Source: Rhodothermales bacterium (lineage in GTDB: Bacteria > Bacteroidota > Rhodothermia > Rhodothermales > VXPQ01). From it: DNA of 64,000 nucleotides. The notes under the pieces were generated by a model. That model did no database searches. It was given only the letters and a program-made list of their open reading frames with translations, and had not been told where the DNA came from. The stretch is taken from contig JAJECT010000028.1 in NCBI GenBank assembly GCA_022821845.1, forward strand, positions 1-64,000. Direction: 5' to 3'. Of the stretch, positions 1-64,000 are shown piece after piece. Numbering within the stretch: position 1 is the stretch's first letter; each line of letters starts with the position of its first letter. The position numbers were made by a program, and so were the translations under genes.

Positions 1-551
1 ACTCGCTCGAATATATCCAAACGAGCTTGTTCCGGAACCTTCGAATCAATCGTATAAAAAGTAAGGTTAAAATCTTCGATACGATGTTGAAGCCTGGGCT
101 CCAGATCCGAGAATCTTTTTCCGTTAAGTCCCGCACGTTCCGGAAGTTGGAGTTTAAGATCGCCCTCCAGAAACCGTTGAAATGTAAACAGGCGTTGCAA
201 GCCGTCGACAACCACTATCCTCCCTTCGTCATCCTCTGCCATGTAAAACACCGGCAGAGGAATCCGCATAATCACGGATTCGATCAGTTTGCTTTGTTTT
301 TTTTCATCCCAGATAAAATCGCGCTGAAAATCCGGGTTCATTATATAAGACCCCTGTTCGATTCGTCGATAAACATCATAAATCGTTCGATTTTGCGTTC
401 GAATAAGGAGATCGTCGATAGGATAATCACCCCAAGAGCCCACCCTGGAGTCTAATCCTTCCAGCTTCTCGCCATTATCCCACTGGCCTGGCGACTGGTC
501 TTCCATGGCATAATTGTTCTGCGTTGTCTCTATATCAGACTGGGCGTTCAT
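1..551 (-). CDS. DUF262 (GmrSD N-terminal type) protein, C-terminus cut by window edge
   Basis: Reading the minus strand from an ATG at 551 gives an open frame to the left edge (about 183 residues visible). It contains the DUF262 signature: NPDFQRDFIWDEKKQSKLIES, then IPLPVFYMAED and a VVDGLQRLFTF block. In the GmrSD restriction family and relatives, the DGxQR motif is the nucleotide-binding/hydrolysis site of the GmrS-like half. An AAAGGTGA ribosome site lies 5 bases before the ATG, which fixes the start. About 70 acidic, low-complexity residues precede the domain. Whether a DUF1524 nuclease (GmrD half) follows cannot be seen. DUF262 proteins act in defence against modified phage DNA or in other phage-exclusion systems, so the role is inferred from family only. 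Confidence 0.85.
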   Translation of the reverse strand, partial: MNAQSDIETTQNNYAMEDQSPGQWDNGEKLEGLDSRVGSWGDYPIDDLLIRTQNRTIYDVYRRIEQGSYIMNPDFQRDFIWDEKKQSKLIESVIMRIPLPVFYMAEDDEGRIVVVDGLQRLFTFQRFLEGDLKLQLPERAGLNGKRFSDLEPRLQHRIEDFNLTFYTIDSKVPEQARLDIFER

Positions 552-651
552 GGTTTCACCTTTATCTGAAACAAGCGTGGGGTCTCAAAATCACTGCTGT
601 TCTATTGGGTGTTTCTTTTACCTAAACCAAACCTGCCTGTTCCCGCGTGTC

Positions 652-671
652 TGCCCCCTCCCCCCCCCCCC
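652..671. repeat. Homopolymer C tract (12 C at 660-671)
   Basis: A CCCCCT tract followed by an uninterrupted run of 12 C directly abuts the stop codon of the PorV-like gene (672-674), so its mRNA carries a 12-G run right after the stop. The 552-671 gap between the two minus-strand genes holds nothing else that I recognise. The run could be length-variable, but it lies outside coding sequence. Confidence 0.7.
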
Positions 672-1892
672 TCAAAACCGCATCGTCAGGGTAAAGCGGT
701 TGACGGCGTTGAAGTATTCGTGTTGCTCGAAGGCGTAATCCACGCCGAAATGGATGGGGGCGAACTGGTAGCGCAGCCCGCCGCCGAGCGTAAAGGAGCG
801 CAAACTGTTTTCCAGCAGCAATTCGCTGTACCCGCCCCGGAACATGATCAGGTCCCCCAGCAAGCCGATCTCCGCGCCGGCGTTCAGGTATTGTTCGCTG
901 TTGTTCGGATTCAGCGCGTCGATGGACAGCGTCAGGCGATTGCCGCCGCGCTGGAACACCTCCCCGGACAACCCGATGCGCATGACGAGCGGCAAATCGA
1001 AGCGGTCTGTCTTGAGCAAGGCGCGGTTGCTTTCGTTGTTGCCCCGGTTATTGGGGTCCACGTCCACGCGGGCCAGCAGGTCGTCCCCGGTTATTTGCAA
1101 TTTGGAGCCAAAGTTGCTGATGGAGGCGCCAAGGCGCACCCCGCGAAACGGCGTCTCGAACTGCGTGCCGACGTCGAAAGCCAGGCCGCCGGAAGCGGAA
1201 TTCCAGATGCGCTCCTGCACCCACTTGACGGAACCGCCAATAGCGAACCGATCCGTGAGCGCCCGCGCATAGGTCAGGGCGGCGGCCCAGGAAACGGCGT
1301 CGAACGTTTCGCCCGTGCCGTCCTGCATGGCCACGGTGGTCACTTCCATGGCCGGAGTCCGCATAACGGTAAGCCCCAGTCCGACCACCCCGAACCGGGC
1401 AGGGATCGCCATGGCCATGAAATTGAAGTCGATCCCGGCGAGCCATTCGGCGTATTCGCCGGTGAAACGCACGTCTTCCACGGCGGCGATTCCGGCGGGA
1501 TTCCAGTAAATGGCGATGGGATCGGAAACCGTGGCCGTGATGGCGCCGCCCAGCGCCGTGGCCCGCGCGCCCACGGGAATGCCGAGAAAATCCGCCGCCG
1601 TGGTGCCCCGCTTGGTGACGGCGCGGGTCTGGCTATCGAAATCCTGCTGCGCGAAGGCGGGCGCAGAGAAGCAAAGCAACGCCGCCGCCAGCAAACAGGG
1701 GGACAGCGCGTGAAAATACCGGCGGGCGCGAGGCAGCGTGGCGGGCGATCCGGTTTGGACGGCGTTTTCGCGCTGGATTTTTCCGCGCGACGAGCGCGCA
1801 GCCAATATCCATTCGGAAGCACGAAACGATTTTCCGAACGCGAAAAAAGGCGTTATGGATACGTGGCGCAATATGTTCTGGTTCCCGTTCAT
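672..1892 (-). CDS. PorV/PorQ-like outer-membrane barrel protein (UPF0164 type)
   Basis: About 406 residues from the ATG at 1892. After a long N-terminus comes a signal peptide (hydrophobic stretch ending PAFAQ), then the hallmark start of PorV-type barrels: TAADFLGIPVGARATALGG, followed by DPIAIYWNPAG. Alternating beta strands continue to the C-terminal aromatic-Phe end (LTMRF). PorV proteins sit in the outer membrane and act in T9SS as shuttles between translocon and attachment complex; PorQ is the close paralogue, and I cannot separate them here. The gene starts 4 bases after the stop of the giant surface protein, so the two are co-transcribed and probably functionally linked. The start is uncertain: a GTG nearer the signal peptide would shorten the unusually long N-region. 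Confidence 0.8.
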   Translation of the reverse strand: MNGNQNILRHVSITPFFAFGKSFRASEWILAARSSRGKIQRENAVQTGSPATLPRARRYFHALSPCLLAAALLCFSAPAFAQQDFDSQTRAVTKRGTTAADFLGIPVGARATALGGAITATVSDPIAIYWNPAGIAAVEDVRFTGEYAEWLAGIDFNFMAMAIPARFGVVGLGLTVMRTPAMEVTTVAMQDGTGETFDAVSWAAALTYARALTDRFAIGGSVKWVQERIWNSASGGLAFDVGTQFETPFRGVRLGASISNFGSKLQITGDDLLARVDVDPNNRGNNESNRALLKTDRFDLPLVMRIGLSGEVFQRGGNRLTLSIDALNPNNSEQYLNAGAEIGLLGDLIMFRGGYSELLLENSLRSFTLGGGLRYQFAPIHFGVDYAFEQHEYFNAVNRFTLTMRF

Positions 1893-1896
1893 CCGA

Positions 1897-4800
1897 TCAC
1901 TTGATAATCGCAAACGTGCCGGTTCGCTCGCCGACGCCGGGCGCTTCCACATGATACAAATAGACGCCGTACGCAGCGGATAGGCCCTCCTCGCTTTGCA
2001 GATTCCATTCCAGCGTGCCGTCGAGGAGCGAGGCCGGGTCGAGGCCGTCGTTGCTGCCTTCGGCAAGCCGGAGCGCGCGCACGAGGCGTCCGCTCACCGT
2101 ATAAATGCGGACCGTCGCTTGCGGCGGCAGGTGGATAAACTTGATGACGCGCGGCCCGCGACCCGTGCTGAACGGGTTGAGCGCTTCAAACTGGTTGGTC
2201 GCCACGTAGGGATTGGGTACCACGCGAATCTGGTCCAGCATGTCCCGGGCCGCATTCAGATCCGCGCGGGGGCCGGTGGCGGTAAATTCGAACACGTCGG
2301 TGGCGAGGAACGGCTTCCGGGTGACGATGGTGACGACGTCGCCTTCCTGCGGATCGCGGCGGTCGGCGAAAACGAAGTTCAACCCGATGCGCCAGGTAAT
2401 GACGGGGTCGCCGTCGTCGTCCCCCACCTTGGTTTCCCGAAGCACGATGAAATCGCTTTCGCCAATGTCCGGATTGGCGGTCCAGGAGGCCGGAGCGGTT
2501 GAAACGGAGGAGACGAAATCGTCGCCGGTAATGTCCCAGAAAGCATATTCGACGGGAATTTCCGTACCGTCCGGGAGCAGGCGATACACTTCTATGTTCG
2601 TCGGGCGCGCAGGCAGCGTAAGCCGCCGGGTCACTTGCATTTCAATGGACTGCCCTTGTCCGTCGCCAACGACTTTCACGCGGTAGTCGAACGGGTTGCG
2701 CAATCCGCGCACGAACCCGGCGGACGAATGCGGGTCCAGGGAGACGGGATAGATATCCTCGCTGTTCCAGGCCGTTTCCGCCTTGTTGAGCACAATAAAC
2801 GGCTCCGGGAAAAACGACAGGCTGAACCCGATGGGATCGCCGTCGTCGGCCAGCAAGGGAAATTCCCGTCCGGCGCGGAACGCGGTGGAACGGCGCAGCA
2901 ACGTGTCGTCCGCCGTAACGTCCACGAGCGAGAAATTCTTGGTTGTCAGGGTGTCGGGGCTGAAGCGTCCGCCGGAAATGAGCGTGTCCTCGAACACGAT
3001 GCGGAACCGGCGGTCGTCGGCGATGGAGACCGGATCGATGATTTCGTAGAGAATGCGGCTGCTCGTGGTCCCCGCCACGCGCTGCATCTCTCCAAGCGTG
3101 GGGTCCACATAGCCGGCGACGGGCGCGGCGGGCGAGATTTCCACCACATTGGGGCCGGTCCGGATGGAACCGTCCGGGAGCCGCTGGATGCGAATGGGGG
3201 TTTCAGTCGGCGGAATATTGTCCTCTGCGGAACCGTAGTCGTAGGCCGTGACCGCATAAAAATACGTCACCCCGTTCATCACGTCTTCGTCCACGAAAAG
3301 GTGCGCCAGGCCATTGCTCCCTTCGCCCGGGCTGACGCGGTTGTCCCCCAGATAGAACTGGACGCCGTTCACGTCCACCGGATGGAACCCGCCGAACCCG
3401 TCGATGAGGTCGAACTGGGCGATGGGCTTGCGCAAGAGCCGGTTGCCGAAACCGTCCGTAATAATCTGCGGATCGAGGAAAGCGGGGTCCGTGGAGCGAT
3501 AGACGCGATATCCCTCGAAATCGTACGGCTCGCGTCCAAGGCCCGCCAGGAACTGATCGTAGGATTGCTCCGAAATCGAATCCCAGTAGAGCGTCACCTT
3601 GCCGTCGCCGGGCACCGCCCGCAGCGTGGGCGTGATGGGCGCCTGGGCAAACTGATAATCTTCGTGGTATGCCTGAAGGGCGTAATCCCTCGACTGAAGC
3701 GCTTCCTCCTGCGTGCCTCCCAGCACGACCGCCAGCGAAATACGCTCGGTCTGGCCGGCCTTGAGCGGGAAAATGCCGCTGGATACGGTAATATCGGTGT
3801 CGCCGGGATCGGGCAGTTCCGTATCGAAATTGCCCGGCAACATGAAGCGGCGGAACAGATATCGATCCGAGGAACTGCCGATTCCCAGGGTGCCTGCCCC
3901 GAAAATGCGCACGTTCGTGATGCCGATCTGGTCCGATTCGGAAATATCCGTCACGTCGATATTGCGCTCGCCGGGGAAGCCCGTGCCGGCGCCGGACGTG
4001 GGCATGGCGTCGTTGTCGCCGGGATCGCCATTGAACGGCACCCCGTCCAGTCCGGTGTCGTTGAGGTACTGGTTCCAGTCCTTGTCGTTGTCTATTCCGT
4101 CGGCCCGGCTCTCGTCGATCATTTCGTCGATTTCCTCGTCGATCCCTTCGTCCGTGGCGCCGTCGTTGTCGTTGTCCACGCCGTCTGCATAGGCCTTCCC
4201 TATATCTTCCGGACCTACGTCGTACAGCACGATCCCGGCCCCGGGGACGCGATACCGCCGGTACGGATCGGAGGCCGCAACGTCCACCATCTCCTGCGTG
4301 ACGGTAGGCGAATCCGGCTCGCCCAGGTAGTTCCCCGCTTCGAGATGCGTGTCGTTGTTGTCGATCCCGTCCCGAAACGCGCGCCCCACGTCGTCCTCCT
4401 CCACCCCCACAAGGTGCACGTCCCGCACATTCGCGTCCGTAGCCAGCACGGGCGGCCACCGGCGCCAGTGGTCCGACGCGGCCTGCGCCGCCATGGCCTC
4501 GGTAACGACCGGGCTGCCCGCTTCGCCGTCCCCGTCGTTGTCGATATAATCCGCATAGCCTACCCCCGCCTGCGGTATCCCGCTGGCGGTCACGAACGGC
4601 ACATGCGTTCCGTTCTCGTCGACGAGGCCGTTGCCGTTGTCGTCGATGGCGTTCACGGGGTTCTCGCCCTGCAGGAAAGAGGCCGGAATCACCGGGCTGT
4701 TGCATTCGCTGATAATCGGGCTACAGTCTTCGGCGGTGGAGCCGTCCCCGTCGTTGTCGATGCGGTCCTCGGCGTTGCCGGGCGATTCCAGAAAAGCGAA

Positions 4801-5781
4801 CGTGGCCGTTCCCACCGGGTCCGCCCCGAAAAATTCGTTGCCTATGCCGTCCATGTCCGTCATGAACGCGACGTCCTCCAGCAAATCGAAATAGGGAATG
4901 TCGTCGCTGCAATCGCCGCCTACACAGTCCGCCAGCCACATGGAGAGGCCCGCCTTCCGAATATCGCGGGTGCCGTCGTTCTTGGCGCCGTGAATAAAAA
5001 AGACCACGTCCTGAATGAGAATCTGGCTCCAGGCCAGCACCCGCACCTCGGCGACGAGTCCCATGCCCCGGCGGCTGACGTCGGTCGAATCGGGGAAATA
5101 CGTGGGATACCGATCATACTGGTCGTCGCCGATCTTGTAGAAGAATTCCTGGTCGGCGTTGAACACGTCTTTCCCGAAAAAGCCGTTCCAGGAGTAGCTC
5201 CAGCCCGGGTCCTGTACGTCGCCGAGCTTGTCCGGCCAGGCGGCGGGCCAGGACGTGGGCTCGTCCGACTGCGCAATGCCATATTCGGCGCCCGCCGGAT
5301 TCACATACCCCTTGATTGGCTCGAACGTCCACGAAATGTTGTCGTTTACGGGATTCCCCCGAAAATCGGCCACGTTCACGACCCACAGCGTGTCGTTGTT
5401 TTCGTCCTCGACCTCGGCGCCTACCCACAACTGGGTCAGGGCTACGTAGCGGCGGCCCGTGTTTTTTGGCCATTCGTACCAGAAATCCCCCGGATCCCCG
5501 GACTGCCCCGACTGCGCCCAGTTGGTGATGGTGGCGCGGACGTTGTTGGCGTCGATGTTGTCGCGGCGGCGCTCGAACGGATCGACGCGCTCCGTGCTGG
5601 GCACGTGGTTCCGGTCGATGACGCCCTGGGCGCGGGCAACTTCGACCAGCGAGGCGGACAACGCGACGAGGACCAGCGTCGGCAGGGCAAACGAGGCGGA
5701 CAGGCGCGCAAACGCCCGCCCGAAAAAGCGGCGCGGCGCCGTGCGCTGTCGTGTCAAGCGTAGATCGTTCATGGATACCAT
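1897..5781 (-). CDS. Giant secreted/surface protein with calcium-binding repeats and T9SS-like C-terminus
   Basis: About 1294 residues. The ATG at 5781 has GGAGCGAGG just upstream; an in-frame ATG at 5772 is the alternative. A cleavable signal peptide (…VEVARAQG) is followed by a large region holding at least six Asp/Asn-rich loops of thrombospondin-3/EF-hand type (DNDGDGS, DDNGNGLVDENG, DNDGDGE, DNDNDGATDEG, DNDKD), roughly residues 340-600. Then comes a fibronectin-III-like segment (PGDGKVTLYWDS). The C-terminus has VVPNPYVATN, a VRIYTVSGRLVR strand and GVYLYHVE…GTFAIIK, the usual beta-sandwich of Por-secretion tails. The neighbours are a TonB receptor upstream and a PorV-like protein downstream, consistent with T9SS export. 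The ligand is unknown. Confidence 0.75.
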   Translation of the reverse strand: MVSMNDLRLTRQRTAPRRFFGRAFARLSASFALPTLVLVALSASLVEVARAQGVIDRNHVPSTERVDPFERRRDNIDANNVRATITNWAQSGQSGDPGDFWYEWPKNTGRRYVALTQLWVGAEVEDENNDTLWVVNVADFRGNPVNDNISWTFEPIKGYVNPAGAEYGIAQSDEPTSWPAAWPDKLGDVQDPGWSYSWNGFFGKDVFNADQEFFYKIGDDQYDRYPTYFPDSTDVSRRGMGLVAEVRVLAWSQILIQDVVFFIHGAKNDGTRDIRKAGLSMWLADCVGGDCSDDIPYFDLLEDVAFMTDMDGIGNEFFGADPVGTATFAFLESPGNAEDRIDNDGDGSTAEDCSPIISECNSPVIPASFLQGENPVNAIDDNGNGLVDENGTHVPFVTASGIPQAGVGYADYIDNDGDGEAGSPVVTEAMAAQAASDHWRRWPPVLATDANVRDVHLVGVEEDDVGRAFRDGIDNNDTHLEAGNYLGEPDSPTVTQEMVDVAASDPYRRYRVPGAGIVLYDVGPEDIGKAYADGVDNDNDGATDEGIDEEIDEMIDESRADGIDNDKDWNQYLNDTGLDGVPFNGDPGDNDAMPTSGAGTGFPGERNIDVTDISESDQIGITNVRIFGAGTLGIGSSSDRYLFRRFMLPGNFDTELPDPGDTDITVSSGIFPLKAGQTERISLAVVLGGTQEEALQSRDYALQAYHEDYQFAQAPITPTLRAVPGDGKVTLYWDSISEQSYDQFLAGLGREPYDFEGYRVYRSTDPAFLDPQIITDGFGNRLLRKPIAQFDLIDGFGGFHPVDVNGVQFYLGDNRVSPGEGSNGLAHLFVDEDVMNGVTYFYAVTAYDYGSAEDNIPPTETPIRIQRLPDGSIRTGPNVVEISPAAPVAGYVDPTLGEMQRVAGTTSSRILYEIIDPVSIADDRRFRIVFEDTLISGGRFSPDTLTTKNFSLVDVTADDTLLRRSTAFRAGREFPLLADDGDPIGFSLSFFPEPFIVLNKAETAWNSEDIYPVSLDPHSSAGFVRGLRNPFDYRVKVVGDGQGQSIEMQVTRRLTLPARPTNIEVYRLLPDGTEIPVEYAFWDITGDDFVSSVSTAPASWTANPDIGESDFIVLRETKVGDDDGDPVITWRIGLNFVFADRRDPQEGDVVTIVTRKPFLATDVFEFTATGPRADLNAARDMLDQIRVVPNPYVATNQFEALNPFSTGRGPRVIKFIHLPPQATVRIYTVSGRLVRALRLAEGSNDGLDPASLLDGTLEWNLQSEEGLSAAYGVYLYHVEAPGVGERTGTFAIIK

Positions 5782-5792
5782 GCCTCGCTCCG

Positions 5793-8621
5793 TCAGAATC
5801 GAACCTCGACGCCCAGTTGCACCCGCCTCGGCTCGCGGTAATGTTCGGGCCGCACGAACCATCCCGGATCGAACTGTCCGGTGCGCAACTGGTCCAGCGT
5901 TACGTCCGGCTCGCCCGTATCGGCGAACACCGTAGCCACGTTGCGGGCGTCCAGCAAATTGAACACTTCCAGAAAAACGCGGGGACGAACCGGGCCCGTC
6001 TGAAATTCCTTGTACAGATTCAGGTCCACCTCGAACGTGTTGTAGGCCCGCCGCGAATTGGAGGGAAATTCGGGCTGCACATCGTTGCCGGTCAGCGCGG
6101 CGGAAGCGAACGTGGGCGTATACGGGAATCCCGATTCGAAGCGGAACCGGATAGACCCGCCGTACGTCTCGGCGCCTGCGTAGAACGCGCCCGCCAGTTT
6201 ATGCCGCTGATCCCAGTTCAGGGGCAAGAGCGCAAGGGTAGGCTGGCTGTTGTTCAGCAAGGAGAAAAATTCGTCCGCGGGGTTCGAGTTGGAGCCTTCC
6301 ACCACCTGATAGGTGTAGCTTGCGTCCAGGCCGTAGCCGCCAGCGAACGCCCGGGACAGGTGCACGGTGAGTCCGCGGGTGTTCGCGTAATCGCGGTTCG
6401 TGTAGATGACGTAGCGGACGCCGGGCAACGCGGCGATGATGGGCTGCGACGTAGAGACCCAGTTGCGCACGTCCCGGTAATATCCGGTGACGTCGGCCAC
6501 AATGCCGCCGAAACCCTGCCGCAAACCGATCTCGTACATGGTCGTTTTCTGCGCGTCGAGGTCCGGGTTCCCAAAGGGACCGTACGAACCGGAAAGCGCC
6601 GGCATCTTGAAGCCGAAATTCTCGAACAGCCGGTTCTGGGTGGGAATCTGGAAGAAAATGCCGTAGGAAAAGTGAATCACGCCCTGCTCCGTAATGGGCC
6701 AGGCGGCGCCGAGACGGGGCGAGATTTGCAGCCTCGGCGTACTGTCCTCCCACCAGTACGGCTCGCGATCCGCCACGGCGAGCGCGTTTTCGGGCGTTTC
6801 TTCCTCCGGCTGGATCACGCCGTCCCCGTTCGCGTCGCGGAAACGGTTCGTGAGTTTGAGCGGATTGAAAATATTGGGATCCGAGGGGTCCGCCGGGACG
6901 CGGGCGCGCGCGTCGAAATAATCCAGCCGAACGCCGGCGTTCACGATGAAGTCGTCGAACTCCATCTTGTCCTGGACATAGCCGCTGATCGTACGCGGGG
7001 AAAGGTCGCTGAAACTGTTGTACGCCACGCTGGACTCGGTCGGAATGGCGGGCTGGAACGGCTCGATCCGCTGCCCCGTCTCGGCGATCGCGGGAATCAG
7101 GTTGAACGCGGTCAGCGCAATGTCGTCGATGCGCAGCTGGAAACCGGTTTTGATCAAATGATGATCGGTTACCTGGCTGGACAAGTCGCCCTTGACGAAG
7201 TACGAACGGGAAGTACGGTTGAAATGGGACAGGTTGGTCCCCCCGCGCGCATACCGCTGCCCGCCGCTCAGCACCTCGATGTACTGGCCCGGCAGATATT
7301 CGACGGAATCCCGGGCGACCAGGTCGAAATCGTTGTACCGGGAATCGAAGGGGTCTTCGTACGCGTAGCCCTTCGCCTCGCGGTTGAAAACGCCCGCGTT
7401 GAACGTGTAGAACGTGCGGGGACTGATGAGGTGGGTCAGCTTCAGTTTGGCGTCGTAGCCGTCGTCGAAACTGCGAAAGCGTCCGTCGGGAGCCCAGCGG
7501 CGGAACAGGTTGTACGGACGGCTGCTGGAAAACGAACCCAGGCCAATGACGTTGAGGATCAGTTTGCGGCTCAGGCGAATCCTGAGATTCCCCTGCCAGC
7601 TGGTCTTCTCGAAATTGTTCATGGGGACCAGCGAGGAATCCCCCGCCGCGCCGTCGATTCCGAAGAGGCGGGCGCCGTAGAGCCAGCCGTCGTTTTTGAA
7701 ATAGCGCCCCAGCGCGAAAAAGGTAATGCGGTCCTTCCAGACGGGGCCTTCGAGCGACACGGTGGCGTTGCGAAAATGCGTGGGCTGGAACGGCAAATAG
7801 GAATACGGATCGACGTCCCGGTACTGAATGCCCGCCTGGGTGCGCTCCTCGGCGCGAACGCCCCGCAGGAAGTCGGCGCCGCCTTCGCCGGCCACGGCGT
7901 AGCCCCCGGAATATACCTGCGCCGACCCGGAAAAGCGATCGCTGCGCCCCTCCTTCGTAACCACGTTGATCACGCCGGACATGGCGTTGCCGTACTCTGC
8001 GTTGAACGTGCCGGAAATAACCTGCAACTCTTCGATGCCGTCGTTTTCTAGCTGGATCACGGACGAACCGTCGTAGCTATCGCTGACCGGCACGCCGTCC
8101 ACCATGAACACGACTTCGCTGCTGCGGCCTCCGCGAATGTGAATGCCGTCCCGCGTGGTAACGCCCGCCTGCACGTCGAGCACCTGCGAAAGCTCGGTTA
8201 CGGGCAGTTTGTCGATGGTTTCCGCCGTGACGCGGGCCTCGGAGCTGGTAAGATCCTTGCGGACGGGCTCGGCCACGGCGGTCACAACGATCTCTTCTCC
8301 CTCGATAACCTCTTCCGACATGGCGAAATCGACCGTGGTGGTGAGGTCCACGTTCACCTGTACGCCTTCGCGGCGCTGCCGGGCAAACCCGATGAAGGAC
8401 GCCACCACGTCGTATGCGCCGGGGCGTACGCCAATGATAATATATTCGCCGTCAAGGTCTGTTACGGCGCCTTGCGTCGTGCCCTCGATAACCACGTTGA
8501 CGCCGGGGAGCGGCTCGCCGGTGGCGGAATCCGTTGCCTCGCCGACAATCTTGCCGGTCTGCGCGGCGGCGGGAACCGCGGCGAACAGAAACAGCAGGCC
8601 CAATATCGGACGGACAAACAT
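5793..8621 (-). CDS. TonB-dependent outer-membrane receptor with carboxypeptidase-like regulatory domain
   Basis: About 942 residues from the ATG at 8621, with signal peptide MFVRPILGLLFLFAAV…AQ. Residues about 25-100 form a CarboxypepD_reg-like beta sandwich (GKIVGEATDSATGEPLPGVNVV). A TonB-box-like acidic segment (EEIVVTA) follows. The plug domain shows KLPVTELSQVLDVQAGV, HIRGGRSSEVVFMVDGVP and GNAMSGVINVVTKEGR. The remainder is a 22-strand type barrel ending in VQLGVEVRF. Such receptors import siderophores, vitamins or glycans; the substrate cannot be read from sequence. The stop lies 11 bases before the start of the next gene, so the receptor, surface protein and PorV-like gene form one operon. 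No SusD partner is present. Confidence 0.93.
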   Translation of the reverse strand: MFVRPILGLLFLFAAVPAAAQTGKIVGEATDSATGEPLPGVNVVIEGTTQGAVTDLDGEYIIIGVRPGAYDVVASFIGFARQRREGVQVNVDLTTTVDFAMSEEVIEGEEIVVTAVAEPVRKDLTSSEARVTAETIDKLPVTELSQVLDVQAGVTTRDGIHIRGGRSSEVVFMVDGVPVSDSYDGSSVIQLENDGIEELQVISGTFNAEYGNAMSGVINVVTKEGRSDRFSGSAQVYSGGYAVAGEGGADFLRGVRAEERTQAGIQYRDVDPYSYLPFQPTHFRNATVSLEGPVWKDRITFFALGRYFKNDGWLYGARLFGIDGAAGDSSLVPMNNFEKTSWQGNLRIRLSRKLILNVIGLGSFSSSRPYNLFRRWAPDGRFRSFDDGYDAKLKLTHLISPRTFYTFNAGVFNREAKGYAYEDPFDSRYNDFDLVARDSVEYLPGQYIEVLSGGQRYARGGTNLSHFNRTSRSYFVKGDLSSQVTDHHLIKTGFQLRIDDIALTAFNLIPAIAETGQRIEPFQPAIPTESSVAYNSFSDLSPRTISGYVQDKMEFDDFIVNAGVRLDYFDARARVPADPSDPNIFNPLKLTNRFRDANGDGVIQPEEETPENALAVADREPYWWEDSTPRLQISPRLGAAWPITEQGVIHFSYGIFFQIPTQNRLFENFGFKMPALSGSYGPFGNPDLDAQKTTMYEIGLRQGFGGIVADVTGYYRDVRNWVSTSQPIIAALPGVRYVIYTNRDYANTRGLTVHLSRAFAGGYGLDASYTYQVVEGSNSNPADEFFSLLNNSQPTLALLPLNWDQRHKLAGAFYAGAETYGGSIRFRFESGFPYTPTFASAALTGNDVQPEFPSNSRRAYNTFEVDLNLYKEFQTGPVRPRVFLEVFNLLDARNVATVFADTGEPDVTLDQLRTGQFDPGWFVRPEHYREPRRVQLGVEVRF

Positions 8622-8763
8622 GATCGAAAGGCAAGGCGGGCGAAAAACGAACAAGCGCGGCGCGCGGCGGACAAAAGATGCGGAAAAAATATGAAAAATA
8701 AAAGATTACGGGGCGCGTTTGGGCGGCAAGCCAATCCCGGCGCACTATGGAGGCCAGGCAGGA
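8622..8763. other. Intergenic gap upstream of the TonB receptor gene
   Basis: 142 bases between the end of the parvulin gene and the TonB receptor start. There is an AT-rich patch around 8676-8705 on an otherwise GC-rich background. No clear terminator or -33/-7 promoter could be defended. Confidence 0.4.
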
Positions 8764-10164
8764 TCAGGGCGCGGCGCCCGAAATATGCAATCCAGAGACC
8801 ATTTCGGGATATATTTTCACCTCGTACCGCGCCCGCAAGTCCCTGGCGCGCGCCCGAAGCGCCTCGTCCGTCATGCGTTCCCGGAGGCGGGCCTGTACAA
8901 GCGCCGGGGGCTCGGCCGGTTCGCCGTAGGTCTCGTACCAGGCGCGGACAGAATCCTCCGGCACGGCCACGTTGCGGGCAAGGCGGTCCCAGGCGTACTC
9001 GAAGGCCCATTCCTCCATGGCGCGGTCCAGCGCGCGGGCGAATTCGGGCGTACGATCCACGCGCGCGCGGCGGGCGTTCTCCAGCAGCGCCTCTTGCACG
9101 ATCAGCCCGCCAACGAAGCGGCGCAGCATTTCGGCGTCGCGGACCCGGCCGCGTTGCCGGGGATCGGTATAGCGGGCCCGCTCCCGGAAGTCGGAGACGC
9201 TCCAGGTTCGGCGATTGCGCGGCGGGCCGAACGTCGCCAGCGGATCGCGCAGCCACGCAGCGTCTTCGAGGTCCGGCGCAGGCGCGGCGGCGTCTTCCGG
9301 GCGATCCGGCGTATTCGTAATCTGAGCCAGGAGGCGGTTGAACGCCGGGGCATGGTACGACAGGGCGGCTTCCTCAAGGAAGCGGGCGGAAAGCGCGGCG
9401 CGAGCCTGCCGGCGCTTGCGTTCGAGCGCGTACCATTGCATCTTGTTCTTTTGCGCCGCGAATTCGGTTTCGGTGAGCAGGGGTTTCGTGAAGCGCTCTT
9501 CGACCTGCACGATGGAGTAGCCTTGCGCGGTGCGGACCGGCGGGCTGAATTCCCCCGGCGACAGGGCGAAAGCCACGTCTTCGAAAGCCGGGTCCATTTC
9601 GTCGAAACCAAAGGAACCAAGGTGCCCGCCGCTGCGGGCGAGGGCAGTATCGGCGAACGTTTCCCGGGCCAGTGCTTCGAACGAGGCGCCGCGAAGAAGC
9701 CGTTCGTACAGCGTATCGGCGGCGGCGCGGGTGGGGGCGTACAGGTGGCGGGCCGTTACGGTCGTGTTAATCCGAACGAACATATCCGCAAGGTCTTCCT
9801 CCGAAACGGCGAGGGTGTCATAGACGGCGCGGCGCATCCAGGCGGCTACGAGCAGCTTGCGGCGCAGGCGTTCCTCTGCAAACCGGTAGACCGGCTCCGC
9901 CGCAAGGCCGCCGTCGATTGCGTAGCGGGCCATGAGTTTGAGGGTAATCAATTGCTCCAGGTACGCCGCCCGATGGGTTCCCTCGTCCGGCAGGCCGGAG
10001 GAAAGCAGGAAATCCATGTAGCGCGTCCGGTATTCCTCCACGCCAATGGGCCGGCCCGCCACGACCGCCACCGCGTCGCCCTCTGGCGTTCCGCCGCAGG
10101 AGGACAGCAGCATGGCCGCGCAAATTCCTATGTATATACGATATATATAAAGGCCTCGGGGCAT
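8764..10164 (-). CDS. Parvulin-type (PpiC/SurA-like) peptidyl-prolyl isomerase lipoprotein
   Basis: About 466 residues from the ATG at 10164. The N-terminus MPRGLYIYRIYIG…LLSSC ends in a lipobox (LSSC), so the mature protein should be lipid-anchored. A SurA-like N-terminal helical region is followed by a parvulin domain at about residues 150-260: TVTARHLYAPTRAAADTLYE, GGHLGSFGFDEMDPAFEDVAF and FSPPVRTAQGYSIVQVEER. A second, more divergent chaperone-like region follows. It probably assists folding of outer-membrane proteins in the periplasm, which fits the neighbouring barrel genes. A longer open frame runs upstream through the 22-bp repeat array, but its Arg/Pro-rich content is repeat-derived and the lipoprotein signal fixes the start here. 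Confidence 0.85.
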   Translation of the reverse strand: MPRGLYIYRIYIGICAAMLLSSCGGTPEGDAVAVVAGRPIGVEEYRTRYMDFLLSSGLPDEGTHRAAYLEQLITLKLMARYAIDGGLAAEPVYRFAEERLRRKLLVAAWMRRAVYDTLAVSEEDLADMFVRINTTVTARHLYAPTRAAADTLYERLLRGASFEALARETFADTALARSGGHLGSFGFDEMDPAFEDVAFALSPGEFSPPVRTAQGYSIVQVEERFTKPLLTETEFAAQKNKMQWYALERKRRQARAALSARFLEEAALSYHAPAFNRLLAQITNTPDRPEDAAAPAPDLEDAAWLRDPLATFGPPRNRRTWSVSDFRERARYTDPRQRGRVRDAEMLRRFVGGLIVQEALLENARRARVDRTPEFARALDRAMEEWAFEYAWDRLARNVAVPEDSVRAWYETYGEPAEPPALVQARLRERMTDEALRARARDLRARYEVKIYPEMVSGLHISGAAP

Positions 10165-10185
10165 GAATGCGTCAAGGAGATGGCG

Positions 10186-10405
10186 GCCTGGGCGGGCGAG
10201 GATGGCGGCCTGCGCGGGCGGAGACGGGAGCCTGCGCGGGCGGAGACGGGAGCCTGCGTGGGCGGAGACGGGAGCCTGCGTGGGCGGAGACGGGGGCCTG
10301 CGCGGGCGGAGACGGGAGCCTGCGCGGGTGGAGACGGGGGCCTGCGTGGGTGGAGACGGGAGCCTGCGCGGGCGGAGACGGGAGCCTGGGCGGAATCCGT
10401 TGTCC
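10186..10405. repeat. 22-bp minisatellite, about ten tandem units
   Basis: Units begin with GCC at 10186, 10208, 10230, 10252, 10274, 10296, 10318, 10340, 10362 and 10384, exactly 22 bases apart. The core is GCCTGCGCGGGCGGAGACGG plus GA, with the first and last units degenerate. Because 22 is not a multiple of three, all frames are read in turn, so it is not a peptide repeat. It lies in the divergent promoter region between the parvulin gene (-) and the sulfatase gene (+). Confidence 0.92.
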
Positions 10406-10420
10406 GGGGCGTACACAAAA

Positions 10421-10579
10421 GTAAAGCGGAAAATACAATGGCAAATCAATACATCTATAAGTAAATAATATTTTTAAAAGGTAAAGCATTTTACGAAAAG
10501 TAAAGAAATATAAATGAACGTAAAGCAACATGTCCAAAAGAAAGAAAATTTGGAGTAATGTAAAGAAATTTCAAAATAT
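10421..10579. repeat. Degenerate ~20-bp array with GTAAAG every two helical turns
   Basis: AT-rich stretch in which GTAAAG (or a one- or two-base variant) opens units at 10421, 10441 (GCAAAT), 10461 (GTAAAT), 10481, 10500, 10520, 10540 (GAAAGA) and 10560. The spacing is 20, 20, 20, 19, 20, 20, 20. The rest of each unit is A/T-rich and poorly conserved. It begins about 20 bases after the 22-bp array ends and sits 75-230 bases before the sulfatase start. A phased array of this kind is typical of multi-site protein binding or curved DNA; the binder is unknown. Confidence 0.75.
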
Positions 10580-10653
10580 CTTGGCGAAATCCTGGCTTTT
10601 AGGGAAGGCCGAGGCGAAAATATAGGAAAATGCCGGGCGAAAAGCGGAATGCA

Positions 10654-12225
10654 ATGCTTAAACCTGCGTATTATGAACCCGCACGTTCCCCGATCCCGCC
10701 TGGAACCATGACCTGTGGCATTGCCCGCGCGGCGGATTGCCCGCATCGTTTCCCCACCCCGCCCCTCCCGCATCGCGCCCTGTCCGGCGCGGCCTGCGGC
10801 GCGCTTGCGCTTCTCGCGGCGCTGTGCCTGACGGCGGCGGGCCGGGCGGCGTACGCGCAAGAGGCGTCGGATCGCCCCCCGAATATCGTGCTGGTCATCG
10901 GGGACGACCATGGATTCCCTTATTTCGGATTCACGGGTTCGGAGCACGCGCGCACCCCGAACCTGGACCGGCTGGCAAGCGAAGGCGCCACCTTCTTCCT
11001 GGCCCACGCAACGTCGAATTATTGTCGCCCTTCGCTGCAAACCCTGATTACGGGCCTGTATCCGGCGCAGTATCGGCGGATTGCCGACCGCTATCATGCC
11101 GAGGCAATGCGTGGCGAGGCGGACTGGGCGGCGGCTTCTGGAGACGCGCGGCGCCGACGAGACGCCGCGTTCCTTGCGCAAATCATGCGACGGTTCACGA
11201 CGCTCCCCACGCTGCTCGCCGACAAGGGCTACGCAAGTTTTCAGGCGGGGAAATGGTGGGAAGGATCGTATGAAAACGGAGGATTTACGGAAGGAATGTC
11301 TGCCGGATGGGACGAGGACGACTGGGGCGAGCCGGGCTGGTTTCTGAAGTTTATGGGCGGCGACGGACTGGCGGCGGGAAGAGAAACCATGCAGCCCGTA
11401 TTCGATTTCATAGACCGGCATGCGGAACAGCCTTTCTTTGTCTGGTACGCTCCCTCGTTGCCGCATACGCCGCTGGACGCGCCCGATGCGTACCATGCGC
11501 CGTATACTAACGCCGGGTCAGGAAAAAACAACCGGCTTTCCGAATCGGCCCGGCAGTATTACGCGAACTGCACCTGGTTCGACGCGGGCCTTGGCGCGCT
11601 GCTCGACCATATCGACGCCCGGGGCTTGCGAGAAAACACGCTCATCGCGTATGTAAACGACAATGGCTGGGAGCAGCCTCCGTTCGCGGAGTATGCGGAC
11701 GATCCCATTCTGTACGCCAATGGCGGCCCGAAAGGCAAACTGTCGCTGCATGACCTCGCTTTCCGAACGCCGATTATTTTTTCCTGGCCCGGCGTGATCG
11801 AGCCTGCCGCGTTCCGGGACGACCTGGCGAGCGCAACGGATATCGCGCCCACGCTGCTCGACTACGCAGGCATAGCGCTGCCCGAAGAACTCGAAAACCT
11901 GTGGCCGGGCGGGTCGCTGCGCCCGGTCATAGCGGGAAGCGGGCGCGCCCGACGCGACATGCTGATAGGCCACGCCACGCAGCAACGGAGCGAAAACGAC
12001 GTGATGGGACAGCCCGCCGATCATTATTACGTACGCACGGCGCGATGGCATTTCGTATGGGACGCGCGCGCAGGCGGCGCCGACGCCGCTTCCATGCAAC
12101 TCTACGACATGGCGGGCGAGCCGGACGGATCCGAAAACGTCGCAAGCGGCCATCCCGACCTGACGTCCCGGTTTATGGAAGCCATTGCGAACTGGAAAAA
12201 CTACATTGTTTCAAGCACCGAATAA
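10654..12225 (+). CDS. Exported sulfatase-family hydrolase with an atypical active-site motif (CRPSL)
   Basis: About 523 residues if started at 10654; ATGs at 10630 and 10708 are alternatives. A secretion signal (hydrophobic run ending AAYAQ) precedes NIVLVIGDDHG, the metal-binding start of the alkaline phosphatase/sulfatase fold. Other landmarks are ARTPNLDRLASEGATF, the nucleophile region NYCRPSLQTLITGLYP, QAGKWWEG, SLPHTPLDAP and YVNDNG. In standard sulfatases the formylglycine site is C/S-x-P-x-R; here the fifth residue is Leu rather than Arg. It probably removes sulfate esters from polysaccharides in the periplasm or outside the cell, if active. The GH13 gene follows 27 bases later, suggesting a small glycan-use operon. 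Confidence 0.85.
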   Translation: MLKPAYYEPARSPIPPGTMTCGIARAADCPHRFPTPPLPHRALSGAACGALALLAALCLTAAGRAAYAQEASDRPPNIVLVIGDDHGFPYFGFTGSEHARTPNLDRLASEGATFFLAHATSNYCRPSLQTLITGLYPAQYRRIADRYHAEAMRGEADWAAASGDARRRRDAAFLAQIMRRFTTLPTLLADKGYASFQAGKWWEGSYENGGFTEGMSAGWDEDDWGEPGWFLKFMGGDGLAAGRETMQPVFDFIDRHAEQPFFVWYAPSLPHTPLDAPDAYHAPYTNAGSGKNNRLSESARQYYANCTWFDAGLGALLDHIDARGLRENTLIAYVNDNGWEQPPFAEYADDPILYANGGPKGKLSLHDLAFRTPIIFSWPGVIEPAAFRDDLASATDIAPTLLDYAGIALPEELENLWPGGSLRPVIAGSGRARRDMLIGHATQQRSENDVMGQPADHYYVRTARWHFVWDARAGGADAASMQLYDMAGEPDGSENVASGHPDLTSRFMEAIANWKNYIVSSTE

Positions 12226-12247
12226 AGAATACGCCGATCAAACCCTG
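12226..12247 (+). repeat. Divergent copy of the dispersed GGATACTCTGAT element
   Basis: AGAATACGCCGATCAAACCC follows immediately after the sulfatase stop codon and ends 6 bases before the GH13 start. It matches the dispersed GGATACTCTGATnAAAACC family at most positions. See the copies at 26335, 30791, 31021 (inverted), 32403 and 63596. Confidence 0.45.
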
Positions 12248-12252
12248 TCGCT

Positions 12253-14193
12253 ATGAAACGCCACGCTATGCCCTGCGGCGCCGCGGAAAGCCGCGCCCTG
12301 ACCCTCTTGCTCGCCCTCGTGCTCGCCGCCGGCGGCCTGTCCTGCCAACCGGAAGCCAGAGGAAACGGCGGGAACGCCGCGAACGCATCCCCGGCGGCCG
12401 ACGACCCCGCCCGCGTACCCGAATGGAGCCGGGACGCCATCTGGTATCAGATTTTCGTGGAGCGATTCCGCAACGGAGACCCGTCCAACGACCCCGCGTT
12501 CGAGCAGACCACAGGAGCGTACCCCAACCGGCCGTTCGAAGGCTGGCGCCCTACCTCGTGGACGCAGGACTGGTATCGACAGGAAGACTGGGCGGCGGCG
12601 TCCGGCGAAGAATTCTACCGAACCGTACAGGCGCGGCGCTACGGAGGCGACCTGCAAGGCATACTGGACAGGCTCGATTATCTGGAGGCGCTGGGCGTGA
12701 CGGCGCTGTACCTGAACCCGATCAACGATGCGCCGTCGCTGCACAAATACGACGCCCGAAACTACCGGCATATCGACCGTAACTTCGGGCCGGACCCCGA
12801 AGGAGACGCGGCGATCATGGCGGAGGAAAATCCGGCAGACCCGGCCACCTGGCAATGGACCTCGGCGGACCGGCTGTTTCTGGACCTCGTCGCCGCCGTG
12901 CACGAGCGCGGCATGCGCGTCATCCTGGACTATTCATGGAATCATACGGGCATTACGTTCTGGGCATGGGAAGATATTCTGGAGAATCAGGCCGCTTCGC
13001 CCTATGCGGACTGGTATGAAATCGTGCGGTTCGACGACCCGGACACCGGGGAAAACGAATTCGAATACGAGGGCTGGGCGGGCGTCTCCACGCTGCCCAA
13101 CCTGAAAAAAGTCGAGGTGGAGACGAAGGGCATGGCGGGCGGCAACCTGCACCCCGCCGTGAAACAGCATGTATATCATGTGACGCGGCGCTGGATGGAC
13201 CCCAACGGGGACGGCGACCCGAGCGACGGCGTAGACGGCTTTCGGCTCGACGTGGCGGAGCAGGTGCCCAAGGGATTCTGGCGCGCGTACCGGGACTTCG
13301 TACGGGAGATCAACCCGGAGGCGTACCTTGTGGGCGAAGTCTGGTGGGAGCAGTGGCCGGACCACATGGCCGATCCGGTGCCCTGGGTGCAGGGGGACGT
13401 GTTCGACGCGGTGATGAATTACCGGTGGTACATGCCCACGCGAAGCTTTTTCGCCCGGACGCCGCCCCATCTTACGGCCACGGGCTATATCGCGCACCTT
13501 GATTCTGTGGAACGCGGGATTGACCGGGCACATCTCGAAGCGATGATGAATCTCGGGGCCAGCCACGATTCCCCGCGCCTCGGGACCTCGCTCTACAACA
13601 ACCAGACGAAATACAAATACCAGGCCCACCCCCGCGGCAACCCCGAGTACAAGATCGACCGCCCGGACGAACGAGCCGAGGCCGTGCGGCGCCTGGTGCT
13701 GACCCAGCAATTTACCTACTACGGCGCGCCGCATATCTGGAACGGCGACGAAGTGGGCATGTGGGGCGCGGACGATCCCGACTGCCGGAAACCGCTCCTG
13801 TGGGAAGACCTTTCGTACGAAGACGAGCGCGCCATGCCCCATGCGGGAGCGAGGCAGGCGGACCCGGTTGCGCCGGACATGGATTTATATGCGTTCATCG
13901 GGGAGCTGGCGCGCATTCGAAAGGCGCACAACGATCTGTTCGCGCGCGGAACGCTCGACTATGCGCTGGCCGACGACGACCGGCGGCTCCTGGCCTACGT
14001 GCGCGCCTCGGAAAGCGAAACCGCCCTCGTGGCGTTCAACGCCTCCGAGGAGGCGCATACGGCAGCGATTCCCATTGAAGGCGCTTTTCGGAACGCGCTT
14101 GCGCCAGAGGCCCCGGTCCTCCGGTCGGAGGAAGGCGCGCTCGCGCTGGAACTGGCTCCGCTCACGGCCATGATTCTGATTCGGGAGGAATAG
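12253..14193 (+). CDS. GH13 alpha-amylase-family lipoprotein (neopullulanase/cyclomaltodextrinase-like)
   Basis: 646 residues with a lipobox (LAAGGLSC) after an N-terminal hydrophobic run, so the enzyme should be surface- or periplasm-anchored. The catalytic (beta/alpha)8 barrel starts at AIWYQIFVERFRNGDPSND. Conserved regions follow in order: GVTALYLNPI, VILDYSWNHTG, DGFRLDVAEQ (nucleophile Asp), YLVGEVWWEQ (acid/base Glu) and GASHDSPRLGTS (third Asp). A C-terminal beta domain (ALVAFNASEE) ends the protein. It should cleave alpha-1,4/1,6 glucans; the exact subfamily cannot be set by eye. It is downstream of, and probably co-transcribed with, the sulfatase. Confidence 0.92.
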   Translation: MKRHAMPCGAAESRALTLLLALVLAAGGLSCQPEARGNGGNAANASPAADDPARVPEWSRDAIWYQIFVERFRNGDPSNDPAFEQTTGAYPNRPFEGWRPTSWTQDWYRQEDWAAASGEEFYRTVQARRYGGDLQGILDRLDYLEALGVTALYLNPINDAPSLHKYDARNYRHIDRNFGPDPEGDAAIMAEENPADPATWQWTSADRLFLDLVAAVHERGMRVILDYSWNHTGITFWAWEDILENQAASPYADWYEIVRFDDPDTGENEFEYEGWAGVSTLPNLKKVEVETKGMAGGNLHPAVKQHVYHVTRRWMDPNGDGDPSDGVDGFRLDVAEQVPKGFWRAYRDFVREINPEAYLVGEVWWEQWPDHMADPVPWVQGDVFDAVMNYRWYMPTRSFFARTPPHLTATGYIAHLDSVERGIDRAHLEAMMNLGASHDSPRLGTSLYNNQTKYKYQAHPRGNPEYKIDRPDERAEAVRRLVLTQQFTYYGAPHIWNGDEVGMWGADDPDCRKPLLWEDLSYEDERAMPHAGARQADPVAPDMDLYAFIGELARIRKAHNDLFARGTLDYALADDDRRLLAYVRASESETALVAFNASEEAHTAAIPIEGAFRNALAPEAPVLRSEEGALALELAPLTAMILIREE

Positions 14194-14227
14194 ATCGGGC
14201 TGTTTCGTTATCCCTTGCCAGCGCGGA

Positions 14228-14272
14228 CTTTAATAAATAAGGTTCCGGATTTCCGCCCCTTACTTATTAAGG
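14228..14272. terminator. Inverted repeat between convergent genes, probable bidirectional terminator
   Basis: TAATAAATAAGG (14231-14242) pairs with CCTTACTTATTA (14258-14269) with one mismatch and a 15-base loop; the arms extend by about three weaker pairs. It lies between the GH13 gene (+) and the ABC exporter gene (-), which converge. No classic GC stem with a T-run is seen, so termination strength is uncertain. Confidence 0.5.
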
Positions 14273-14335
14273 TAACGCTGTTACAAGGGGAAATTGACGT
14301 TCGGGGCAGGGCGGCGGGCAAGCAAGGCGGGCGCG

Positions 14336-16498
14336 TCACGTTCCAGCGAGGCGGGCGCGGTCCAGCGGCGTGAATTCCGGGCGGAACGCGCCCTTGTCAA
14401 TGCGATATACGCGGTCGGCCCGGGACAGAAAAGACGCCGAATGGGAGGCCACGATCGTTATGCAATCCTGGCGATAGCGATCCAGCATATCCATAACCTG
14501 CCGCGCCGTATCGCTATCCATGGCGGAGGTGGGTTCGTCGAGCAGGAGCACCTGCGGGCTGCGGACCAGCGCCCTCGCCAACCCCACCAACTGCTGTTGT
14601 CCGCCGGACAAGGCGGCGCCCCCCTCCCCCACGAGCGTCATATACCCGTTCGGCAACGTTTCGAAAAAATCGGAAAGCCCGACCTCTTCGCATTTTGTTA
14701 TGGCTTCGCGGGGAGCGAGCGCAAGGCCCAGCCGGATGTTGTCTACAAGCGTCCCGCTGAATATCCGGATGTCCTGCGGAACCACGCCAAGCATATCCCG
14801 CCATCCGATGACCGAAAATTCGTTCCAGTCGCATCCGTTGACCAGCACCTCCCCGGACTGGGGCGTGGCAAGGCGCTGCAACATGCGCAACAGGGACGAT
14901 TTGCCGGACCCCGTGCTCCCGACAATCAGCATGAGCTCGCCGGAATAGCATGAGAACGAAACGTCGCCGAGCAACGTCAACTGGCCGGGATAGCTGAAAA
15001 CGACGCGGGAAACCTTGATGCGGCGGACATGGCCGAGGGGGCTCTTTGCCGCTTCTTGCTCCGCATCGTATTCGGGACGAAGCGAAGTAAACTGGTAAAT
15101 CCGGTCGAATGCGACCTTGGCCTCCTGAAAATCCACGTTCGACGTGGCCAGCGCCTGGGCGCTCGGCACAACCATCCCGATCATTTGCAAAATAGCGACC
15201 ATGGCGCCAAGCCCCAGGACGTCGCCAAGCACAAGCATCGACGCCCACGCCAGCGCGCCCGTCGTAATCAGGGCGCCCACGATCGTCAGTACGCCGCTGA
15301 ACCGTACGGCAACCTGGCCCAAACGAAAAATTTCCTCTTGAAGATGGAGGTACGTATCGCGCATCAGCCGGGTGAAAACGGCCTCGGCGTTGGCCGACTT
15401 GATGGCCTCGATGCCCCGAATGGCTTCGACGTACCCGCTCTGGTTCAGCGAATGCGCCGTCATGATGCGCTGCTGCCCCTTTACGACAGGCCGATGAAAA
15501 TGCCGCGACGCCAGCATGAACAAAAGCAGCGCAAGGAATACCGCCCCGGCAATGCCCGGGCTGTGTACGAAAATGAACGACATGCCCGCCACGAGGACCA
15601 GCGCCTCGATAATCACATTGCCCAGCACATGCGTTACGGTTTGCTGAAGCCGTTCGGCGTCGTTGAGGCGGGCGATCAGGTCGCCTGTCTTGCGCGAACT
15701 GAAAAAAGCGTAGGGCAAGCGCAGCAAATCGTCCAGAAATCTCCTCGTGATGCGGTTGTTGAATGCGCGCGCCTGCCCCAGAAGCAATAGCTGCCGGGCG
15801 ACGCCCATGCCTCCCTGCGCCGCCAGCACAAGGAAAAGCAGCGCCAATCCTGTCGCGAGTTGCTCCGTATTCCGCTCTGGCAGGATATCGTCGATGAGGA
15901 TTTGGGAAAAGAAGGCCACCCCAAGCCCGAACGCGGACACGAGGCCGCCCAGCGCAACCGACAACATCAGGATGCGGACGTCTTCGCGCACCGCGTCCCA
16001 CAACCATGCCCGCTTGACCGACGCCCGGTGTTTTCGGGTTACGAATCCGTTATCCGGGCGCAAGAGCAGAAGCGCCCGGCTCTCCCATATTTTTTCGAGT
16101 TCTGCGGGCTTGCGCCAGACAATGCCTGTTTCCGGGTCGCCAATCAAAAACCGGCCCCCGAAACACCCGAATAAAATGACGTAATGCTGGCGGACGCCGT
16201 TCAGCACCACATGCAGCACGGCGGGCGCGTCCAGGCCCCGCAGGTCGTCGATCCCGGCCTCGTACGGCTCGGATCGAAGCCCGATTTGCCCGGCCGCCTG
16301 GTGCAATCCAAGAAGCGTGGTGCCCTGCGACATGGTGCCGCTGAGGCCCCGAAGCCGCTCCATGGTTTCCTCGCCTCCGAAAAAACGAACAATCCAGGCA
16401 AGGCAGGCAACCCCGCAATCGGACTGATCGAATTGCCTAACGATCGATTTTGTCGCTCGCCTGGTTATTGCCCGGCAAGCCTTGTCCTTTCGATTCAT
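14336..16498 (-). CDS. Peptidase-containing ABC exporter (C39 protease + TMD + NBD), bacteriocin type
   Basis: 720 residues, the usual length of bacteriocin processing exporters (SunT/LagD/ComA type). The N-terminal C39 peptidase has the full catalytic set: Gln22 and Cys28 (QFDQSDCGVAC), His105 (RQHYVILFG) and Asp121 (LIGDPETG). Six membrane segments follow (about 165-430). The NBD has Walker A GSTGSGKSS, signature LSGGQQQ, Walker B VLLLDEPTS and H-loop ASHS. It should cleave double-glycine leaders and export the mature peptides. Its ATG overlaps the stop of the thioredoxin-like gene (ATGA), so translation is coupled. It is the last gene of the peptide operon, whose three short products supply matching leaders. 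Confidence 0.95.
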   Translation of the reverse strand: MNRKDKACRAITRRATKSIVRQFDQSDCGVACLAWIVRFFGGEETMERLRGLSGTMSQGTTLLGLHQAAGQIGLRSEPYEAGIDDLRGLDAPAVLHVVLNGVRQHYVILFGCFGGRFLIGDPETGIVWRKPAELEKIWESRALLLLRPDNGFVTRKHRASVKRAWLWDAVREDVRILMLSVALGGLVSAFGLGVAFFSQILIDDILPERNTEQLATGLALLFLVLAAQGGMGVARQLLLLGQARAFNNRITRRFLDDLLRLPYAFFSSRKTGDLIARLNDAERLQQTVTHVLGNVIIEALVLVAGMSFIFVHSPGIAGAVFLALLLFMLASRHFHRPVVKGQQRIMTAHSLNQSGYVEAIRGIEAIKSANAEAVFTRLMRDTYLHLQEEIFRLGQVAVRFSGVLTIVGALITTGALAWASMLVLGDVLGLGAMVAILQMIGMVVPSAQALATSNVDFQEAKVAFDRIYQFTSLRPEYDAEQEAAKSPLGHVRRIKVSRVVFSYPGQLTLLGDVSFSCYSGELMLIVGSTGSGKSSLLRMLQRLATPQSGEVLVNGCDWNEFSVIGWRDMLGVVPQDIRIFSGTLVDNIRLGLALAPREAITKCEEVGLSDFFETLPNGYMTLVGEGGAALSGGQQQLVGLARALVRSPQVLLLDEPTSAMDSDTARQVMDMLDRYRQDCITIVASHSASFLSRADRVYRIDKGAFRPEFTPLDRARLAGT

Positions 16499-17022
16499 AA
16501 CGATTCCTCGCCGCGAGCGGCAGCCGCAATGCGTTCAATGGCTGCAATACCTTCGAACGTATCGCGCAAGCGACCGTCCGGTCCATATACGAATGTCGTC
16601 GGCACGATGGCAATGCCCAGCGTATCGCCAAGCACCGAAGCAGTGTCCCGAAGTACGCGAAACCAGGGCACGGCGGCGACGCCTGTTTCCCCGGCGAACG
16701 ACTGCAACGCGGCGGGCTCCTCCCAAGCCACGAAAAACACCTCGTGCTCCTTGAAAAGCATCGATTTTTCGCTGAACGCACGCAATTCCGCCCGGCAGTA
16801 TTCGCAAGTGGTCGTAAAAAACACGAGCACCACGCTTTGCCGCCCGTCGGCGCGCAGGAGGACCGGCGCTTCTTTCAGGTCTACGAGATGCGTTTCCGGG
16901 AGACGTACGCGGCGTTCGACGGCTTCAAGACGCCGGATCCGCAGGTCCCGGAACGCGATCCCAAGCCATGCGACAACGCCAAGCAGCGCGATTATGACCA
17001 GCACGGCCCCTGTCTTTTTCAT
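16495..17022 (-). CDS. Membrane-anchored thioredoxin-like thiol oxidoreductase
   Basis: 175 residues. One N-terminal membrane segment (VLVIIALLGVVAWLGIAF) is followed by a thioredoxin fold with FTTTCEYCRAEL; the redox pair is Cys73 and Cys76, and a cis-Pro loop lies at IVPTTFVYG. The catalytic domain should face the periplasm. In glycocin and other disulfide-bacteriocin loci, a thiol oxidoreductase of this type (BdbA in sublancin) forms the peptide disulfides. The three peptides encoded here have 2, 2 and 4 core cysteines, which fits. It overlaps the exporter gene by 4 bases. Confidence 0.85.
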   Translation of the reverse strand: MKKTGAVLVIIALLGVVAWLGIAFRDLRIRRLEAVERRVRLPETHLVDLKEAPVLLRADGRQSVVLVFFTTTCEYCRAELRAFSEKSMLFKEHEVFFVAWEEPAALQSFAGETGVAAVPWFRVLRDTASVLGDTLGIAIVPTTFVYGPDGRLRDTFEGIAAIERIAAAARGEESL

Positions 17023-17034
17023 GGCGCGCTCCTG

Positions 17035-17709
17035 TCAAAAAACGGAAAGAAGGATAAACGTGATCGCAGCGATCAAAAGCGCCTTGACGCCGCCGTACGA
17101 GACCGCCGCGAGCAGCGTCACGTTTTTTGGCGCTTGCCCGGTCGAGAGGCGAATCATGCGCGCAAGAAGCAGGACATACGCCACCTCGAACAGATTCAGC
17201 GTCCGCAGGATATGGACGGCCCACATAGAACCCGCCTCGACTTCCACAAGGCCAAGCAGGGAAAGGGGGTAGAAAAACGGATCCATGCCCGGCGCGAGGA
17301 GCATCCAGAAAAGACGTACGACTTCCGCCGCGGCCCACACGATTTCGGCCATCATGGCGGCATGAAAAAGCCTGGAAAATCGCACTTTCCACGAGATAAT
17401 CGCCGCGCCCAGGGCAAGGCAAAGCGCCGTAAAGCCAACCTTTGCGAGCACGTAGAACGGGGTCGACGCATACCCTATCCAGCGGAACGCTCCGCGCGCT
17501 TCGGGAAGTTGCAGAACGCCTCCTTCGGCAGGCGCCGTCTGCACATATTCGGTGGTTACCCAGCTCGTGATCGCGTACAGCGACGCATAGCCGCACAGAA
17601 GCAGCCAGAACATCCATTTTTCGGTATTGCTTTTGGGCTCGCCGCCCTGCGGAGCGGCCCACCCGCTGGCGGCGGGCGCGGCTTGCACCGGATCGCTTCC
17701 ATAAGTCAT
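17035..17709 (-). CDS. Unknown multi-pass membrane protein of the peptide operon
   Basis: 224 residues. A soluble Ala/Pro-rich N-terminus is followed by about five hydrophobic segments: WMFWLLLCGYASLYAI, FYVLAKVGFTALCLALG, AMMAEIVWAAAEVVRLFW, FEVAYVLLLARM and ALLIAAITFILLSVF. I do not recognise the family. There is no CxxC pair, so it is not DsbB-like. Its position between the precursors and the export genes makes self-immunity or peptide-handling plausible, but that is inference. It ends 12 bases before the thioredoxin-like gene. Confidence 0.7.
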   Translation of the reverse strand: MTYGSDPVQAAPAASGWAAPQGGEPKSNTEKWMFWLLLCGYASLYAITSWVTTEYVQTAPAEGGVLQLPEARGAFRWIGYASTPFYVLAKVGFTALCLALGAAIISWKVRFSRLFHAAMMAEIVWAAAEVVRLFWMLLAPGMDPFFYPLSLLGLVEVEAGSMWAVHILRTLNLFEVAYVLLLARMIRLSTGQAPKNVTLLAAVSYGGVKALLIAAITFILLSVF

Positions 17710-17747
17710 TGTAAACTGCCTCTGGTATATCTTATTTCGGAGGGTAT

Positions 17748-17775
17748 CGCCGCCGCGCCTCGTTGCGCGGCGGCG
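17748..17775 (-). terminator. Perfect 11-bp GC hairpin inside the peptide operon
   Basis: CGCCGCCGCGC (17748-17758) and GCGCGGCGGCG (17765-17775) pair perfectly round a 6-base loop. It lies between the third precursor gene and the membrane-protein gene, with no following T-run on the transcribed strand. Probably an mRNA-stabilising or attenuating stem that gives excess precursor over export mRNA. Confidence 0.6.
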
Positions 17776-17781
17776 TATGGT

Positions 17782-17833
17782 AAAAAGGACGGCCCGGAAT
17801 GCGGGGGCGGATGCGGAACGCGCCCGCCCCCGC
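17782..17833 (-). terminator. Terminator-like hairpin just after the 55-residue peptide gene
   Basis: Arms at 17801-17810 and 17824-17833 (GCGGGGGCGG with its complement) pair perfectly round a 13-base loop. On the minus strand a run of five T (17782-17786) follows about 15 bases later. It starts 7 bases after the peptide stop codon. A partial terminator here would set the ratio of precursor to downstream transport genes. Confidence 0.55.
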
Positions 17834-17839
17834 CCTTCC

Positions 17840-18007
17840 TTAGCTGGCGCACAGCAGATAGCTCAGCGCGTACCTCACGCCGTGCGGATTAAACGGACCT
17901 GGACCATTGCGTATGATCAAGTCCAGCAGGGCGCGGGCGGATCTGCCCTCGCACGGGGCAGCGCCGCCAAGCACGGCGGACATTCGGATTGCGTTCAGGG
18001 TTTTCAT
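17840..18007 (-). CDS. Double-glycine leader peptide, 55 residues (candidate bacteriocin precursor)
   Basis: The ATG at 18007 has AAAGGTGA six bases upstream. The leader MKTLNAIRMSAVLGG (15 residues) ends in Gly-Gly, the C39 cleavage site. The core is 40 residues, with cysteines at 19 and 53, a Pro/Gly-rich centre (RNGPGPFNPHG) and a C-terminal SYLLCAS. Leader length and start (MKTL) match the adjacent 74-residue peptide. It lies 44 bases after that gene, in the same operon as the C39 exporter. The core matches no family I know. Confidence 0.75.
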   Translation of the reverse strand: MKTLNAIRMSAVLGGAAPCEGRSARALLDLIIRNGPGPFNPHGVRYALSYLLCAS

Positions 18008-18051
18008 AGCGATCACCTTTGGTTTAGGGTTCAGGTGGAATACGGAACAGG

Positions 18052-18276
18052 TCAGCTCCTTGACAACCGGCAGATCACATAGCCTACCCCGGCGCCGGCC
18101 ACAATCCCCGCGGCAGAAATGGCTGTAGCCACGCCGCCCGTAGCAAGGCCCAGCGCGAATCCGCCGACGATCATACCCACGCTCATGGATGACGCGTACA
18201 TCACGCCGATTCTTGCTCCAATGCTTTTGCAACCGCCGCTCGTGCGGTGCATTTGCTCGATGGTTAGTGTTTTCAT
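18052..18276 (-). CDS. Double-glycine leader peptide, 74 residues, glycine-zipper core (candidate bacteriocin)
   Basis: The leader MKTLTIEQMHRTSGG is a textbook double-glycine leader. The 59-residue core begins with Cys16, carries a long Gly/Ala-rich hydrophobic helix (GMIVGGFALGLATGG, then AGIVAGAGVGYVIC) with GxxxG spacing, and ends with a basic tail after Cys69. Such cores are typical of membrane-active class II bacteriocins. The ribosome site before the ATG at 18276 is weak (GAAGAACC). It starts 49 bases after the glycosyltransferase gene stop. Confidence 0.8.
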   Translation of the reverse strand: MKTLTIEQMHRTSGGCKSIGARIGVMYASSMSVGMIVGGFALGLATGGVATAISAAGIVAGAGVGYVICRLSRS

Positions 18277-18325
18277 GGTTCTTCGTTGGTTAAAAGGGTT
18301 TTGAAATAGCGCTGGCTCGACCGCG

Positions 18326-20542
18326 TCAAAACGCCCCCATGCGCAGAACGACCGCTTCGTCCATCCGCATCTCCCGGGCGCACAACACAATGTCGAGCCA
18401 GTGTTTGACGAGTGTTCCATAGGCGCCGACCAGATCGCGCAGGCGCGACCTGCGTTCGTCGACGCCGCCGGCCAAATCGACCGGCGCATTGCATTCCTGC
18501 TGCGTTACGAATTGCTCCAGCGTATCCGCAAACCGCCTCAAATCCGCCCGCATGGGCGGAATCGATCCGGCGGGGCCCGACAAGACATCCTCGATATAGC
18601 GCATCGACATCCCAATAGATCGTTCTACGGCGCCTCGGCATGCCCTGTTGAAATCGGCTTGATCGAGCGAAGCGTACGATGCGAGATGTTTCCCGAGGTC
18701 GTACAGCCTGCGCGGAAGCGCGTCGGACTGCGAAGCGCCCCATTCCGCAATCAGGGCCGCGAGTATATCGTTGACCCTGAAGCCCTCGAAACCGATCTCC
18801 GCTGGAAACGACGCGCGTTCTTCCGCAGGGCGATGCCCAATGACGTATCCCCCGCAAAACCCCCGCAAGAGCGACGGAAAAACGGCGTCCAGCGTTGTGC
18901 TGAATACGCCGTCCTCGTTGCGGCCCGCAGGCATAAACGGGGGAAGCAGCTCCCGATTGTCCAGGCCCATGTTCATCCCCAGGCAAAACAGCCCGTCGCC
19001 GATGGTGGGACGCGCGACGGCGCGTCCCACCTCGCGAGTGCGCATGCCTTCCGGATAACCGGCCCGAATCAATCGACCCAGAGAAGCCCCCTCGATAAAC
19101 AGCCTCGCCGCATTCGACGACGTCCCCGCGTCTCCCGCATGCCCGACGAAGGTTAGCCCCACAGAGCCGTTCGACAAACGCCGCAGGAGCGGAGGCTGCG
19201 CATCGTCTATGACTATGTCGTCCCAACCGGACTCCTCCAGCAAAGGCGCAACCGAACGACCAAGCAGCGATTCGTGCATCCCGACGAAATCCGCCTCCTC
19301 TGCCTGCTCCCAGTCGCATGCGCCAAACCAGTACTCGTTGGGATCCACTTGCGAAGAAAGCGCAACGCCGGATCGCGCGCCCGGGACCTTGAACAAGGGA
19401 GGGCTGACGTCGTCGTCCACCTGCAAGGAAAGCTCCCCCGCCGTAGCCAGCAGCAACGCATTCCGGTTCGCCCCGTAATTCGTGCTGCACGCTTCGCTCC
19501 CGCAAAGCGCAAAACGCAACACATCCGGGTTGCAACCAGTCTCGTCCGCCAACGTGCGTATCAGGGTCGCTCGCCAGGCTTCGTCCAGATATTCCACCTG
19601 GGCGCCGATATCGTTTCGCAAGGCCCTGAGCGCCGTTGCGAGCCGCGCCTGCTCCGCCAGCTCCGAACTGTCCGCCACGACGAAACGCACAGATCGCCCA
19701 TGCCTGGACGCATGCTCGCGCCAGGATCGAATGGCGGCAAGCACGCTGCCCATGCGATGGCATGTCGGAATGCCGATGGAGGATATATGGCCCTCTTCTT
19801 CAGGAAAATCCGTACCGCCCGCCGCGTAGCGCATCGCTTCCTGTCGTACGTCGGATTCCGACGTCAGCAGCCCGGATTCGGCCCATGCGCGCCACGTTTC
19901 GGAATCCACGGCCTCCGCCGCGCTACCGGCGAAATCCCGACGGATCCGGTGCTCGTGCGCGGCCATGCTCCGAAACCGGTCGGCGCGAAACAGTTGCTGC
20001 GCTTCCAGTGCGCGCAATACCTTGACCGCGCCCGTGCGTCGCGAACGAACCAGTACGCGCTCGTTGCCCATGCCGACCGCTTCCACATCGAAACAACGAT
20101 ACCGCTCGGCGGCGGACGCCGGGGCGATCCGCGCGGGACCGTCGGCATACAGCAACATGCGCGAACGCCAGCAACGAACCAGATCCGGCGGCGCCATGCG
20201 ACGAACGCCGCGCCGCGGATCTCCTATGACGTATTTGCCGGCGCGAAAACCGTAATACACCACGAACCGGCCTTGCCCCTCCTTCTCTTCGTCTTCCCAA
20301 TACAGGATGCCCGGCGCCTCAAGCGCTCGCAGGCCGCTCAGCGTGCCTTCGTACCCGCGCACGTCGAGACCGGCGTCCGCAAGCGCGCCGTACAGGTCCA
20401 GCATGGATTCGCCGGAAACATACGCCTCCTCCCCGTCTGCGCCGTGATGGCGAAGCAAGGCCGCCACGCAGACGCTTTCCCCCGAATGTTCCTCCATAGC
20501 GCGAGCGAATGCCCGCTTGACGTCTTGCAAATCCATATCCAT
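18326..20542 (-). CDS. Degenerate C39-like domain fused to GT2-like glycosyltransferase (candidate peptide glycosyltransferase)
   Basis: 738 residues. Residues about 15-135 align with the C39 domain of the exporter in this same operon (APGILYW, GRFVVYYG, KYVIGDPRRG, WRSRMLLY), but the catalytic Cys position is Gly21 and the His is Arg92; only the Asp (109) remains. Residues about 150-230 form a small linker domain with a VLVRSRRTGAVKVL strand region. Residues about 252-400 begin a GT-A fold: SIGIPTCHRMGSV, RFVVADSS, NYGANRNALLLATAG and the metal motif QVDDDV. The rest is unassigned. SunS-type GT2 enzymes glycosylate Cys/Ser of glycocins; the C39-like part could hold the double-glycine leader. 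Both points are inference. A second ATG at 20536 is possible, with AGAGGA upstream. Confidence 0.75.
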   Translation of the reverse strand: MDMDLQDVKRAFARAMEEHSGESVCVAALLRHHGADGEEAYVSGESMLDLYGALADAGLDVRGYEGTLSGLRALEAPGILYWEDEEKEGQGRFVVYYGFRAGKYVIGDPRRGVRRMAPPDLVRCWRSRMLLYADGPARIAPASAAERYRCFDVEAVGMGNERVLVRSRRTGAVKVLRALEAQQLFRADRFRSMAAHEHRIRRDFAGSAAEAVDSETWRAWAESGLLTSESDVRQEAMRYAAGGTDFPEEEGHISSIGIPTCHRMGSVLAAIRSWREHASRHGRSVRFVVADSSELAEQARLATALRALRNDIGAQVEYLDEAWRATLIRTLADETGCNPDVLRFALCGSEACSTNYGANRNALLLATAGELSLQVDDDVSPPLFKVPGARSGVALSSQVDPNEYWFGACDWEQAEEADFVGMHESLLGRSVAPLLEESGWDDIVIDDAQPPLLRRLSNGSVGLTFVGHAGDAGTSSNAARLFIEGASLGRLIRAGYPEGMRTREVGRAVARPTIGDGLFCLGMNMGLDNRELLPPFMPAGRNEDGVFSTTLDAVFPSLLRGFCGGYVIGHRPAEERASFPAEIGFEGFRVNDILAALIAEWGASQSDALPRRLYDLGKHLASYASLDQADFNRACRGAVERSIGMSMRYIEDVLSGPAGSIPPMRADLRRFADTLEQFVTQQECNAPVDLAGGVDERRSRLRDLVGAYGTLVKHWLDIVLCAREMRMDEAVVLRMGAF

Positions 20543-20652
20543 CCTCTACGAATGCAGCCGGACGACCGGCTTTCATTGCCCCTGGAAATAGTCCCGACGA
20601 ACCGCCGCCGTCGTTTCTTCGCTTGCGCAGCAAGAATGCATGCGCCCGGCCG

Positions 20653-20844
20653 CTAACTGCAGAATCTGCGGCAAGCCCTGGCGTACCGTCGGCCCGTAAC
20701 CCAGGCTTGGGACCAGCCGCCCCGGAAGTATCCGACAATGCTGCCGTACACGCCGCACCCGGCTACGATATACGCCGTCAACTTGCCGCAGCCTTCGTTG
20801 CCGCCGCCCGTAATTTGCATTTCTTCTGCTGAGAGTATTCTCAT
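20653..20844 (-). CDS. Double-glycine leader peptide, 63 residues, four-cysteine core (candidate glycocin precursor)
   Basis: The ATG at 20844 follows GCGAGGTGACGTC, with AGGTGA as ribosome site. The leader MRILSAEEMQITGG ends in Gly-Gly (a third Gly follows). The 49-residue core has Cys19, Cys30, Cys58 and Cys62, a hydrophobic centre (AYIVAGCGVYGSIVGYF) and a basic Arg-rich tail ending RRYARACRRFCS. It is the first gene of the operon, 110 bases before the glycosyltransferase gene. Four cysteines plus a thioredoxin-like partner suggest two disulfides. The basic C-terminal Cys pair recalls sublancin in style only; spacing differs. Confidence 0.8.
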   Translation of the reverse strand: MRILSAEEMQITGGGNEGCGKLTAYIVAGCGVYGSIVGYFRGGWSQAWVTGRRYARACRRFCS

Positions 20845-21105
20845 GACGTCACCTCGCAATAAGGTTTTGAGATAAAGCGAACCGGCTCCCGATCCGGCGC
20901 AAAGGCCTGATTCGGTTTTGCGCCCCGGAAAGCGGTTCAATTACGGAGTCTTTCCCCGTTTCTGCGCCTTAAGACACATAAAGCGTCCGAATATGACCTC
21001 CCGGCGTAAATTTTTTTTGTCATTTTTTTTGCAGGCGGCCATTTTTCTCTGGCGTATCTTGGAATACGCTGATTTTGCCTGCGGTCGAAACCAAACCTTG
21101 TCGCC
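20845..21105. promoter_or_regulatory. Divergent region between peptide operon and VOC gene
   Basis: 261 bases that must hold the promoter of the peptide operon (-) and of the VOC gene (+). T-rich runs lie at 21011-21030. TTGGAATACGCTGATTTTGCC (21059-21079) resembles the dispersed GGATACTCTGAT element and ends about 26 bases before the VOC start. I could not assign -35/-10 boxes with confidence. Confidence 0.4.
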
Positions 21106-21495
21106 ATGAAATCGCTCACGCCGAACATCCTCGTCGAAGCCATCGAGCCGGTGCTGCCCTTCTGGGTGGACCGCCTCGGATTTACCATCACTGCGGAGGT
21201 GAACGAAGCAGCGCGCCTCGGATTCGTTATCCTGACGAACGGCCTGATCGAAGTGATGTATCAGACCCTGGAGAGCGTCCGCAAGGATGTGCCGGAACTG
21301 GTCGATACGCCCCTTGGAGGCAACGCGCTGTTCGTCAGAACGAGTACGCTGGAAGAACTGGACGCCATCGACGAAGCGCTATCCGACGCGGAGCGGGTTA
21401 TTCCCCGCAGAAACACCTTCTACGGAGCCGACGAGGTTACTGTGCGCGAACCCGCTGGAAATGTGGTGACGTTCGCATTCTTCGGCGGATCGTAG
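21106..21495 (+). CDS. VOC-superfamily (glyoxalase/bleomycin-resistance fold) protein
   Basis: 129 residues, the length of a single VOC module. It starts MKSLTPNILVEAIEPVLPFW, with the typical WVDRLGFTITAEV strand-helix; the centre reads ALFVRTSTLEELDAIDEAL and the end VREPAGNVVTFAFF, the characteristic final strand of this fold. VOC proteins include isomerases, dioxygenases and antibiotic-binding proteins; the metal ligands cannot be assigned confidently here. It stands alone, divergent from the peptide operon. A role in resistance is possible but not supported. Confidence 0.8.
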   Translation: MKSLTPNILVEAIEPVLPFWVDRLGFTITAEVNEAARLGFVILTNGLIEVMYQTLESVRKDVPELVDTPLGGNALFVRTSTLEELDAIDEALSDAERVIPRRNTFYGADEVTVREPAGNVVTFAFFGGS

Positions 21496-21510
21496 GCCGG
21501 CGAACGCCCG

Positions 21511-22185
21511 CTATTTGGCGAGATACGGACGGATTGCTTCCGTCCAGATAGCGTAGCCGGCCGCGTTCATGTGCAAGCCGTCTTCCAGAAAAATGTGCGG
21601 CGACGGTTCGCCGTCCTCGCCCAGCATCGGCGTAAAAACGTCGATGTAATCAAGATGGTCGCGGGCGGCCGCGTACGCCTTGATCCATTCGTTCGCCTTG
21701 CGCATCTCGTCCATGAGCGAACGACGGGCCAGGCTCGGTTTGATGGCGATGAACGCGATGCGGGTATCCGGAAGCTGATTGCGCATGAGGGAAACGAAGC
21801 GGCGGTAGTCCGTAAAGACCTGTTCGGCCGTCTTGCCCGCGGCCACGTCGTTGTCCCCTTCGTACACCAGAATAAGGCGCGGCGCATAGGGCGTAACGAT
21901 CCGGCCCGCAAAGTGAATCAGGTCCGACATCTGCGAGCCCCCGAACCCTCTGTTGATAACCGGCTCGTCGGGAAAATCTTCCGCCAGCGTGGACCACATC
22001 CTAATGGACGAACTGCCTGCAAACAGCACGGCGCCTTCCGGCGGCGGATCTGTCTCGTCCATCCGCTCGAAAGCCCGGATAGCCTCTTCCCACTGATTCT
22101 GCGCAGAGGTCGGGGAAGCGGCGGCAAACGCCAGGACGCCAAGCAGATAAACCAGGGCGATGCGGAATGTGGCGGAACGGTTCAT
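21511..22185 (-). CDS. Exported SGNH/GDSL-type hydrolase
   Basis: 224 residues with a signal peptide (ATFRIALVYLLGVLAFAAAS). SGNH blocks are visible: VLFAGSSSIRMW (block I Ser), NRGFGGSQMSD (Gly), YEGDNDVAAG (Asn) and DGLHMNAAGYAIW (Asp-x-x-His). It probably de-esterifies carbohydrate or lipid substrates in the periplasm; the GDNDV form is common in the acetylhydrolase-like branch. It is followed downstream on the same strand by no gene; upstream, 51 bases away, is the haem/HEAT protein, with which it may be co-transcribed. Confidence 0.88.
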   Translation of the reverse strand: MNRSATFRIALVYLLGVLAFAAASPTSAQNQWEEAIRAFERMDETDPPPEGAVLFAGSSSIRMWSTLAEDFPDEPVINRGFGGSQMSDLIHFAGRIVTPYAPRLILVYEGDNDVAAGKTAEQVFTDYRRFVSLMRNQLPDTRIAFIAIKPSLARRSLMDEMRKANEWIKAYAAARDHLDYIDVFTPMLGEDGEPSPHIFLEDGLHMNAAGYAIWTEAIRPYLAK

Positions 22186-22236
22186 GGCTATGGATTGAAT
22201 GGACGTCGCATTATTTTTCCAGTCTCGGAAACAGGG

Positions 22237-25200
22237 CTACCGTATCGAAGCCATAAATTCCACAAGATCCCGGATTTCCCGCTCCGAAAGCAAGACGGAC
22301 ATGTCGGGCATGGCGGAAGGCCCTCCGGCTGCGCCAAAACCCGGCGCAATGCGCGCCGCCGGGTCCACAAGGGATTCAAGCAACTGCTGCCGGCTCAACT
22401 GCGATCCGATCCCGGCAAGAGACGGTCCCACGCCATCTTCTCCGCTCGTCGCATGGCAGCGGGTGCATTCCCCCGCGGCGTTCCCCAGAAAAACCTGGCG
22501 GCCCCGCCGCCGGTTTCCTCCGTAGAGGGCCGCAGCAAACGGCGGATTCGCATCCCGCCAGGCCTGCGCCCGCGCTTTAAGGACGTCGGACCCGGCCCCC
22601 TCCGCGGCTTCCAGAATGTCCAGGCGGATTTCCGGGGCGGCTTCTCCGCTTTCGAGGCGGTCCAGCAATTCGCCCAGGACGGCGTCTGTCTGCGCAGAAG
22701 GCAGCCCGCTTAGCGTGGCCAGCGCGCTTTGCTGCTCGGGCGTCCCGCCCTGCCGCAGCGCGTCGCCGAGGACGGACGCCACGGCGTCGTTGCTCAAATC
22801 GGCTTCGGTAACCAGTTCAAGCGCCAGCATGCGCACTTCGGCGCTCGAATCCGCCAGCGCGCGACGCAGCGCGACGTCATGATCCGCGTCCGACCGGGCG
22901 AAAAGCGCCCTCAGGGCCGCCGCGCGGACTTCTTCCGCATCGTCCCTGTTCAACCGATCCGCAAGCAAGCCCCCCACCCCATCGACCTGCAAGCGAGCAG
23001 CCGCAACCACCATGGCTTCGCGGACCGCTGCGCTTGCATCCGCCAGCAATGTTTCGACGAGAGGCGAAACCGCTTCCCGCGCAGCGGTCGCCGGACGCGA
23101 CGCCGGACCGAGATACGCGCCATCCACCCGATCAAGCGTAGACGGCTCCGCCCAGACCCCCAGGGCCGCAACCGCTTCCGCCCGCATGGCCGCAGGCGCG
23201 GCGGTTTGCGCGGCGTAGGCCGCCAGGCGCTCCGCCTCCGCGTCGCCCCCCACCCGCAGATTGGCGCTGACAGCGCGACGCAAAAGCGGCTCGTTCTCAA
23301 AGTCGGTCACATCCAGCAAGGCGGCCAGTGCGGGAAGCGCTGCGGGGATGCCGCCATCGTCGTTGATGGCGCGCGCCGCCTCGGTCGCCACGCTTTCGTC
23401 GGGATCGGCAAGAAACGTCGAAACCCCTTCGTGCCGCATCCGGCGCAGCGCAAGCGCCGCCCCGATGCGCACCGCGACGGAAGCGTGTCCCAAAAGGTCC
23501 GTAAGCGCTTCGGCGTCCCCGATCCGCGCCAGCGCCAGCGAGCCTGCATGGCGCAGATACACATCCTGTCCGTTGGCCTCTTCCAGCAGCGCAATCAACC
23601 CGTCCAGCGCAGGCCGGTGGGCCATGCGCCCCAGCGCCTCCGCCGCAAAGAAACGCACCCGGTCGGATTCGTCGGACAATAACGGAACCAGTGCATCGCC
23701 CGCCGCCGCATAGCGTACGTCGCCCAAAACCTTCGCCGCCTGCGCACGCATTTCCGGGTCCGGATCGTCAAGCAAATCGATGAGCGGCGCGGCCTGGCCG
23801 CCATCCCGCAGCGCCAGTTGCCACAAACCCCATACGCCATGGATGCGAGCCAGAAGCGTTTCCGTCTGCCGAACAGCTTGCAAAAGCGTTTCCGCATCCC
23901 CCCGCCGCGCCAGTTCGAACTGCGCCTTCCGCCGCACCCGCAGGTCCGAATCGCCCAGCAAATGGGACAACACATCCGTCGAAACCGCGCCGAATTCCGC
24001 AGCAAGAAGCGTACGCACCTCCTCCTGCCGCGTTTCGTCCGGCTCGGCGGCGGCCAGTTTCCAGACGCGCCCGGCCCCCTTGGAGCGCCATCCATCGATC
24101 CAGTCCGTGAAATACAAGGCGCCGTCCGGGCCAAACGCCAGCCCGGTAGCCAGTACGCTTTTTACGGCGACGTCTTCTTCCGCAAGCTCGAAACCCGCCC
24201 CCTTCGGCGCAAGGCGAAACGCATGAATATTCGACCGGAAAGCAGAACCGGTGTACTCGGACATGAAAAACCGGTCATGCCAATCTTCGTTCAGGGCCGT
24301 GCCCGGATTGTATACGATACCCGTCGGGCCGTCATGGTAATTCATGATCGGGGGCGTAATGAAGGCCGGTTGCCCCTCGAAATGCGGCAAATACATCCCC
24401 TCGTCCATCCAGACCTTGTAGGGGTTGTTCGTTTCCTGATGATATTTTCCGAACTGCCAGTGTGTCCGCCAACCGCTGTCGGAACCCTCGACAAGGTATA
24501 CGAGCCGCTCGCTTTCGTTCGGGTGATCCCCGTCGTTGTCCACGCTGATCAGGTTGCCGCGCGAATCGAAAGCGAATTCGTGCGTATTGCGCAGCCCGCG
24601 GGCAAACCACTCCAGCCCGGAGCCGTCGGGAAAAGCCCGGAGAATGGCGCCCTGATGCGGATAGTGGATAGATTCCCCCTCCTGCGACGCAAGGCTCAGG
24701 CCCATATCGCCGACGCCCCAGTAAATGCGTCCTTCCGGCCCCATGATCATGCCGGACACGCCATGGCCGGAAAATCCGGGATGCACATTGAATCCCCAGG
24801 CAAGCGTCGTTACGTCCGCCGCGCTCGGCGCGGGATTCCCCAATGCGTTCGCCAGCCGGTACACGCCCGGCGCCGCGCCCAGATAGATATCGTTGTCGTG
24901 CGCCATCAACCCGCCAAGAATATCCGAAACCGGCGTATTGAACCCGGCAACCAGCGCATGCGCCCGATCCGCTACGCCGTCCGCATCGCTATCCTCCAGT
25001 CGATAGAGCCGCTCCTTGACCACGGCGATATCGCGCCAGTCCCGGGACCCGTCTTCGTTCAGGTCCGGCATCCAGGCGTTCTCGTCGCTCGCCTCCGGGG
25101 CCATGACCCGCTTCAGAAAGGCTTCGAAGTCGTGCGCCGTCTGCAACGCAAGCCCTTCGAGGCGCCAGTCCGGGTGTTGTCGTATGTCCAGCAAGCCCAT

Positions 25201-25539
25201 CGTGCGGCTGGACCTTGTCACCAGCACCTCGCCAGTGTTCGCTACGTCGATGGCGACGGGATCTTCGATCAGGTCTTCCGTGGCGTACAGGGAAAGCACA
25301 AGCCCCGCTGCGGGAGCCGCATCGACGGACGCGGCGATTTCCCGCGCCTTCGCGGCGGTTGCGGCGGGATCCGCCTCAATCGGCGGCTCGGACGCAAAAA
25401 CGAAGGGCAGCGTATCCGGAGCAACGACGGCCCGCTCGCCGTCGGGATCGCCCGCGGGACCGCAGGCGGAAAACACAACGAGGAAAAACGCGGTCGGCGC
25501 CGGAAAGAACCGGCGAAAACGGCGGACGACACAAGGCAT
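22237..25539 (-). CDS. Beta-propeller/HEAT-repeat lipoprotein with C-terminal c-type haem domain (PVC-type)
   Basis: About 1100 residues from the ATG at 25539; an ATG at 25563 is the alternative. A lipobox-like VVFSAC follows the signal. Residues about 70-480 form a sorbosone-dehydrogenase-like beta-propeller (GFNVHPGFSGHGVSGM, ARGLRNTHEFAFDSRGN). Residues about 500-980 are Ala-rich HEAT-type repeats (LLDDPDPEMRAQAAKVLGDVR). The C-terminus is a cytochrome c module: RQVFLGNAAGECTRCHATSG, with the haem motif CTRCH and a distal Met candidate in PDMSVLL. Such giant oxidoreductases are known from Planctomycetes and related glycan degraders. They presumably oxidise sugars and pass electrons to a respiratory chain. 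Confidence 0.88.
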   Translation of the reverse strand: MPCVVRRFRRFFPAPTAFFLVVFSACGPAGDPDGERAVVAPDTLPFVFASEPPIEADPAATAAKAREIAASVDAAPAAGLVLSLYATEDLIEDPVAIDVANTGEVLVTRSSRTMGLLDIRQHPDWRLEGLALQTAHDFEAFLKRVMAPEASDENAWMPDLNEDGSRDWRDIAVVKERLYRLEDSDADGVADRAHALVAGFNTPVSDILGGLMAHDNDIYLGAAPGVYRLANALGNPAPSAADVTTLAWGFNVHPGFSGHGVSGMIMGPEGRIYWGVGDMGLSLASQEGESIHYPHQGAILRAFPDGSGLEWFARGLRNTHEFAFDSRGNLISVDNDGDHPNESERLVYLVEGSDSGWRTHWQFGKYHQETNNPYKVWMDEGMYLPHFEGQPAFITPPIMNYHDGPTGIVYNPGTALNEDWHDRFFMSEYTGSAFRSNIHAFRLAPKGAGFELAEEDVAVKSVLATGLAFGPDGALYFTDWIDGWRSKGAGRVWKLAAAEPDETRQEEVRTLLAAEFGAVSTDVLSHLLGDSDLRVRRKAQFELARRGDAETLLQAVRQTETLLARIHGVWGLWQLALRDGGQAAPLIDLLDDPDPEMRAQAAKVLGDVRYAAAGDALVPLLSDESDRVRFFAAEALGRMAHRPALDGLIALLEEANGQDVYLRHAGSLALARIGDAEALTDLLGHASVAVRIGAALALRRMRHEGVSTFLADPDESVATEAARAINDDGGIPAALPALAALLDVTDFENEPLLRRAVSANLRVGGDAEAERLAAYAAQTAAPAAMRAEAVAALGVWAEPSTLDRVDGAYLGPASRPATAAREAVSPLVETLLADASAAVREAMVVAAARLQVDGVGGLLADRLNRDDAEEVRAAALRALFARSDADHDVALRRALADSSAEVRMLALELVTEADLSNDAVASVLGDALRQGGTPEQQSALATLSGLPSAQTDAVLGELLDRLESGEAAPEIRLDILEAAEGAGSDVLKARAQAWRDANPPFAAALYGGNRRRGRQVFLGNAAGECTRCHATSGEDGVGPSLAGIGSQLSRQQLLESLVDPAARIAPGFGAAGGPSAMPDMSVLLSEREIRDLVEFMASIR

Positions 25540-25637
25540 GGCGAAACAATACGGGATGAACATCGGGGGCGAACGCGCCGTATGCTAACGCAGCGGCGGC
25601 GAAAACGCTTCAGAACGTAACAATAGGAAATTTCGAC

Positions 25638-26336
25638 ATGGGAATCCACCGGGGAACGAATCAGAACATCCCGTCGGCGGCGACGCTGAACAAGGCTTTG
25701 CGCGCCGCGACGCGCCAGTCCGACGCCTATGTCTCGCCCGGCAAGGGCGGGCGAGACGCCGCGGCGGACCCCGTCCGTCTGTGGTTTGCGGATACGCCCC
25801 TTGGACCCGCGCTGGCCGGCGGCATTGGCGGCGGACTGTGCCTGCTCACGTTTCCGCCCGACGAAACGCTCGCCGAGGCGGACGCGCAGCCGGGGTCTAT
25901 TTGTGAATATATTGCGAATACGACGCAGCGGCTCGACCTGCCGGTTTCCTGGAACGGTTCGGCGAGCCACCCGCTGACAGACCAGCTGGCGAAGGAACTG
26001 GCCGAATGGTTTTCTGGCGCGCGGCGGGATTTCGAAATACCGCTTGTCCTGCGCGGCACGCCATTTCAACAAAGCGTCTGGAAAGCGCTTCAGGCCATAC
26101 CGTACGGCGCAGTGCGATCCTATGGCGACCTGGCCAGGTCCCTCGGCAAGCCCGAAGCGGCGCAGGCGGTCGGCGCCGCCAACGGACGTAATCCTGTATC
26201 GATCATCGTACCCTGCCACCGCGTGATCGGGGCAAACGGATCCCTGACGGGCTATGCGGGCGGCCTGGACCGCAAACGGCTCCTGCTCGCCCTCGAACAA
26301 AGCAACGCGGCAGCGGGGCAGGGACAACTATTTTAG
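25638..26336 (+). CDS. ogt: Methylated-DNA--protein-cysteine S-methyltransferase
   Basis: 232 residues, longer than the usual 160-190 because of an N-terminal extension of about 40 residues. The C-terminal domain has FQQSVWKALQAIPYGAVRSYGDLA, the Arg finger region GAANGRNPVSII, and the active site IVPCHRVIG with the acceptor Cys. It removes O6-alkyl groups from guanine by suicidal transfer. It is transcribed alone and diverges from the haem/HEAT gene across 98 bases. A start at a later codon near the Ogt N-domain cannot be excluded. The stop codon lies within a dispersed repeat copy. Confidence 0.95.
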   Translation: MGIHRGTNQNIPSAATLNKALRAATRQSDAYVSPGKGGRDAAADPVRLWFADTPLGPALAGGIGGGLCLLTFPPDETLAEADAQPGSICEYIANTTQRLDLPVSWNGSASHPLTDQLAKELAEWFSGARRDFEIPLVLRGTPFQQSVWKALQAIPYGAVRSYGDLARSLGKPEAAQAVGAANGRNPVSIIVPCHRVIGANGSLTGYAGGLDRKRLLLALEQSNAAAGQGQLF

Positions 26337-26373
26337 GAAGCGCTGATCAAAACCCCTTCGCTCAGCGCGTCAC
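26334..26373 (+). repeat. Dispersed repeat copy overlapping the ogt stop codon
   Basis: TAGGAAGCGCTGATCAAAACC then CCTTCGCTCAGCGCGTCAC. The last 32 bases match the inverted copy at 31013-31045 almost perfectly (CTGATCAAAnCCnCTTCGC, CTCAGCGCGTCAC). The TAG stop of ogt is the first triplet of the element. Confidence 0.75.
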
Positions 26374-26393
26374 GTTCGCCGCACGCCAGTGCG

Positions 26394-27944
26394 TCAATCC
26401 GCGCGCCATCTCAACAGAACATCTTTCAGCGCGTCCAGCAGCGGTTGAATTTCACTGGTCTTGTCCGCCGCTTCAAGGTATGCAACCCGGCGGCAAACCT
26501 CGGGTATGGTCCGGCCTTGCGCCTGCGCCAGATCGTAGAGTTTCGACTTGGCGATATTGGCTGGCGTATCCGACGCGGAATCGTAGACGGCGTCCAGCCG
26601 ACGGATTTCATCTGCGAGACTTGCAGGATCCGTTCCCAAATCGCTGGCCCATCGGTCGGGCGCCTGTTGCAAGCGCTTCCATAGCCAAACCTCTGGAATA
26701 TCGTTGCCCGGCAAAAACAAAACGGGCACATTGGCGCTGCCGCCGGCGTCGCGAATTTTTCGCTCCAGGCCGGTAGCGCGCTGATCCCCGTCAAGAACGA
26801 ACACAAAGTCGTCCAGCGAGCCGAATTTTCTGAACGCCGCGGCATGCATTGGAAACTCTGCTGCGCCCGTATCGCGACCGACGCGAATAGCCCCTCGCTT
26901 TATCCCCTCGTCCGGCACGAGGCAATCCAGTACGCCATCCAGAAGACCTTCGGCGACATCGTCTTCGCAGAGGAGATTCAGCGTATTATAGCACCGCCCG
27001 TAAAGCGCATCCTGGACGAGATCCCGATAGGACGGGAGCAGTTTCACCTCCCCGTCGTCTGTGCGTTCGAGAAAAATGCGTCCGCGCGGCGGAACCGAGT
27101 CAAGCGCTACGGGACTGTGCGACGTAACGACGATCTGGAGGTTGTTGCGGAGCGCCAACTGCTGCAATTGCAACATAAGTATTTGCTGAACCCACGGATG
27201 CAGGCCCGCTTCCACTTCGTCAATGAGAATAAGCGCGTCTTTCAGTTGCGATATATCCTGGGATAGCCGCAGAATGGCGCGTTCCCCGGCCGCCATATGC
27301 ATCTCGGAATAGGAGGCGCCCGTCTCTTGCTCGGCAAACAGCAGGCTCTTGTTTTTACTGGAGAGCCTGGTCACCTCGGAATAGCGAAAGGGCAATATCT
27401 GCTGTGCAAAGTTGATCTGGGAGGCCGTCAGCGCCGTCTCGTCGGGAGGCGCTTTAAGGTGAGACATCCTCAATACCCCGCGCACCTCAGAGGGCGCGCT
27501 CAAGTTGGTAAGGGTGCGCAAATACACTGGGCGTTCGGGTTGTACGGCGCCTTTCCGACCAAAGAAGCTGCGACTCCAGCCTTTGGCGCGGCGCCAGCGC
27601 ATAGCGCGTCGACCAACAGGCGTCGAGTATTCGAATTCGATAACGATCGGTTGCCTTGCATCCGTACGCCCCCGGTGTTTGGGTCGATAATCGGGAAAAA
27701 GCGTAGAGGGCACGAAATCCTTGACGCCGGCTCCAGGCACCTTGTAGGCGCAGGCAGCAGCGAACAGCACTGTTGACTTGCCGCTCGCGTTGCCACCGGC
27801 GATCACGCTCACCGGATAGCTGAATTTCACCCGCAAATCTTTAATGCCGCGAAGGCCCGACAGATAGATCTCGTCAAGGAAGTGAGGCATGTGGGGCCGC
27901 TTGCCATCAAGCCGCTCCCATAGATTTTCAAATCGTTTATTCAT
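26394..27944 (-). CDS. OLD-family ATPase with C-terminal TOPRIM nuclease
   Basis: 516 residues; GGAGAAACGG stands before the ATG at 27944. The N-terminal ABC-type ATPase has Walker A AGGNASGKST, signature-like MAAGERAILRLSQ, Walker B ALILIDEVEAGLHP and H-loop TSHS. The C-terminal part reads NLLCEDDVAEGLLDGVL (catalytic Glu) and FVFVLDGDQRATG (Asp-x-Asp), a TOPRIM nuclease. Family members include phage P2 Old and GajA of the Gabija system. No GajB-like helicase gene adjoins it, so I call it a stand-alone OLD protein, a likely defence or DNA-repair nuclease. It starts 27 bases after the UPF0182 gene and may be co-transcribed. Confidence 0.88.
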   Translation of the reverse strand: MNKRFENLWERLDGKRPHMPHFLDEIYLSGLRGIKDLRVKFSYPVSVIAGGNASGKSTVLFAAACAYKVPGAGVKDFVPSTLFPDYRPKHRGRTDARQPIVIEFEYSTPVGRRAMRWRRAKGWSRSFFGRKGAVQPERPVYLRTLTNLSAPSEVRGVLRMSHLKAPPDETALTASQINFAQQILPFRYSEVTRLSSKNKSLLFAEQETGASYSEMHMAAGERAILRLSQDISQLKDALILIDEVEAGLHPWVQQILMLQLQQLALRNNLQIVVTSHSPVALDSVPPRGRIFLERTDDGEVKLLPSYRDLVQDALYGRCYNTLNLLCEDDVAEGLLDGVLDCLVPDEGIKRGAIRVGRDTGAAEFPMHAAAFRKFGSLDDFVFVLDGDQRATGLERKIRDAGGSANVPVLFLPGNDIPEVWLWKRLQQAPDRWASDLGTDPASLADEIRRLDAVYDSASDTPANIAKSKLYDLAQAQGRTIPEVCRRVAYLEAADKTSEIQPLLDALKDVLLRWRAD

Positions 27945-27971
27945 AACCGTTTCTCCTATAACCCCCCAACC

Positions 27972-30713
27972 CTATTCCGTAATCGCCTGGTCCAGTTCTT
28001 CCATCACCTCGCCGTAGCGCGCCCAGTCTCCGGCTTCGAAAGCCGCGCGCAAGCGGCTCCACAGCGCGCGTACGCGCTCCAGATCGTCCGGCGATACGGT
28101 CGGCGCAGCGGCGCCCGCCTCCCCGCCGTCCGGCGACGATGCTCCGGCATATTCCACGGGAGCAACCGCTTCTCGCCCGAACAACGCGGCCAGCGACTCG
28201 TCCAGCGTCGGCTCCATGGCGATGTCGTCCCCGAACGCCACGATCACGCGCTGCAGCTGCGGAATATCCACGCCTTCCGCCAAGAGAAACACCGGCTCGA
28301 CGTACAGGAACGAATTCTCGACGGGAATCACCATGAGATTGCCCCGAATGACCCGCGAACCGCGCTGATCCCACAACGCCAGCTGCTGGGATATTTCCGG
28401 GTCCTGGTCGACGCGGGCCTCTATCTGGGCCGGGCCGTAAATAAGGCGCTGCTTGGGCAACTTGTACACCACGAGGCGCCCGTACTCTTCGGAATCGGAC
28501 TTCGCCGCCATCCACGAAATCATGTTGTCTCTGTTTTCGGGCGTAAGCGGACTGATCAGCATGAATTCCAGCGGTCCGCGGGCGTCTTCCGCCTCGGCGG
28601 CGCCCGCCGCCGAAGGAAGCCGGGCCAGCACGTAGTACGGCTCCATAACCAGCTGCTGACCGCCGTATTTCTCGAAGGGCCGCGTCCACAGGTCTTCGTT
28701 GTTGTAGAACACCTGCGGATTGGTCATGTGGTAGCGATTGAATCGTTCGAGCTGGATTTCGAACAGATCCTGCGGATACCGGAAATGACGCTCCAGCGCC
28801 GGGGGCATCTCTTCGCGCGCCCTGAAGAGATTCGGAAAGATGGATCGGTACACCTGCAATACGGGGTCCTCGGCGTCCATCACATAGTAATCGACGGCGC
28901 CGTCGTAGGCGTCCACCATGATTTTTACCGAATTCCGGATATAATTGAAATTCCGGAACGGCTGGGAATACGGAAAATTCTGCGAGGTCGTATAGGCGTC
29001 CTGCACCCAGTACAACCGGTCGTCGCCCATCACGAGATAGGGGTCCCTGTCCAGTTCAAGGAACGGCGTAATCTGCCGGATGCGCTCCTGTACGCTGCGC
29101 CATATTTGCAGTCTGCTTTCGGAATGAATGTAGTCCGAGAGGAGAATGTTGACGTCGCGAAGCTCCCAGGCGTACAACAAACGATGCAGCACGGAGCGGA
29201 TGGGCAGTCCGCCCTGGCCGGCGTAGGAATTGTACACGTTTTCGTCCCCGCTGGGATAATCCAGCTCCTCGGCGCCCGTATTCACGATGTAGTAGCCGCC
29301 CACCTCTTCTTCGCCGTAATAAATCGCCGGATTCTCCACCGTCAGTTCCTCGTATCCGAAATCCGGCGGCAAGTCCTTGACCACGAGAATCGGCTCGCCC
29401 TGACTATTCATTTCCGTAACGGGACTCATGGCCAGGCCGTACCCGTGCGTAAAGATCAGGCGGCGATTGACCCAGTTGTCCGACTGGCCCGGCAAGTCCG
29501 CAGATATTTCCCGCGCCGATATCATCACCTGCGTCACATCGCCGCCGTACTCGTAGCGGTCGTTGTCCACGGAGAAAAATTCGTAGTACGTACGAATTTC
29601 CTGGAGCTGCTTGTAGGTCTGGATCAACAACCGGGGATCCCAGAGCCGGATATTGTCCACGGCGTCCTGATTGTTCCGAATATCCTCTATGCGGAGCGTG
29701 TCGTTGGCTTCGTACTCTACCTCCGTAACGTCGTGCAGATTGTACGCCAGCCGGGTCATGGCGATGTTGTGCTCCAGGTACGGCGTCTCCAGTTCGAGTT
29801 CGTTCGGTTCGACGAGAAACTTTTGCACCATGCCGGGAAGCGCCATGCGTCCCAGCCCCCAGGCCACCACGGCCACGCCCACCGCGACGCCCATCATCCG
29901 GCGAGAAACAGCCCACCGCGTACTGACGAACAGGAATGCGGCGAGCAACGTCACCGCGACCAGCACGATCCAGAGCGCGGGCAATACAATATGCACGTCG
30001 GTATACCCCGCCCCGAAAACAATCCCCTGCGAGGAAAAAAGAATCTCGTAGCGCTCCAGGAAAAGGCCCGCCGCAAGCAGTAGCAACCAGAGCGCGGCGT
30101 TCAGTTTGAGGTGCGTTCGGACATTCTTGCGGGCCTGTACGCCCCGCCGCAGGCCTTCGAACGTCAGGAGGCGCAGCGTCGAGTAGACGGCGAGCAGCGC
30201 AAGCAGCGTAAGGAAAACGAGCAGCGCAAAGGAGGTCTGCATCATCTCCCAGAACGGGAGCTGGAACATATAGAAGCCGATATCCTTCCCGAAAATGGGG
30301 TCGTTCTGTCCAAACGGTTCGTTCCAGAGAAACCGAAGCGATTCGTCCCACCCAAGGTAGAACGTGAGCGCGAACAGCAAGGCGAAAAACAAGGCGGCGC
30401 CGGTCAATATCTTCCTGACGCGCCGGAAATGCGGCGGATGGCCGAGGTTCAACTCGATATCCTGGAGGGGCGTGCCCGTAAAGGTCGCCCAGCGCAACTC
30501 CCCGGCCAGCATGCGCGCATTGGCGACGAGAAAAACGCCCGCAACCACGAACGCAAGCGCGCCAAGGCTTATTTTGGCCAACTTGAGCGTCCAGAAAACG
30601 CCCTCGTACCCCACCTGGCGCATCCACATCCATTCGAAAATGACGGAGGTTGAAATGCTCAGGACGATAAGCGGAACAACGATATAGAGCAGAATGCGAA
30701 AGCGTCGCGGCAT
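27972..30713 (-). CDS. UPF0182 (COG1615) large membrane protein
   Basis: 913 residues. About seven membrane segments occupy the first 330 residues (YIVVPLIVLSISTSVIF, LALVFVVAG-type helices). A long extracytoplasmic domain follows with family landmarks: YLEHNIAMTRLAYNLHDV, FTHGYGLAMSPVTEMNSQGEP, NPAIYYGEE, KIMVDAYDGAVDYY and VIPVENSFLYVEPVFL. A Gly/Ala/Glu-rich linker and a short C-terminal helix close the protein. The family is widespread in Actinobacteria, Cyanobacteria and others, and its function is not established. It is the first gene before the OLD ATPase. Confidence 0.93.
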   Translation of the reverse strand: MPRRFRILLYIVVPLIVLSISTSVIFEWMWMRQVGYEGVFWTLKLAKISLGALAFVVAGVFLVANARMLAGELRWATFTGTPLQDIELNLGHPPHFRRVRKILTGAALFFALLFALTFYLGWDESLRFLWNEPFGQNDPIFGKDIGFYMFQLPFWEMMQTSFALLVFLTLLALLAVYSTLRLLTFEGLRRGVQARKNVRTHLKLNAALWLLLLAAGLFLERYEILFSSQGIVFGAGYTDVHIVLPALWIVLVAVTLLAAFLFVSTRWAVSRRMMGVAVGVAVVAWGLGRMALPGMVQKFLVEPNELELETPYLEHNIAMTRLAYNLHDVTEVEYEANDTLRIEDIRNNQDAVDNIRLWDPRLLIQTYKQLQEIRTYYEFFSVDNDRYEYGGDVTQVMISAREISADLPGQSDNWVNRRLIFTHGYGLAMSPVTEMNSQGEPILVVKDLPPDFGYEELTVENPAIYYGEEEVGGYYIVNTGAEELDYPSGDENVYNSYAGQGGLPIRSVLHRLLYAWELRDVNILLSDYIHSESRLQIWRSVQERIRQITPFLELDRDPYLVMGDDRLYWVQDAYTTSQNFPYSQPFRNFNYIRNSVKIMVDAYDGAVDYYVMDAEDPVLQVYRSIFPNLFRAREEMPPALERHFRYPQDLFEIQLERFNRYHMTNPQVFYNNEDLWTRPFEKYGGQQLVMEPYYVLARLPSAAGAAEAEDARGPLEFMLISPLTPENRDNMISWMAAKSDSEEYGRLVVYKLPKQRLIYGPAQIEARVDQDPEISQQLALWDQRGSRVIRGNLMVIPVENSFLYVEPVFLLAEGVDIPQLQRVIVAFGDDIAMEPTLDESLAALFGREAVAPVEYAGASSPDGGEAGAAAPTVSPDDLERVRALWSRLRAAFEAGDWARYGEVMEELDQAITE

Positions 30714-30790
30714 GGGATCGTAGTATGGATGGTGGCCATGTCCCGAAAAGCAGATAAAAAACGCTGTCTTTTCGGGCCGGATTTCCTGTA

Positions 30791-31055
30791 TTTTAGGATA
30801 CTCTGATTAAATCCGCGAAGCTCAGAGGCATGCGAGGGGTGCGCTGGCAAGGAATGACGAAGCAATGTGGTAGGCCCCACATAATGAGGAATGACACAGC
30901 CAGCGTGCCCCTCGCAGCCTCCCGAAGGGCGCGTCACGGACGCAACGTACCGAATCTACGGTGTTTTTTGCTGATTTCAATGATCCGGGCATGACGATCT
31001 TTGCGGGCAATAGTGACGCGCTGAGCGAAGCGGCTTTGATCAGAGTATCCTTAAT
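30791..31055. mobile_element. MITE-like element with ~35-bp terminal inverted repeats
   Basis: The left end (30791-30825, TTTTAGGATACTCTGATTAA…) and the complement of the right end (31021-31055, ATTAAGGATACTCTGATC…) agree at about 28 of 35 positions. An internal inverted repeat (30832-30848 with 30899-30915, GCGAGGGG…CGCTGGC) gives a long hairpin, and AGGAATGAC occurs twice between the arms. There is no coding capacity. Its termini match single copies elsewhere in the window. The remainder of the 30714-31105 gap holds nothing else I recognise. Confidence 0.65.
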
Positions 31056-31105
31056 ATCGCCCGTACGCAATCGGCGCGGGTCTTGCGCCCGGCCCGCCCG
31101 CCGCA

Positions 31106-31870
31106 TTACTCCTGGGCGGATTCCTCTTCTGCCTCTGGACCCGATCCCGGGCCTGATCCTGCGTCTGATTCAAAATTTGGCGCTTCCGCGGATGTTTCGG
31201 CGGGCTCGGCGGCGTCTGGAACGGGCGCCCTGGCCTCTGCCGGGGCGTTTTCGGCGACAGAATCGGGCGGGGCCTCGTTTTCGGGCGGATCCGCTTCCGG
31301 CAGCGGATTGTCCGGCAAAATATCTTCCCCGATCTCCCCTATCGTTCCGCGCGCCTCGCGACCGAACCGCTCCGACAATTCCTGAACGGAAGGAAACATG
31401 CCTGCGACAAAATCCCAGCTGGCGGGAAAAACCGCTGCGACGGGCCCGTACAGCATGGACGCCTCGCGGTGCTTCTGCGTCGGCGCGCGAAAGAAACCCA
31501 GCGCCAGAAACAGTACGCTCAGAAGCAGCGCGGCCTTGCATGCGCCCAATACCGCCCCGCACGCCCGATTCAATATGCCCAGGCGGAGCACCTTGAGGCT
31601 GGTTTCGATGAGCCGGGTCAGCAGGCGCAGGACCAATTGGCCTGCTGCGAACACCAGCATAAAGCCGACGACAAGGGCGACCTGCGGCCCCAGGCCCAGC
31701 AGCCCGCCTGCGGCGTCCCCGACGGGACGCATAAACTCGACGGCCAGAACGATGCTCAGGACGGTGCCTGCCAGGCCCGTAATCTGACGGACGGCTCCGG
31801 TTGCGAAACCGCGAATCAGCCCCAGCAACAAGCCCGCGGCAATCAGAATGTCAAGCGTGGCGGAGGGCAT
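31106..31870 (-). CDS. CvpA-family membrane protein with acidic low-complexity tail
   Basis: 254 residues. The N-terminal CvpA domain (about 1-165) has four hydrophobic segments: DILIAAGLLLGLIRGFATGAV, LAGTVLSIVLAVEF, LVVGFMLVFAAGQLVLRLLTR and GACKAALLLSVLFLALG. This is the family related to the colicin V production protein, which acts in the inner membrane and in envelope stress. The C-terminal about 75 residues are Pro/Glu/Ala-rich (EADPPENEAPPDS) and probably disordered. It ends the same-strand run after DUF2569 (90-base gap). Confidence 0.85.
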   Translation of the reverse strand: MPSATLDILIAAGLLLGLIRGFATGAVRQITGLAGTVLSIVLAVEFMRPVGDAAGGLLGLGPQVALVVGFMLVFAAGQLVLRLLTRLIETSLKVLRLGILNRACGAVLGACKAALLLSVLFLALGFFRAPTQKHREASMLYGPVAAVFPASWDFVAGMFPSVQELSERFGREARGTIGEIGEDILPDNPLPEADPPENEAPPDSVAENAPAEARAPVPDAAEPAETSAEAPNFESDAGSGPGSGPEAEEESAQE

Positions 31871-31959
31871 GGGACTTCGGGGTATCGCTGCGGCGGATCG
31901 GGGCCAGGCATGGATGATACGGTGCGGCGGGCATATTGTACGGGGTTCCGGGCGGCCTT

Positions 31960-32385
31960 TTACGAGAAGGTGTTTCGGATGCGCGCGGAGCGGCGGAAGT
32001 ATTGCGTCCAGACGATGGCCCAGGCCAGCGAAAAGAGAATGATCCCCGGAAAAATCGCCAGTTCGCCAAGCAGCGCCCCGCTATGCGGCCGCGGCCACCC
32101 CTTCAGAATCCCGTCGAACAACGCGCCATACGCCATGCGCAAGGTCATCAGAATCGATCCGGCCCACAACGCCGCTACGTTCCACCTTGGGGCTGCGGGG
32201 TGTTTTCGGAGAAGAAGCCATAGCGGCGCGGCCAACGCCAGGAAAATCCCAGCCATCAGTATGGCCGGGTATTCGAAGAACCATCCCGACAGGCCCATCG
32301 AATAGAACAGCAGGACAGGTATCGACCCGACGAGGTAAACCAGCAGCCAACCTCCTGCGCCTTCTATATGGTCTTTTCCCGTCAT
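31960..32385 (-). CDS. DUF2569-like small membrane protein
   Basis: About 141 residues from the ATG at 32385. The opening GAGGWLLVYLVGSIPVLLF is the usual DUF2569 start, followed by three more hydrophobic segments and WVWTQYF-type residues near the end (AIVWTQYFRRSARI). The family has no known function. It lies upstream of CvpA on the same strand. An element copy (GGATACTCT, minus strand) stands about 20 bases before its start. Confidence 0.75.
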   Translation of the reverse strand: MTGKDHIEGAGGWLLVYLVGSIPVLLFYSMGLSGWFFEYPAILMAGIFLALAAPLWLLLRKHPAAPRWNVAALWAGSILMTLRMAYGALFDGILKGWPRPHSGALLGELAIFPGIILFSLAWAIVWTQYFRRSARIRNTFS

Positions 32386-32402
32386 CGTTTGCCTTGTCCG
32401 GT

Positions 32403-32470
32403 AGAGTATCCTTATAATATACGGACATCGCAAGGGATACGCTGATAAAAAACCGCCTCTTTCGCGCAAA
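32403..32470. repeat. Two facing partial copies of the GGATACTCTGAT element
   Basis: The minus-strand copy AAGGATACTCT (32403-32413) and the plus-strand copy GGGATACGCTGATAAAAAACC (32434-32454) lie back to back in the region upstream of the DUF2569 gene. The remaining gap to 32722 shows no further signal I can defend. Confidence 0.5.
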
Positions 32471-32722
32471 CCGCTGCGCCGGTTCGTTGTCGGCGAAATC
32501 CGGAAACGACGGATCATTCGGGCAAAACAGGCTGGAGCAAGTCTCGTACTCCTTGCGCGCGGGAACAAGCGCCCGGCACTCAGCCTGTGCGCTCCCCCCG
32601 CACACGCAATCCCCCATAAAAAATCAGAAAAACATGAACATATCGAAATGCAGTTGCCGAAATTACCTCTTACGTCCGCCTGTGTGCTGGCGGAGGTCGT
32701 TCGATCCTATGAACAACCCGTA

Positions 32723-33196
32723 ATGAACAACACCCATCGCTCGGAATACGCGGAAGCGATCGTCGTGCTCGCGCTCAGAGACAGCGGGTGGATCCGCATG
32801 AAGCCATGGGACGGGTGGGATTGCGAGCACGAATCGGGCCTGCGGCTGGAAGTCAAGCAGTCCGCCGCGGCGCAAACATGGGGAAGCGGCACCAACCGCA
32901 GTTTTCCCCGATTCGACATTGCTCCCCGGAAAGGGTTTTGGGAAGAGGAAGAAACCTGGGTGCCCTTGTCTAAGCCCGGACGCCTTGCGGATATTTATGT
33001 GTTCGCCTGGCATAGCGAGCCGCACGAGCGAGCGGACCAGCGAGACCCTGCTCGTTGGGAATTCTATGTGGTTCTGACGCGCGACTTGCCTCAGAAGCAG
33101 AAGACCATCAGCCTGACCCGGCTTCGCAGCATTACGAACTCGTGCACGGTGGACGGTCTTGCAGCGACCGTGAAAAAGTCGACGGCGGCGCTGTGA
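32723..33196 (+). CDS. Small PD-(D/E)XK nuclease-fold protein
   Basis: About 157 residues from the ATG at 32723; an in-frame ATG at 32648 would add 25 residues. An N-terminal Glu helix (HRSEYAEAIVVLALRDSGW) precedes WDGWDCEHESGLRLEVKQSA, a clear Asp…Glu-x-Lys active-site arrangement of PD-(D/E)XK enzymes. Later motifs are DIYVFAWHSE and WEFYVVLTRDLP. The layout is that of small restriction-like or repair nucleases, but I cannot name the family. There is no methyltransferase beside it. It opens the accessory island that runs to McrBC. Confidence 0.65.
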   Translation: MNNTHRSEYAEAIVVLALRDSGWIRMKPWDGWDCEHESGLRLEVKQSAAAQTWGSGTNRSFPRFDIAPRKGFWEEEETWVPLSKPGRLADIYVFAWHSEPHERADQRDPARWEFYVVLTRDLPQKQKTISLTRLRSITNSCTVDGLAATVKKSTAAL

Positions 33197-33300
33197 GGCG
33201 AAGCGGGGCATGCGGCGGCGCAAGGAAACGCGCCATGCCATCGCCCGGCACGACATGAGGCGGGCAGAAGCGGGAGCAGGCCGGTTTTGACGCAGATATA

Positions 33301-35130
33301 TTACCCTCCCTGCGAAACCTGGCTGACGCCCGTGATCACGGCAAGGAACGCCTCCCCGTAGCGGTTCAGCTTCGTCTCGCCCACCCCGCTCAATCGCGCG
33401 AATTCCTCCAGGGTAGCGGGGCGCTGGTGGACCATGTTGCGGAGCGTGGCATCGTGGAAAATGACGTAAGGAGGAACCTTCTGGGCCTGCGCCAACTCGG
33501 TCCGGCGCGTACGCAACGCCTCCCACAACGCTTCGTCCCAGGTGGCGGGATCGGGGGGTGGCGGGGGTTCCTTCGACTTGCGCCTGGCCCTCGCGCGAGC
33601 AGGCCGCAGATCCTCTCGCAGCAGCACCTGTTCCTCGCCTCGCAACACGGGCCGGCTGGCCTTGGTCAGTTTAAGCGAACCGTACCGTTCCATGTCCACG
33701 CTGAGCAGACCCCGCGCGACCAGCTGGCGAAAGAGCGAACGCCAGCGATAGGGATCAAGGTCGGCGCCCACGCCGTGCGTCGGAATGCGGTCGTGGCCGA
33801 AGCGGAGTATGCGCTCATTCTCCAGCCCGCGAAGCACGTCGATCAGATACCCCGCACCAAACATCTGCCCCGTGCGCGACACGCACGACAACGCCTTCTG
33901 GCACGCCACGGTCGCATCCCAGGAAGCGACCGGCGCAAGGCAGTTATCGCAGTTGCCACAGGGTTCCGGGAGGGTATCGCCGAAATAGGCGAGCAGCGTT
34001 TGCCTGCGGCAGGTCGTCAACTCGCAATAGCCAAGCATGGCGTCGAGTTTGCGAATCTCCAGGCGCTTGCGCATCTCGCCGGCGCTTGATCCCTCCACCA
34101 TCTGGCGCAGCGTGACCACTTCCTTAAGACCGTAGATCATCCATGCGTCGGCAGGCTCGCCGTCGCGCCCCGCCCGCCCCGTCTCCTGGTAATAGGCCTC
34201 TATGCTTTTCGGGAGGTCCAGATGGGCGACGAAACGGACGTCGGGTTTATCAATGCCCATGCCAAAGGCGACCGTGGCCACGATCACGATGCCCTCTTCG
34301 CGCTGGAAGCGGTCCTGGTTGCGGCGGCGAACGTCTGCATCGAGCCCCGCGTGGTACGGCAGCGCATGTACGCCCATGCCGCGCAGCCACTCCGCCGTCT
34401 CGTCGACGCCACGACGCGACAGGCAGTAAACAATGCCGGCGTTGCCGCGGTGGCGCTCCTCCAGGAAGCGCTGGAGTTGCTGTCAAGCGCGGTTCTTCGG
34501 CACGACGGCGTACCGGATGTTGGGCCGGTCGAAACCGCTTACGAACTGCGGGGCGCGGGTCAGGCCCAGGCGGCGCACGATCTCGCGGCGGGTGGGTTCG
34601 TCCGCGGTGGCGGTAAGCGCAATCCGGGGGACGTCGGGGAAACGCTCGCGAAGGGCCGAAAGCTGAAGGTACTCGGGACGGAAATCGTGTCCCCACTGGG
34701 AGACGCAGTGTGCCTCGTCTATGGCGAAGAGGGCGAGCCGGGCGCGCGCAAGGAGTTCCAGGGTGCGGTCGCCGAACAAACGCTCCGGGGCAATGTAGAG
34801 GAGGTCAAGCAACCCGTCCTTCACGGCGGTCTCGACTTCCTGCGCCTCACGGTAAGAGAGCGTCGAGTTGAGGCAGGCGGCCCGGACGCCCGTCTGGCGC
34901 AGCGCCTCGACCTGGTCCTGCATGAGGGCAATCAACGGGGAAACGACCACGCCTACTCCGTCCCGCACAATGGCCGGAATCTGGTAGCAAAGCGACTTGC
35001 CGCCGCCGGTGGGCATGAGGACCAGGCTGTCGCCGCCAGATACGGTGTGCTCGATCACGGCTTCCTGCTGACCGAGAAAGCCGGGAAAGCCGAAGACGCG
35101 GCGGAGGACGTCGTGAATGGTTTGGGACAT
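33301..35130 (-). pseudogene. recQ: recQ ATP-dependent DNA helicase, interrupted by one in-frame TGA
   Basis: Reading from the ATG at 35130 gives a helicase N-half: VFGFPGFLGQQEAVIEHTVSG, MPTGGGKSLCYQ (Walker A), VVSPLIALMQDQV, FAIDEAHCVSQWGHDFRPEY and ALTATAD. At 34483-34485 the frame meets TGA after VPKNRA, then continues without shift as [41 protein letters not shown] and [14 protein letters not shown]. The zinc-binding RQC part ([11 protein letters not shown]…CGNCDNC), winged helix and HRDC domain end at 33301. The total is 609 residues plus stop, the normal full RecQ length. A single CGA to TGA change explains it; sequencing error and read-through are alternatives. The downstream half could restart at 34377. 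Confidence 0.9.
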
Positions 35131-35262
35131 GGGTGGCCGGACTGCCGTTCCGGCAAGATTGCGGTGGGCGGGGTTCATCCTGCAATGTAAACGCCACAGA
35201 GGAAAGCGGAAAGGGCGTATTCGCAATGCTGTACCCCTTTGCCTGACATCCGGGAGGCTCCC

Positions 35263-35360
35263 TATGCCCGCAACCAGCGTCAGGAAGACGACCGGCCGCC
35301 CCCGAATGGACATCGAGACCCCTCGGGCAACAACGGCGAAGAAGTGGGTTGCACTCCAAA
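35263..35360 (+). pseudogene. Remnant of a Uma2 gene 5' end
   Basis: ATGCCCGCAACCAGCGTCAG begins a short frame whose first residues (MPATSVRKTTGRPRMD) match the intact Uma2 protein at 36338 (MPETSAKKTTDRPRMG). The upstream GGGAGGCTCCCT also matches. The similarity is lost after about 30 codons, where the promoter cassette starts. A weaker trace of the same fragment lies at 39357-39405. Confidence 0.6.
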
Positions 35361-35520
35361 ATTTTTGTCGCCAAAGGACTTGACTTTTCGGCGCCGCCGC
35401 CGTATAATGCTACTGCGTTCCGGTCGCGCCTTGCCGCGCCAGAACGCCCAATCCCCCGATACGCAGACATCGGCCTAAACGCCCGCTCGGAACCCCCTCC
35501 TGCCGGGTAGGGCGAACCCG
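35300..35520 (+). repeat. Promoter-leader cassette, copy 1
   Basis: Shares blocks with 39357-39585: the TTGACT/TATAATGCTACTGCGTTC promoter, CCCCCGATACGCAGACATC in the leader, then GCCCGCTCGGAA and a GGGCGAACCCG…GAAAAACGG pair. Both copies are followed by genes for membrane-anchored coiled-coil proteins. Confidence 0.75.
35380..35408 (+). promoter_or_regulatory. Consensus sigma70-type promoter of coiled-coil gene 1
   Basis: TTGACT (35380-35385), a 17-base spacer, TATAAT (35403-35408). The match to the E. coli-type consensus is near-perfect, unlike the TTG/TAnnTTTG promoters usual in Bacteroidota. The leader from here to the ATG at 35599 is about 190 bases. Confidence 0.75.
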
Positions 35521-35598
35521 TTGAAAAACGGTGCAGAAACGATCCTGGCGATCTGTACGATCACAGGTGTGACAAGAACCCGAAAATCCTTACAAGCC

Positions 35599-36108
35599 AT
35601 GTCTGAATACCTTGACTTCGCCGTATTGATCGCCCCGGTCGTTGCCGTATTGATTGCAAGCGTTGGCTGGTTTTATCAAGGCCGCCGCAACAGGAAAACG
35701 GACAACAGAGACGACAAACGGGCTATGGAAGAACAATTCGCTGCGCTTGGGAAGAAAATCGACGACGTCAGCACGAACCTTAGCAAGCGAATGGACGACG
35801 GGAACGCGAGCCTGACCAAGCGAATCGACGACGTCAACGCGAGCCTCAGCAAGCGACTCGACGACACGAACACAAAAATCGACGACGTCAACGCGAGCCT
35901 CAGCAAGCGACTCGACGATACGAACACGAAAATCGACGACGTGAACATGGGCCTGGGCAAACGGATCGACGACATGAACGCGAACCTGAGCCAACGAATC
36001 GACGACACGAACGCGAACCTCGTCACTATGCAAACGGAACTTTCCAAGCGCATTGACGGAGTCAATACCCGTATTGACGACCTGTACGTCTCCTCGGCAA
36101 AAAAGTAG
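35599..36108 (+). CDS. Membrane-anchored coiled-coil protein with hendecad/18-residue repeats
   Basis: 169 residues. One N-terminal membrane helix (FAVLIAPVVAVLIASVGWFY) is followed by RRNRKTDNRDD and a long coiled coil built of KRIDDVNASLS-type hendecads. At DNA level a 54-base unit (DDVNASLSKRLDDTNTKI) is repeated exactly in tandem from about 35827. Lengths of such repeats change easily by recombination. It resembles single-pass scaffolding proteins, but no enzyme domain is visible and I do not know the family. It is expressed from the duplicated promoter cassette. The start was chosen at the ATG directly before the membrane helix. Confidence 0.7.
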   Translation: MSEYLDFAVLIAPVVAVLIASVGWFYQGRRNRKTDNRDDKRAMEEQFAALGKKIDDVSTNLSKRMDDGNASLTKRIDDVNASLSKRLDDTNTKIDDVNASLSKRLDDTNTKIDDVNMGLGKRIDDMNANLSQRIDDTNANLVTMQTELSKRIDGVNTRIDDLYVSSAKK

Positions 36109-36284
36109 TCCGCGCCCGATCCGAAACGAGCAATACGGATACGGGCGCGCTCGAAAGAAAGTCCCGTACGGCGAGCGCCGCATGAAATTTCCCGGCGGAC
36201 GTACATAACGCAAGGACACCCTGGCGCAAAACCTGTCCCGGAAACTGTACAACCGCGCATTTTCCCATACGGCAGGAACCAAGG

Positions 36285-36311
36285 GATACAAGAGGCTAAC
36301 CCCTTTGTATC
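36285..36311. promoter_or_regulatory. Inverted repeat upstream of the Uma2 gene
   Basis: GATACAA (36285-36291) and TTGTATC (36305-36311) are perfect inverted arms, 13 bases apart, with partial extension on both sides. The right arm is 26 bases before the Uma2 ATG. Could be an operator or a hairpin. Confidence 0.4.
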
Positions 36312-36337
36312 TCTTGGCCCGACACTCTGGAGGCCCC

Positions 36338-36961
36338 ATGCCTGAAACCAGCGCCAAAAAGACGACTGACCGACCCCGAATGGGCAGCCAGGCCCCTCAG
36401 GTCATGACCGCGGAGGAATACGTTACGCTCCCCGACCGGCAAAACGGCGTCTCCTATGAATTGGTGCAGGACACGCTGGTTGTACGCGATCCGGGGGTGT
36501 CCTGGACGCATTCGTCCGTACAAGGCAAATTGTACCGCTATCTCGACGAATGGATGGAAAAATTCGGACACGGCGAAGTAGGCGTAGACGTGGACTGCCT
36601 CCTCAGCGAAACCCCGGACACCATTCGCATACCGGACGTAGCCGTTCTGCTCCAGCCGTTCGATACGGAGAATGCCTTCCATGGCCGCGTGCGAGGCGCG
36701 CCAGACATTGCGATCGAAGTGCTGTCCCCCTCGAACAGACCGCAGGAAATGCGCGACAAAACAAGCGATTACTTCAATGCCGGGGCGCTCCGGGTATGGA
36801 TCGTAGATCCGGAAACCCGAACTGTCGTCATTCACAAGGCGGATGGGACAAACACCCGATTCATCGGCGCAGATCGTCTCGAAGACCCTGAAATACTGCC
36901 GGGCTTTTCGCTACAGATGCAGAAGGTATTCGGAGTATACCACGCCCGCCCCCCGCTATAA
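36338..36961 (+). CDS. Uma2-family (DUF820) PD-(D/E)XK-fold protein
   Basis: 207 residues from the ATG at 36338, preceded by TGGAGG. The family landmarks are MTAEEYVTLPDRQNGVSYELV, the VGVDVDCLLSETPDTIRIPDVAVL block (catalytic Asp), PDIAIEVLSPSN (Glu) and DYFNAGALRVWIVDPETR. Uma2 proteins are abundant in Cyanobacteria and some Bacteroidota, have a restriction-endonuclease fold and no settled role. An N-terminal Lys/Arg/Pro-rich extension of about 25 residues is also present in the remnant at 35263, showing that the gene family has duplicated and decayed locally. Confidence 0.88.
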   Translation: MPETSAKKTTDRPRMGSQAPQVMTAEEYVTLPDRQNGVSYELVQDTLVVRDPGVSWTHSSVQGKLYRYLDEWMEKFGHGEVGVDVDCLLSETPDTIRIPDVAVLLQPFDTENAFHGRVRGAPDIAIEVLSPSNRPQEMRDKTSDYFNAGALRVWIVDPETRTVVIHKADGTNTRFIGADRLEDPEILPGFSLQMQKVFGVYHARPPL

Positions 36962-37038
36962 CCCACCCTTGCCGCCTCTAAGAAGCATCGCCGACGGAGG
37001 CGGAATCGACGATTTTGAGTACAACTGGAGTTTCTGCG

Positions 37039-37662
37039 CTACGGTTTGAAGAATCGTTCGTTTTTCCAAAGAGGTAAAGGACACTCTTCGCCGCAGGCGC
37101 GCAGGTTTTCGCGAATCATACAAATAATTTTCTCATAATCCTCGTACTTGAATTTTTGCCATGCGGGTATCCCTGAGGGGCGTCCTTTTGTGCCGGGCAG
37201 GGTAATCCAATCCTTCTCATACCGCTTACCGAACCTTTTTTTTCCGCGTTTCGAATCGTTCATGCCTTTCAGAACCTCTCGGTCAATCGGAGGATGAACG
37301 GCAAGCCATTTATTTGCTTCCTTTTCAGGAAGATTGTCAAGGTTTAGGGGAGCCAAGGTTTTTATGAAGACGTTGATCAGCTTGGCGGAGTGTCCATATG
37401 ACCAGTCTTTTATCTCTATACGTTTTGCTTCTTTGCGAACTTTTTTGCACCAAGCGTGATGTTTCTTATCGAATTTTTGCGGATCGGGCAGCCATTTAAC
37501 CCCTTTCTTGGCAAGTCCGAAAAAACCCACTCTCTTCAAAATTTTGCGAGCATCGTTGTTTTGTTTCCCCCGCAATGCACTCCCGGCAGCCCATGCCGCG
37601 AATCTGAACCTGTGTTCTGCGTAAGTGTATTTTTTCAGTTCTGTGCAGGCTGGATCAGTCAT
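37039..37662 (-). CDS. Hypothetical basic protein
   Basis: 207 residues from the ATG at 37662, which has AAAGGA four bases upstream. The composition is Lys- and aromatic-rich (KKYTYAEHRFRFAAWAAGSAL, KKHHAWCKKVRKEAKRIEIKDWSYGHSAKLIN, DYEKIICMIRENLRACGEECPLP). Base composition is more AT-rich than flanking core genes, a sign of transfer. I do not recognise the family. It is the last gene of the minus-strand Fic group, 115 bases after the microprotein. The Lys-rich surface may suit nucleic-acid binding, but that is only a suggestion. Confidence 0.65.
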   Translation of the reverse strand: MTDPACTELKKYTYAEHRFRFAAWAAGSALRGKQNNDARKILKRVGFFGLAKKGVKWLPDPQKFDKKHHAWCKKVRKEAKRIEIKDWSYGHSAKLINVFIKTLAPLNLDNLPEKEANKWLAVHPPIDREVLKGMNDSKRGKKRFGKRYEKDWITLPGTKGRPSGIPAWQKFKYEDYEKIICMIRENLRACGEECPLPLWKNERFFKP

Positions 37663-37777
37663 TTTGTCCTTTAGCGGGTTTGTGAATGGAAGCACGCAAA
37701 ATAGCGTTTTTCCGGCCGGTGCGGATTTCCTATATCTCTAAAAGAAGAACTTCTGCTGCTCGGTCAAGTTCTCGAAA

Positions 37778-37945
37778 TCAGTCATTTTGCCCTCTTGAAT
37801 ACGGTTGTGGCATTTGCCGTCTCATGCCCCGCATCAGCGCACCGTTCGACTGGTTTGCAGACCGGACCGACCGGAATTCGATCCATGAAATGACGCCGCT
37901 TCTTGTCGGTTCCCCTGCCTCGGGGGCAAACCAGACTTTGGTCAT
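37778..37945 (-). CDS. 55-residue microprotein with strong ribosome site, downstream of fic
   Basis: The ATG at 37945 is preceded by AGGAGGGG with suitable spacing, the best Shine-Dalgarno site in this region, and lies 23 bases after the fic stop. The product begins MTKVWFAPEAGEPTRSG and is basic (GMRRQMPQPYSRGQND). I recognise no family. Fic proteins are often paired with small antitoxins, but those are usually upstream and larger, so the pairing is only a hypothesis. Confidence 0.5.
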   Translation of the reverse strand: MTKVWFAPEAGEPTRSGVISWIEFRSVRSANQSNGALMRGMRRQMPQPYSRGQND

Positions 37946-37968
37946 AATCACAACCCCTCCTGCTATTC

Positions 37969-39246
37969 TCAGCGGATGGCCTCAAGGTCCTCGGGCCGTA
38001 GCCTGTAGCGTATTACATTGCCCTCGTGCAGGCCGCGAAACTCCTGCCCGACATAGGCGGCAACCTGTTCGCGGTCCGCGTCGGGGACGCCGTCTGCAGC
38101 GGCCATGGCTATGACGTCCTCGGCGCGGAACGCCTTCCATTCCAGTACGCAGCGGCGCACGGCCTTGCGCACAAAATCCCGGTACGCCAGCGCCGCCTTC
38201 TCCGGACTTTCGACTTCGGCGCGCAGCACCCGATAATTCTCGGCCGAGCTCAGATAGGCCTCGATATACGCCTCGCGCAGCAAGGAAACGTTGTTGAGTT
38301 CGTAGACGCCGATCAGTCCGTCGATATAGTCCCTGTCTTCCATTGTCAAGAACGACATCGGCGCAAGATCGGCCTTTAGAAGCGAGATGTTCGAGGCAAT
38401 GCGCGAGGTCCGCTTGTTGATATCGGCGAAAGCCTGTAAATAGGGAATATGAACGAGAAGAAAGAAGGATTGCTCAAACGAATCTGGGATCGCCGCCGCC
38501 TTGCCGATCAGGATTTCAAACTCTTCCTCAATCTGATATTGGTCGTCAGGCGGCCTGTAGCTCGAATGCGCGATGCCGACAGGCATGCGGCGCAGCCGTC
38601 CCGCCATGGCGGGATCGACAAGAAGGCCGCCCGCGAGGAGAGCGTGCATATTGAACATATCCGGCCGGCTGATATGTATGTCGTCAAGATGATCGACGAC
38701 ATACTGAATCGCCTCCTTGTGGTTGAGAATCATCAGCGCTTCCTTGCGGTCCTTGCCAGCCGCCTCCTCGCCGAAGCGGATGAGCCGTTCGGTCTGAAGA
38801 ATATCATAGGTGTTTCCTTCCATGCGCGATGATGCCCAAGACAAGTCCACGAGCAGCCGTTCAAGGATGCGCCGCGCATAGGTCCCTGCCGGGAGCGGCG
38901 GCTCTGGACGCCCGGCCTCGTGCAGGCGCTGCCGGTCCGCTGCGGCAAGGTAGAATGTCTTGCCGGGAATATACCGGTCCAAAAACGCCTTGTTGTAGCT
39001 TGCCGGTTTGCGGCGGTTATAGGGCGTTTGCAGATAGGCGCGCACCACGCCCGCGCCCGCCAGGCGGTAGCCGGTGGCGCGGGCATTGCCCGAAACTTCC
39101 AGCCGGCCTTCATCGGCAAGCCGCTTTAGCGCCCGCCAGATAGTCGACAAACTTACATCCGGCGCGACATCGCGGCGAATATCCTCGCGGCCGGCGCCGG
39201 GGTGGTCCGCGATGTAGTCGAGTATGGCCTGGTCCGTGAGCGACAT
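37969..39246 (-). CDS. Fic-family protein with N-terminal winged-helix domain
   Basis: 425 residues from the ATG at 39246; a TTG at 39261 is an alternative start. An N-terminal winged helix (SLTDQAILDYIADHPG…LSTIWRALKRLADEGRLEV) leads to a Fic_N-like region with the inhibitory motif SSRMEGN (about 139-145, (S/T)xxxE(G/N) class). The core reads HIPYLQAFADINKRTSR (about 266-282). The catalytic His and the Asn-Lys-Arg are present, but the usual Gly before Asn is Ile, as in the HIPYLQPFxDxNKR subgroup. It probably AMPylates a target, or regulates. A C-terminal winged-helix-like tail follows. Repeated operators overlap its start, so self-regulation is likely. Confidence 0.9.
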   Translation of the reverse strand: MSLTDQAILDYIADHPGAGREDIRRDVAPDVSLSTIWRALKRLADEGRLEVSGNARATGYRLAGAGVVRAYLQTPYNRRKPASYNKAFLDRYIPGKTFYLAAADRQRLHEAGRPEPPLPAGTYARRILERLLVDLSWASSRMEGNTYDILQTERLIRFGEEAAGKDRKEALMILNHKEAIQYVVDHLDDIHISRPDMFNMHALLAGGLLVDPAMAGRLRRMPVGIAHSSYRPPDDQYQIEEEFEILIGKAAAIPDSFEQSFFLLVHIPYLQAFADINKRTSRIASNISLLKADLAPMSFLTMEDRDYIDGLIGVYELNNVSLLREAYIEAYLSSAENYRVLRAEVESPEKAALAYRDFVRKAVRRCVLEWKAFRAEDVIAMAAADGVPDADREQVAAYVGQEFRGLHEGNVIRYRLRPEDLEAIR

Positions 39247-39343
39247 GAAACGATTTGCCAATGCTGTGAAACGATTATGTCTATAAAATACAGTAATTTT
39301 GTTAAATTGTCAAAATATCGTTTCACGACTTTTGAAACGATAT
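39246..39343 (-). promoter_or_regulatory. fic promoter with four TGAAACGAT operators, two forming a perfect palindrome
   Basis: TGAAACGAT occurs at 39246-39254, 39267-39275 and 39333-39341, and inverted at 39317-39325. The last two form ATATCGTTTCA/TGAAACGATAT, a perfect 11-bp inverted repeat with a 7-base spacer (39315-39343). Between the operators on the minus strand lies TTGACA, 17 bases, TATTTT. The first copy spans the ATG at 39246. The likely repressor is the winged helix of Fic itself. Confidence 0.75.
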
Positions 39344-39356
39344 AGCCATCGCCGAC

Positions 39357-39585
39357 CGCCCCCGTATTCGCTGCGAGACATCTCGGGACAAGACGACGAA
39401 AAAAAGGCGGCGCTCCCCGATTTTTATTTCCCGAGGGCTTGACTTGCGGGTGGCTACGCCGTATAATGCTACTGCGTTCAGAGTGCCCCTTCCGCCGCCG
39501 AAATGCCGGTCCCCCCGATACGCAGACATCGGCCGAAATGCCCGCTCGGAATCTTCCGGGCAGGGCGAACCCGCCGAAAAACGGG
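39357..39585 (+). repeat. Promoter-leader cassette, copy 2
   Basis: Second copy of the cassette at 35300. Includes a decayed Uma2 trace, TTGACT-17-TATAATGCTACTGCGTTC, CCCCCGATACGCAGACATC, GCCCGCTCGGAA and GGGCGAACCCG. Identity is highest in the promoter and leader and lowest in the spacer. Confidence 0.75.
39439..39467 (+). promoter_or_regulatory. Consensus sigma70-type promoter of coiled-coil gene 2
   Basis: TTGACT (39439-39444), a 17-base spacer, TATAAT (39462-39467). Identical boxes and spacing to the promoter at 35380, though the spacer sequence differs, so the boxes appear to be under selection. Confidence 0.75.
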
Positions 39586-39641
39586 GCGTACGCATGGAAC
39601 GCGAAACGCCTTTGACAGCAATCCACGAAGTCCCTGGAACC

Positions 39642-40133
39642 ATGAAAAACTGGAATTGGAAACCAATCGTTGCCGGAATCGCGTTGCTTGGCGTGCTGGC
39701 TACCTTCTACGGAACGATCCGGGCGGATATGCGCGGAATCCGGACAGACATGCGAGTAGAAATGCAAGGCGTACGAACAGAAATACAGGACGTACGAACG
39801 GAAATTAGCGTCTTGCGTTCCGAGGTACGAACAGAGATTCAAGACTTACGGTCAGAAATTCACGCCTTGCGGTCGGACGTACGGGAAGACATTCGAGGCT
39901 TGCGGGCGGAAATGCGCGCCTTGCATACCGTTGAGGCACCCCCGCCTACCAAGGCAACAGGGGAAAATACCGCGCCTGCGTCGATCCCTGCACAGCCAAG
40001 TTCCGCGCTTGCTCCCCAAGCCGAGCAGGAACCCGTTGCATTGTCCGCCGTCGCATACGAAATGCCCTGCGTCCGCTCCCCGCACCGATTAGCCCGATAT
40101 ATCGCGGCGGTTACCTTGTGGTATAATGCCTGA
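39642..40133 (+). CDS. Membrane-anchored coiled-coil protein with heptad repeats
   Basis: 163 residues from the ATG at 39642 (an ATG at 39594 is in frame). A membrane helix (IVAGIALLGVLATFYGTI) is followed by heptads of the type RTEIQDV/RTEISVL/RSEVRTE/IQDLRSE, then a Pro/Ala-rich tail. It is similar in plan, but not in repeat sequence, to the protein at 35599, and is driven by the same promoter cassette. The family is unknown. Its 3' end contains the McrBC promoter, so the tail may not be under strong selection. Confidence 0.6.
   Translation: MKNWNWKPIVAGIALLGVLATFYGTIRADMRGIRTDMRVEMQGVRTEIQDVRTEISVLRSEVRTEIQDLRSEIHALRSDVREDIRGLRAEMRALHTVEAPPPTKATGENTAPASIPAQPSSALAPQAEQEPVALSAVAYEMPCVRSPHRLARYIAAVTLWYNA
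40119..40127 (+). promoter_or_regulatory. Extended -10 promoter for mcrBC
   Basis: TGGTATAAT fits an extended -10 box, 44 bases before the mcrB ATG. The -35 position (40099-40104, ATATCG) is poor, as is common with extended -10 promoters. The box lies within the end of the coiled-coil gene. Confidence 0.5.
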
Positions 40134-40171
40134 CTCGAATTACTTCTAATAATTGAAATACCTAACACAAT

Positions 40172-41929
40172 ATGAGCACCGATTTAGACAATACAGAATC
40201 TCCAGCAAGCTGGTTCGTAAATGCAGCTTTTAACGGATGGCATGGAAAATCTCATATAGAAGAATTTATACAAAAAGGAATTTGGGAATTCCGCGGAGAA
40301 GATAATAAATATAAAAAAAAGATATTATCCATGCGACCTAATGATAAAATTGTCATCAAATCATCGAGTCGAAGAACATCCGATGTACCTTTTGATAATC
40401 AAAACAAGAAGGTACCTGTTATGCATATTAGAGTAATTGGAATAATTACTAAAAACATGAACGATGGTAAGTCGGTATCGGTTAATTGGCAAACTTCATT
40501 GATAAATGATCGTAAATGGTATCTTTTTCAAGCATCTCCTGTTCAAAAAATTAAACCTGGAAGGTGGGAAAATGATGCGTTGCTTGATTTTGTATTTAAT
40601 AACAAATCACAGCCTATAGATCGATTTCTTAAAGAACCTAAATATTATGAAAGATATGGACTACAAAATATTCAAAACATTGATAACGAAAACAATCAAG
40701 ATGAATCTGTAAATAATCATGGAAATGATCGTAAAAAAACATATTCTGCACAAAACATCATTCTCTACGGCCCGCCAGGCACTGGTAAGACCTACACAAT
40801 CCGACAATGGGCAATTGAATTGATTTTGGGAGAAAAAGTCCCAAAAAATCTTTCAACACAGGATATAACCAATCTATTTCGCAAATACCAGGAGAGCGGA
40901 CACATTGAATTTGTTACTTTTCATCAATCATATGGATACGAAGAATTTATTGAAGGACTTCGCCCCATTTTGAAAGATGATAACAAAGAGATACGCTACG
41001 AATTACATGATGGGATATTTAAGCGCATGGCCTTAAGGGCCTTGAAAGCAAAGAGTCAAGTCATGCAGGATCAGGACTCCCCCGAAGCCAACCCTACAGA
41101 TTACGTCCTCATCATCGACGAAATAAACCGGGGCAACGTAAGCAAGATCCTGGGCGAGTTGATAACGCTGCTGGAGCCGGACAAGCGGCTTGGGGCCGAG
41201 AACGAATTGAGACTGCCCCTGGCCTACTCGCCCGAACAGCGCTTTGGCGTACCGCCCAATCTGCATATCCTCGGCACCATGAACACGGCGGATCGCTCCA
41301 TTGCGTTAATGGATGCCGCGCTACGACGCCGCTTCACGTTCGAAGAGGTTATGCCGGACAAGGATTGTCTCCAGAGGATTCTTGAGGAACGCCTGGGAAA
41401 CGGTTCCCCCCTTGTACAACTGGTTGTCGACCTGTTCGAGGTCCTGAACAAACGGATCCGCTTCCTCTACGACCGGGATCACCAGATTGGCCATGCCTAC
41501 TTCCTTCGCGTGAAAAGCCTGAGCGATTTGCGCTTTGTTTTCGCCAAGCGGGTGATTCCTCTCCTCCAGGAGTATTTCTATGGCGACTGGCACAAGATAT
41601 GCATGGTCCTTGGCTGTCCTTACAGCGAGGCCGGAACATCCCTCTCCAATAAAAATCAGCATCCGATCATCCAGGCGGATACATTTTCGGAAAGGGACAC
41701 CCTTGGCTTCGATCACGACGACTACGAAGACCGGGTGGACTTCAGCATAGCGCCGGAATTTCAGAATACGGAAAAGGAAATGAACAAAGACAACCTCGTC
41801 CGTGCATTCCTCGGCGTATTGCAACTCAAACAGGAGGATTTCGATAGGCGCCTTAATGAACTTATGGACAAGGAAGCCCCGCCGGATCAGGATAGCGGCG
41901 ACGAAGAAACAGGCGAGGAGGATTCGTGA
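40172..41929 (+). CDS. mcrB: McrB-type AAA+ GTPase subunit of a McrBC restriction system
   Basis: 585 residues. The N-terminal about 165 residues (ASWFVNAAFNGWHGKSHIEEF…GIWEFRG, then MRPNDKIVIKSSS) look like an EVE/PUA-like modified-base reader rather than the E. coli McrB N-domain. The AAA+ motor has Walker A GPPGTGKT (200-207), Walker B YVLIIDEINRG (about 311-321), the McrB signature MNTADRS (370-376) and an Arg-rich RRRF sensor. It translocates DNA by GTP hydrolysis for McrC cleavage. The first about 870 bases are strongly AT-rich and the rest GC-rich, changing near 41040 within one frame. It overlaps mcrC by 4 bases. Confidence 0.92.
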   Translation: MSTDLDNTESPASWFVNAAFNGWHGKSHIEEFIQKGIWEFRGEDNKYKKKILSMRPNDKIVIKSSSRRTSDVPFDNQNKKVPVMHIRVIGIITKNMNDGKSVSVNWQTSLINDRKWYLFQASPVQKIKPGRWENDALLDFVFNNKSQPIDRFLKEPKYYERYGLQNIQNIDNENNQDESVNNHGNDRKKTYSAQNIILYGPPGTGKTYTIRQWAIELILGEKVPKNLSTQDITNLFRKYQESGHIEFVTFHQSYGYEEFIEGLRPILKDDNKEIRYELHDGIFKRMALRALKAKSQVMQDQDSPEANPTDYVLIIDEINRGNVSKILGELITLLEPDKRLGAENELRLPLAYSPEQRFGVPPNLHILGTMNTADRSIALMDAALRRRFTFEEVMPDKDCLQRILEERLGNGSPLVQLVVDLFEVLNKRIRFLYDRDHQIGHAYFLRVKSLSDLRFVFAKRVIPLLQEYFYGDWHKICMVLGCPYSEAGTSLSNKNQHPIIQADTFSERDTLGFDHDDYEDRVDFSIAPEFQNTEKEMNKDNLVRAFLGVLQLKQEDFDRRLNELMDKEAPPDQDSGDEETGEEDS

Positions 41930-43281
41930 CGCGCGCGTACAAAAGTATCGTCATCCGGGAGCACGAGCGGATCGTTCGAAGCGATGAGGACAGCGCAGAC
42001 CCGGGCGACAATCAACGCCTCCATCCCCGCCTTTACGACCAGCTAAAGCGTTTCGACCAGCGCGAGCGCACAGCGCAAGAGCAGGTCTTCGCCTGGGGGG
42101 ATAATCGCGCCCGGGCGCAGCAATGGGTTGGCGTCATTCAGGCGCCGGGGCTTCAGGTGGAAATTCTTCCCAAGGTGGATAGTCTGGAACCCAGCGAGGA
42201 CCGTCAGGAAGCGCACGAAGCCCGCCACAACCTCCTGTACATGCTTGCTATCGCAGGCGAGGTACCATTCAGAGACCGCGACGTAGCGCATCTCGCAAAC
42301 CGCAAGGCCCCGCTCTCCGAACTGCTCGTCGATATCTTCGCGAATCGCCTTCGGGAGGAACTGCTGCTCGGCGCCGAACATGCCTACCTGCAGCGGGAAG
42401 AAAACCTCCGACGATTCAAGGGCAAATTAATAATCCCTGCGCAAATACTGCATAATTCGGCGCGGCACGAACGTTTCTTTTGCCGGTTCGACGAATTTTC
42501 CAAAGACACGGCAATGAATCGCATCTTCCGATTCGCATGCGCCACGCTTCTTCCCTGGACGCATACCCCCTCCACCCAGGACAAACTCCGGCATTGCCTG
42601 CTACTGCTCGACGGCGTCGAAGATGTATCGATCCATGACGAGCTGTTCGAGCAGATACCCATTACGCGACAGAACGAACGATTCGCGGACGTGCTCCATT
42701 TTTGCCGGCTCATCCTCCAGGGTCATTCGCCTACGACGAATAGAGGAAAACAGCGCAGTTTTTCGCTGTTGTTCGATATGAACCAGGTCTTCGAAGCCTT
42801 CGTGGCCGCCTTTATGAGAAAATGGGTGATGCCTTTGCATGACTTCCCCGAACATCGGCTCTACCCCCAGGCCAAACGCAGACAACGCCACCTGATAACC
42901 CGCAACGAGAAAGGCGTACTTTCGCTTCGTCCCGACCTGCTCATAGAGGCTCCGGAAGCCCCGGAAGACGACCGCAGGCTTGTTCTGGACACCAAATGGA
43001 AACGGCTCTCCGGAAGCGGCGGACGCGGCGGCGCAGGGACCGCCGATATTTACCAACTCTATGCCTATACCCAACGATATGGCTGTAAACGCAGCATTCT
43101 TCTCTATCCTCATGTATCGGGCGCCGAAAATCGCGATTTCAAGATTATTGATCGCTCCAACGAGCCTTCCGGCCAACAGATTCTCGTGCGGTATGTCCAT
43201 CTTCATCGCAACCTGCGCGCAAACCGGGAATCCCTTGCCAAGGAACTGATGAAGATCGTAACCCAAGCCCTCGCCGCATAA
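41926..43281 (+). CDS. mcrC: McrC endonuclease subunit
   Basis: 451 residues starting with GTG at 41926, overlapping the mcrB stop (GTGA). The N-terminal McrB-contact region includes QQWVGVIQAPGLQVEILPKVD, typical of McrC. The C-terminal nuclease has FDMNQVFEAFVAAFMRK, SLRPDLLIEAPE (Asp) and RRLVLDTKWKRL (Asp-x-Lys), a PD-(D/E)XK site, then YQLYAYTQRYGCKRSILLYPH. It cuts DNA with modified cytosines or other marks read by McrB. The gene is GC-rich throughout, unlike the start of mcrB. It appears intact. Confidence 0.94.
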   Translation: MTRAYKSIVIREHERIVRSDEDSADPGDNQRLHPRLYDQLKRFDQRERTAQEQVFAWGDNRARAQQWVGVIQAPGLQVEILPKVDSLEPSEDRQEAHEARHNLLYMLAIAGEVPFRDRDVAHLANRKAPLSELLVDIFANRLREELLLGAEHAYLQREENLRRFKGKLIIPAQILHNSARHERFFCRFDEFSKDTAMNRIFRFACATLLPWTHTPSTQDKLRHCLLLLDGVEDVSIHDELFEQIPITRQNERFADVLHFCRLILQGHSPTTNRGKQRSFSLLFDMNQVFEAFVAAFMRKWVMPLHDFPEHRLYPQAKRRQRHLITRNEKGVLSLRPDLLIEAPEAPEDDRRLVLDTKWKRLSGSGGRGGAGTADIYQLYAYTQRYGCKRSILLYPHVSGAENRDFKIIDRSNEPSGQQILVRYVHLHRNLRANRESLAKELMKIVTQALAA

Positions 43282-43349
43282 CCGCAACCTGTTCCGTTAT
43301 CGGCATGTACAGCCAGCATAGCCCGCCGCGCCACGCCCCCGCACCCCTG

Positions 43350-44378
43350 CTATACCCCACGCCGCACCGCCTCCATGGCCCCAAGCACCCGGTTCCAGGT
43401 CTCCGGGCGCTCCAGTACGGCGTTGGGAAACATGCACCCGTCCCAGCAGATATGCCGGATGCCTTCCCGCAGTTCGCCGCGCTCGTCCAGCAACCACTGC
43501 CGACTGCACCATACCGGGTCCAGTTTGCCGTCGGGCGCATCGACCGGGCAATGCCTGCCCGTCTTGTCGTGCGAACCGCTCCCGAACACAGACCCGTCCG
43601 TCTGCGCCACATGAAAATCGAACAGATAGGGCGCAAGGGCGGCGGTCATGACGCCGTACGCCTCCCTGAATGCTTCTTCTGCGTACCCGTCCTCCAGTAA
43701 AGCAGCTTCGGGCGCATTGTATCCAAGCAGGTACAAATACGTGTGGGCCAGATCGGCCTGAAAACCCAGCGAAGCGGGACGGCCTACCTCTTCCAGCAAG
43801 CGCAGCATCTCCACCCAGGAATGCATGGCCGCCCAGCAAATCTCCCCTTCCGCGGCAATGCGTTCCCCGTACTCTTCCGCAACGAGCGCCGCCTCGCGAA
43901 AGGTGTCTGCAATCTTTGTCGTGTTCTCGACGGGATGCGCGGCCCATTCGACCGGGCTTGCCGCCGAATCGATCCGAATCACGCCGCAGGACCGAACGCC
44001 GTGCGCATTCAGCACGGACGCATATTCGCACGCAGCCCTCACCGCCTCCACGAAGCGCCGCCGGTCGTCGCGGCTGCCCATCGCGCTGCCCCCCAGCATG
44101 TCGGGGTACACGGGCGCCACGACGGACCCTACCCCAAGGCCCAGCGCAGCGATGCGATCCGCAAGGGCGCGAATTGCGTCCGGCGAAGCATGAATATCGA
44201 TATGGGGTTCGTACAAGAACAGGTCCACGCCATCGAATCGAATGGACGGGTCCTCTGCGATCCGGGCGTCCGCCGTAAGCCGAAGCATCCGCTCCAGCCC
44301 GATAACGGGTTCGTCCGCGCCCGCCCCTTTCCCCACCAGGCCAGGCCACATGGCATTATGAAGCAATAATCGCCGCAT
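43350..44378 (-). CDS. Sugar-phosphate isomerase/epimerase-like TIM-barrel protein
   Basis: 342 residues. It opens [18 protein letters not shown], followed by a TIM-barrel with [45 protein letters not shown] and [17 protein letters not shown] (probable metal Glu), then [13 protein letters not shown] (Asp-x-x-His) and [12 protein letters not shown]. These are the marks of the xylose-isomerase-like AP_endonuc_2 fold. The substrate is unknown; it ends the minus-strand sugar catabolism cluster. Its ATG is inside a 42-bp tandem repeat unit, and an alternative start is the Met at 44351. Confidence 0.85.
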
Positions 44379-44535
44379 TTTTTACGGAGAATAAATGATG
44401 AAAAGAAGTAATCGACGCATTTTTTGCGGAGAATAAATACTGGAAATAAATAATCGACGCATTTTTTACGAAGAATAGATGGTGGAAAGAAGTAATCGCC
44501 GCGTTTTTTGCGTAGAATAGGGATGGTCGGCAAGA
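44368..44535. repeat. 42-bp tandem repeat, four units
   Basis: Units start with AATCGMCGC at 44368, 44410, 44452 and 44494, exactly 42 bases apart. Each has a CGCATTTTTTGCG-like core that can form a short hairpin, and a GAATAAATnnTG… spacer. The minus-strand reading carries the start of the TIM-barrel gene (MRRLLL) in each unit. It fills the gap between that gene and the beta-propeller gene. Confidence 0.9.
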
Positions 44536-44540
44536 AACGA

Positions 44541-47180
44541 TCAGCGACCGCGCTGCCGCGCAATGTCTTCCGCCTCCGCTTTCAACCGCCGATAGACCTC
44601 GCGGGCCTCTTCGAATTGCCCGTAGACATGGTCCTTTTCCCGTTGCGAGCGCCAGCCGGGCCATTCTTCGGCCAGGGCGTGGAGTTTGTCGATCCAGGCT
44701 ATTCCGTACTCGGCAGCCTCGACCGACCGAATTGGAACGCCGTCCGCAATCACCCAAACCGGATTCGTCAAGGCGAACGCATACGCAATGTCCAGCGGCA
44801 ATCGCTCTTCGGGCGCGCCGCGTATCCGCAGATGATACCATCCCGACTGCTCGGGACGGAAGGCATCCTCGAAGGTCATGGACATACGGTCGCCCTCGAA
44901 CGGCATTTCCCGGACCACTTCGCCGTTGAACACCAGTTCGGCTTTCTCCAGCGGCGTAATCGACGTAACCTCGAAACGCACCGTTACCTCCGCCCCCGCG
45001 TCGATAGCGACCGTTTCGCCCGGAATGCGCCCGTCCACCGTAAAATCCACGAGGGGGCCGCTCGTAACGAACGCATGTCCGGCGGCCATGCCCTCGAACC
45101 AGCTCCGCATGCCCAGCGCGCCGTCCGCCGGCTTGACGTACGTCCGCACCGACCCCACAAGCGGCGTTTGCTGCAGGTCGCTTATGGCGTCCTCCCCGCC
45201 CACCAGCGCGGTCCGGATGCCGTTGTTCCACACAGCGTACAACGGCGGATAACCGTCCTGGGCCGTAGACCACTCCAGTGCATCCGTAGTGCCCAGCGCC
45301 GCATCCACCATAAACCCGCGCGCATGGCTCAGGTCGTCTTCCAGCGGATCGCCAACAAAGAAGGAATGTACATACGCTGTCCAGGCGCCTTGCTCCTTCG
45401 CTTTTATGAATATGTCCGTATTCGAGGGATACAGGCTCTCGATGGCCGTACCCTCGTACCCGGTCACGTACGGGGAAATGAGGTGGTCCCGCATCCCGAA
45501 GAGAAACACATGGCCATAAAACGGCGGACGATATTCCTGTCCGACCACCAGAATCATATCCGGGGTGGACAAGGGATGCGCCCCCCCGCCCGGCACGAAA
45601 AACTGGTGGTCCAGGACCCGATTGTCCTTGTTCGCCACTTGTTCGAGCACCAGGTCCTGGTCCTCCGCGGCGGACATCATCATCAGGTTCTCCAGCGTAT
45701 TGTGCAAATTGCCCCCGTAATTCATATGTATGTGCGTAGAGGCGCCGTACCATCCTTTCGCCCCCATATCGATCACCGGTTCGAGCGTCATCTCATGCCG
45801 AAGCGTTTCGCCCGCCGCGATATGCAGCGTATCCGTTACCGGAGCGTATTCGAGTCCCTTGACCGCCCGAACGACCGCCTCTCCTTCCGGCAGTTCCAGT
45901 TCGAACGTGCCCGTATGATGAAACGCCCACTGCGCGGCGCGCGGCGCAATGCGCACATAGGCGTCCGTCGGCGCATAAAATTTTCCATCCGACGCGACCA
46001 GATGAATCCGGCTCCCCGCAGGCAACCCGCCCGCCCCCGTCGTCGTCACAGACAACCGGCCCACGGGATGCTTCCAGCGGCGCTCCGTAATGTCCACGTC
46101 CACGATTTTCCCGCTGTAGGTTTCAAGCAGTTTCAGTTGGGGCAAGCCATCCCGGTTGTCGATATACGCGATCCATTCCCCGTCCGGCGACCAGCGCGGA
46201 TGAAAGGCGTCGTGCTCGAAAAACGTGAGTTTGTATGGCTCGCCGCCCACCGTCGGCTGCACGTAGAGGTTGTTGAACTGATCCGCCGCGCCGCGCGTAG
46301 ACGAGAACACGAACCGCTTTCCGTCCAGCGATACGTCTGGCTGCGTGCGATACAAGGTTTGCTCGACCAGTACGGGTACGCGGTCCGCAAACCCGTCCTC
46401 GCGGGCCGGTATGCGAAAGACGTTCCCGCTTCCGAGGGCCACATCGCGATTCGCCACCAGCAACAATTCTTCTCCGGAAGGCAACCAGGCCGGACTGGTG
46501 TGGATGTCCTGCGGCCCGAAATACAGCCGATCCCGCCCAAAATCGTTGTCCCGCGTCACCGGCACGGGCGCCCCGGCCCACGCCCCTTCCGAAACAGCCC
46601 GGATATACACGTTGAAATACCCGTTCGGCTCGGTCGAAACGTAGGCAATGCGGGTTCCGTCCGGGCTGAACCGGGGGTCCGCAACAAGGTGCTGCCCGCC
46701 GGGGCCAAGCGCATGGGTTTCTCCGGTCTCGACATTCAGCATTTCCAGCCCGATGGCCGCGCTGTGGTCGTCGGCGGTGTAAACAAGCCAGCGTCCGTCG
46801 GGCGAATAATTCGGGGACGAATAATAGCGCGGCCCCGCCACCAGCTGCGTCGCGACGCCGGTAGCCGCCTCCACGCGCCATATTGCCCCCTGCATGGCTA
46901 CGGCGATGTGCTTCCCGTCGGGATGCCAGCTCGGATACCAGGGCGTGGACGAAGGGGCGGGCGGAAGATAGAAGTTCTGCATGTACATGCCGCCGGCGCG
47001 GGCGCCGGGATACCCCTCAAAAATCCGGGTGACGGGCGCAGAGGCGGACTGCGCCCGCGCAGCGGCGGCGCCCATCGGACCCAACCACGCCGCGCAGAGA
47101 AAAAGGCCTGCGCAGACCGTTCGGGCGAACGCCTTCCGCCAAGCGTGGCGATGGATTGAAACCCCGGCTTGCCGCGTCAT
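44541..47180 (-). CDS. Exported beta-propeller + PHP-like (CehA/McbA type) metallohydrolase
   Basis: 879 residues with a signal peptide (LFLCAAWLGPMGAAAARAQ). Residues about 60-370 are TolB/PD40-like propeller blades (YPSWHPDGKHIAVAM, NYSPDGRWLVYTADD, RFSPDGTRIAYVS, RWSPDGEWIAYIDN). From about residue 450 a second domain has WYGASTHIHMNYGG, a PHP/CehA-type metal site, with later GQEYRPPFYGHV, AYVHSF and GEDAISDLQQTP. The final about 60 residues are a charged helix. It probably hydrolyses an ester or phosphate-type substrate in the periplasm; the substrate is unknown. ThuA follows upstream by 13 bases, so they form one operon. Confidence 0.8.
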   Translation of the reverse strand: MTRQAGVSIHRHAWRKAFARTVCAGLFLCAAWLGPMGAAAARAQSASAPVTRIFEGYPGARAGGMYMQNFYLPPAPSSTPWYPSWHPDGKHIAVAMQGAIWRVEAATGVATQLVAGPRYYSSPNYSPDGRWLVYTADDHSAAIGLEMLNVETGETHALGPGGQHLVADPRFSPDGTRIAYVSTEPNGYFNVYIRAVSEGAWAGAPVPVTRDNDFGRDRLYFGPQDIHTSPAWLPSGEELLLVANRDVALGSGNVFRIPAREDGFADRVPVLVEQTLYRTQPDVSLDGKRFVFSSTRGAADQFNNLYVQPTVGGEPYKLTFFEHDAFHPRWSPDGEWIAYIDNRDGLPQLKLLETYSGKIVDVDITERRWKHPVGRLSVTTTGAGGLPAGSRIHLVASDGKFYAPTDAYVRIAPRAAQWAFHHTGTFELELPEGEAVVRAVKGLEYAPVTDTLHIAAGETLRHEMTLEPVIDMGAKGWYGASTHIHMNYGGNLHNTLENLMMMSAAEDQDLVLEQVANKDNRVLDHQFFVPGGGAHPLSTPDMILVVGQEYRPPFYGHVFLFGMRDHLISPYVTGYEGTAIESLYPSNTDIFIKAKEQGAWTAYVHSFFVGDPLEDDLSHARGFMVDAALGTTDALEWSTAQDGYPPLYAVWNNGIRTALVGGEDAISDLQQTPLVGSVRTYVKPADGALGMRSWFEGMAAGHAFVTSGPLVDFTVDGRIPGETVAIDAGAEVTVRFEVTSITPLEKAELVFNGEVVREMPFEGDRMSMTFEDAFRPEQSGWYHLRIRGAPEERLPLDIAYAFALTNPVWVIADGVPIRSVEAAEYGIAWIDKLHALAEEWPGWRSQREKDHVYGQFEEAREVYRRLKAEAEDIARQRGR

Positions 47181-47193
47181 AAACGCCTCCTGT

Positions 47194-48273
47194 TTATTCT
47201 ATCCATTCGGATGCTTCTTCGGCGGTCATGTCCAGGTCCGCGGGATACACCCCGGCGGCATGGGACCCGAACCCGTAGAACGTAGGATCGTAGCTCCCTA
47301 CGTAGCGCACGTCGGCTTCTTCCGGGATGCTGTCCTCCATGCCCAGGCCCCAGAATACCGCATTCGCCAGCAACCGGCGAACCCCCTCGCTTTTTAGGTC
47401 CACGGAAGCGCCCAGCGTCGTAGCGAAAACGCGCGTGGCGTTGCCGGTCTCCCCCGTCCAGAGGCGGCGCCAGGCGACGGGCACGATAGACGTTTCGTAT
47501 TCGGGCGGGGCGTACGGATCCAGGCCCTTCAGCGTCAATCCGTACAGCAGGACCTCCGTGCCCTCTGGCAAGTCGGTAAGCCCGTACACATCCGTATCGC
47601 CGTATACGTTGTCCCCGATCCCGTTCAATATCGGATCGTCTTCGTACGCGTAATTCACAAGGCCCCGCGTCCCTTCCACGGCATGCCGGCCATGGTGGTT
47701 AATCCAGGTTTCGCCCAATACCTGCCTGCCCCATCCCCCTTCCCAGCCGGGGACTTCGCTCCACGTATCGTAGCGGATGAACGGATGGTCCCGGTCCTCG
47801 AAACGGAAGGCGTGCGTAGCGGTGCGCAGTCCGATAATCGGCTTGCCCGAATTGGTGAACGCCTCGATATGCCGCATCTGGTCTTCCGGGAGATCGCGAA
47901 AGCGCGTAAACATCACCATCAGGTCCGCTTCCTCAAGGAGATGCAGCCCGGAAATATTATGCAGATATTCCGGGTCGATGGCGCCGGTCTCCGGGTCGAT
48001 GGCGTACAGGACGGTGGTTTTGAACCCATGCCGGAACGCCAGGATGCGGGCCAGCTGGGTCAGCGCTTCTTCGGAGCGATATTCTTCGTCTCCGGTTACG
48101 AGCGCGATATGCTTGCCTGCGCCCGGCCCGCCCGAGCCTTCGTAGACCACCCAAGGCGTATCGTCCTGCGCCTGCGCGATGGCGAAAGGCGGCGTCGCGA
48201 GCGCAAACGCGGCGCACAAGGCGAAGAATCCGGCGCAAAGCCGGGCGACAAACAGAAAAAGTCGTGGATTCAT
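47194..48273 (-). CDS. ThuA-like domain protein, exported
   Basis: 359 residues. The signal peptide (FFALCAAFALATPPFAIAQAQ) is followed by a ThuA-type Rossmann/glutamine-amidotransferase-like fold: GKHIALVTGDEEYRSEEALTQL, LLEEADLMVMFTRFRDLP, GKPIIGLRTATHAF, WINHHGRHAVEG and TRVFATTLGASVD. ThuA proteins act in trehalose or related sugar use and often accompany the large propeller-haem enzymes found here. The catalytic role is poorly known. It is separated by 106 bases from the cytochrome-propeller gene. Confidence 0.87.
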   Translation of the reverse strand: MNPRLFLFVARLCAGFFALCAAFALATPPFAIAQAQDDTPWVVYEGSGGPGAGKHIALVTGDEEYRSEEALTQLARILAFRHGFKTTVLYAIDPETGAIDPEYLHNISGLHLLEEADLMVMFTRFRDLPEDQMRHIEAFTNSGKPIIGLRTATHAFRFEDRDHPFIRYDTWSEVPGWEGGWGRQVLGETWINHHGRHAVEGTRGLVNYAYEDDPILNGIGDNVYGDTDVYGLTDLPEGTEVLLYGLTLKGLDPYAPPEYETSIVPVAWRRLWTGETGNATRVFATTLGASVDLKSEGVRRLLANAVFWGLGMEDSIPEEADVRYVGSYDPTFYGFGSHAAGVYPADLDMTAEEASEWIE

Positions 48274-48379
48274 GATGCAAAATGCGATTCGGGAAACAGG
48301 GGGCGCAAACCATTCGGGGGCATAATGCGAGGAATAAACATACTACGCCACGGAATCAACGAACGCAACCCGTAGCAAA

Positions 48380-51118
48380 TCAGTCTGCGGGCACCGTGTG
48401 TACGGTAAGGTAAATGGCTTCCTGCAGAACGCCCCCCTCGGCGGACGGAACCTGCATGCGCACCAGCATCTGGTCTGCGGGCCGCATGTCCGCGAGCGCA
48501 AGGCGCACGCGACGCCCATCGACATGCGCCGCCGCTACAGGCACAATGTCGCGGCCTTCCCGTTCGGGGTCTTCTACAGACCAGTCTTCCGAACCGTACT
48601 GGCGTTCCCATCGATAATTCCAGCGGCTTACCTCGTAGCGAGCGGGGTCCGAAGCCGCCGCGTCCACCGGAAAGTTAAAGGCGAATTCAAGGCCGTCGGA
48701 AGTTACGCGGGTTTCCGTTACATGGCGACCGGCTCCGCCCGTATGCCGGATGCGGTCCAGGTGCGCGTAGCGCGTGGCGAATCCGTCGTCCCAGCCCGTC
48801 AGGCCCGTCAGGTAAATCTGCCCGTCCGCCGGATTCACGCGGACGCGCTGCGTACCGGCGTCGAACTGGAAAGGCAGCGCCGCGGCGGCGGCCTGCGTCA
48901 CGCCGTCCACTTCGTCGAACATCAAATAATACGCCCAGCCCTTGCCGAAACTGGTGTGAAGCATGCGATCGCCCAGGGGGCCCCAGTCCGGGTCCGTCCA
49001 GATGCCTCCGCCCGGCGAATTGTCGAATTCCTGCGGCAGCCAGAGCGCCGGCTCGGTGAACGCATCCGGCACGGCTGCCGTATCGATGACGGCGTACCAC
49101 TCCTCTTCGGGAATTTCTACGTCCAATCCGCCGGGAGACCATCCGCGCTCGGCGAAATTGTTCACATATCCATAAAACTTGCCGGGTTCCACCAGGCTGA
49201 TTTTGTTTGCGGGGGTCCAGTTGCCCTGATTGTCCGTGACGAATACGCGCCCGTCCGGGGCCACGGTAAGCCCGTTCGGCGTACGAAACCCGGTCGCGAT
49301 GGTGCCGCCAGTCCCGTCCGGGGCCACGCGGACCAGGTCGCCGGGCAAGGCGTTGTTCGTATACTGCCCGGACTTGGCGTAATAGAAATTGCCCGCGGCG
49401 TCCGTCTGAAGGCCAAAGGAAAACGAATGGAAAAAGTCCGACACGTCCTTGTCCGCGTAAAACGTTTCGTAATAGTCTGTTTCCATATCCCCGTTCAGGT
49501 CCCGTAGCCGCAGAATCCGGTCCCGGGCCGTCACGTAAATGGCGCTACCCGCCACCTCGACGCCCATCGGCTCGTGCAGGCCCGTAGCGATGCGGCGCCA
49601 CTCGACCGCGTCAAGCGCGCCGTCCAGCCCGTCGGCAATCCATACGTCGCCGGGATACGTGGCGAGCACGAGGCGTCCGTCCGGGAAAAAGGCAAGCGCC
49701 GTGGGGCGTATCCAGCTGTTCCACGGATTCGCGAACGGCAGGCCGATCCGATCTACCGTGTAGGGATAATCTTCCGGCAACGCAACCAGTTTCTCCGGGG
49801 TCTCCCGGTCCTCGTCTTCGTAATACAGCGGGTCGTAATGGGCGCGGGGCACGTCCAGTTCGCCCGACGTCGCAACCGTCTCTTCCCATTGCGGCGGGCC
49901 GCCCTGAATCATCTCCGCGAGGTCGGGCGCGTCTCCCGCGAACAAATTGATCGCCCCCTCCCCCGGCGCGCCCGCGCGGCGCCGAATCTCTACGGCGCGC
50001 ACCCTGTCGCTGGCCGGAATATGCAGAAAAACATCGCCCGCCTCCCGCGAGGACGTCATGCCTTCGACGTCCCCGGTCGCCTCCACCAGCGCATTCCGGC
50101 CCGCCAGCAAGCGAAGCGCCTCCTCCGAAGGACCGATGCGAAGCGCATGCGCAAGCACCAGGTCGTCTCCGTCCCGCCGCGCGGCAGGCCATTCCAGGAC
50201 CTCCCGACCCAGAATCGAATAGGACAATACCGCCTCCTTGCCGTACCGGTAGTGTCCATGAAACGTCATCATGTCCGGCGGAAGCGGCGCGCGCGGAGAG
50301 GTGTTTGCGTCGCGCGCGGCGTAGGCTTCGGGAAATTCCCAGCCCCAGACAGCCAGTCCGCCCAGTTCTTCGCCCGCAACGACCGGCTGGCCTTCGCCCC
50401 GGTATTGCTCGAATTTCGTTTCGGAAAGGTCCAGTCCGCCTCGCCAGGCGGCGGCGAGACGCATGCGCAACACATTGTAACTCAAATGGATTCCCTCGTC
50501 GAGTTTCAGGGTAAGCGCCGCGCTGGCTCGGCCCTCCAACTGGGAATACGTGGCGTATCCGTAGTCTCCCGGATACTGGCGCGCCCACCGCATCCCGGCC
50601 GCCTGAAGTCCGTCCGCCGCCGCGGCGACCACATCCAGCCCGGCCTCCTCCACGGCAGGCAATCCCGCAAGGTATTCCTCGGTAATCTCGAAATACTGCC
50701 CGGGATTCTTCGGCTTGACGAGTTCTTCCCGAATGTACTGAATGACGTAGTAGCGCTCTGCTGGCGTAAGCCAGTTCTGGGCGGTCATCTGCCCCTTGCC
50801 GTACGTAACCGTCTGCCACATGGCGTACGGATCGTTGCCATACCGCAACGTATCCGCATCGAACGACCGGGCGGACGGCAACAGCGCGCCGCCCTCCGCG
50901 CCATGGCAGGCCACGCAGGCCCGCTCGTAAATCTCCCGGCCCGCCGCCAGCGTTTCTGCATCGAGGCTGCGCAAAATAGCGGCGTGATCGTCGTTTTCGT
51001 CGCCGCGTTCGACGCCCGCCGCCATAAAACCGCCCCACGCCGACGCGCACAGCGCAAGCAAGGCAAGCAGCGCGATAAACGATCCCTTTGGCGAACGAAC
51101 GAAACGAGACGAGAGCAT
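48380..51118 (-). CDS. Cytochrome c - beta-propeller sugar dehydrogenase-like protein (DUF6797 type)
   Basis: 912 residues. The signal (ALLALLALCASAWGGF) is followed at about residues 50-120 by a cytochrome c domain (REIYERACVACHGAEG, haem motif CVACH; Met ligand candidate at GKGQMTAQNWL). A beta-sandwich of DUF6797 type spans about 150-420. A large propeller follows (WIRPTALAFFPDGRLVLATYPGDVW, NGLTVAPDGRVFVTDNQGN, YGYVNN). It probably couples oxidation of a sugar to haem reduction. The order haem-first is opposite to the 22-kb protein, where haem is last. It is downstream of the HEAT-cupredoxin gene in one strand-wise cluster. Confidence 0.85.
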   Translation of the reverse strand: MLSSRFVRSPKGSFIALLALLALCASAWGGFMAAGVERGDENDDHAAILRSLDAETLAAGREIYERACVACHGAEGGALLPSARSFDADTLRYGNDPYAMWQTVTYGKGQMTAQNWLTPAERYYVIQYIREELVKPKNPGQYFEITEEYLAGLPAVEEAGLDVVAAAADGLQAAGMRWARQYPGDYGYATYSQLEGRASAALTLKLDEGIHLSYNVLRMRLAAAWRGGLDLSETKFEQYRGEGQPVVAGEELGGLAVWGWEFPEAYAARDANTSPRAPLPPDMMTFHGHYRYGKEAVLSYSILGREVLEWPAARRDGDDLVLAHALRIGPSEEALRLLAGRNALVEATGDVEGMTSSREAGDVFLHIPASDRVRAVEIRRRAGAPGEGAINLFAGDAPDLAEMIQGGPPQWEETVATSGELDVPRAHYDPLYYEDEDRETPEKLVALPEDYPYTVDRIGLPFANPWNSWIRPTALAFFPDGRLVLATYPGDVWIADGLDGALDAVEWRRIATGLHEPMGVEVAGSAIYVTARDRILRLRDLNGDMETDYYETFYADKDVSDFFHSFSFGLQTDAAGNFYYAKSGQYTNNALPGDLVRVAPDGTGGTIATGFRTPNGLTVAPDGRVFVTDNQGNWTPANKISLVEPGKFYGYVNNFAERGWSPGGLDVEIPEEEWYAVIDTAAVPDAFTEPALWLPQEFDNSPGGGIWTDPDWGPLGDRMLHTSFGKGWAYYLMFDEVDGVTQAAAAALPFQFDAGTQRVRVNPADGQIYLTGLTGWDDGFATRYAHLDRIRHTGGAGRHVTETRVTSDGLEFAFNFPVDAAASDPARYEVSRWNYRWERQYGSEDWSVEDPEREGRDIVPVAAAHVDGRRVRLALADMRPADQMLVRMQVPSAEGGVLQEAIYLTVHTVPAD

Positions 51119-51189
51119 GAAGAAACCGGGGCGTTATTTCAAATGGGGATCATGGAGGACCATGGGGACAGGACCCAAGGGGTTATCTG

Positions 51190-54100
51190 CTACTCGTCGT
51201 AGCCGACCACCTCCATGACCCCTTTCATCGTAATCCAGTGGGCGGGAAAGGTGCAGATATAGGGATAATTCCCTTCGCGTTCGGGCGCGGCGAACTGGAG
51301 CCGAACGGATTCGCCCGCCTGGAGCATCCGCGTAGCGTGCAGCACCGCAGGCGTATCGGGAATGAATTCTTTCGCAAACGCGTCCGGGTCCGTCGCCATC
51401 GCGTCCGCCGCCCGGCCCACCAGTTCGCCGGCGCCCGGCCGCACGACCACCAGGTTATGCGGAAGCACGTCCTCGTTCCGGAAAACGATCTCCACCTGCT
51501 GTCCGGGCGCCACCCGAAACGTCGTAACGTCATAGGACATTTGCGCCTCGACCGTCGCTATTTCCACGATCCGGGTCTGCAAAGCCCGAAGGGCCTCCGC
51601 CAGCGAGGCGGGATCGTCCAGGCGCGCCGCCGCTTTTTCCGCAAGGGAAACCAGTTGCCGAAACGCAGCCCCATGCCGATCCGCTGCGGGAACCTGACGC
51701 GCCGCTTCGATGAGCCGCTCCGCCATGGTTGCGTAATCATGCGCGCCCCAGGCCGCTTCGGGCAGGGCGTCCGCCGCGGCGACCAGGGCGGAATCGATCC
51801 GTCCCGCCGCGATATGTCCGGCAAAAAACGCGAACGTTTCGGCGGCGCCGACGCCCAGGCCGCTCAGCGTTTCCAGCGCGTCGTCCCGCCATGCCGCATC
51901 GTCCCAGGCGTCCATCCGCTGCAACATCGCCCGATGCAGTTGCAGGCGCAGGTCGTCCGAAGGAATGCGAAGGCCGCCTCGCAAGGCAACCGCCATATAT
52001 TCGGCGTATTCGTCCATATCCGGATTGCGTTCCACTGGATTGGCGACCAAATCCTCTACGTCCTGCAGAACCTGCTCCGGGGTTGTCAGCATCATGAGCG
52101 CAGCGCTGCCTGCCTCTCGCGCCGCGTCCGCGCGCCCATCCATCGCCACTTCCAGCAAGCCATACATAATCCTTTGCAAATTTTCGGGAACGCCGTCCAT
52201 CGACGCCGTCCGCAACGCCTCCGACCAATCTGCAGGCGCCTCCGTACGCAGCGTTTGGATCGGCTCGCCAAGCAGCAACGCGCCCAAGTCCTCGGCGGCC
52301 TCTTCGGTAAGATTTTCCGCCGATAGCGCCGTAATCAACGCCTCGGCGGCCGCCGCGGCCTCCCCGGCCTGCGCCGCGCCGGGCCGAGCAGGCGCTTCCG
52401 CCATCCGCGCCAGCGCCTGGGCCCGATGCGCCTCCTCGAACCCCTCCTCCCGCAGCACGGATTCGTATACGTGCCGGGAGAATACGGGCCGCTGCATCAG
52501 CGACGGATCGGCCCGGCGCAACAAGTATAAGATTCCTTCCGTAGAAACGGGCGGCGCCGTGTGCGCTATCGTCGGCTCCCACCTTGGCTTCAGGGCCCGA
52601 ATCGTCTCGTTGAGGCCGTAGTCAAGGTAATAATCCATGTCGCTGTCCAGCGCTTCCAGCGCAAGAAAGGCCGCCTCCGCCGAATCCATGTAACTCAGCG
52701 CCACGACCGCCTCCAGCCGCACCAGCGGATGCGCATCCCGAATCTGCCGGGCAAACAACGCCAGCGGATCGTCGATATCCCGCCGCCAGTGCCGCAATAC
52801 GCGGGTGGCGGCGGCGCGGGCGCGGTGATCGTCCGCCGCAAGCAACCGTTCGAGCGCCGCCGGGTCGATCAGATGACGCCCCTGGCGAACCCACAGCGCC
52901 TCCAGCAAGAGGTGTTCGTACTGCTCGTCCTCCGGTTCGAGCCCGGCGACCCAGGCTTCAAGCGCTTCCCGGACCGCTTCCGCGTCGCGCGAACGCAATT
53001 CGCGGCGGGCGCGATAACGCACTTGATCCTCGTAGACCTTCAGTAAATCCAGCAACTCGGGGATCGGACGGCCCGCAATATCCGGCGGCGCAAGCAGCGG
53101 GCTTTCCGCATGCGTAATCCGCCAGATGCGTCCATGCGTCTTGTCGCGGCGGACGTCCCGAAGGGAATACTGCATGTGTCCCACCAGCGGATTGAACCAG
53201 TCCGCAATATACAAGGCCCCGTCCGGCCCGAACTGCATATCGACCGGGCGAAAATTTATATCGACGGATGTAATGAGCGGCTCGATTTCTTCGCCTGCGA
53301 AACCGGACCCTTCCGGGCGGACGCGGTGCTGCTTGATTCCGTGAAACCCGATCACATTATTGTACAGAAAATTCCCCTGCGCTTCCTCGGGAAAATGCCG
53401 GCTGCTTACGAACTCCGATCCGGCGGTAGGCCGCACAACGGTCGTAAACACCTTCATTTGGGGGTGCTTTTCGGGATAGGGCAGATACCCTGTCAGCGGA
53501 AGCCCGAAATAATTGTTTCCGTTGGAGGCGTCCGAAATAAAATTCTGTCCCCACCGGTCGAATTCGTGGCCCCAGGGATTTGCGAAGCGGTAACTCACAT
53601 AGCGCTCCAGGAAATGCCTGCCGGGTTCGTACCGAAACACGCCGGCGTACTGCATGCGGACGGGCCCGTACGGCGTTTCCACCTGCGAATGATGGAAGGT
53701 GCCCTCCTGAAAATAGAGCGCCCCGCCCGGCCCCCATACGAAACTGTGGATGGCGTGGTGGCTGTCTTCCGTGCCGAAACCGTGCAATAACACCCGCCGC
53801 TCGTCGGCCACGTCGTCTCCGTCCGTATCCCGCAAAAAAAGCAGGTCGGGGGGCTGGGACACGTACGCGCCGCCGTCCCCCAGTTCGAACCCTACGGGCT
53901 GGTACAAGCCGTCGGCGAAAACGGTATGCTTGTCCGCCCGCCCGTCGCCGTCCGTGTCTTCCAGAATAATCAGCTTGTCGTCGGGCGCCACGCCGGGCTC
54001 CTGGTGCGGATACGCGGGTATGGAACTGACCCAGAGCCGGCCTTGCGCGTCGAAGGTCATGGCGACCGGATTGCCAATGGGGAAATCTTCTTCCGAGGCG

Positions 54101-54345
54101 AAAAGGTTCACGGCGTAGCCTTCCGCTGTCATGAGGCGTTGCAAGGCCACGTCCGTATCCGTGGCGGACATATCCATTACCCCGCCCCGATTGGGTTCGT
54201 CGGCCTCGACAGAACGATTGATTTCCGAACGTGCCTGGGCATAGGCCCCGGGGACGAACGCCAGGCTGCAAACCAGCGCAAACCACGCAACCGGCGAACG
54301 GCGCGAAACGAAACGGAGAAACGCAAGGCGATTGTTTTTTATCAT
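51190..54345 (-). CDS. Beta-propeller/HEAT-repeat protein with C-terminal azurin/plastocyanin-like cupredoxin
   Basis: 1051 residues with a signal peptide (WFALVCSLAFVPGAYAQA). Residues about 60-420 are a propeller as in PVC-type haem proteins (AYPHQEPGVAPDDKLIILED, ADWFNPLVGHMQYS). Residues about 440-930 are Ala/Glu-rich HEAT-like repeats. The last about 120 residues are a type 1 copper domain: MSYDVTTFRVAPGQQVEIV, VLPHNLVVV (His ligand) and YICTFPAHWITMKG (Cys, His, Met ligands). There is no CxxCH haem site. Copper seems to replace the cytochrome as electron carrier. It is the first large enzyme of the cluster after the SGNH hydrolase. Confidence 0.9.
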   Translation of the reverse strand: MIKNNRLAFLRFVSRRSPVAWFALVCSLAFVPGAYAQARSEINRSVEADEPNRGGVMDMSATDTDVALQRLMTAEGYAVNLFASEEDFPIGNPVAMTFDAQGRLWVSSIPAYPHQEPGVAPDDKLIILEDTDGDGRADKHTVFADGLYQPVGFELGDGGAYVSQPPDLLFLRDTDGDDVADERRVLLHGFGTEDSHHAIHSFVWGPGGALYFQEGTFHHSQVETPYGPVRMQYAGVFRYEPGRHFLERYVSYRFANPWGHEFDRWGQNFISDASNGNNYFGLPLTGYLPYPEKHPQMKVFTTVVRPTAGSEFVSSRHFPEEAQGNFLYNNVIGFHGIKQHRVRPEGSGFAGEEIEPLITSVDINFRPVDMQFGPDGALYIADWFNPLVGHMQYSLRDVRRDKTHGRIWRITHAESPLLAPPDIAGRPIPELLDLLKVYEDQVRYRARRELRSRDAEAVREALEAWVAGLEPEDEQYEHLLLEALWVRQGRHLIDPAALERLLAADDHRARAAATRVLRHWRRDIDDPLALFARQIRDAHPLVRLEAVVALSYMDSAEAAFLALEALDSDMDYYLDYGLNETIRALKPRWEPTIAHTAPPVSTEGILYLLRRADPSLMQRPVFSRHVYESVLREEGFEEAHRAQALARMAEAPARPGAAQAGEAAAAAEALITALSAENLTEEAAEDLGALLLGEPIQTLRTEAPADWSEALRTASMDGVPENLQRIMYGLLEVAMDGRADAAREAGSAALMMLTTPEQVLQDVEDLVANPVERNPDMDEYAEYMAVALRGGLRIPSDDLRLQLHRAMLQRMDAWDDAAWRDDALETLSGLGVGAAETFAFFAGHIAAGRIDSALVAAADALPEAAWGAHDYATMAERLIEAARQVPAADRHGAAFRQLVSLAEKAAARLDDPASLAEALRALQTRIVEIATVEAQMSYDVTTFRVAPGQQVEIVFRNEDVLPHNLVVVRPGAGELVGRAADAMATDPDAFAKEFIPDTPAVLHATRMLQAGESVRLQFAAPEREGNYPYICTFPAHWITMKGVMEVVGYDE

Positions 54346-54360
54346 CGTATCCTGAACTGC

Positions 54361-55413
54361 TTATCTGCCTTCGGCAGGCGGGAAAATCCGGGGGCGAACG
54401 TTGCGGGCGAATGCATGAATCTGCCCTTCTGCGCGGGCGACGATTTCGTCCAGCGCAGCCATTTCAGAGGGGAAATTCGTAACGCCGAACGGACGGCGGC
54501 GGCGGCCATACACATATTCGCCGTTCACCGGGCGATATCGATAAAAGAACTGCTTGTTTTTGTCGATAACCATGGACCGCAAGCGTTCGAAGTCGCTATC
54601 CTCCGGCAGCGACCCCAGCGCGTTGGCGGACGCCTCCATCAACGCGGCGTCGGACAAGTCCGCCGCGCCGAACCCCCGGAGCAGCAACCCGGCCATGACC
54701 AGATTCCCGTAGGCGTTGAAGTGCATCCCGTTAAACGTCAAGTGCCGATCCGACGCCTCCATGATGGCGCGGGTGGGCGCGAACAGATCCGTAAACCCTA
54801 CGGACAACTCCTCGGCGACTTCCTGCATGACGGCGGCATACGAGGCCAGATCGTGGTTTCGCTGCGCAATATCCACCGCCACGCCCGGCGCTTCTTCCTG
54901 CGCCGTCGGCGAAATCAGCATGACCCGGGGGGGCGCCACGGCATTGAACCGCTGCGCCCGAACCTTGGCCGTCAGGTCGCGCAACGCCTCCCGATACGCT
55001 TCCAGCCCCTCGGCGCCCGCAAACGATTCGTTCGTCCCGAAAAACATCAGGACGACATCCGGCTGCTGATGCGCAAGATTCACCTCCAGCGAACCGAAAT
55101 TGAGCGGGCGCGGGCGGAGCGCCACTTCGTCGCCGCTCCATGCAAGGTTTCTGAACGTCAGGGCGCTGTCGGGGTACTCGGCGGAGAGCAAGGCCTCGAA
55201 ATAGCCGAACCGCTGCATGCGCTCGGCCGAAGCGCTCCCCACCATGACAATATGATCCCCCTTGGCGAACCAGGTCTCGCCATCCATAAGCGGCTGCCCG
55301 AAAATCGGCGGCGCCAGGAAAGCCGCGGCCAGCGCGAAAACCCCCGCGAAAATCCCGGGGCCGCAGCGCGACAAAAGAAAATCCTGTGAAAAAAGGCTGA
55401 AACGCAAGGTCAT
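54361..55413 (-). CDS. Exported SGNH-type hydrolase
   Basis: 350 residues from the ATG at 55413; a longer frame further upstream lacks support. The signal peptide is IFAGVFALAAAFLAPPIFGQ. SGNH landmarks are GDHIVMVGSASAERMQ (block I, with Ser in GSAS), RNLAWSGDEVA, VVLMFFGTNESFAG (Gly-x-Asn) and LTFNGMHFNAYGNLVM (the Asp-x-x-His block is altered to NGMHF). It may be a carbohydrate esterase. It lies 15 bases upstream of the HEAT-cupredoxin stop-start junction, in the same operon. The changed block V (Asn for Asp) deserves note. Confidence 0.78.
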   Translation of the reverse strand: MTLRFSLFSQDFLLSRCGPGIFAGVFALAAAFLAPPIFGQPLMDGETWFAKGDHIVMVGSASAERMQRFGYFEALLSAEYPDSALTFRNLAWSGDEVALRPRPLNFGSLEVNLAHQQPDVVLMFFGTNESFAGAEGLEAYREALRDLTAKVRAQRFNAVAPPRVMLISPTAQEEAPGVAVDIAQRNHDLASYAAVMQEVAEELSVGFTDLFAPTRAIMEASDRHLTFNGMHFNAYGNLVMAGLLLRGFGAADLSDAALMEASANALGSLPEDSDFERLRSMVIDKNKQFFYRYRPVNGEYVYGRRRRPFGVTNFPSEMAALDEIVARAEGQIHAFARNVRPRIFPPAEGR

Positions 55414-55505
55414 AACTGCGAATGATGCATCAAAATGTCGGCGCAGCGGGGGCGATCCCGGCATGCAACGCGCTGCGACCGTCCCCTGCTCTTCGCATAC
55501 GTCGC

Positions 55506-56192
55506 TTACGCCTCTTCGCGCAGCGCGACGTATGCCTTGCTGCGAATCATCGGCAGGGCCTCGGGCCCATAGTTGAACAGCAGGTCCAGCGCAGACATGC
55601 CCGGAAAAAATCCTTGGAAGTTTTGCCGGTATACAAGTTCCCGCAAATGCACGACCGCATCCACGGGCACAAGTTTTCGATCCGCCGCCTCCGTGTCCCG
55701 GGCCGAAAGAAAACCTCCGCCCGTCAGCCGGTGCGCTTCGCGTACCGAAGCAGGCGAGCCTTCCATCCCGGACGCGCGCGCAAGCGGCGTTTCTATTTTG
55801 AATAATTCGGCTATTTTTTGCACGGAGGCGCACGTTATCTCGCCAAGCCACGCCCATTCCGCCTCGAAAAAAGCCGCCAGTTCCGGCTCGTACAGTTCGA
55901 AAAAGGGGGTCGCGCGGTAGTTGTATGCGAGCGCCCGCCAGTGCTTGCGTATCCAGCGGTTCGACCCTTCGATGCGGGCTTCCCGAATCGCGCGCCCCTT
56001 CTTGCCCGCCGCAAGCGGTACGCTCAGCCATTGCGCGCCCGCAGGATTGCGGACCCGGACCCGGTTCTGGTGAGACTGCCGGCTATACGGCAACGTATCC
56101 GCCAGCACCATCCTGTCGGCGGCGTCCATCAACGCCAGAAAAATCGGACGCGGCCAGTATTCAGGGGGGCGGACAGCAACCAGCGAACGCAT
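55506..56192 (-). CDS. WbqC-like family protein
   Basis: 228 residues. Family landmarks include QSHQNRVRVRNPAGAQWLSVPL, RKHWRALAYNYRATPFFELY and LRELVYRQNFQGFFPGMSALDLLFNYGPEA near the end. WbqC proteins occur in O-antigen/exopolysaccharide loci and may act on activated glycine or sugar intermediates; the activity is not established. No polysaccharide gene adjoins it. It follows the Calx-beta secreted protein gene by 5 bases, so both are probably transcribed together. Standard bacteria-wide size. Confidence 0.85.
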   Translation of the reverse strand: MRSLVAVRPPEYWPRPIFLALMDAADRMVLADTLPYSRQSHQNRVRVRNPAGAQWLSVPLAAGKKGRAIREARIEGSNRWIRKHWRALAYNYRATPFFELYEPELAAFFEAEWAWLGEITCASVQKIAELFKIETPLARASGMEGSPASVREAHRLTGGGFLSARDTEAADRKLVPVDAVVHLRELVYRQNFQGFFPGMSALDLLFNYGPEALPMIRSKAYVALREEA

Positions 56193-56197
56193 GGCGG

Positions 56198-58030
56198 CTA
56201 TTTCAACAACACCATGCTTTGCGTTGCACGCCAGTCTTCCGTCGCCAGGCGATAGAAATACACGCCGCTCCGCACGGGTGCGCCCTGCGCGTCCGTTCCG
56301 TCCCAGCGCACCTGATAGCGGCCCGCGGGCTGCGACGCATTAACCAGGCGATCCACTTCCCGGCCCGCCGTGTCGTACACCGTCAGGGTTACATGGGCTT
56401 GCCGCGGCAACGAATACGCGATTTCCGTAAACGGATTGAACGGGTTCGGATAATTTTCTTCCAGCGCAAAGTCCGAGGGCAGCGTATCCTCCGCGTCTTC
56501 CGCGCTCGTGACCGTGCCCGTATCGTTGACGACCACCGTAATATCGACGACCTGGACATTGTCGTAGCCGCCGTCCGCCGCCTTGTGCGTAATCGTGGCC
56601 GTATCGGCGTTCGAATCGGCGTCCCGCAACGCCTTCAGCACGATCTCCTGCGGTTCGTTCCAGTTCGCCGTCGTGAATCGCAAGGACGACGGCGTGACAG
56701 AAACCTTGTCCGGAACGCTGCTTGTCGGCGTAACGACCACCGTGCTCAAAGGAAGCGAACCCAGCACGATGGTATAGCCTTGTTGTTTTCCTTCGTCCAT
56801 GACCAGGGCAGACTCCGACAGCGTCACGCTGCGGGCTTCGTCGTCCCATACCTTCACAACAACGCTGGAAACGACGAGGCCGTCGTAATCGCCGCTCGTG
56901 ACGACGGTGTGTTTGATCGTAACTTCCTCGGAGAACGCATTGGGATCGTCCGGCGCCTTTACCGTAACCACATGCGGCGTCGACCAGTGCGTATCGACAT
57001 TGTTCGTCGTAAGATCCCCCGCCGAAAATTCCAGCGTCACAGGGAGGCCATGCGCAGCCGCGTTATTCGACGATTGCGCCAGAATGAACACGGCGGCCCC
57101 CGGATCCGTATCGAGCTTGACCGTATACGTTGTCGATTGCCCCTCGTGCAGTTCCAGTTTCGACTCCGAGATCGTGACGCCCGGCACCGGAACGTCCGGA
57201 TCAAGGTCCAGAACGCGCACCTTCAGGTCGGGAATGTTTACTGCGTCGTACCCGCCTCCGGTCGCCTTGTGGCTTATCGTAACGTTTTCCTCGGCGCCGT
57301 CGGCGTCGTCTACGGGCGCCACGGCAACCGTCTGGGGAGCAAACCAGTTATCCTGGGTAAATGTCAACTTTTTGGGCGTCGCTTCCGCCGCGGCCTCGTC
57401 GCTGCTCTTTATTTCGACCGCTACGTCGCCCGAAGGATAGGAGGCAAGGCTTAACGCATACTCGCCATCGATGGGATCGGTCGTTGCGCTGGCCTCCGCA
57501 AGAATGAGTTCCGTCTTGCTGACCGTGACGCCCGGAACCGGCGGCCCGCTATCGGTCACCGTAACCGTCACGGTTCCGCCCTCCGTTTCGCAGCCGGTAA
57601 ACACCACCGCATGGTCAATCTCTACCGTCCCTCCAACCGCGTCGGCGTCCGGACGCACGCCCACGCTGAATTTCTTCATCGCGACGCCGCCGTCGGACGG
57701 AAAATCAGCGGCGGTGAATTGCATCTGTTTCGGCGAAAAAGATAGCTCGACGGAGGCGCTGGATTGCCCCACGGTGGGCACCACATACACGATGTCCGTT
57801 GGCTGCAGCGACGTCAACAGAAGCAAGACTTCATATTCTCCAGGCAAACTGCTTTCCGCCAGAGACAAGGCTACAGGGCTCAAGCTCACGCACTTCTTAA
57901 GCGCTGGCTGCTGCCCTCTCGCCGTTTGCGGCGAAAACGACGCAATCGCGCCAAAGAGCAGGCAGAATGCAAGGCAGTACGACGAGCAATGCGCGCGCAA
58001 TGCGTCGATATGCGAAATGCGGTTGTTCAT
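56198..58030 (-). CDS. T9SS-exported protein with Calx-beta-like repeats
   Basis: 610 residues from the ATG at 58030. The signal peptide (YCLAFCLLFGAIASF…ARG) is followed by four repeats that open with SKTELILAEAS, SESKLELHEGQS and SESALVMDEGKQ and hold ATITHKA/TISHKA strands, resembling Calx-beta modules. The C-terminus is a T9SS type A sorting domain: LEENYPNPFNPFTEI, VTLTVYDTAGREVDRL, QVRWDGTDAQG and GVYFYRL…MVLLK. Such tails are cut after export and the protein is attached to the surface. A ligand or enzyme domain is not seen; an adhesin or matrix role is likely. Confidence 0.88.
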   Translation of the reverse strand: MNNRISHIDALRAHCSSYCLAFCLLFGAIASFSPQTARGQQPALKKCVSLSPVALSLAESSLPGEYEVLLLLTSLQPTDIVYVVPTVGQSSASVELSFSPKQMQFTAADFPSDGGVAMKKFSVGVRPDADAVGGTVEIDHAVVFTGCETEGGTVTVTVTDSGPPVPGVTVSKTELILAEASATTDPIDGEYALSLASYPSGDVAVEIKSSDEAAAEATPKKLTFTQDNWFAPQTVAVAPVDDADGAEENVTISHKATGGGYDAVNIPDLKVRVLDLDPDVPVPGVTISESKLELHEGQSTTYTVKLDTDPGAAVFILAQSSNNAAAHGLPVTLEFSAGDLTTNNVDTHWSTPHVVTVKAPDDPNAFSEEVTIKHTVVTSGDYDGLVVSSVVVKVWDDEARSVTLSESALVMDEGKQQGYTIVLGSLPLSTVVVTPTSSVPDKVSVTPSSLRFTTANWNEPQEIVLKALRDADSNADTATITHKAADGGYDNVQVVDITVVVNDTGTVTSAEDAEDTLPSDFALEENYPNPFNPFTEIAYSLPRQAHVTLTVYDTAGREVDRLVNASQPAGRYQVRWDGTDAQGAPVRSGVYFYRLATEDWRATQSMVLLK

Positions 58031-58356
58031 AATGTTTTCCGTAAGATGGCCGAATATGCCCGTGTGAGTACGACGAACGAATCTCCCGACCGCAAGGCAG
58101 GCTGCCCCGCAAGGAGGCAAAGCCCGACGTTTGACCGAAAAATCCGCATGGCGCAAAATGGCTTGAAACCGATTATAGCGACCTGAAAATGCGCAAAAAC
58201 GATGGCCGAAAACTGGCCGGGCGCGTTGCAGCCGTCGCCGCTGCGCTTGCCGGGCTTCGAATGTATTTTTGAGAATATACAAACGAAGAAGCAAAAAAGC
58301 AGGACGAATTTACGGAAAGAAACGCGGCTTTATGCGTATGTTCACGCTTTCCAGCG
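58031..58356. other. Divergent intergenic region
   Basis: 326 bases between the T9SS protein (-) and the LD-carboxypeptidase (+). An AT-rich patch at 58262-58300 (TATTTTTGAGAATATACAAA) could hold a promoter. I see no RNA gene, repeat or small gene here. Confidence 0.4.
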
Positions 58357-59346
58357 ATGCCGGAACCCCGCATTTCTCGCAAGAAAAACCTTCCTGACAG
58401 CGTGAAACCCCTTCCTCTCGAACCGGGCGATACGATCGGCGTCGTCGCGCCGGCCAGCGCGCCCGCCAGCCTGGCCCGGTTTCGCGCCGGGATCGTGCAG
58501 CTGGAGCGGCGGGGCTATCGGGTAGAAGCCGGTCGATCCGTCTTCGCCGAAAAGGGCTACCTTTCCGGAACCGACGACGAGCGGCTCGACGAATTAAACG
58601 GATTTTTGCGCCGGGACGACGTAAAAATGCTTATTGCGGCGCGGGGCGGATACGGCTGCCTGCGCTTGTTGCCGCGCCTTGATTACGCGGCGGCGCGGGC
58701 CTGCCCCAAGCTGCTTGCAGGGTACAGCGACGTCACCGCGCTGCATCTTGCGCTATGGCGCCACGCTGCGCTCCCGGGCATTTCGGGCCCCATGGTCGCC
58801 GTCGACTGGCCGGATCTGGATTTCGCTTCGGAAGCGCAATTCTGGTCGATCGCCCGCGGAGAAACCTGCGACGCCTTGACCGGGCCCTCTGGAGAGCCGC
58901 TCCGTCCGCTCCGCGAGGGCGTGGCCGAGGGGACCTTGCTGGGCGGCAACCTGTCCACGATCATTCGGCTCGTCGGGACGCCATACCTGCCGTCGTTCGA
59001 ACAAGCGATCCTGTTCGTGGAAGACGTCGGCGAAGCCCCCTATCGCATCGACGCGCTGCTGGCCCAGTTACGCCTCGCAGGCGCGTTCGACAAACTGGGC
59101 GGGCTGGTCGTTGGGGCCTTCACCCGATGGCGCGCGGATAGCGAGCCGGACCGCGCCGCGCCTTCGCCGGACGAAATCTTTCGCGAATATTTCGGCGACG
59201 CCCGTTTTCCCGTCGCCTGCGGGCTGGTCTACGGTCATTTTCCCGTGAAAAGTTCGCTGCCTGTTGGCGTTCGCGCCCGACTGCGGGTAACTTCCGCCAT
59301 GGCGCAACTGAGCATCCTCGAACCGGTTGCGCATCCTTCCCGGTAA
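58357..59346 (+). CDS. LD-carboxypeptidase (peptidase family S66)
   Basis: 329 residues. It has GDTIGVVAPASAP at the N-terminus, GGYGCLRLLPRLDYA, KLLAGYSDVTALHLAL (S66 GYSD region; the nucleophilic Ser is the one in the preceding strand of the family, here GYS), ILFVEDVGEAPYRIDALL (Glu) and GLVYGHFPVK (His). It trims the terminal D-Ala from murein tetrapeptides during recycling in the cytoplasm. The start may be the GTG at 58402, which would remove a basic 15-residue N-terminus. It begins the plus-strand core block and is followed by purN after 31 bases. Confidence 0.88.
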   Translation: MPEPRISRKKNLPDSVKPLPLEPGDTIGVVAPASAPASLARFRAGIVQLERRGYRVEAGRSVFAEKGYLSGTDDERLDELNGFLRRDDVKMLIAARGGYGCLRLLPRLDYAAARACPKLLAGYSDVTALHLALWRHAALPGISGPMVAVDWPDLDFASEAQFWSIARGETCDALTGPSGEPLRPLREGVAEGTLLGGNLSTIIRLVGTPYLPSFEQAILFVEDVGEAPYRIDALLAQLRLAGAFDKLGGLVVGAFTRWRADSEPDRAAPSPDEIFREYFGDARFPVACGLVYGHFPVKSSLPVGVRARLRVTSAMAQLSILEPVAHPSR

Positions 59347-59377
59347 CATTCTGTACCATCATGCACACGCAGGTCGT

Positions 59378-60022
59378 ATGACGCGCCCCCGCCTCAGCAT
59401 AGCCGTCTTCGCTTCCGGACGCGGCTCGAACTTCAAGGCCATCCTGGACCATGCAGAAAAGCCGGACCCGGATTTCAGGGTGGTTTGCTGCATATCGGAC
59501 CGGCGCAACGCAGGCGCGCTGGACCTGGCCGCCGAACGCAACCTCCCCGCGGTGGTCCTGCATCCGCGAGATTTCGCGACGGAAGAAGACTACAGCCGGA
59601 TCCTGCTCGAAAAACTGCGCGCGTACGGCGCCGACTTTATCGCGCTGGCCGGATTTCTTAAAAAGATTCCGACGCATGTCATCGAGCCGTTCAAGGGACG
59701 CATCGTGAATGTGCATCCGTCGCTCTTGCCTGCCTTCGGCGGGCCGGGGATGTACGGACGGCGCGTGCACGAAGCCGTCGTGGAATACGGCGTCCACTGG
59801 ACAGGCGCGACGGTGCATCTCGTAGAAGACGCGTACGATACCGGCCCCGTCGTTTTGCAGGAAGCCGTGCCGGTGTTTCCCGAAGACGACCCGGACAAGG
59901 TCGCGGCCCGCGTGCTTGCCGTGGAGCACCGGCTTTTGCCCGAGGCGCTACGGCTCTTCGCGCAGGGCCGGATATCGTTCGAGGAACGTCGCGTACGCAT
60001 TGCCGCCACGCAACCCTGCTGA
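59378..60022 (+). CDS. purN: Phosphoribosylglycinamide formyltransferase
   Basis: 214 residues from the ATG at 59378. The formyltransferase landmarks are IAVFASGRGSNFKAIL (phosphoribosyl loop), FIALAGFLKKIP, IVNVHPSLLPAFGGPGMYG (catalytic Asn-His) and VHWTGATVHLVEDAYDTGPVV (Asp). It transfers formyl from 10-formyl-THF to GAR in purine synthesis. It is followed by purH with a 34-base gap, so the pair forms a purine operon. Complete and normal in length. Confidence 0.96.
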   Translation: MTRPRLSIAVFASGRGSNFKAILDHAEKPDPDFRVVCCISDRRNAGALDLAAERNLPAVVLHPRDFATEEDYSRILLEKLRAYGADFIALAGFLKKIPTHVIEPFKGRIVNVHPSLLPAFGGPGMYGRRVHEAVVEYGVHWTGATVHLVEDAYDTGPVVLQEAVPVFPEDDPDKVAARVLAVEHRLLPEALRLFAQGRISFEERRVRIAATQPC

Positions 60023-60056
60023 TTCCACCGAAACCCAACGATCTGCCCGAAATTCC

Positions 60057-61664
60057 ATGATTTCCGCCAAGCGCCTGCCGCCGCCCGCCGATATCCTGCC
60101 CGTGCGCCGGGCCCTGCTCTCCGTATTCGACAAAACAGGCCTCGTTCCCTTTGCGCAACGCTTGCGCGAACACCGCATCGAACTGATTTCCACGGGCGGC
60201 ACCGCGCGCGCCTTGCGGGAAGCCGGTTTGCCGGTTATCGATGTGTCCGAACGCACGGGATATCCCGAAATACTGGACGGGCGCGTCAAAACGCTGCATC
60301 CCGCCGTGCATGGCGGCCTGCTCGCCCGCCGCAACGACAGCGAGGACATGGAAGCCCTGAAAGCGCTTTCCATTACCCCCATCGAACTCGTCGTGGCGAA
60401 TCTGTACCCCTTTGAAAAAGTCGTATCCGAGGACGTTGCGGAAGCCGAAGCCATCGAGAATATCGACATTGGCGGGCCAGCCATGATTCGCGCGGCGGCC
60501 AAAAATTATTTTTTCGCGGGGGTCGTCACTTCGCCTGCGCAGTACGAGGCCCTCGCGGACGAACTGGCCGAACGAGACGGCGGCCTGACCATGGCGACGC
60601 GGCGGGCGCTTGCCGGGGAAGCCTTCCGGCGGACCGGAACGTACGACCAGGCGATCGCTGCCTGGTTCGGGGGCGACGGGGCGCCGAACGAGGACCGCAG
60701 CGCGGCGGACCTGCCGCCAACCCTGCATATCCGGGGGCCTCGCCGGCGGTCGCTTCGCTATGGCGAGAATCCGCACCAGCAGGCGGCGGTATATGGCGAC
60801 GCCCGCAATGGCTGGACGCAAATCCATGGCAAGGAATTGTCCTTCAACAACCTGATAGACCTCGACGCGGCGCGGCGCCTCATCGGCGAATTCGGCGCGG
60901 ACGAGCCGGCCTGCGCCATCCTGAAGCACACCAATCCATGCGGCGCGGCGGTTGCCGATACGCTGGAAAACGCCTGGGCCGCCGCGTTCGCCACCGACCG
61001 CCAATCGCCATTTGGCGGCGTGGTCGTCGTCAACCGTCCGCTGGGCCGGGCCACCGCGGAAGCCATCGACGGCATTTTTACGGAAATCGTCATCGCCCCG
61101 GAATTCGAACCGGGCGCGGCGGCCTTGCTGAAGCAGAAAAAAAACCGCCGGCTGATCCGCCTGGACGCCGCCGCAAGCGAAACGCCGGCGCTCGACCTGC
61201 GCAGCATATCCGGAAATATACTCGCGCAAACGATGGACGCGCCGCTTCCCGATCCGGAAACAATGCGCGCCCGCCTGCAGGTCGTAACCGAACGCGCCCC
61301 CGACGAGCGCGAGTGGCAAGACCTGGATTTCGCCTGGCGGATCGTCAAGCATGTCAAGAGCAATGCGATCGTATACGCCCGAGGTCGGCGTACGCTTGGA
61401 ATCGGGGCAGGCCAGATGAGCCGCGTCGACGCATCCGAAATCGCCGTAACGAAAGGCGAAAAATCGGAACTCGACTTCAAAAATTCCGTGATAGCATCGG
61501 ATGCCTTTTTCCCGTTCGCAGACGGGGTGATCACCGCGGCCCAAAGCGGCGCCAGCGCCGTCGTTCAGCCCGGCGGCTCTGTGCGAGACAACGAAGTTAC
61601 CGCCGCAGCGAACGAAAACGGCATGGCGATGGTACATACGGGGATACGCCATTTTCGCCATTAG
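60057..61664 (+). CDS. purH: Bifunctional AICAR transformylase/IMP cyclohydrolase
   Basis: 535 residues from the ATG at 60057. The N-terminal IMP cyclohydrolase/MGS-like domain has [47 protein letters not shown] and [18 protein letters not shown]. The transformylase half has [48 protein letters not shown] and [10 protein letters not shown]. It performs the final two steps to IMP. Full length, in operon with purN, and preceding mreB by about 100 bases. Confidence 0.97.
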
Positions 61665-61766
61665 CCGCCTTGCGCAAAACGGGCCCCCGGCGCCCCCGTT
61701 TCGGCGCGCCGAATGTACTGCGCGCGCAAGGCGCCCGGCGATCTCTTTTCGGACAGCACAAGTGTT

Positions 61767-62777
61767 ATGGGCTTTTTTAATTTTTCTTCGGATATCGCTA
61801 TCGACCTCGGCACGGCGAATACCCTGATTTATATCAAGGAACAGGGCATCGTGCTCGACGAACCCAGCATTGTCGCCGTGAATCGAAACACGCGCAAGAC
61901 GGTAGCCATCGGGTGTGACGCGCAAAAAATGCATGAGCGCACCCACAAGGAAATAGAAACCATCCATCCGTTGAAGGACGGGGTCATCGCCGATTTCGAG
62001 GTTGCCGAGGAGCTGATCCGGGGCTTGATACGCAAGGTGCGCAAAGGCTTCCTGTCGTCCATTCAGCACATGGTGGTCTGCGTACCCAGCGGCATCACCG
62101 AAGTGGAAAAACGGGCGGTGCGCGACTCGGCGGAGCACTCGGGCGCGCGCAAGGTCTATCTCATCGACGAACCGATCGCCGCAGCCATCGGCATCGGCCT
62201 GAACGTGAACGAGCCCATCGGCAACATGATCGTGGACATCGGGGGGGGGACCTCGGAAATCGCGGTGATTACGCTTTCGGGCATCGTGGTGAACGAATCC
62301 ATACGCGTCGGCGGCAACGAATTCGATAACGCCATCGTGCAGTATTTCAAGCGGAATCACTCTTTCCTTATCGGGCAGCGCACCGCCGAACGCATGAAGT
62401 GCGAAGTGGGAAGCGCCTCCGCACTGGACCCGGAACTGGAAATTGCGGTGCGGGGCCGCGATCTGGTAAGAGGAATCCCGAAAGTGCGCAACATTTCGTC
62501 GGAAGAAATACGCGAGGCGTTGTGCGAACGGATCGAATTGATCGTGGCCGCCATTCTGCGCTGCCTGGAACATACGCCCCCGGAACTTGGCGCCGACATC
62601 CTGGAACGCGGCATTATGCTGACCGGCGGGGGAGCCAAGCTGAAAGGGCTCGACAATTTAATACGCAACCGTATCGAACTGCCCGTGCATCAATCGGAAA
62701 ATCCATTGCTCGCCGTGGCGGAGGGCACCGGAAAAGTGCTCGAAAACCTGAAGGAATACCAGAATGTCCTTACATGA
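61767..62777 (+). CDS. mreB: Rod-shape-determining actin homologue MreB
   Basis: 336 residues from the ATG at 61767. The phosphate loops and actin motifs are visible: FSSDIAIDLGTANTLIY, IVLDEPSIVAVN, VCVPSGITEVEKRAV, MIVDIGGGTSEIAVITLSG, RVGGNEFDNAIV and GIMLTGGGAKLKGLDN. It forms membrane-bound filaments that guide cell-wall synthesis, implying a rod or curved cell. Its stop overlaps the mreC start (ATGA), the classic coupling. No mreD is visible between mreC and dacB. Confidence 0.97.
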   Translation: MGFFNFSSDIAIDLGTANTLIYIKEQGIVLDEPSIVAVNRNTRKTVAIGCDAQKMHERTHKEIETIHPLKDGVIADFEVAEELIRGLIRKVRKGFLSSIQHMVVCVPSGITEVEKRAVRDSAEHSGARKVYLIDEPIAAAIGIGLNVNEPIGNMIVDIGGGTSEIAVITLSGIVVNESIRVGGNEFDNAIVQYFKRNHSFLIGQRTAERMKCEVGSASALDPELEIAVRGRDLVRGIPKVRNISSEEIREALCERIELIVAAILRCLEHTPPELGADILERGIMLTGGGAKLKGLDNLIRNRIELPVHQSENPLLAVAEGTGKVLENLKEYQNVLT

Positions 62778-63598
62778 ACCCCCGTCTGACGCATATTCGG
62801 GATGGCTTATTGCTCGGCGGCCTCCTTTTCGTCGCCGGGCTCGTCATGCTGACGGCCAATCGGGGCGTCGTGCGCAGCATGCGGATCGGCGCAATGGAAG
62901 TCACGTCGCGGGTGGAAGCGCTCTACGCGCGGGCGGTTCAGAATTTCAATGCAGTCTCTGAAAACAATGTCCTGCGCGAAGAAAACATCCGGCTCTCCAG
63001 CGAGATTGCAAGATCCCGGGGGGCGCTTCTCGAAAACGAACGGCTCCAGCGGCTTATCGGGTATCGCGCCGAAGCGCCGTACGCGCTGCTTCCCGCGCGC
63101 ATCGTCAACAAGGACATCACCGGGCAATGGAACCATTTTACGCTCAACGTAGGCGAAGCGGACAGCGTAAAAAACCATATGGCCGTCGTCAACGAGCATG
63201 GCGTCCTCGGATATACGGCGCTGGTGGGCAAGCAGTACGCTAAAGCCATCTCCTATATCAATACAGAAGTATATATCCCGGCCAAAATCCTTCCTTCGCA
63301 AGCCTACGGGATCGTTCGATGGGACGGCGTCCGAACAGACCGATTGCATATCGAATCGGTGGTCAAGACAGAACCCGTGGAAACAGGGCAGCTGGTCGTC
63401 ACGGCGGGGTACAGCGGCATATTTCCGGCAGGCCTCCCGATCGGTACGATAGATTCTATCGCCGTCCGGCCCGGACGATACGACCTGAACATATTCGTCC
63501 GCCCCGCCGCATCCATATCGACGGCGCGGCATGTGTTCGTCGTGCAGGAGCCACCGGACCCGGAGCGCATCGAATTCCAGCGGCGGCCCATCCGTTAA
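62774..63598 (+). CDS. mreC: Rod-shape-determining protein MreC
   Basis: 274 residues. An N-terminal membrane helix (LLLGGLLFVAGLVMLTAN) is followed by a coiled coil (SENNVLREENIRLSSEIARSRGALLENERLQRLIGY) and the double beta-barrel core: LPARIVNKDITGQWNHFTLNVG, NEHGVLGYTALVGKQYAKAISYIN and VVTAGYSGIFPAGLPIGTI. It links MreB to penicillin-binding proteins in the periplasm. The stop lies at the edge of a dispersed repeat copy. Complete. Confidence 0.95.
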   Translation: MNPRLTHIRDGLLLGGLLFVAGLVMLTANRGVVRSMRIGAMEVTSRVEALYARAVQNFNAVSENNVLREENIRLSSEIARSRGALLENERLQRLIGYRAEAPYALLPARIVNKDITGQWNHFTLNVGEADSVKNHMAVVNEHGVLGYTALVGKQYAKAISYINTEVYIPAKILPSQAYGIVRWDGVRTDRLHIESVVKTEPVETGQLVVTAGYSGIFPAGLPIGTIDSIAVRPGRYDLNIFVRPAASISTARHVFVVQEPPDPERIEFQRRPIR

Positions 63599-63620
63599 GG
63601 ATACTCTGATTAAAACCGGC
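63596..63620 (+). repeat. Dispersed GGATACTCTGAT element at the mreC stop
   Basis: TAAGGATACTCTGATTAAAACC begins with the TAA stop of mreC and matches the ends of the 30791-31055 element. It lies about 45 bases before the dacB ATG. Confidence 0.7.
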
Positions 63621-63665
63621 GCGCAGGCATCCTTTTTCTTCCTTCTCTCCCGAACCCGGATACCC

Positions 63666-64000
63666 ATGGCCTTGAAACGTTTCCTCGTCCTGCTGCTATT
63701 GTGCGCCGGCGCAAGCGGCCCTGCGGCGGCGCAAGAACGCGAGGGGCCTCGCCGCCTCCGCAACGACATAAATCGGGTGCTGGACGCAGAACGGTTCGAG
63801 CACGGATTCTGGGGCGTGCATGTCCTGGACGTCGAAAGCGGACGCACCCTGTACGCCCGCAACGCCGGCAAATCTTTTGTCCCGGCCTCGAACGCCAAAC
63901 TGTACGCGACGGCGGCGGCCCTGGACTTGCTGGGCCCGGACTACCGCTTCGAAACCCGCGTGTATATCGACGGCGTCGTGGACGAAGACGGCGCGCTCCA
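63666..64000 (+). CDS. dacB: D-alanyl-D-alanine carboxypeptidase/endopeptidase (PBP4/DacB type), cut by window edge
   Basis: The first 111 residues are visible from the ATG at 63666. The signal peptide MALKRFLVLLLLCAGA…AAAQ is followed by GFWGVHVLDVESGRTLYARNAG, and FVPASNAKLYATAAALDLLG holds the SxxK active-site motif (Ser-Asn-Ala-Lys). LGPDYRFETRVYIDG is typical of PBP4 (S13). It removes the last D-Ala of murein stem peptides or cleaves crosslinks. The position after mreBC fits a wall-synthesis block. Confidence 0.88.
   Translation, partial: MALKRFLVLLLLCAGASGPAAAQEREGPRRLRNDINRVLDAERFEHGFWGVHVLDVESGRTLYARNAGKSFVPASNAKLYATAAALDLLGPDYRFETRVYIDGVVDEDGAL

Follow-up and report, generated by a model that had tools for sequence, protein, structure and literature searches.

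Double-glycine leader bacteriocins and C39 domains

Bacteroidetocins (class IIf) were described in Bacteroidetes by Coyne et al. (2019), and their loci encode a 5-TM protein, a peptide with a double-glycine (GG) leader, a thiol oxidoreductase and a C39-ABC exporter (PMC6671954). The precursor has a 15-aa GG leader, and the mature peptide consists of 42-53 residues with four Cys (PMC6671954). In E. coli, toxin is produced with these four genes alone; full activity depends on the TM protein and the oxidoreductase, neither of which provides immunity (PMC6671954). The class is further characterised by the killing of Bacteroidales through BamA. In the C39 peptidase LahT150, leaders are gripped through hydrophobic residues at positions -4, -7 and -12, while the inactive C39-like domain of HlyB serves in substrate recruitment (PMC6363468).

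Organisation of the operon

The window, i.e. the whole stretch of 64,000 nt that was analysed, carries an operon of seven consecutive minus-strand genes at positions 14336-20844 (coordinates as given in the initial annotation), within a host genome of 2.8 Mb (G000). All of the features described below lie on the minus strand. The host is a marine Bacteroidota-type bacterium, and the public genomes of its genus are MAGs.

The gene pepA (20653..20844) encodes a 63-aa precursor with the leader MRILSAEEMQITGG(G), a core with four Cys and the C-terminal end ..RRFCS. Next to it is the gene of a 738-aa protein (18326..20542), called here the CLD-GT protein, in which an inactive C39 domain is joined to a GT-A domain. 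Two further precursors are encoded by pepB (18052..18276; 74 aa, hydrophobic Gly-rich core with two Cys, end ..SRS) and pepC (17840..18007; 55 aa, core with two Cys and a GPGPFNP motif, end ..CAS). The remaining genes encode a multi-TM protein of 224 aa (17035..17709; about 4-5 TM by hydropathy), a thioredoxin-like protein of the ResA/TlpA type (16495..17022) and a C39 peptidase-ABC exporter of 720 aa (14336..16498), the last two genes overlapping by 4 bases. The thioredoxin-like protein (AhpC-TSA 2e-10, ResA 4e-10) contains a CEYC motif and is membrane-anchored through an N-terminal TM (1-29). In the exporter, the catalytic Cys and His are intact and all three domains were recognised (Peptidase_C39 2e-26, ABC_membrane 3e-26, ABC_tran 2e-29). 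The gene and domain analyses confirmed the description given in the initial annotation of a single minus-strand run with three double-glycine peptides, a C39 exporter and an anchored thioredoxin-like protein.

The interval between pepC and the TM protein gene contains a GC-rich hairpin with a run of T (17783..17833), which resembles a terminator or an attenuator. The folding energy was -41.2 kcal/mol for an 81-nt stretch (z -1.7), and the stem is retained in five orthologous loci, with 95.7% of cells paired. Covariation among these five sequences was not significant and no higher than in shuffles. A hairpin in this position would favour precursor output in excess over that of the export genes.

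The leaders of pepA, pepB and pepC align without gaps and share L at position 4, M at position 9 and GG at positions 14-15. At the positions that LahT150 grips, counted from G15 and read off the sequences, these leaders offer L (-12), M (-7) and T/T/V (-4). Some leaders in the sister genomes are one residue shorter. The predicted mature peptides have 48 aa with four Cys (pepA), 59 aa with two Cys (pepB) and 40 aa with two Cys (pepC). PepB shows weak similarity to class IIb cerein-type peptides, and pepB-like peptides are also present in cassettes that lack this glycosyltransferase (L092, L098 and L120).

Conservation in the sister genomes

The full gene set is present in the three sister genomes G110, G113 and G111, in which the 738-aa protein is 95%, 72% and 72% identical to that of the window, respectively. 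In G111, pepA is unseen because the contig ends within the gene of the 738-aa protein. The flanking genes are common to G110, G113 and G112. At the equivalent site, G112 carries a damaged copy of the operon, with a disrupted 738-aa protein gene and no pepB found; at another site, this genome has a second locus, which is intact and encodes an 807-aa fusion protein together with its own GG peptide, pepD. In G109, the one further genome of the genus analysed, the only match to the 738-aa protein covers 64 residues of its C-terminal part, and a search of the plasmid collection gave no match to the glycosyltransferase.

Between the window and G113, dN/dS was 0.13 (ABC exporter), 0.19 (738-aa protein), 0.30 (pepA), 0.36 (TM protein) and 0.46 (pepC); for pepB, dS was saturated. 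The values were below 0.5 in every comparison except for a single pepC pair, in which substitutions were too few, and most of the operon genes are under purifying selection. Given its conservation in the sister genomes and the low dN/dS, the operon is not a chance arrangement. The initial annotation had made its reading depend on the conservation of the peptides with the glycosyltransferase and the exporter in relatives, and this conservation was found in G110, G113 and G111.

The peptides (58-60% identity) evolve faster than the exporter (82%). Despite this divergence, the peptides retain their Cys residues, leader type and C-terminal Ser. All four Cys and the C-terminal Ser are retained in the pepA orthologues of G110, G113 and G112, and pepC orthologues are present in four sister loci.

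Comparison with bacteroidetocins and glycocins

The operon resembles the bacteroidetocin loci in its multi-TM protein, thiol oxidoreductase, C39-ABC exporter, GG leader of about 15 aa, Cys pairs and Bacteroidota host. Its gene set and its leader, with GG at positions 14-15 in all three precursors, are those that characterise bacteroidetocins. It differs from them in having three distinct precursors and the added CLD-GT protein. Moreover, pepB and pepC have two Cys instead of four and lie outside the range of 42-53 residues, whereas pepA fits the described peptides in both size and number of Cys. With the published proteins compared by description only, the operon is very probably a bacteroidetocin-type (class IIf-like) locus.

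The TM protein of the window was found at 15 places in 13 of the 245 genomes of the class, in each case beside a C39-ABC gene. Its profile matched in 29 of 395 Bacteroidota genomes; many of these matches adjoin genes for thioredoxin, C39-ABC and GG peptides, and one of them (L134) has the exact published gene order. The homologues L125, L128-L130, L133 and L137 represent a family outside bacteriocin loci, and for this reason the TM protein alone is no proof of such a locus.

Most cassettes of this TM protein and exporter type carry no glycosyltransferase, and some of those encode pepB-like peptides, so glycosylation is not generally required by the system. In cassette L092, the thioredoxin is replaced by a UDPGT/EryCIII-type protein, while in L123 a DUF6625 protein, which we take to be glycosyltransferase-like, is encoded between the thioredoxin and the ABC exporter. 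Both are unrelated to the glycosyltransferase of the window, which suggests that sugar addition was recruited into such operons more than once.

The initial annotation had likened the operon to sublancin-type loci and the 738-aa protein to the SunS family. Glycocins (sublancin, glycocin F and thermoglycocin), whose cores bear a sugar on Ser, Thr or Cys, likewise combine a glycosyltransferase, a thioredoxin-like protein, a C39 exporter and leader peptides (PMC12457901). This joint occurrence would be accounted for if a genuine member of the sublancin/glycocin F group had spread to Bacteroidota. Such an origin is very unlikely here: the SunS-family model TIGR04195 gave no match to the 738-aa protein at E<=10, with the B. 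subtilis control genome over the cut-off, and the exporter, the thioredoxin and the membrane protein are those of a Bacteroidota cassette in which a glycosyltransferase is usually absent. Membership of the glycocin/SunS group was rejected on the result obtained with TIGR04195. SunS was absent among the 50 structural matches listed for the GT-A model, which does not speak against a shared fold. Unlike the glycocin enzymes, the glycosyltransferase of the window is not of the SunS family and bears a C39-like domain, and the remaining genes are of the bacteroidetocin type. The proposal of an undescribed family of glycosylated or disulfide bacteriocins is upheld as regards the bacteriocin type, the disulfide machinery, the C39 exporter and a likely glycosyltransferase; without the glycosyltransferase, the gene set has a closer described counterpart in the bacteroidetocins.

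The inactive C39 domain of the 738-aa protein

The C39-like domain comprises residues 1-145 of the 738-aa protein (20108..20542), of which residues 24-134 match Peptidase_C39 (PF03412) at 1.5e-9; the match of the 807-aa relative from G112 reached 1.6e-24. In the four fusion proteins that have the whole domain, the catalytic Cys is replaced by Gly or Ser and the His by Arg or Glu, while Asp-Pro is retained (alignments A2 and A6). The protein of the window has Gly in place of the catalytic Cys. The exporters encoded next to the fusion proteins retain both Cys and His (alignment A2). The dN/dS of the C39-like domain was 0.10-0.20, showing that it is under purifying selection.

Residues 1-145, modelled alone by AlphaFold, reached a pLDDT of 81. 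The best structural matches of this model were the peptidases PCAT1, ComA and LahT150 (including LahT150 with a leader), with Z of about 15-16; the Z value against the C39-like domain of HlyB was 12.4. The predicted fold is that of the LahT150, ComA and PCAT1 peptidases, and the domain resembles that of HlyB in its C39 fold and the loss of the catalytic Cys (PMC6363468). It differs from the HlyB domain in being joined to a glycosyltransferase and not to an ABC transporter. The phylogenetic tree of 32 C39 domains placed the fused domains inside the clade of the cassette exporters (support 97/98). One origin of the fused domains was not rejected (p-AU 0.094), and their branches are long.

No published fusion of a C39-like domain with a glycosyltransferase was found in the literature searched, which is no proof of absence. 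Within the papers covered, the joining of a GT-A enzyme to an inactive C39 domain of the exporter type has no described precedent.

The GT-A domain and its relatives

The GT-A domain occupies residues from about 248 to 725 of the 738-aa protein (18368..19801) and was modelled by AlphaFold with a pLDDT of about 90. Among the matches listed, the closest solved fold was rice UAM2 (8cid; Z 21.6, 309 residues, 4.2 A), and the next were MtdL (Z 19.5) and TarP (Z 14.7), then AvpGT, GalNAc-T and others. The DDD motif at residues 376-378 (19409..19417), D544 of the ED motif and H570 are invariant among 15 relatives (alignment A4, from which L009 was left out as an unrelated reading frame). The sequence support for a glycosyltransferase was weak in the 738-aa protein itself (DUF6271, 8e-5). 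Within the family, Glycos_transf_2 was recognised in 6 of 15 members (best 1e-5) and DUF6271 in 5 of 15, and the family profile had no match among the PDB sequences. The initial annotation had read the 738-aa protein as GT2-like; the modelled GT-A fold agrees with a likely glycosyltransferase, the GT2 assignment has weak sequence support, and the fused C39 domain had been missed.

The GT-A model shares its fold variant with UAM and MtdL of the GT75/RGP group (Z 19-22), which are sugar-nucleotide mutases and not peptide glycosyltransferases. It differs from them in its context and domain make-up. Moreover, the RGP/GT75 model PF03214 failed to match any protein of the genome at E<=1, and hhalign gave a probability of 0.5% for the family profile against a UAM segment, which was an approximate query recognised as UAM-like by search. 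Membership of RGP/GT75 was rejected on these two results despite the close fold.

The position of UAM and MtdL as the best fold matches listed, together with the recruiting role of the inactive domain in HlyB (PMC6363468), bears on a different reading in which the GT-A domain is a sugar-nucleotide mutase or inactive, the 738-aa protein acts mainly as a leader-binding chaperone or adaptor and the peptides are modified by disulfides only. We regard this as unlikely: apart from the failure of PF03214 to match, the donor-site DDD motif is invariant and the GT domain itself is under purifying selection (dN/dS 0.19-0.20).

Relatives of the glycosyltransferase without the C39-like part were found in Rhodothermia, Balneolaceae, Ktedonobacter, Planctomycetota, Acidobacteriota and other groups. 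Where the context could be read, they are often located near small exported peptides. These are GG peptides accompanied by a C39-ABC exporter in Ktedonobacter (L069/L070) and in L061, which belongs to the same class as the window, and Sec-type Cys-rich peptides in Balneolaceae (L068) and Fodinibius (L071). No small exported peptide was seen near the relatives L067, L072, L073 and L075. In G111 and G112, a relative without the C39-like domain is accompanied on its flanks by small Sec-type peptides of its own. This Sec-type family has four copies in the genus, each of them within 3 kb of such a glycosyltransferase.

The last result also bears on the acceptor. The 738-aa protein could be a self-protection glycosyltransferase acting on the envelope or another non-peptide acceptor, with the C39-like domain merely anchoring it near the exporter or the leaders. 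In favour of this are a GT-A fold near that of TarP and other envelope enzymes and the lack of an evident gene for dedicated immunity in the operon; in bacteroidetocin loci, neither the multi-TM protein nor the thioredoxin protein is protective (PMC6671954). A domain of the leader-binding type on the glycosyltransferase points instead to the precursors, and the relatives that lack this domain in G111 and G112 have Sec-type peptides of their own, with the constant proximity given above. A role in self-protection is improbable on this evidence, to about the same degree as the mutase or adaptor reading.

Proposed modification pathway

Modification of the precursors by a leader-guided glycosyltransferase before export is the reading that we consider probable. 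The three precursors would be made with double-glycine leaders of 14-15 residues, and the C39-like domain of the 738-aa protein may bind these leaders. As this domain has lost the catalytic Cys and His and kept the fold, the precursor would be held uncut. The GT-A domain would then add a sugar to the precursor core. The membrane-anchored thioredoxin-like protein probably helps to oxidise the modified peptides, the C39-ABC exporter is expected to cleave them after GG and export them, and the multi-TM protein would be a required accessory. The peptides are presumed to have antibacterial activity.

A more specific scenario, which is plausible and to which we give somewhat less than even credence, is that the leader-cutting domain of the exporter was copied, lost its protease activity and now serves as the leader module of a new family of peptide glycosyltransferases, which might modify several unrelated peptides at the C-terminal Ser. 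The exporter and the glycosyltransferase would thereby read one double-glycine leader through one fold. If this is true, bacteroidetocin-type bacteriocins gain a post-translational sugar, and a modifying enzyme is seen to locate its substrate by a new route, a dead copy of the exporter C39 domain. The C39-like module could then serve as a portable director of enzymes to double-glycine leaders. The cassette of membrane protein, thioredoxin and C39 exporter also offers a way to search Bacteroidota for modified bacteriocins.

The C-terminal serine

A C-terminal Ser is present in pepA, pepB, pepC, pepD and the Sec-type family, in every orthologue seen. Five of the six peptide types encoded beside the glycosyltransferase family in the genus end in Ser, the exception being the peptide at L033, which ends in Gly. 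By comparison, a C-terminal Ser occurs in 4% of the genus's long ORFs and, as counted by eye, in 4 of 27 peptides from cassettes without the glycosyltransferase family. For a pattern that was noticed post hoc, the binomial probability of five in six was 8e-7 at a background of 4% and 3e-4 at 14%, and the Fisher test gave 0.003. The pattern does not carry over to neighbours of the glycosyltransferase in other families.

In the class IIb microcins MccE492 and MccH47, the C-terminal Ser is a possible site of modification (PMC10233263). The peptides of the window resemble these microcins in the GG leader, the C39 exporter and the C-terminal Ser; the modifying enzyme is of another type, and none of the seven operon genes matched the families of the siderophore-attachment genes. 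The C-terminal Ser is offered only as a site for testing, and its role as the sugar acceptor is a tentative, post hoc hint. In the core of pepC from G110, the sole Ser is the one at its end, and there is no Thr.

Glycosyltransferase relatives and associated peptides

The glycosyltransferase (GT) relatives that lack the C39-like domain in the sister genomes (L035:2434-5976 and L036:6756-12439) are bordered by small Sec-signal peptides, the C-termini of which are IRAS or LRAS in all four copies. In Fodinibius-type genomes, a sulfotransferase-like gene lies immediately behind the GT relative (L071:12974-13525 and L058:3324-3881), and that of L071 is additionally located close to a small Cys-rich secreted peptide.

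Two other cassettes contain genes for unrelated proteins, one a glycosyltransferase and one putatively glycosyltransferase-like. A Balneolaceae-group cassette (genome G182) contains a GT-B/UDPGT-type glycosyltransferase gene (L092:7512-9005), which is flanked by the TM protein and C39-ABC exporter genes and occupies the usual thioredoxin position. A DUF6625 protein (1e-59; L123:6421-7263, genome G264) is encoded between the thioredoxin and the C39-ABC exporter of a bacteroidetocin-type cassette, one peptide of which ends in CWNS.

Loci of the sister genome G112 and repeats of the window

The sister genome G112 carries a damaged copy of the window operon (L032:9033-11211), in which the gene encoding the fusion of the C39-like and GT-A domains is broken. 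This copy retains pepA, pepC, the TM protein and the exporter; pepB was not found in it. At the second G112 locus, an IS1595-type transposase (L031:11358-12407) separates the GG peptide from the TM protein.

The window also contains a GC-rich array of about 10 units of a 22-bp repeat (10178-10393), 33/54-bp repeats (35757-36020 and 39758-39924) and 3.6 copies of a 42-bp repeat (44365-44519).
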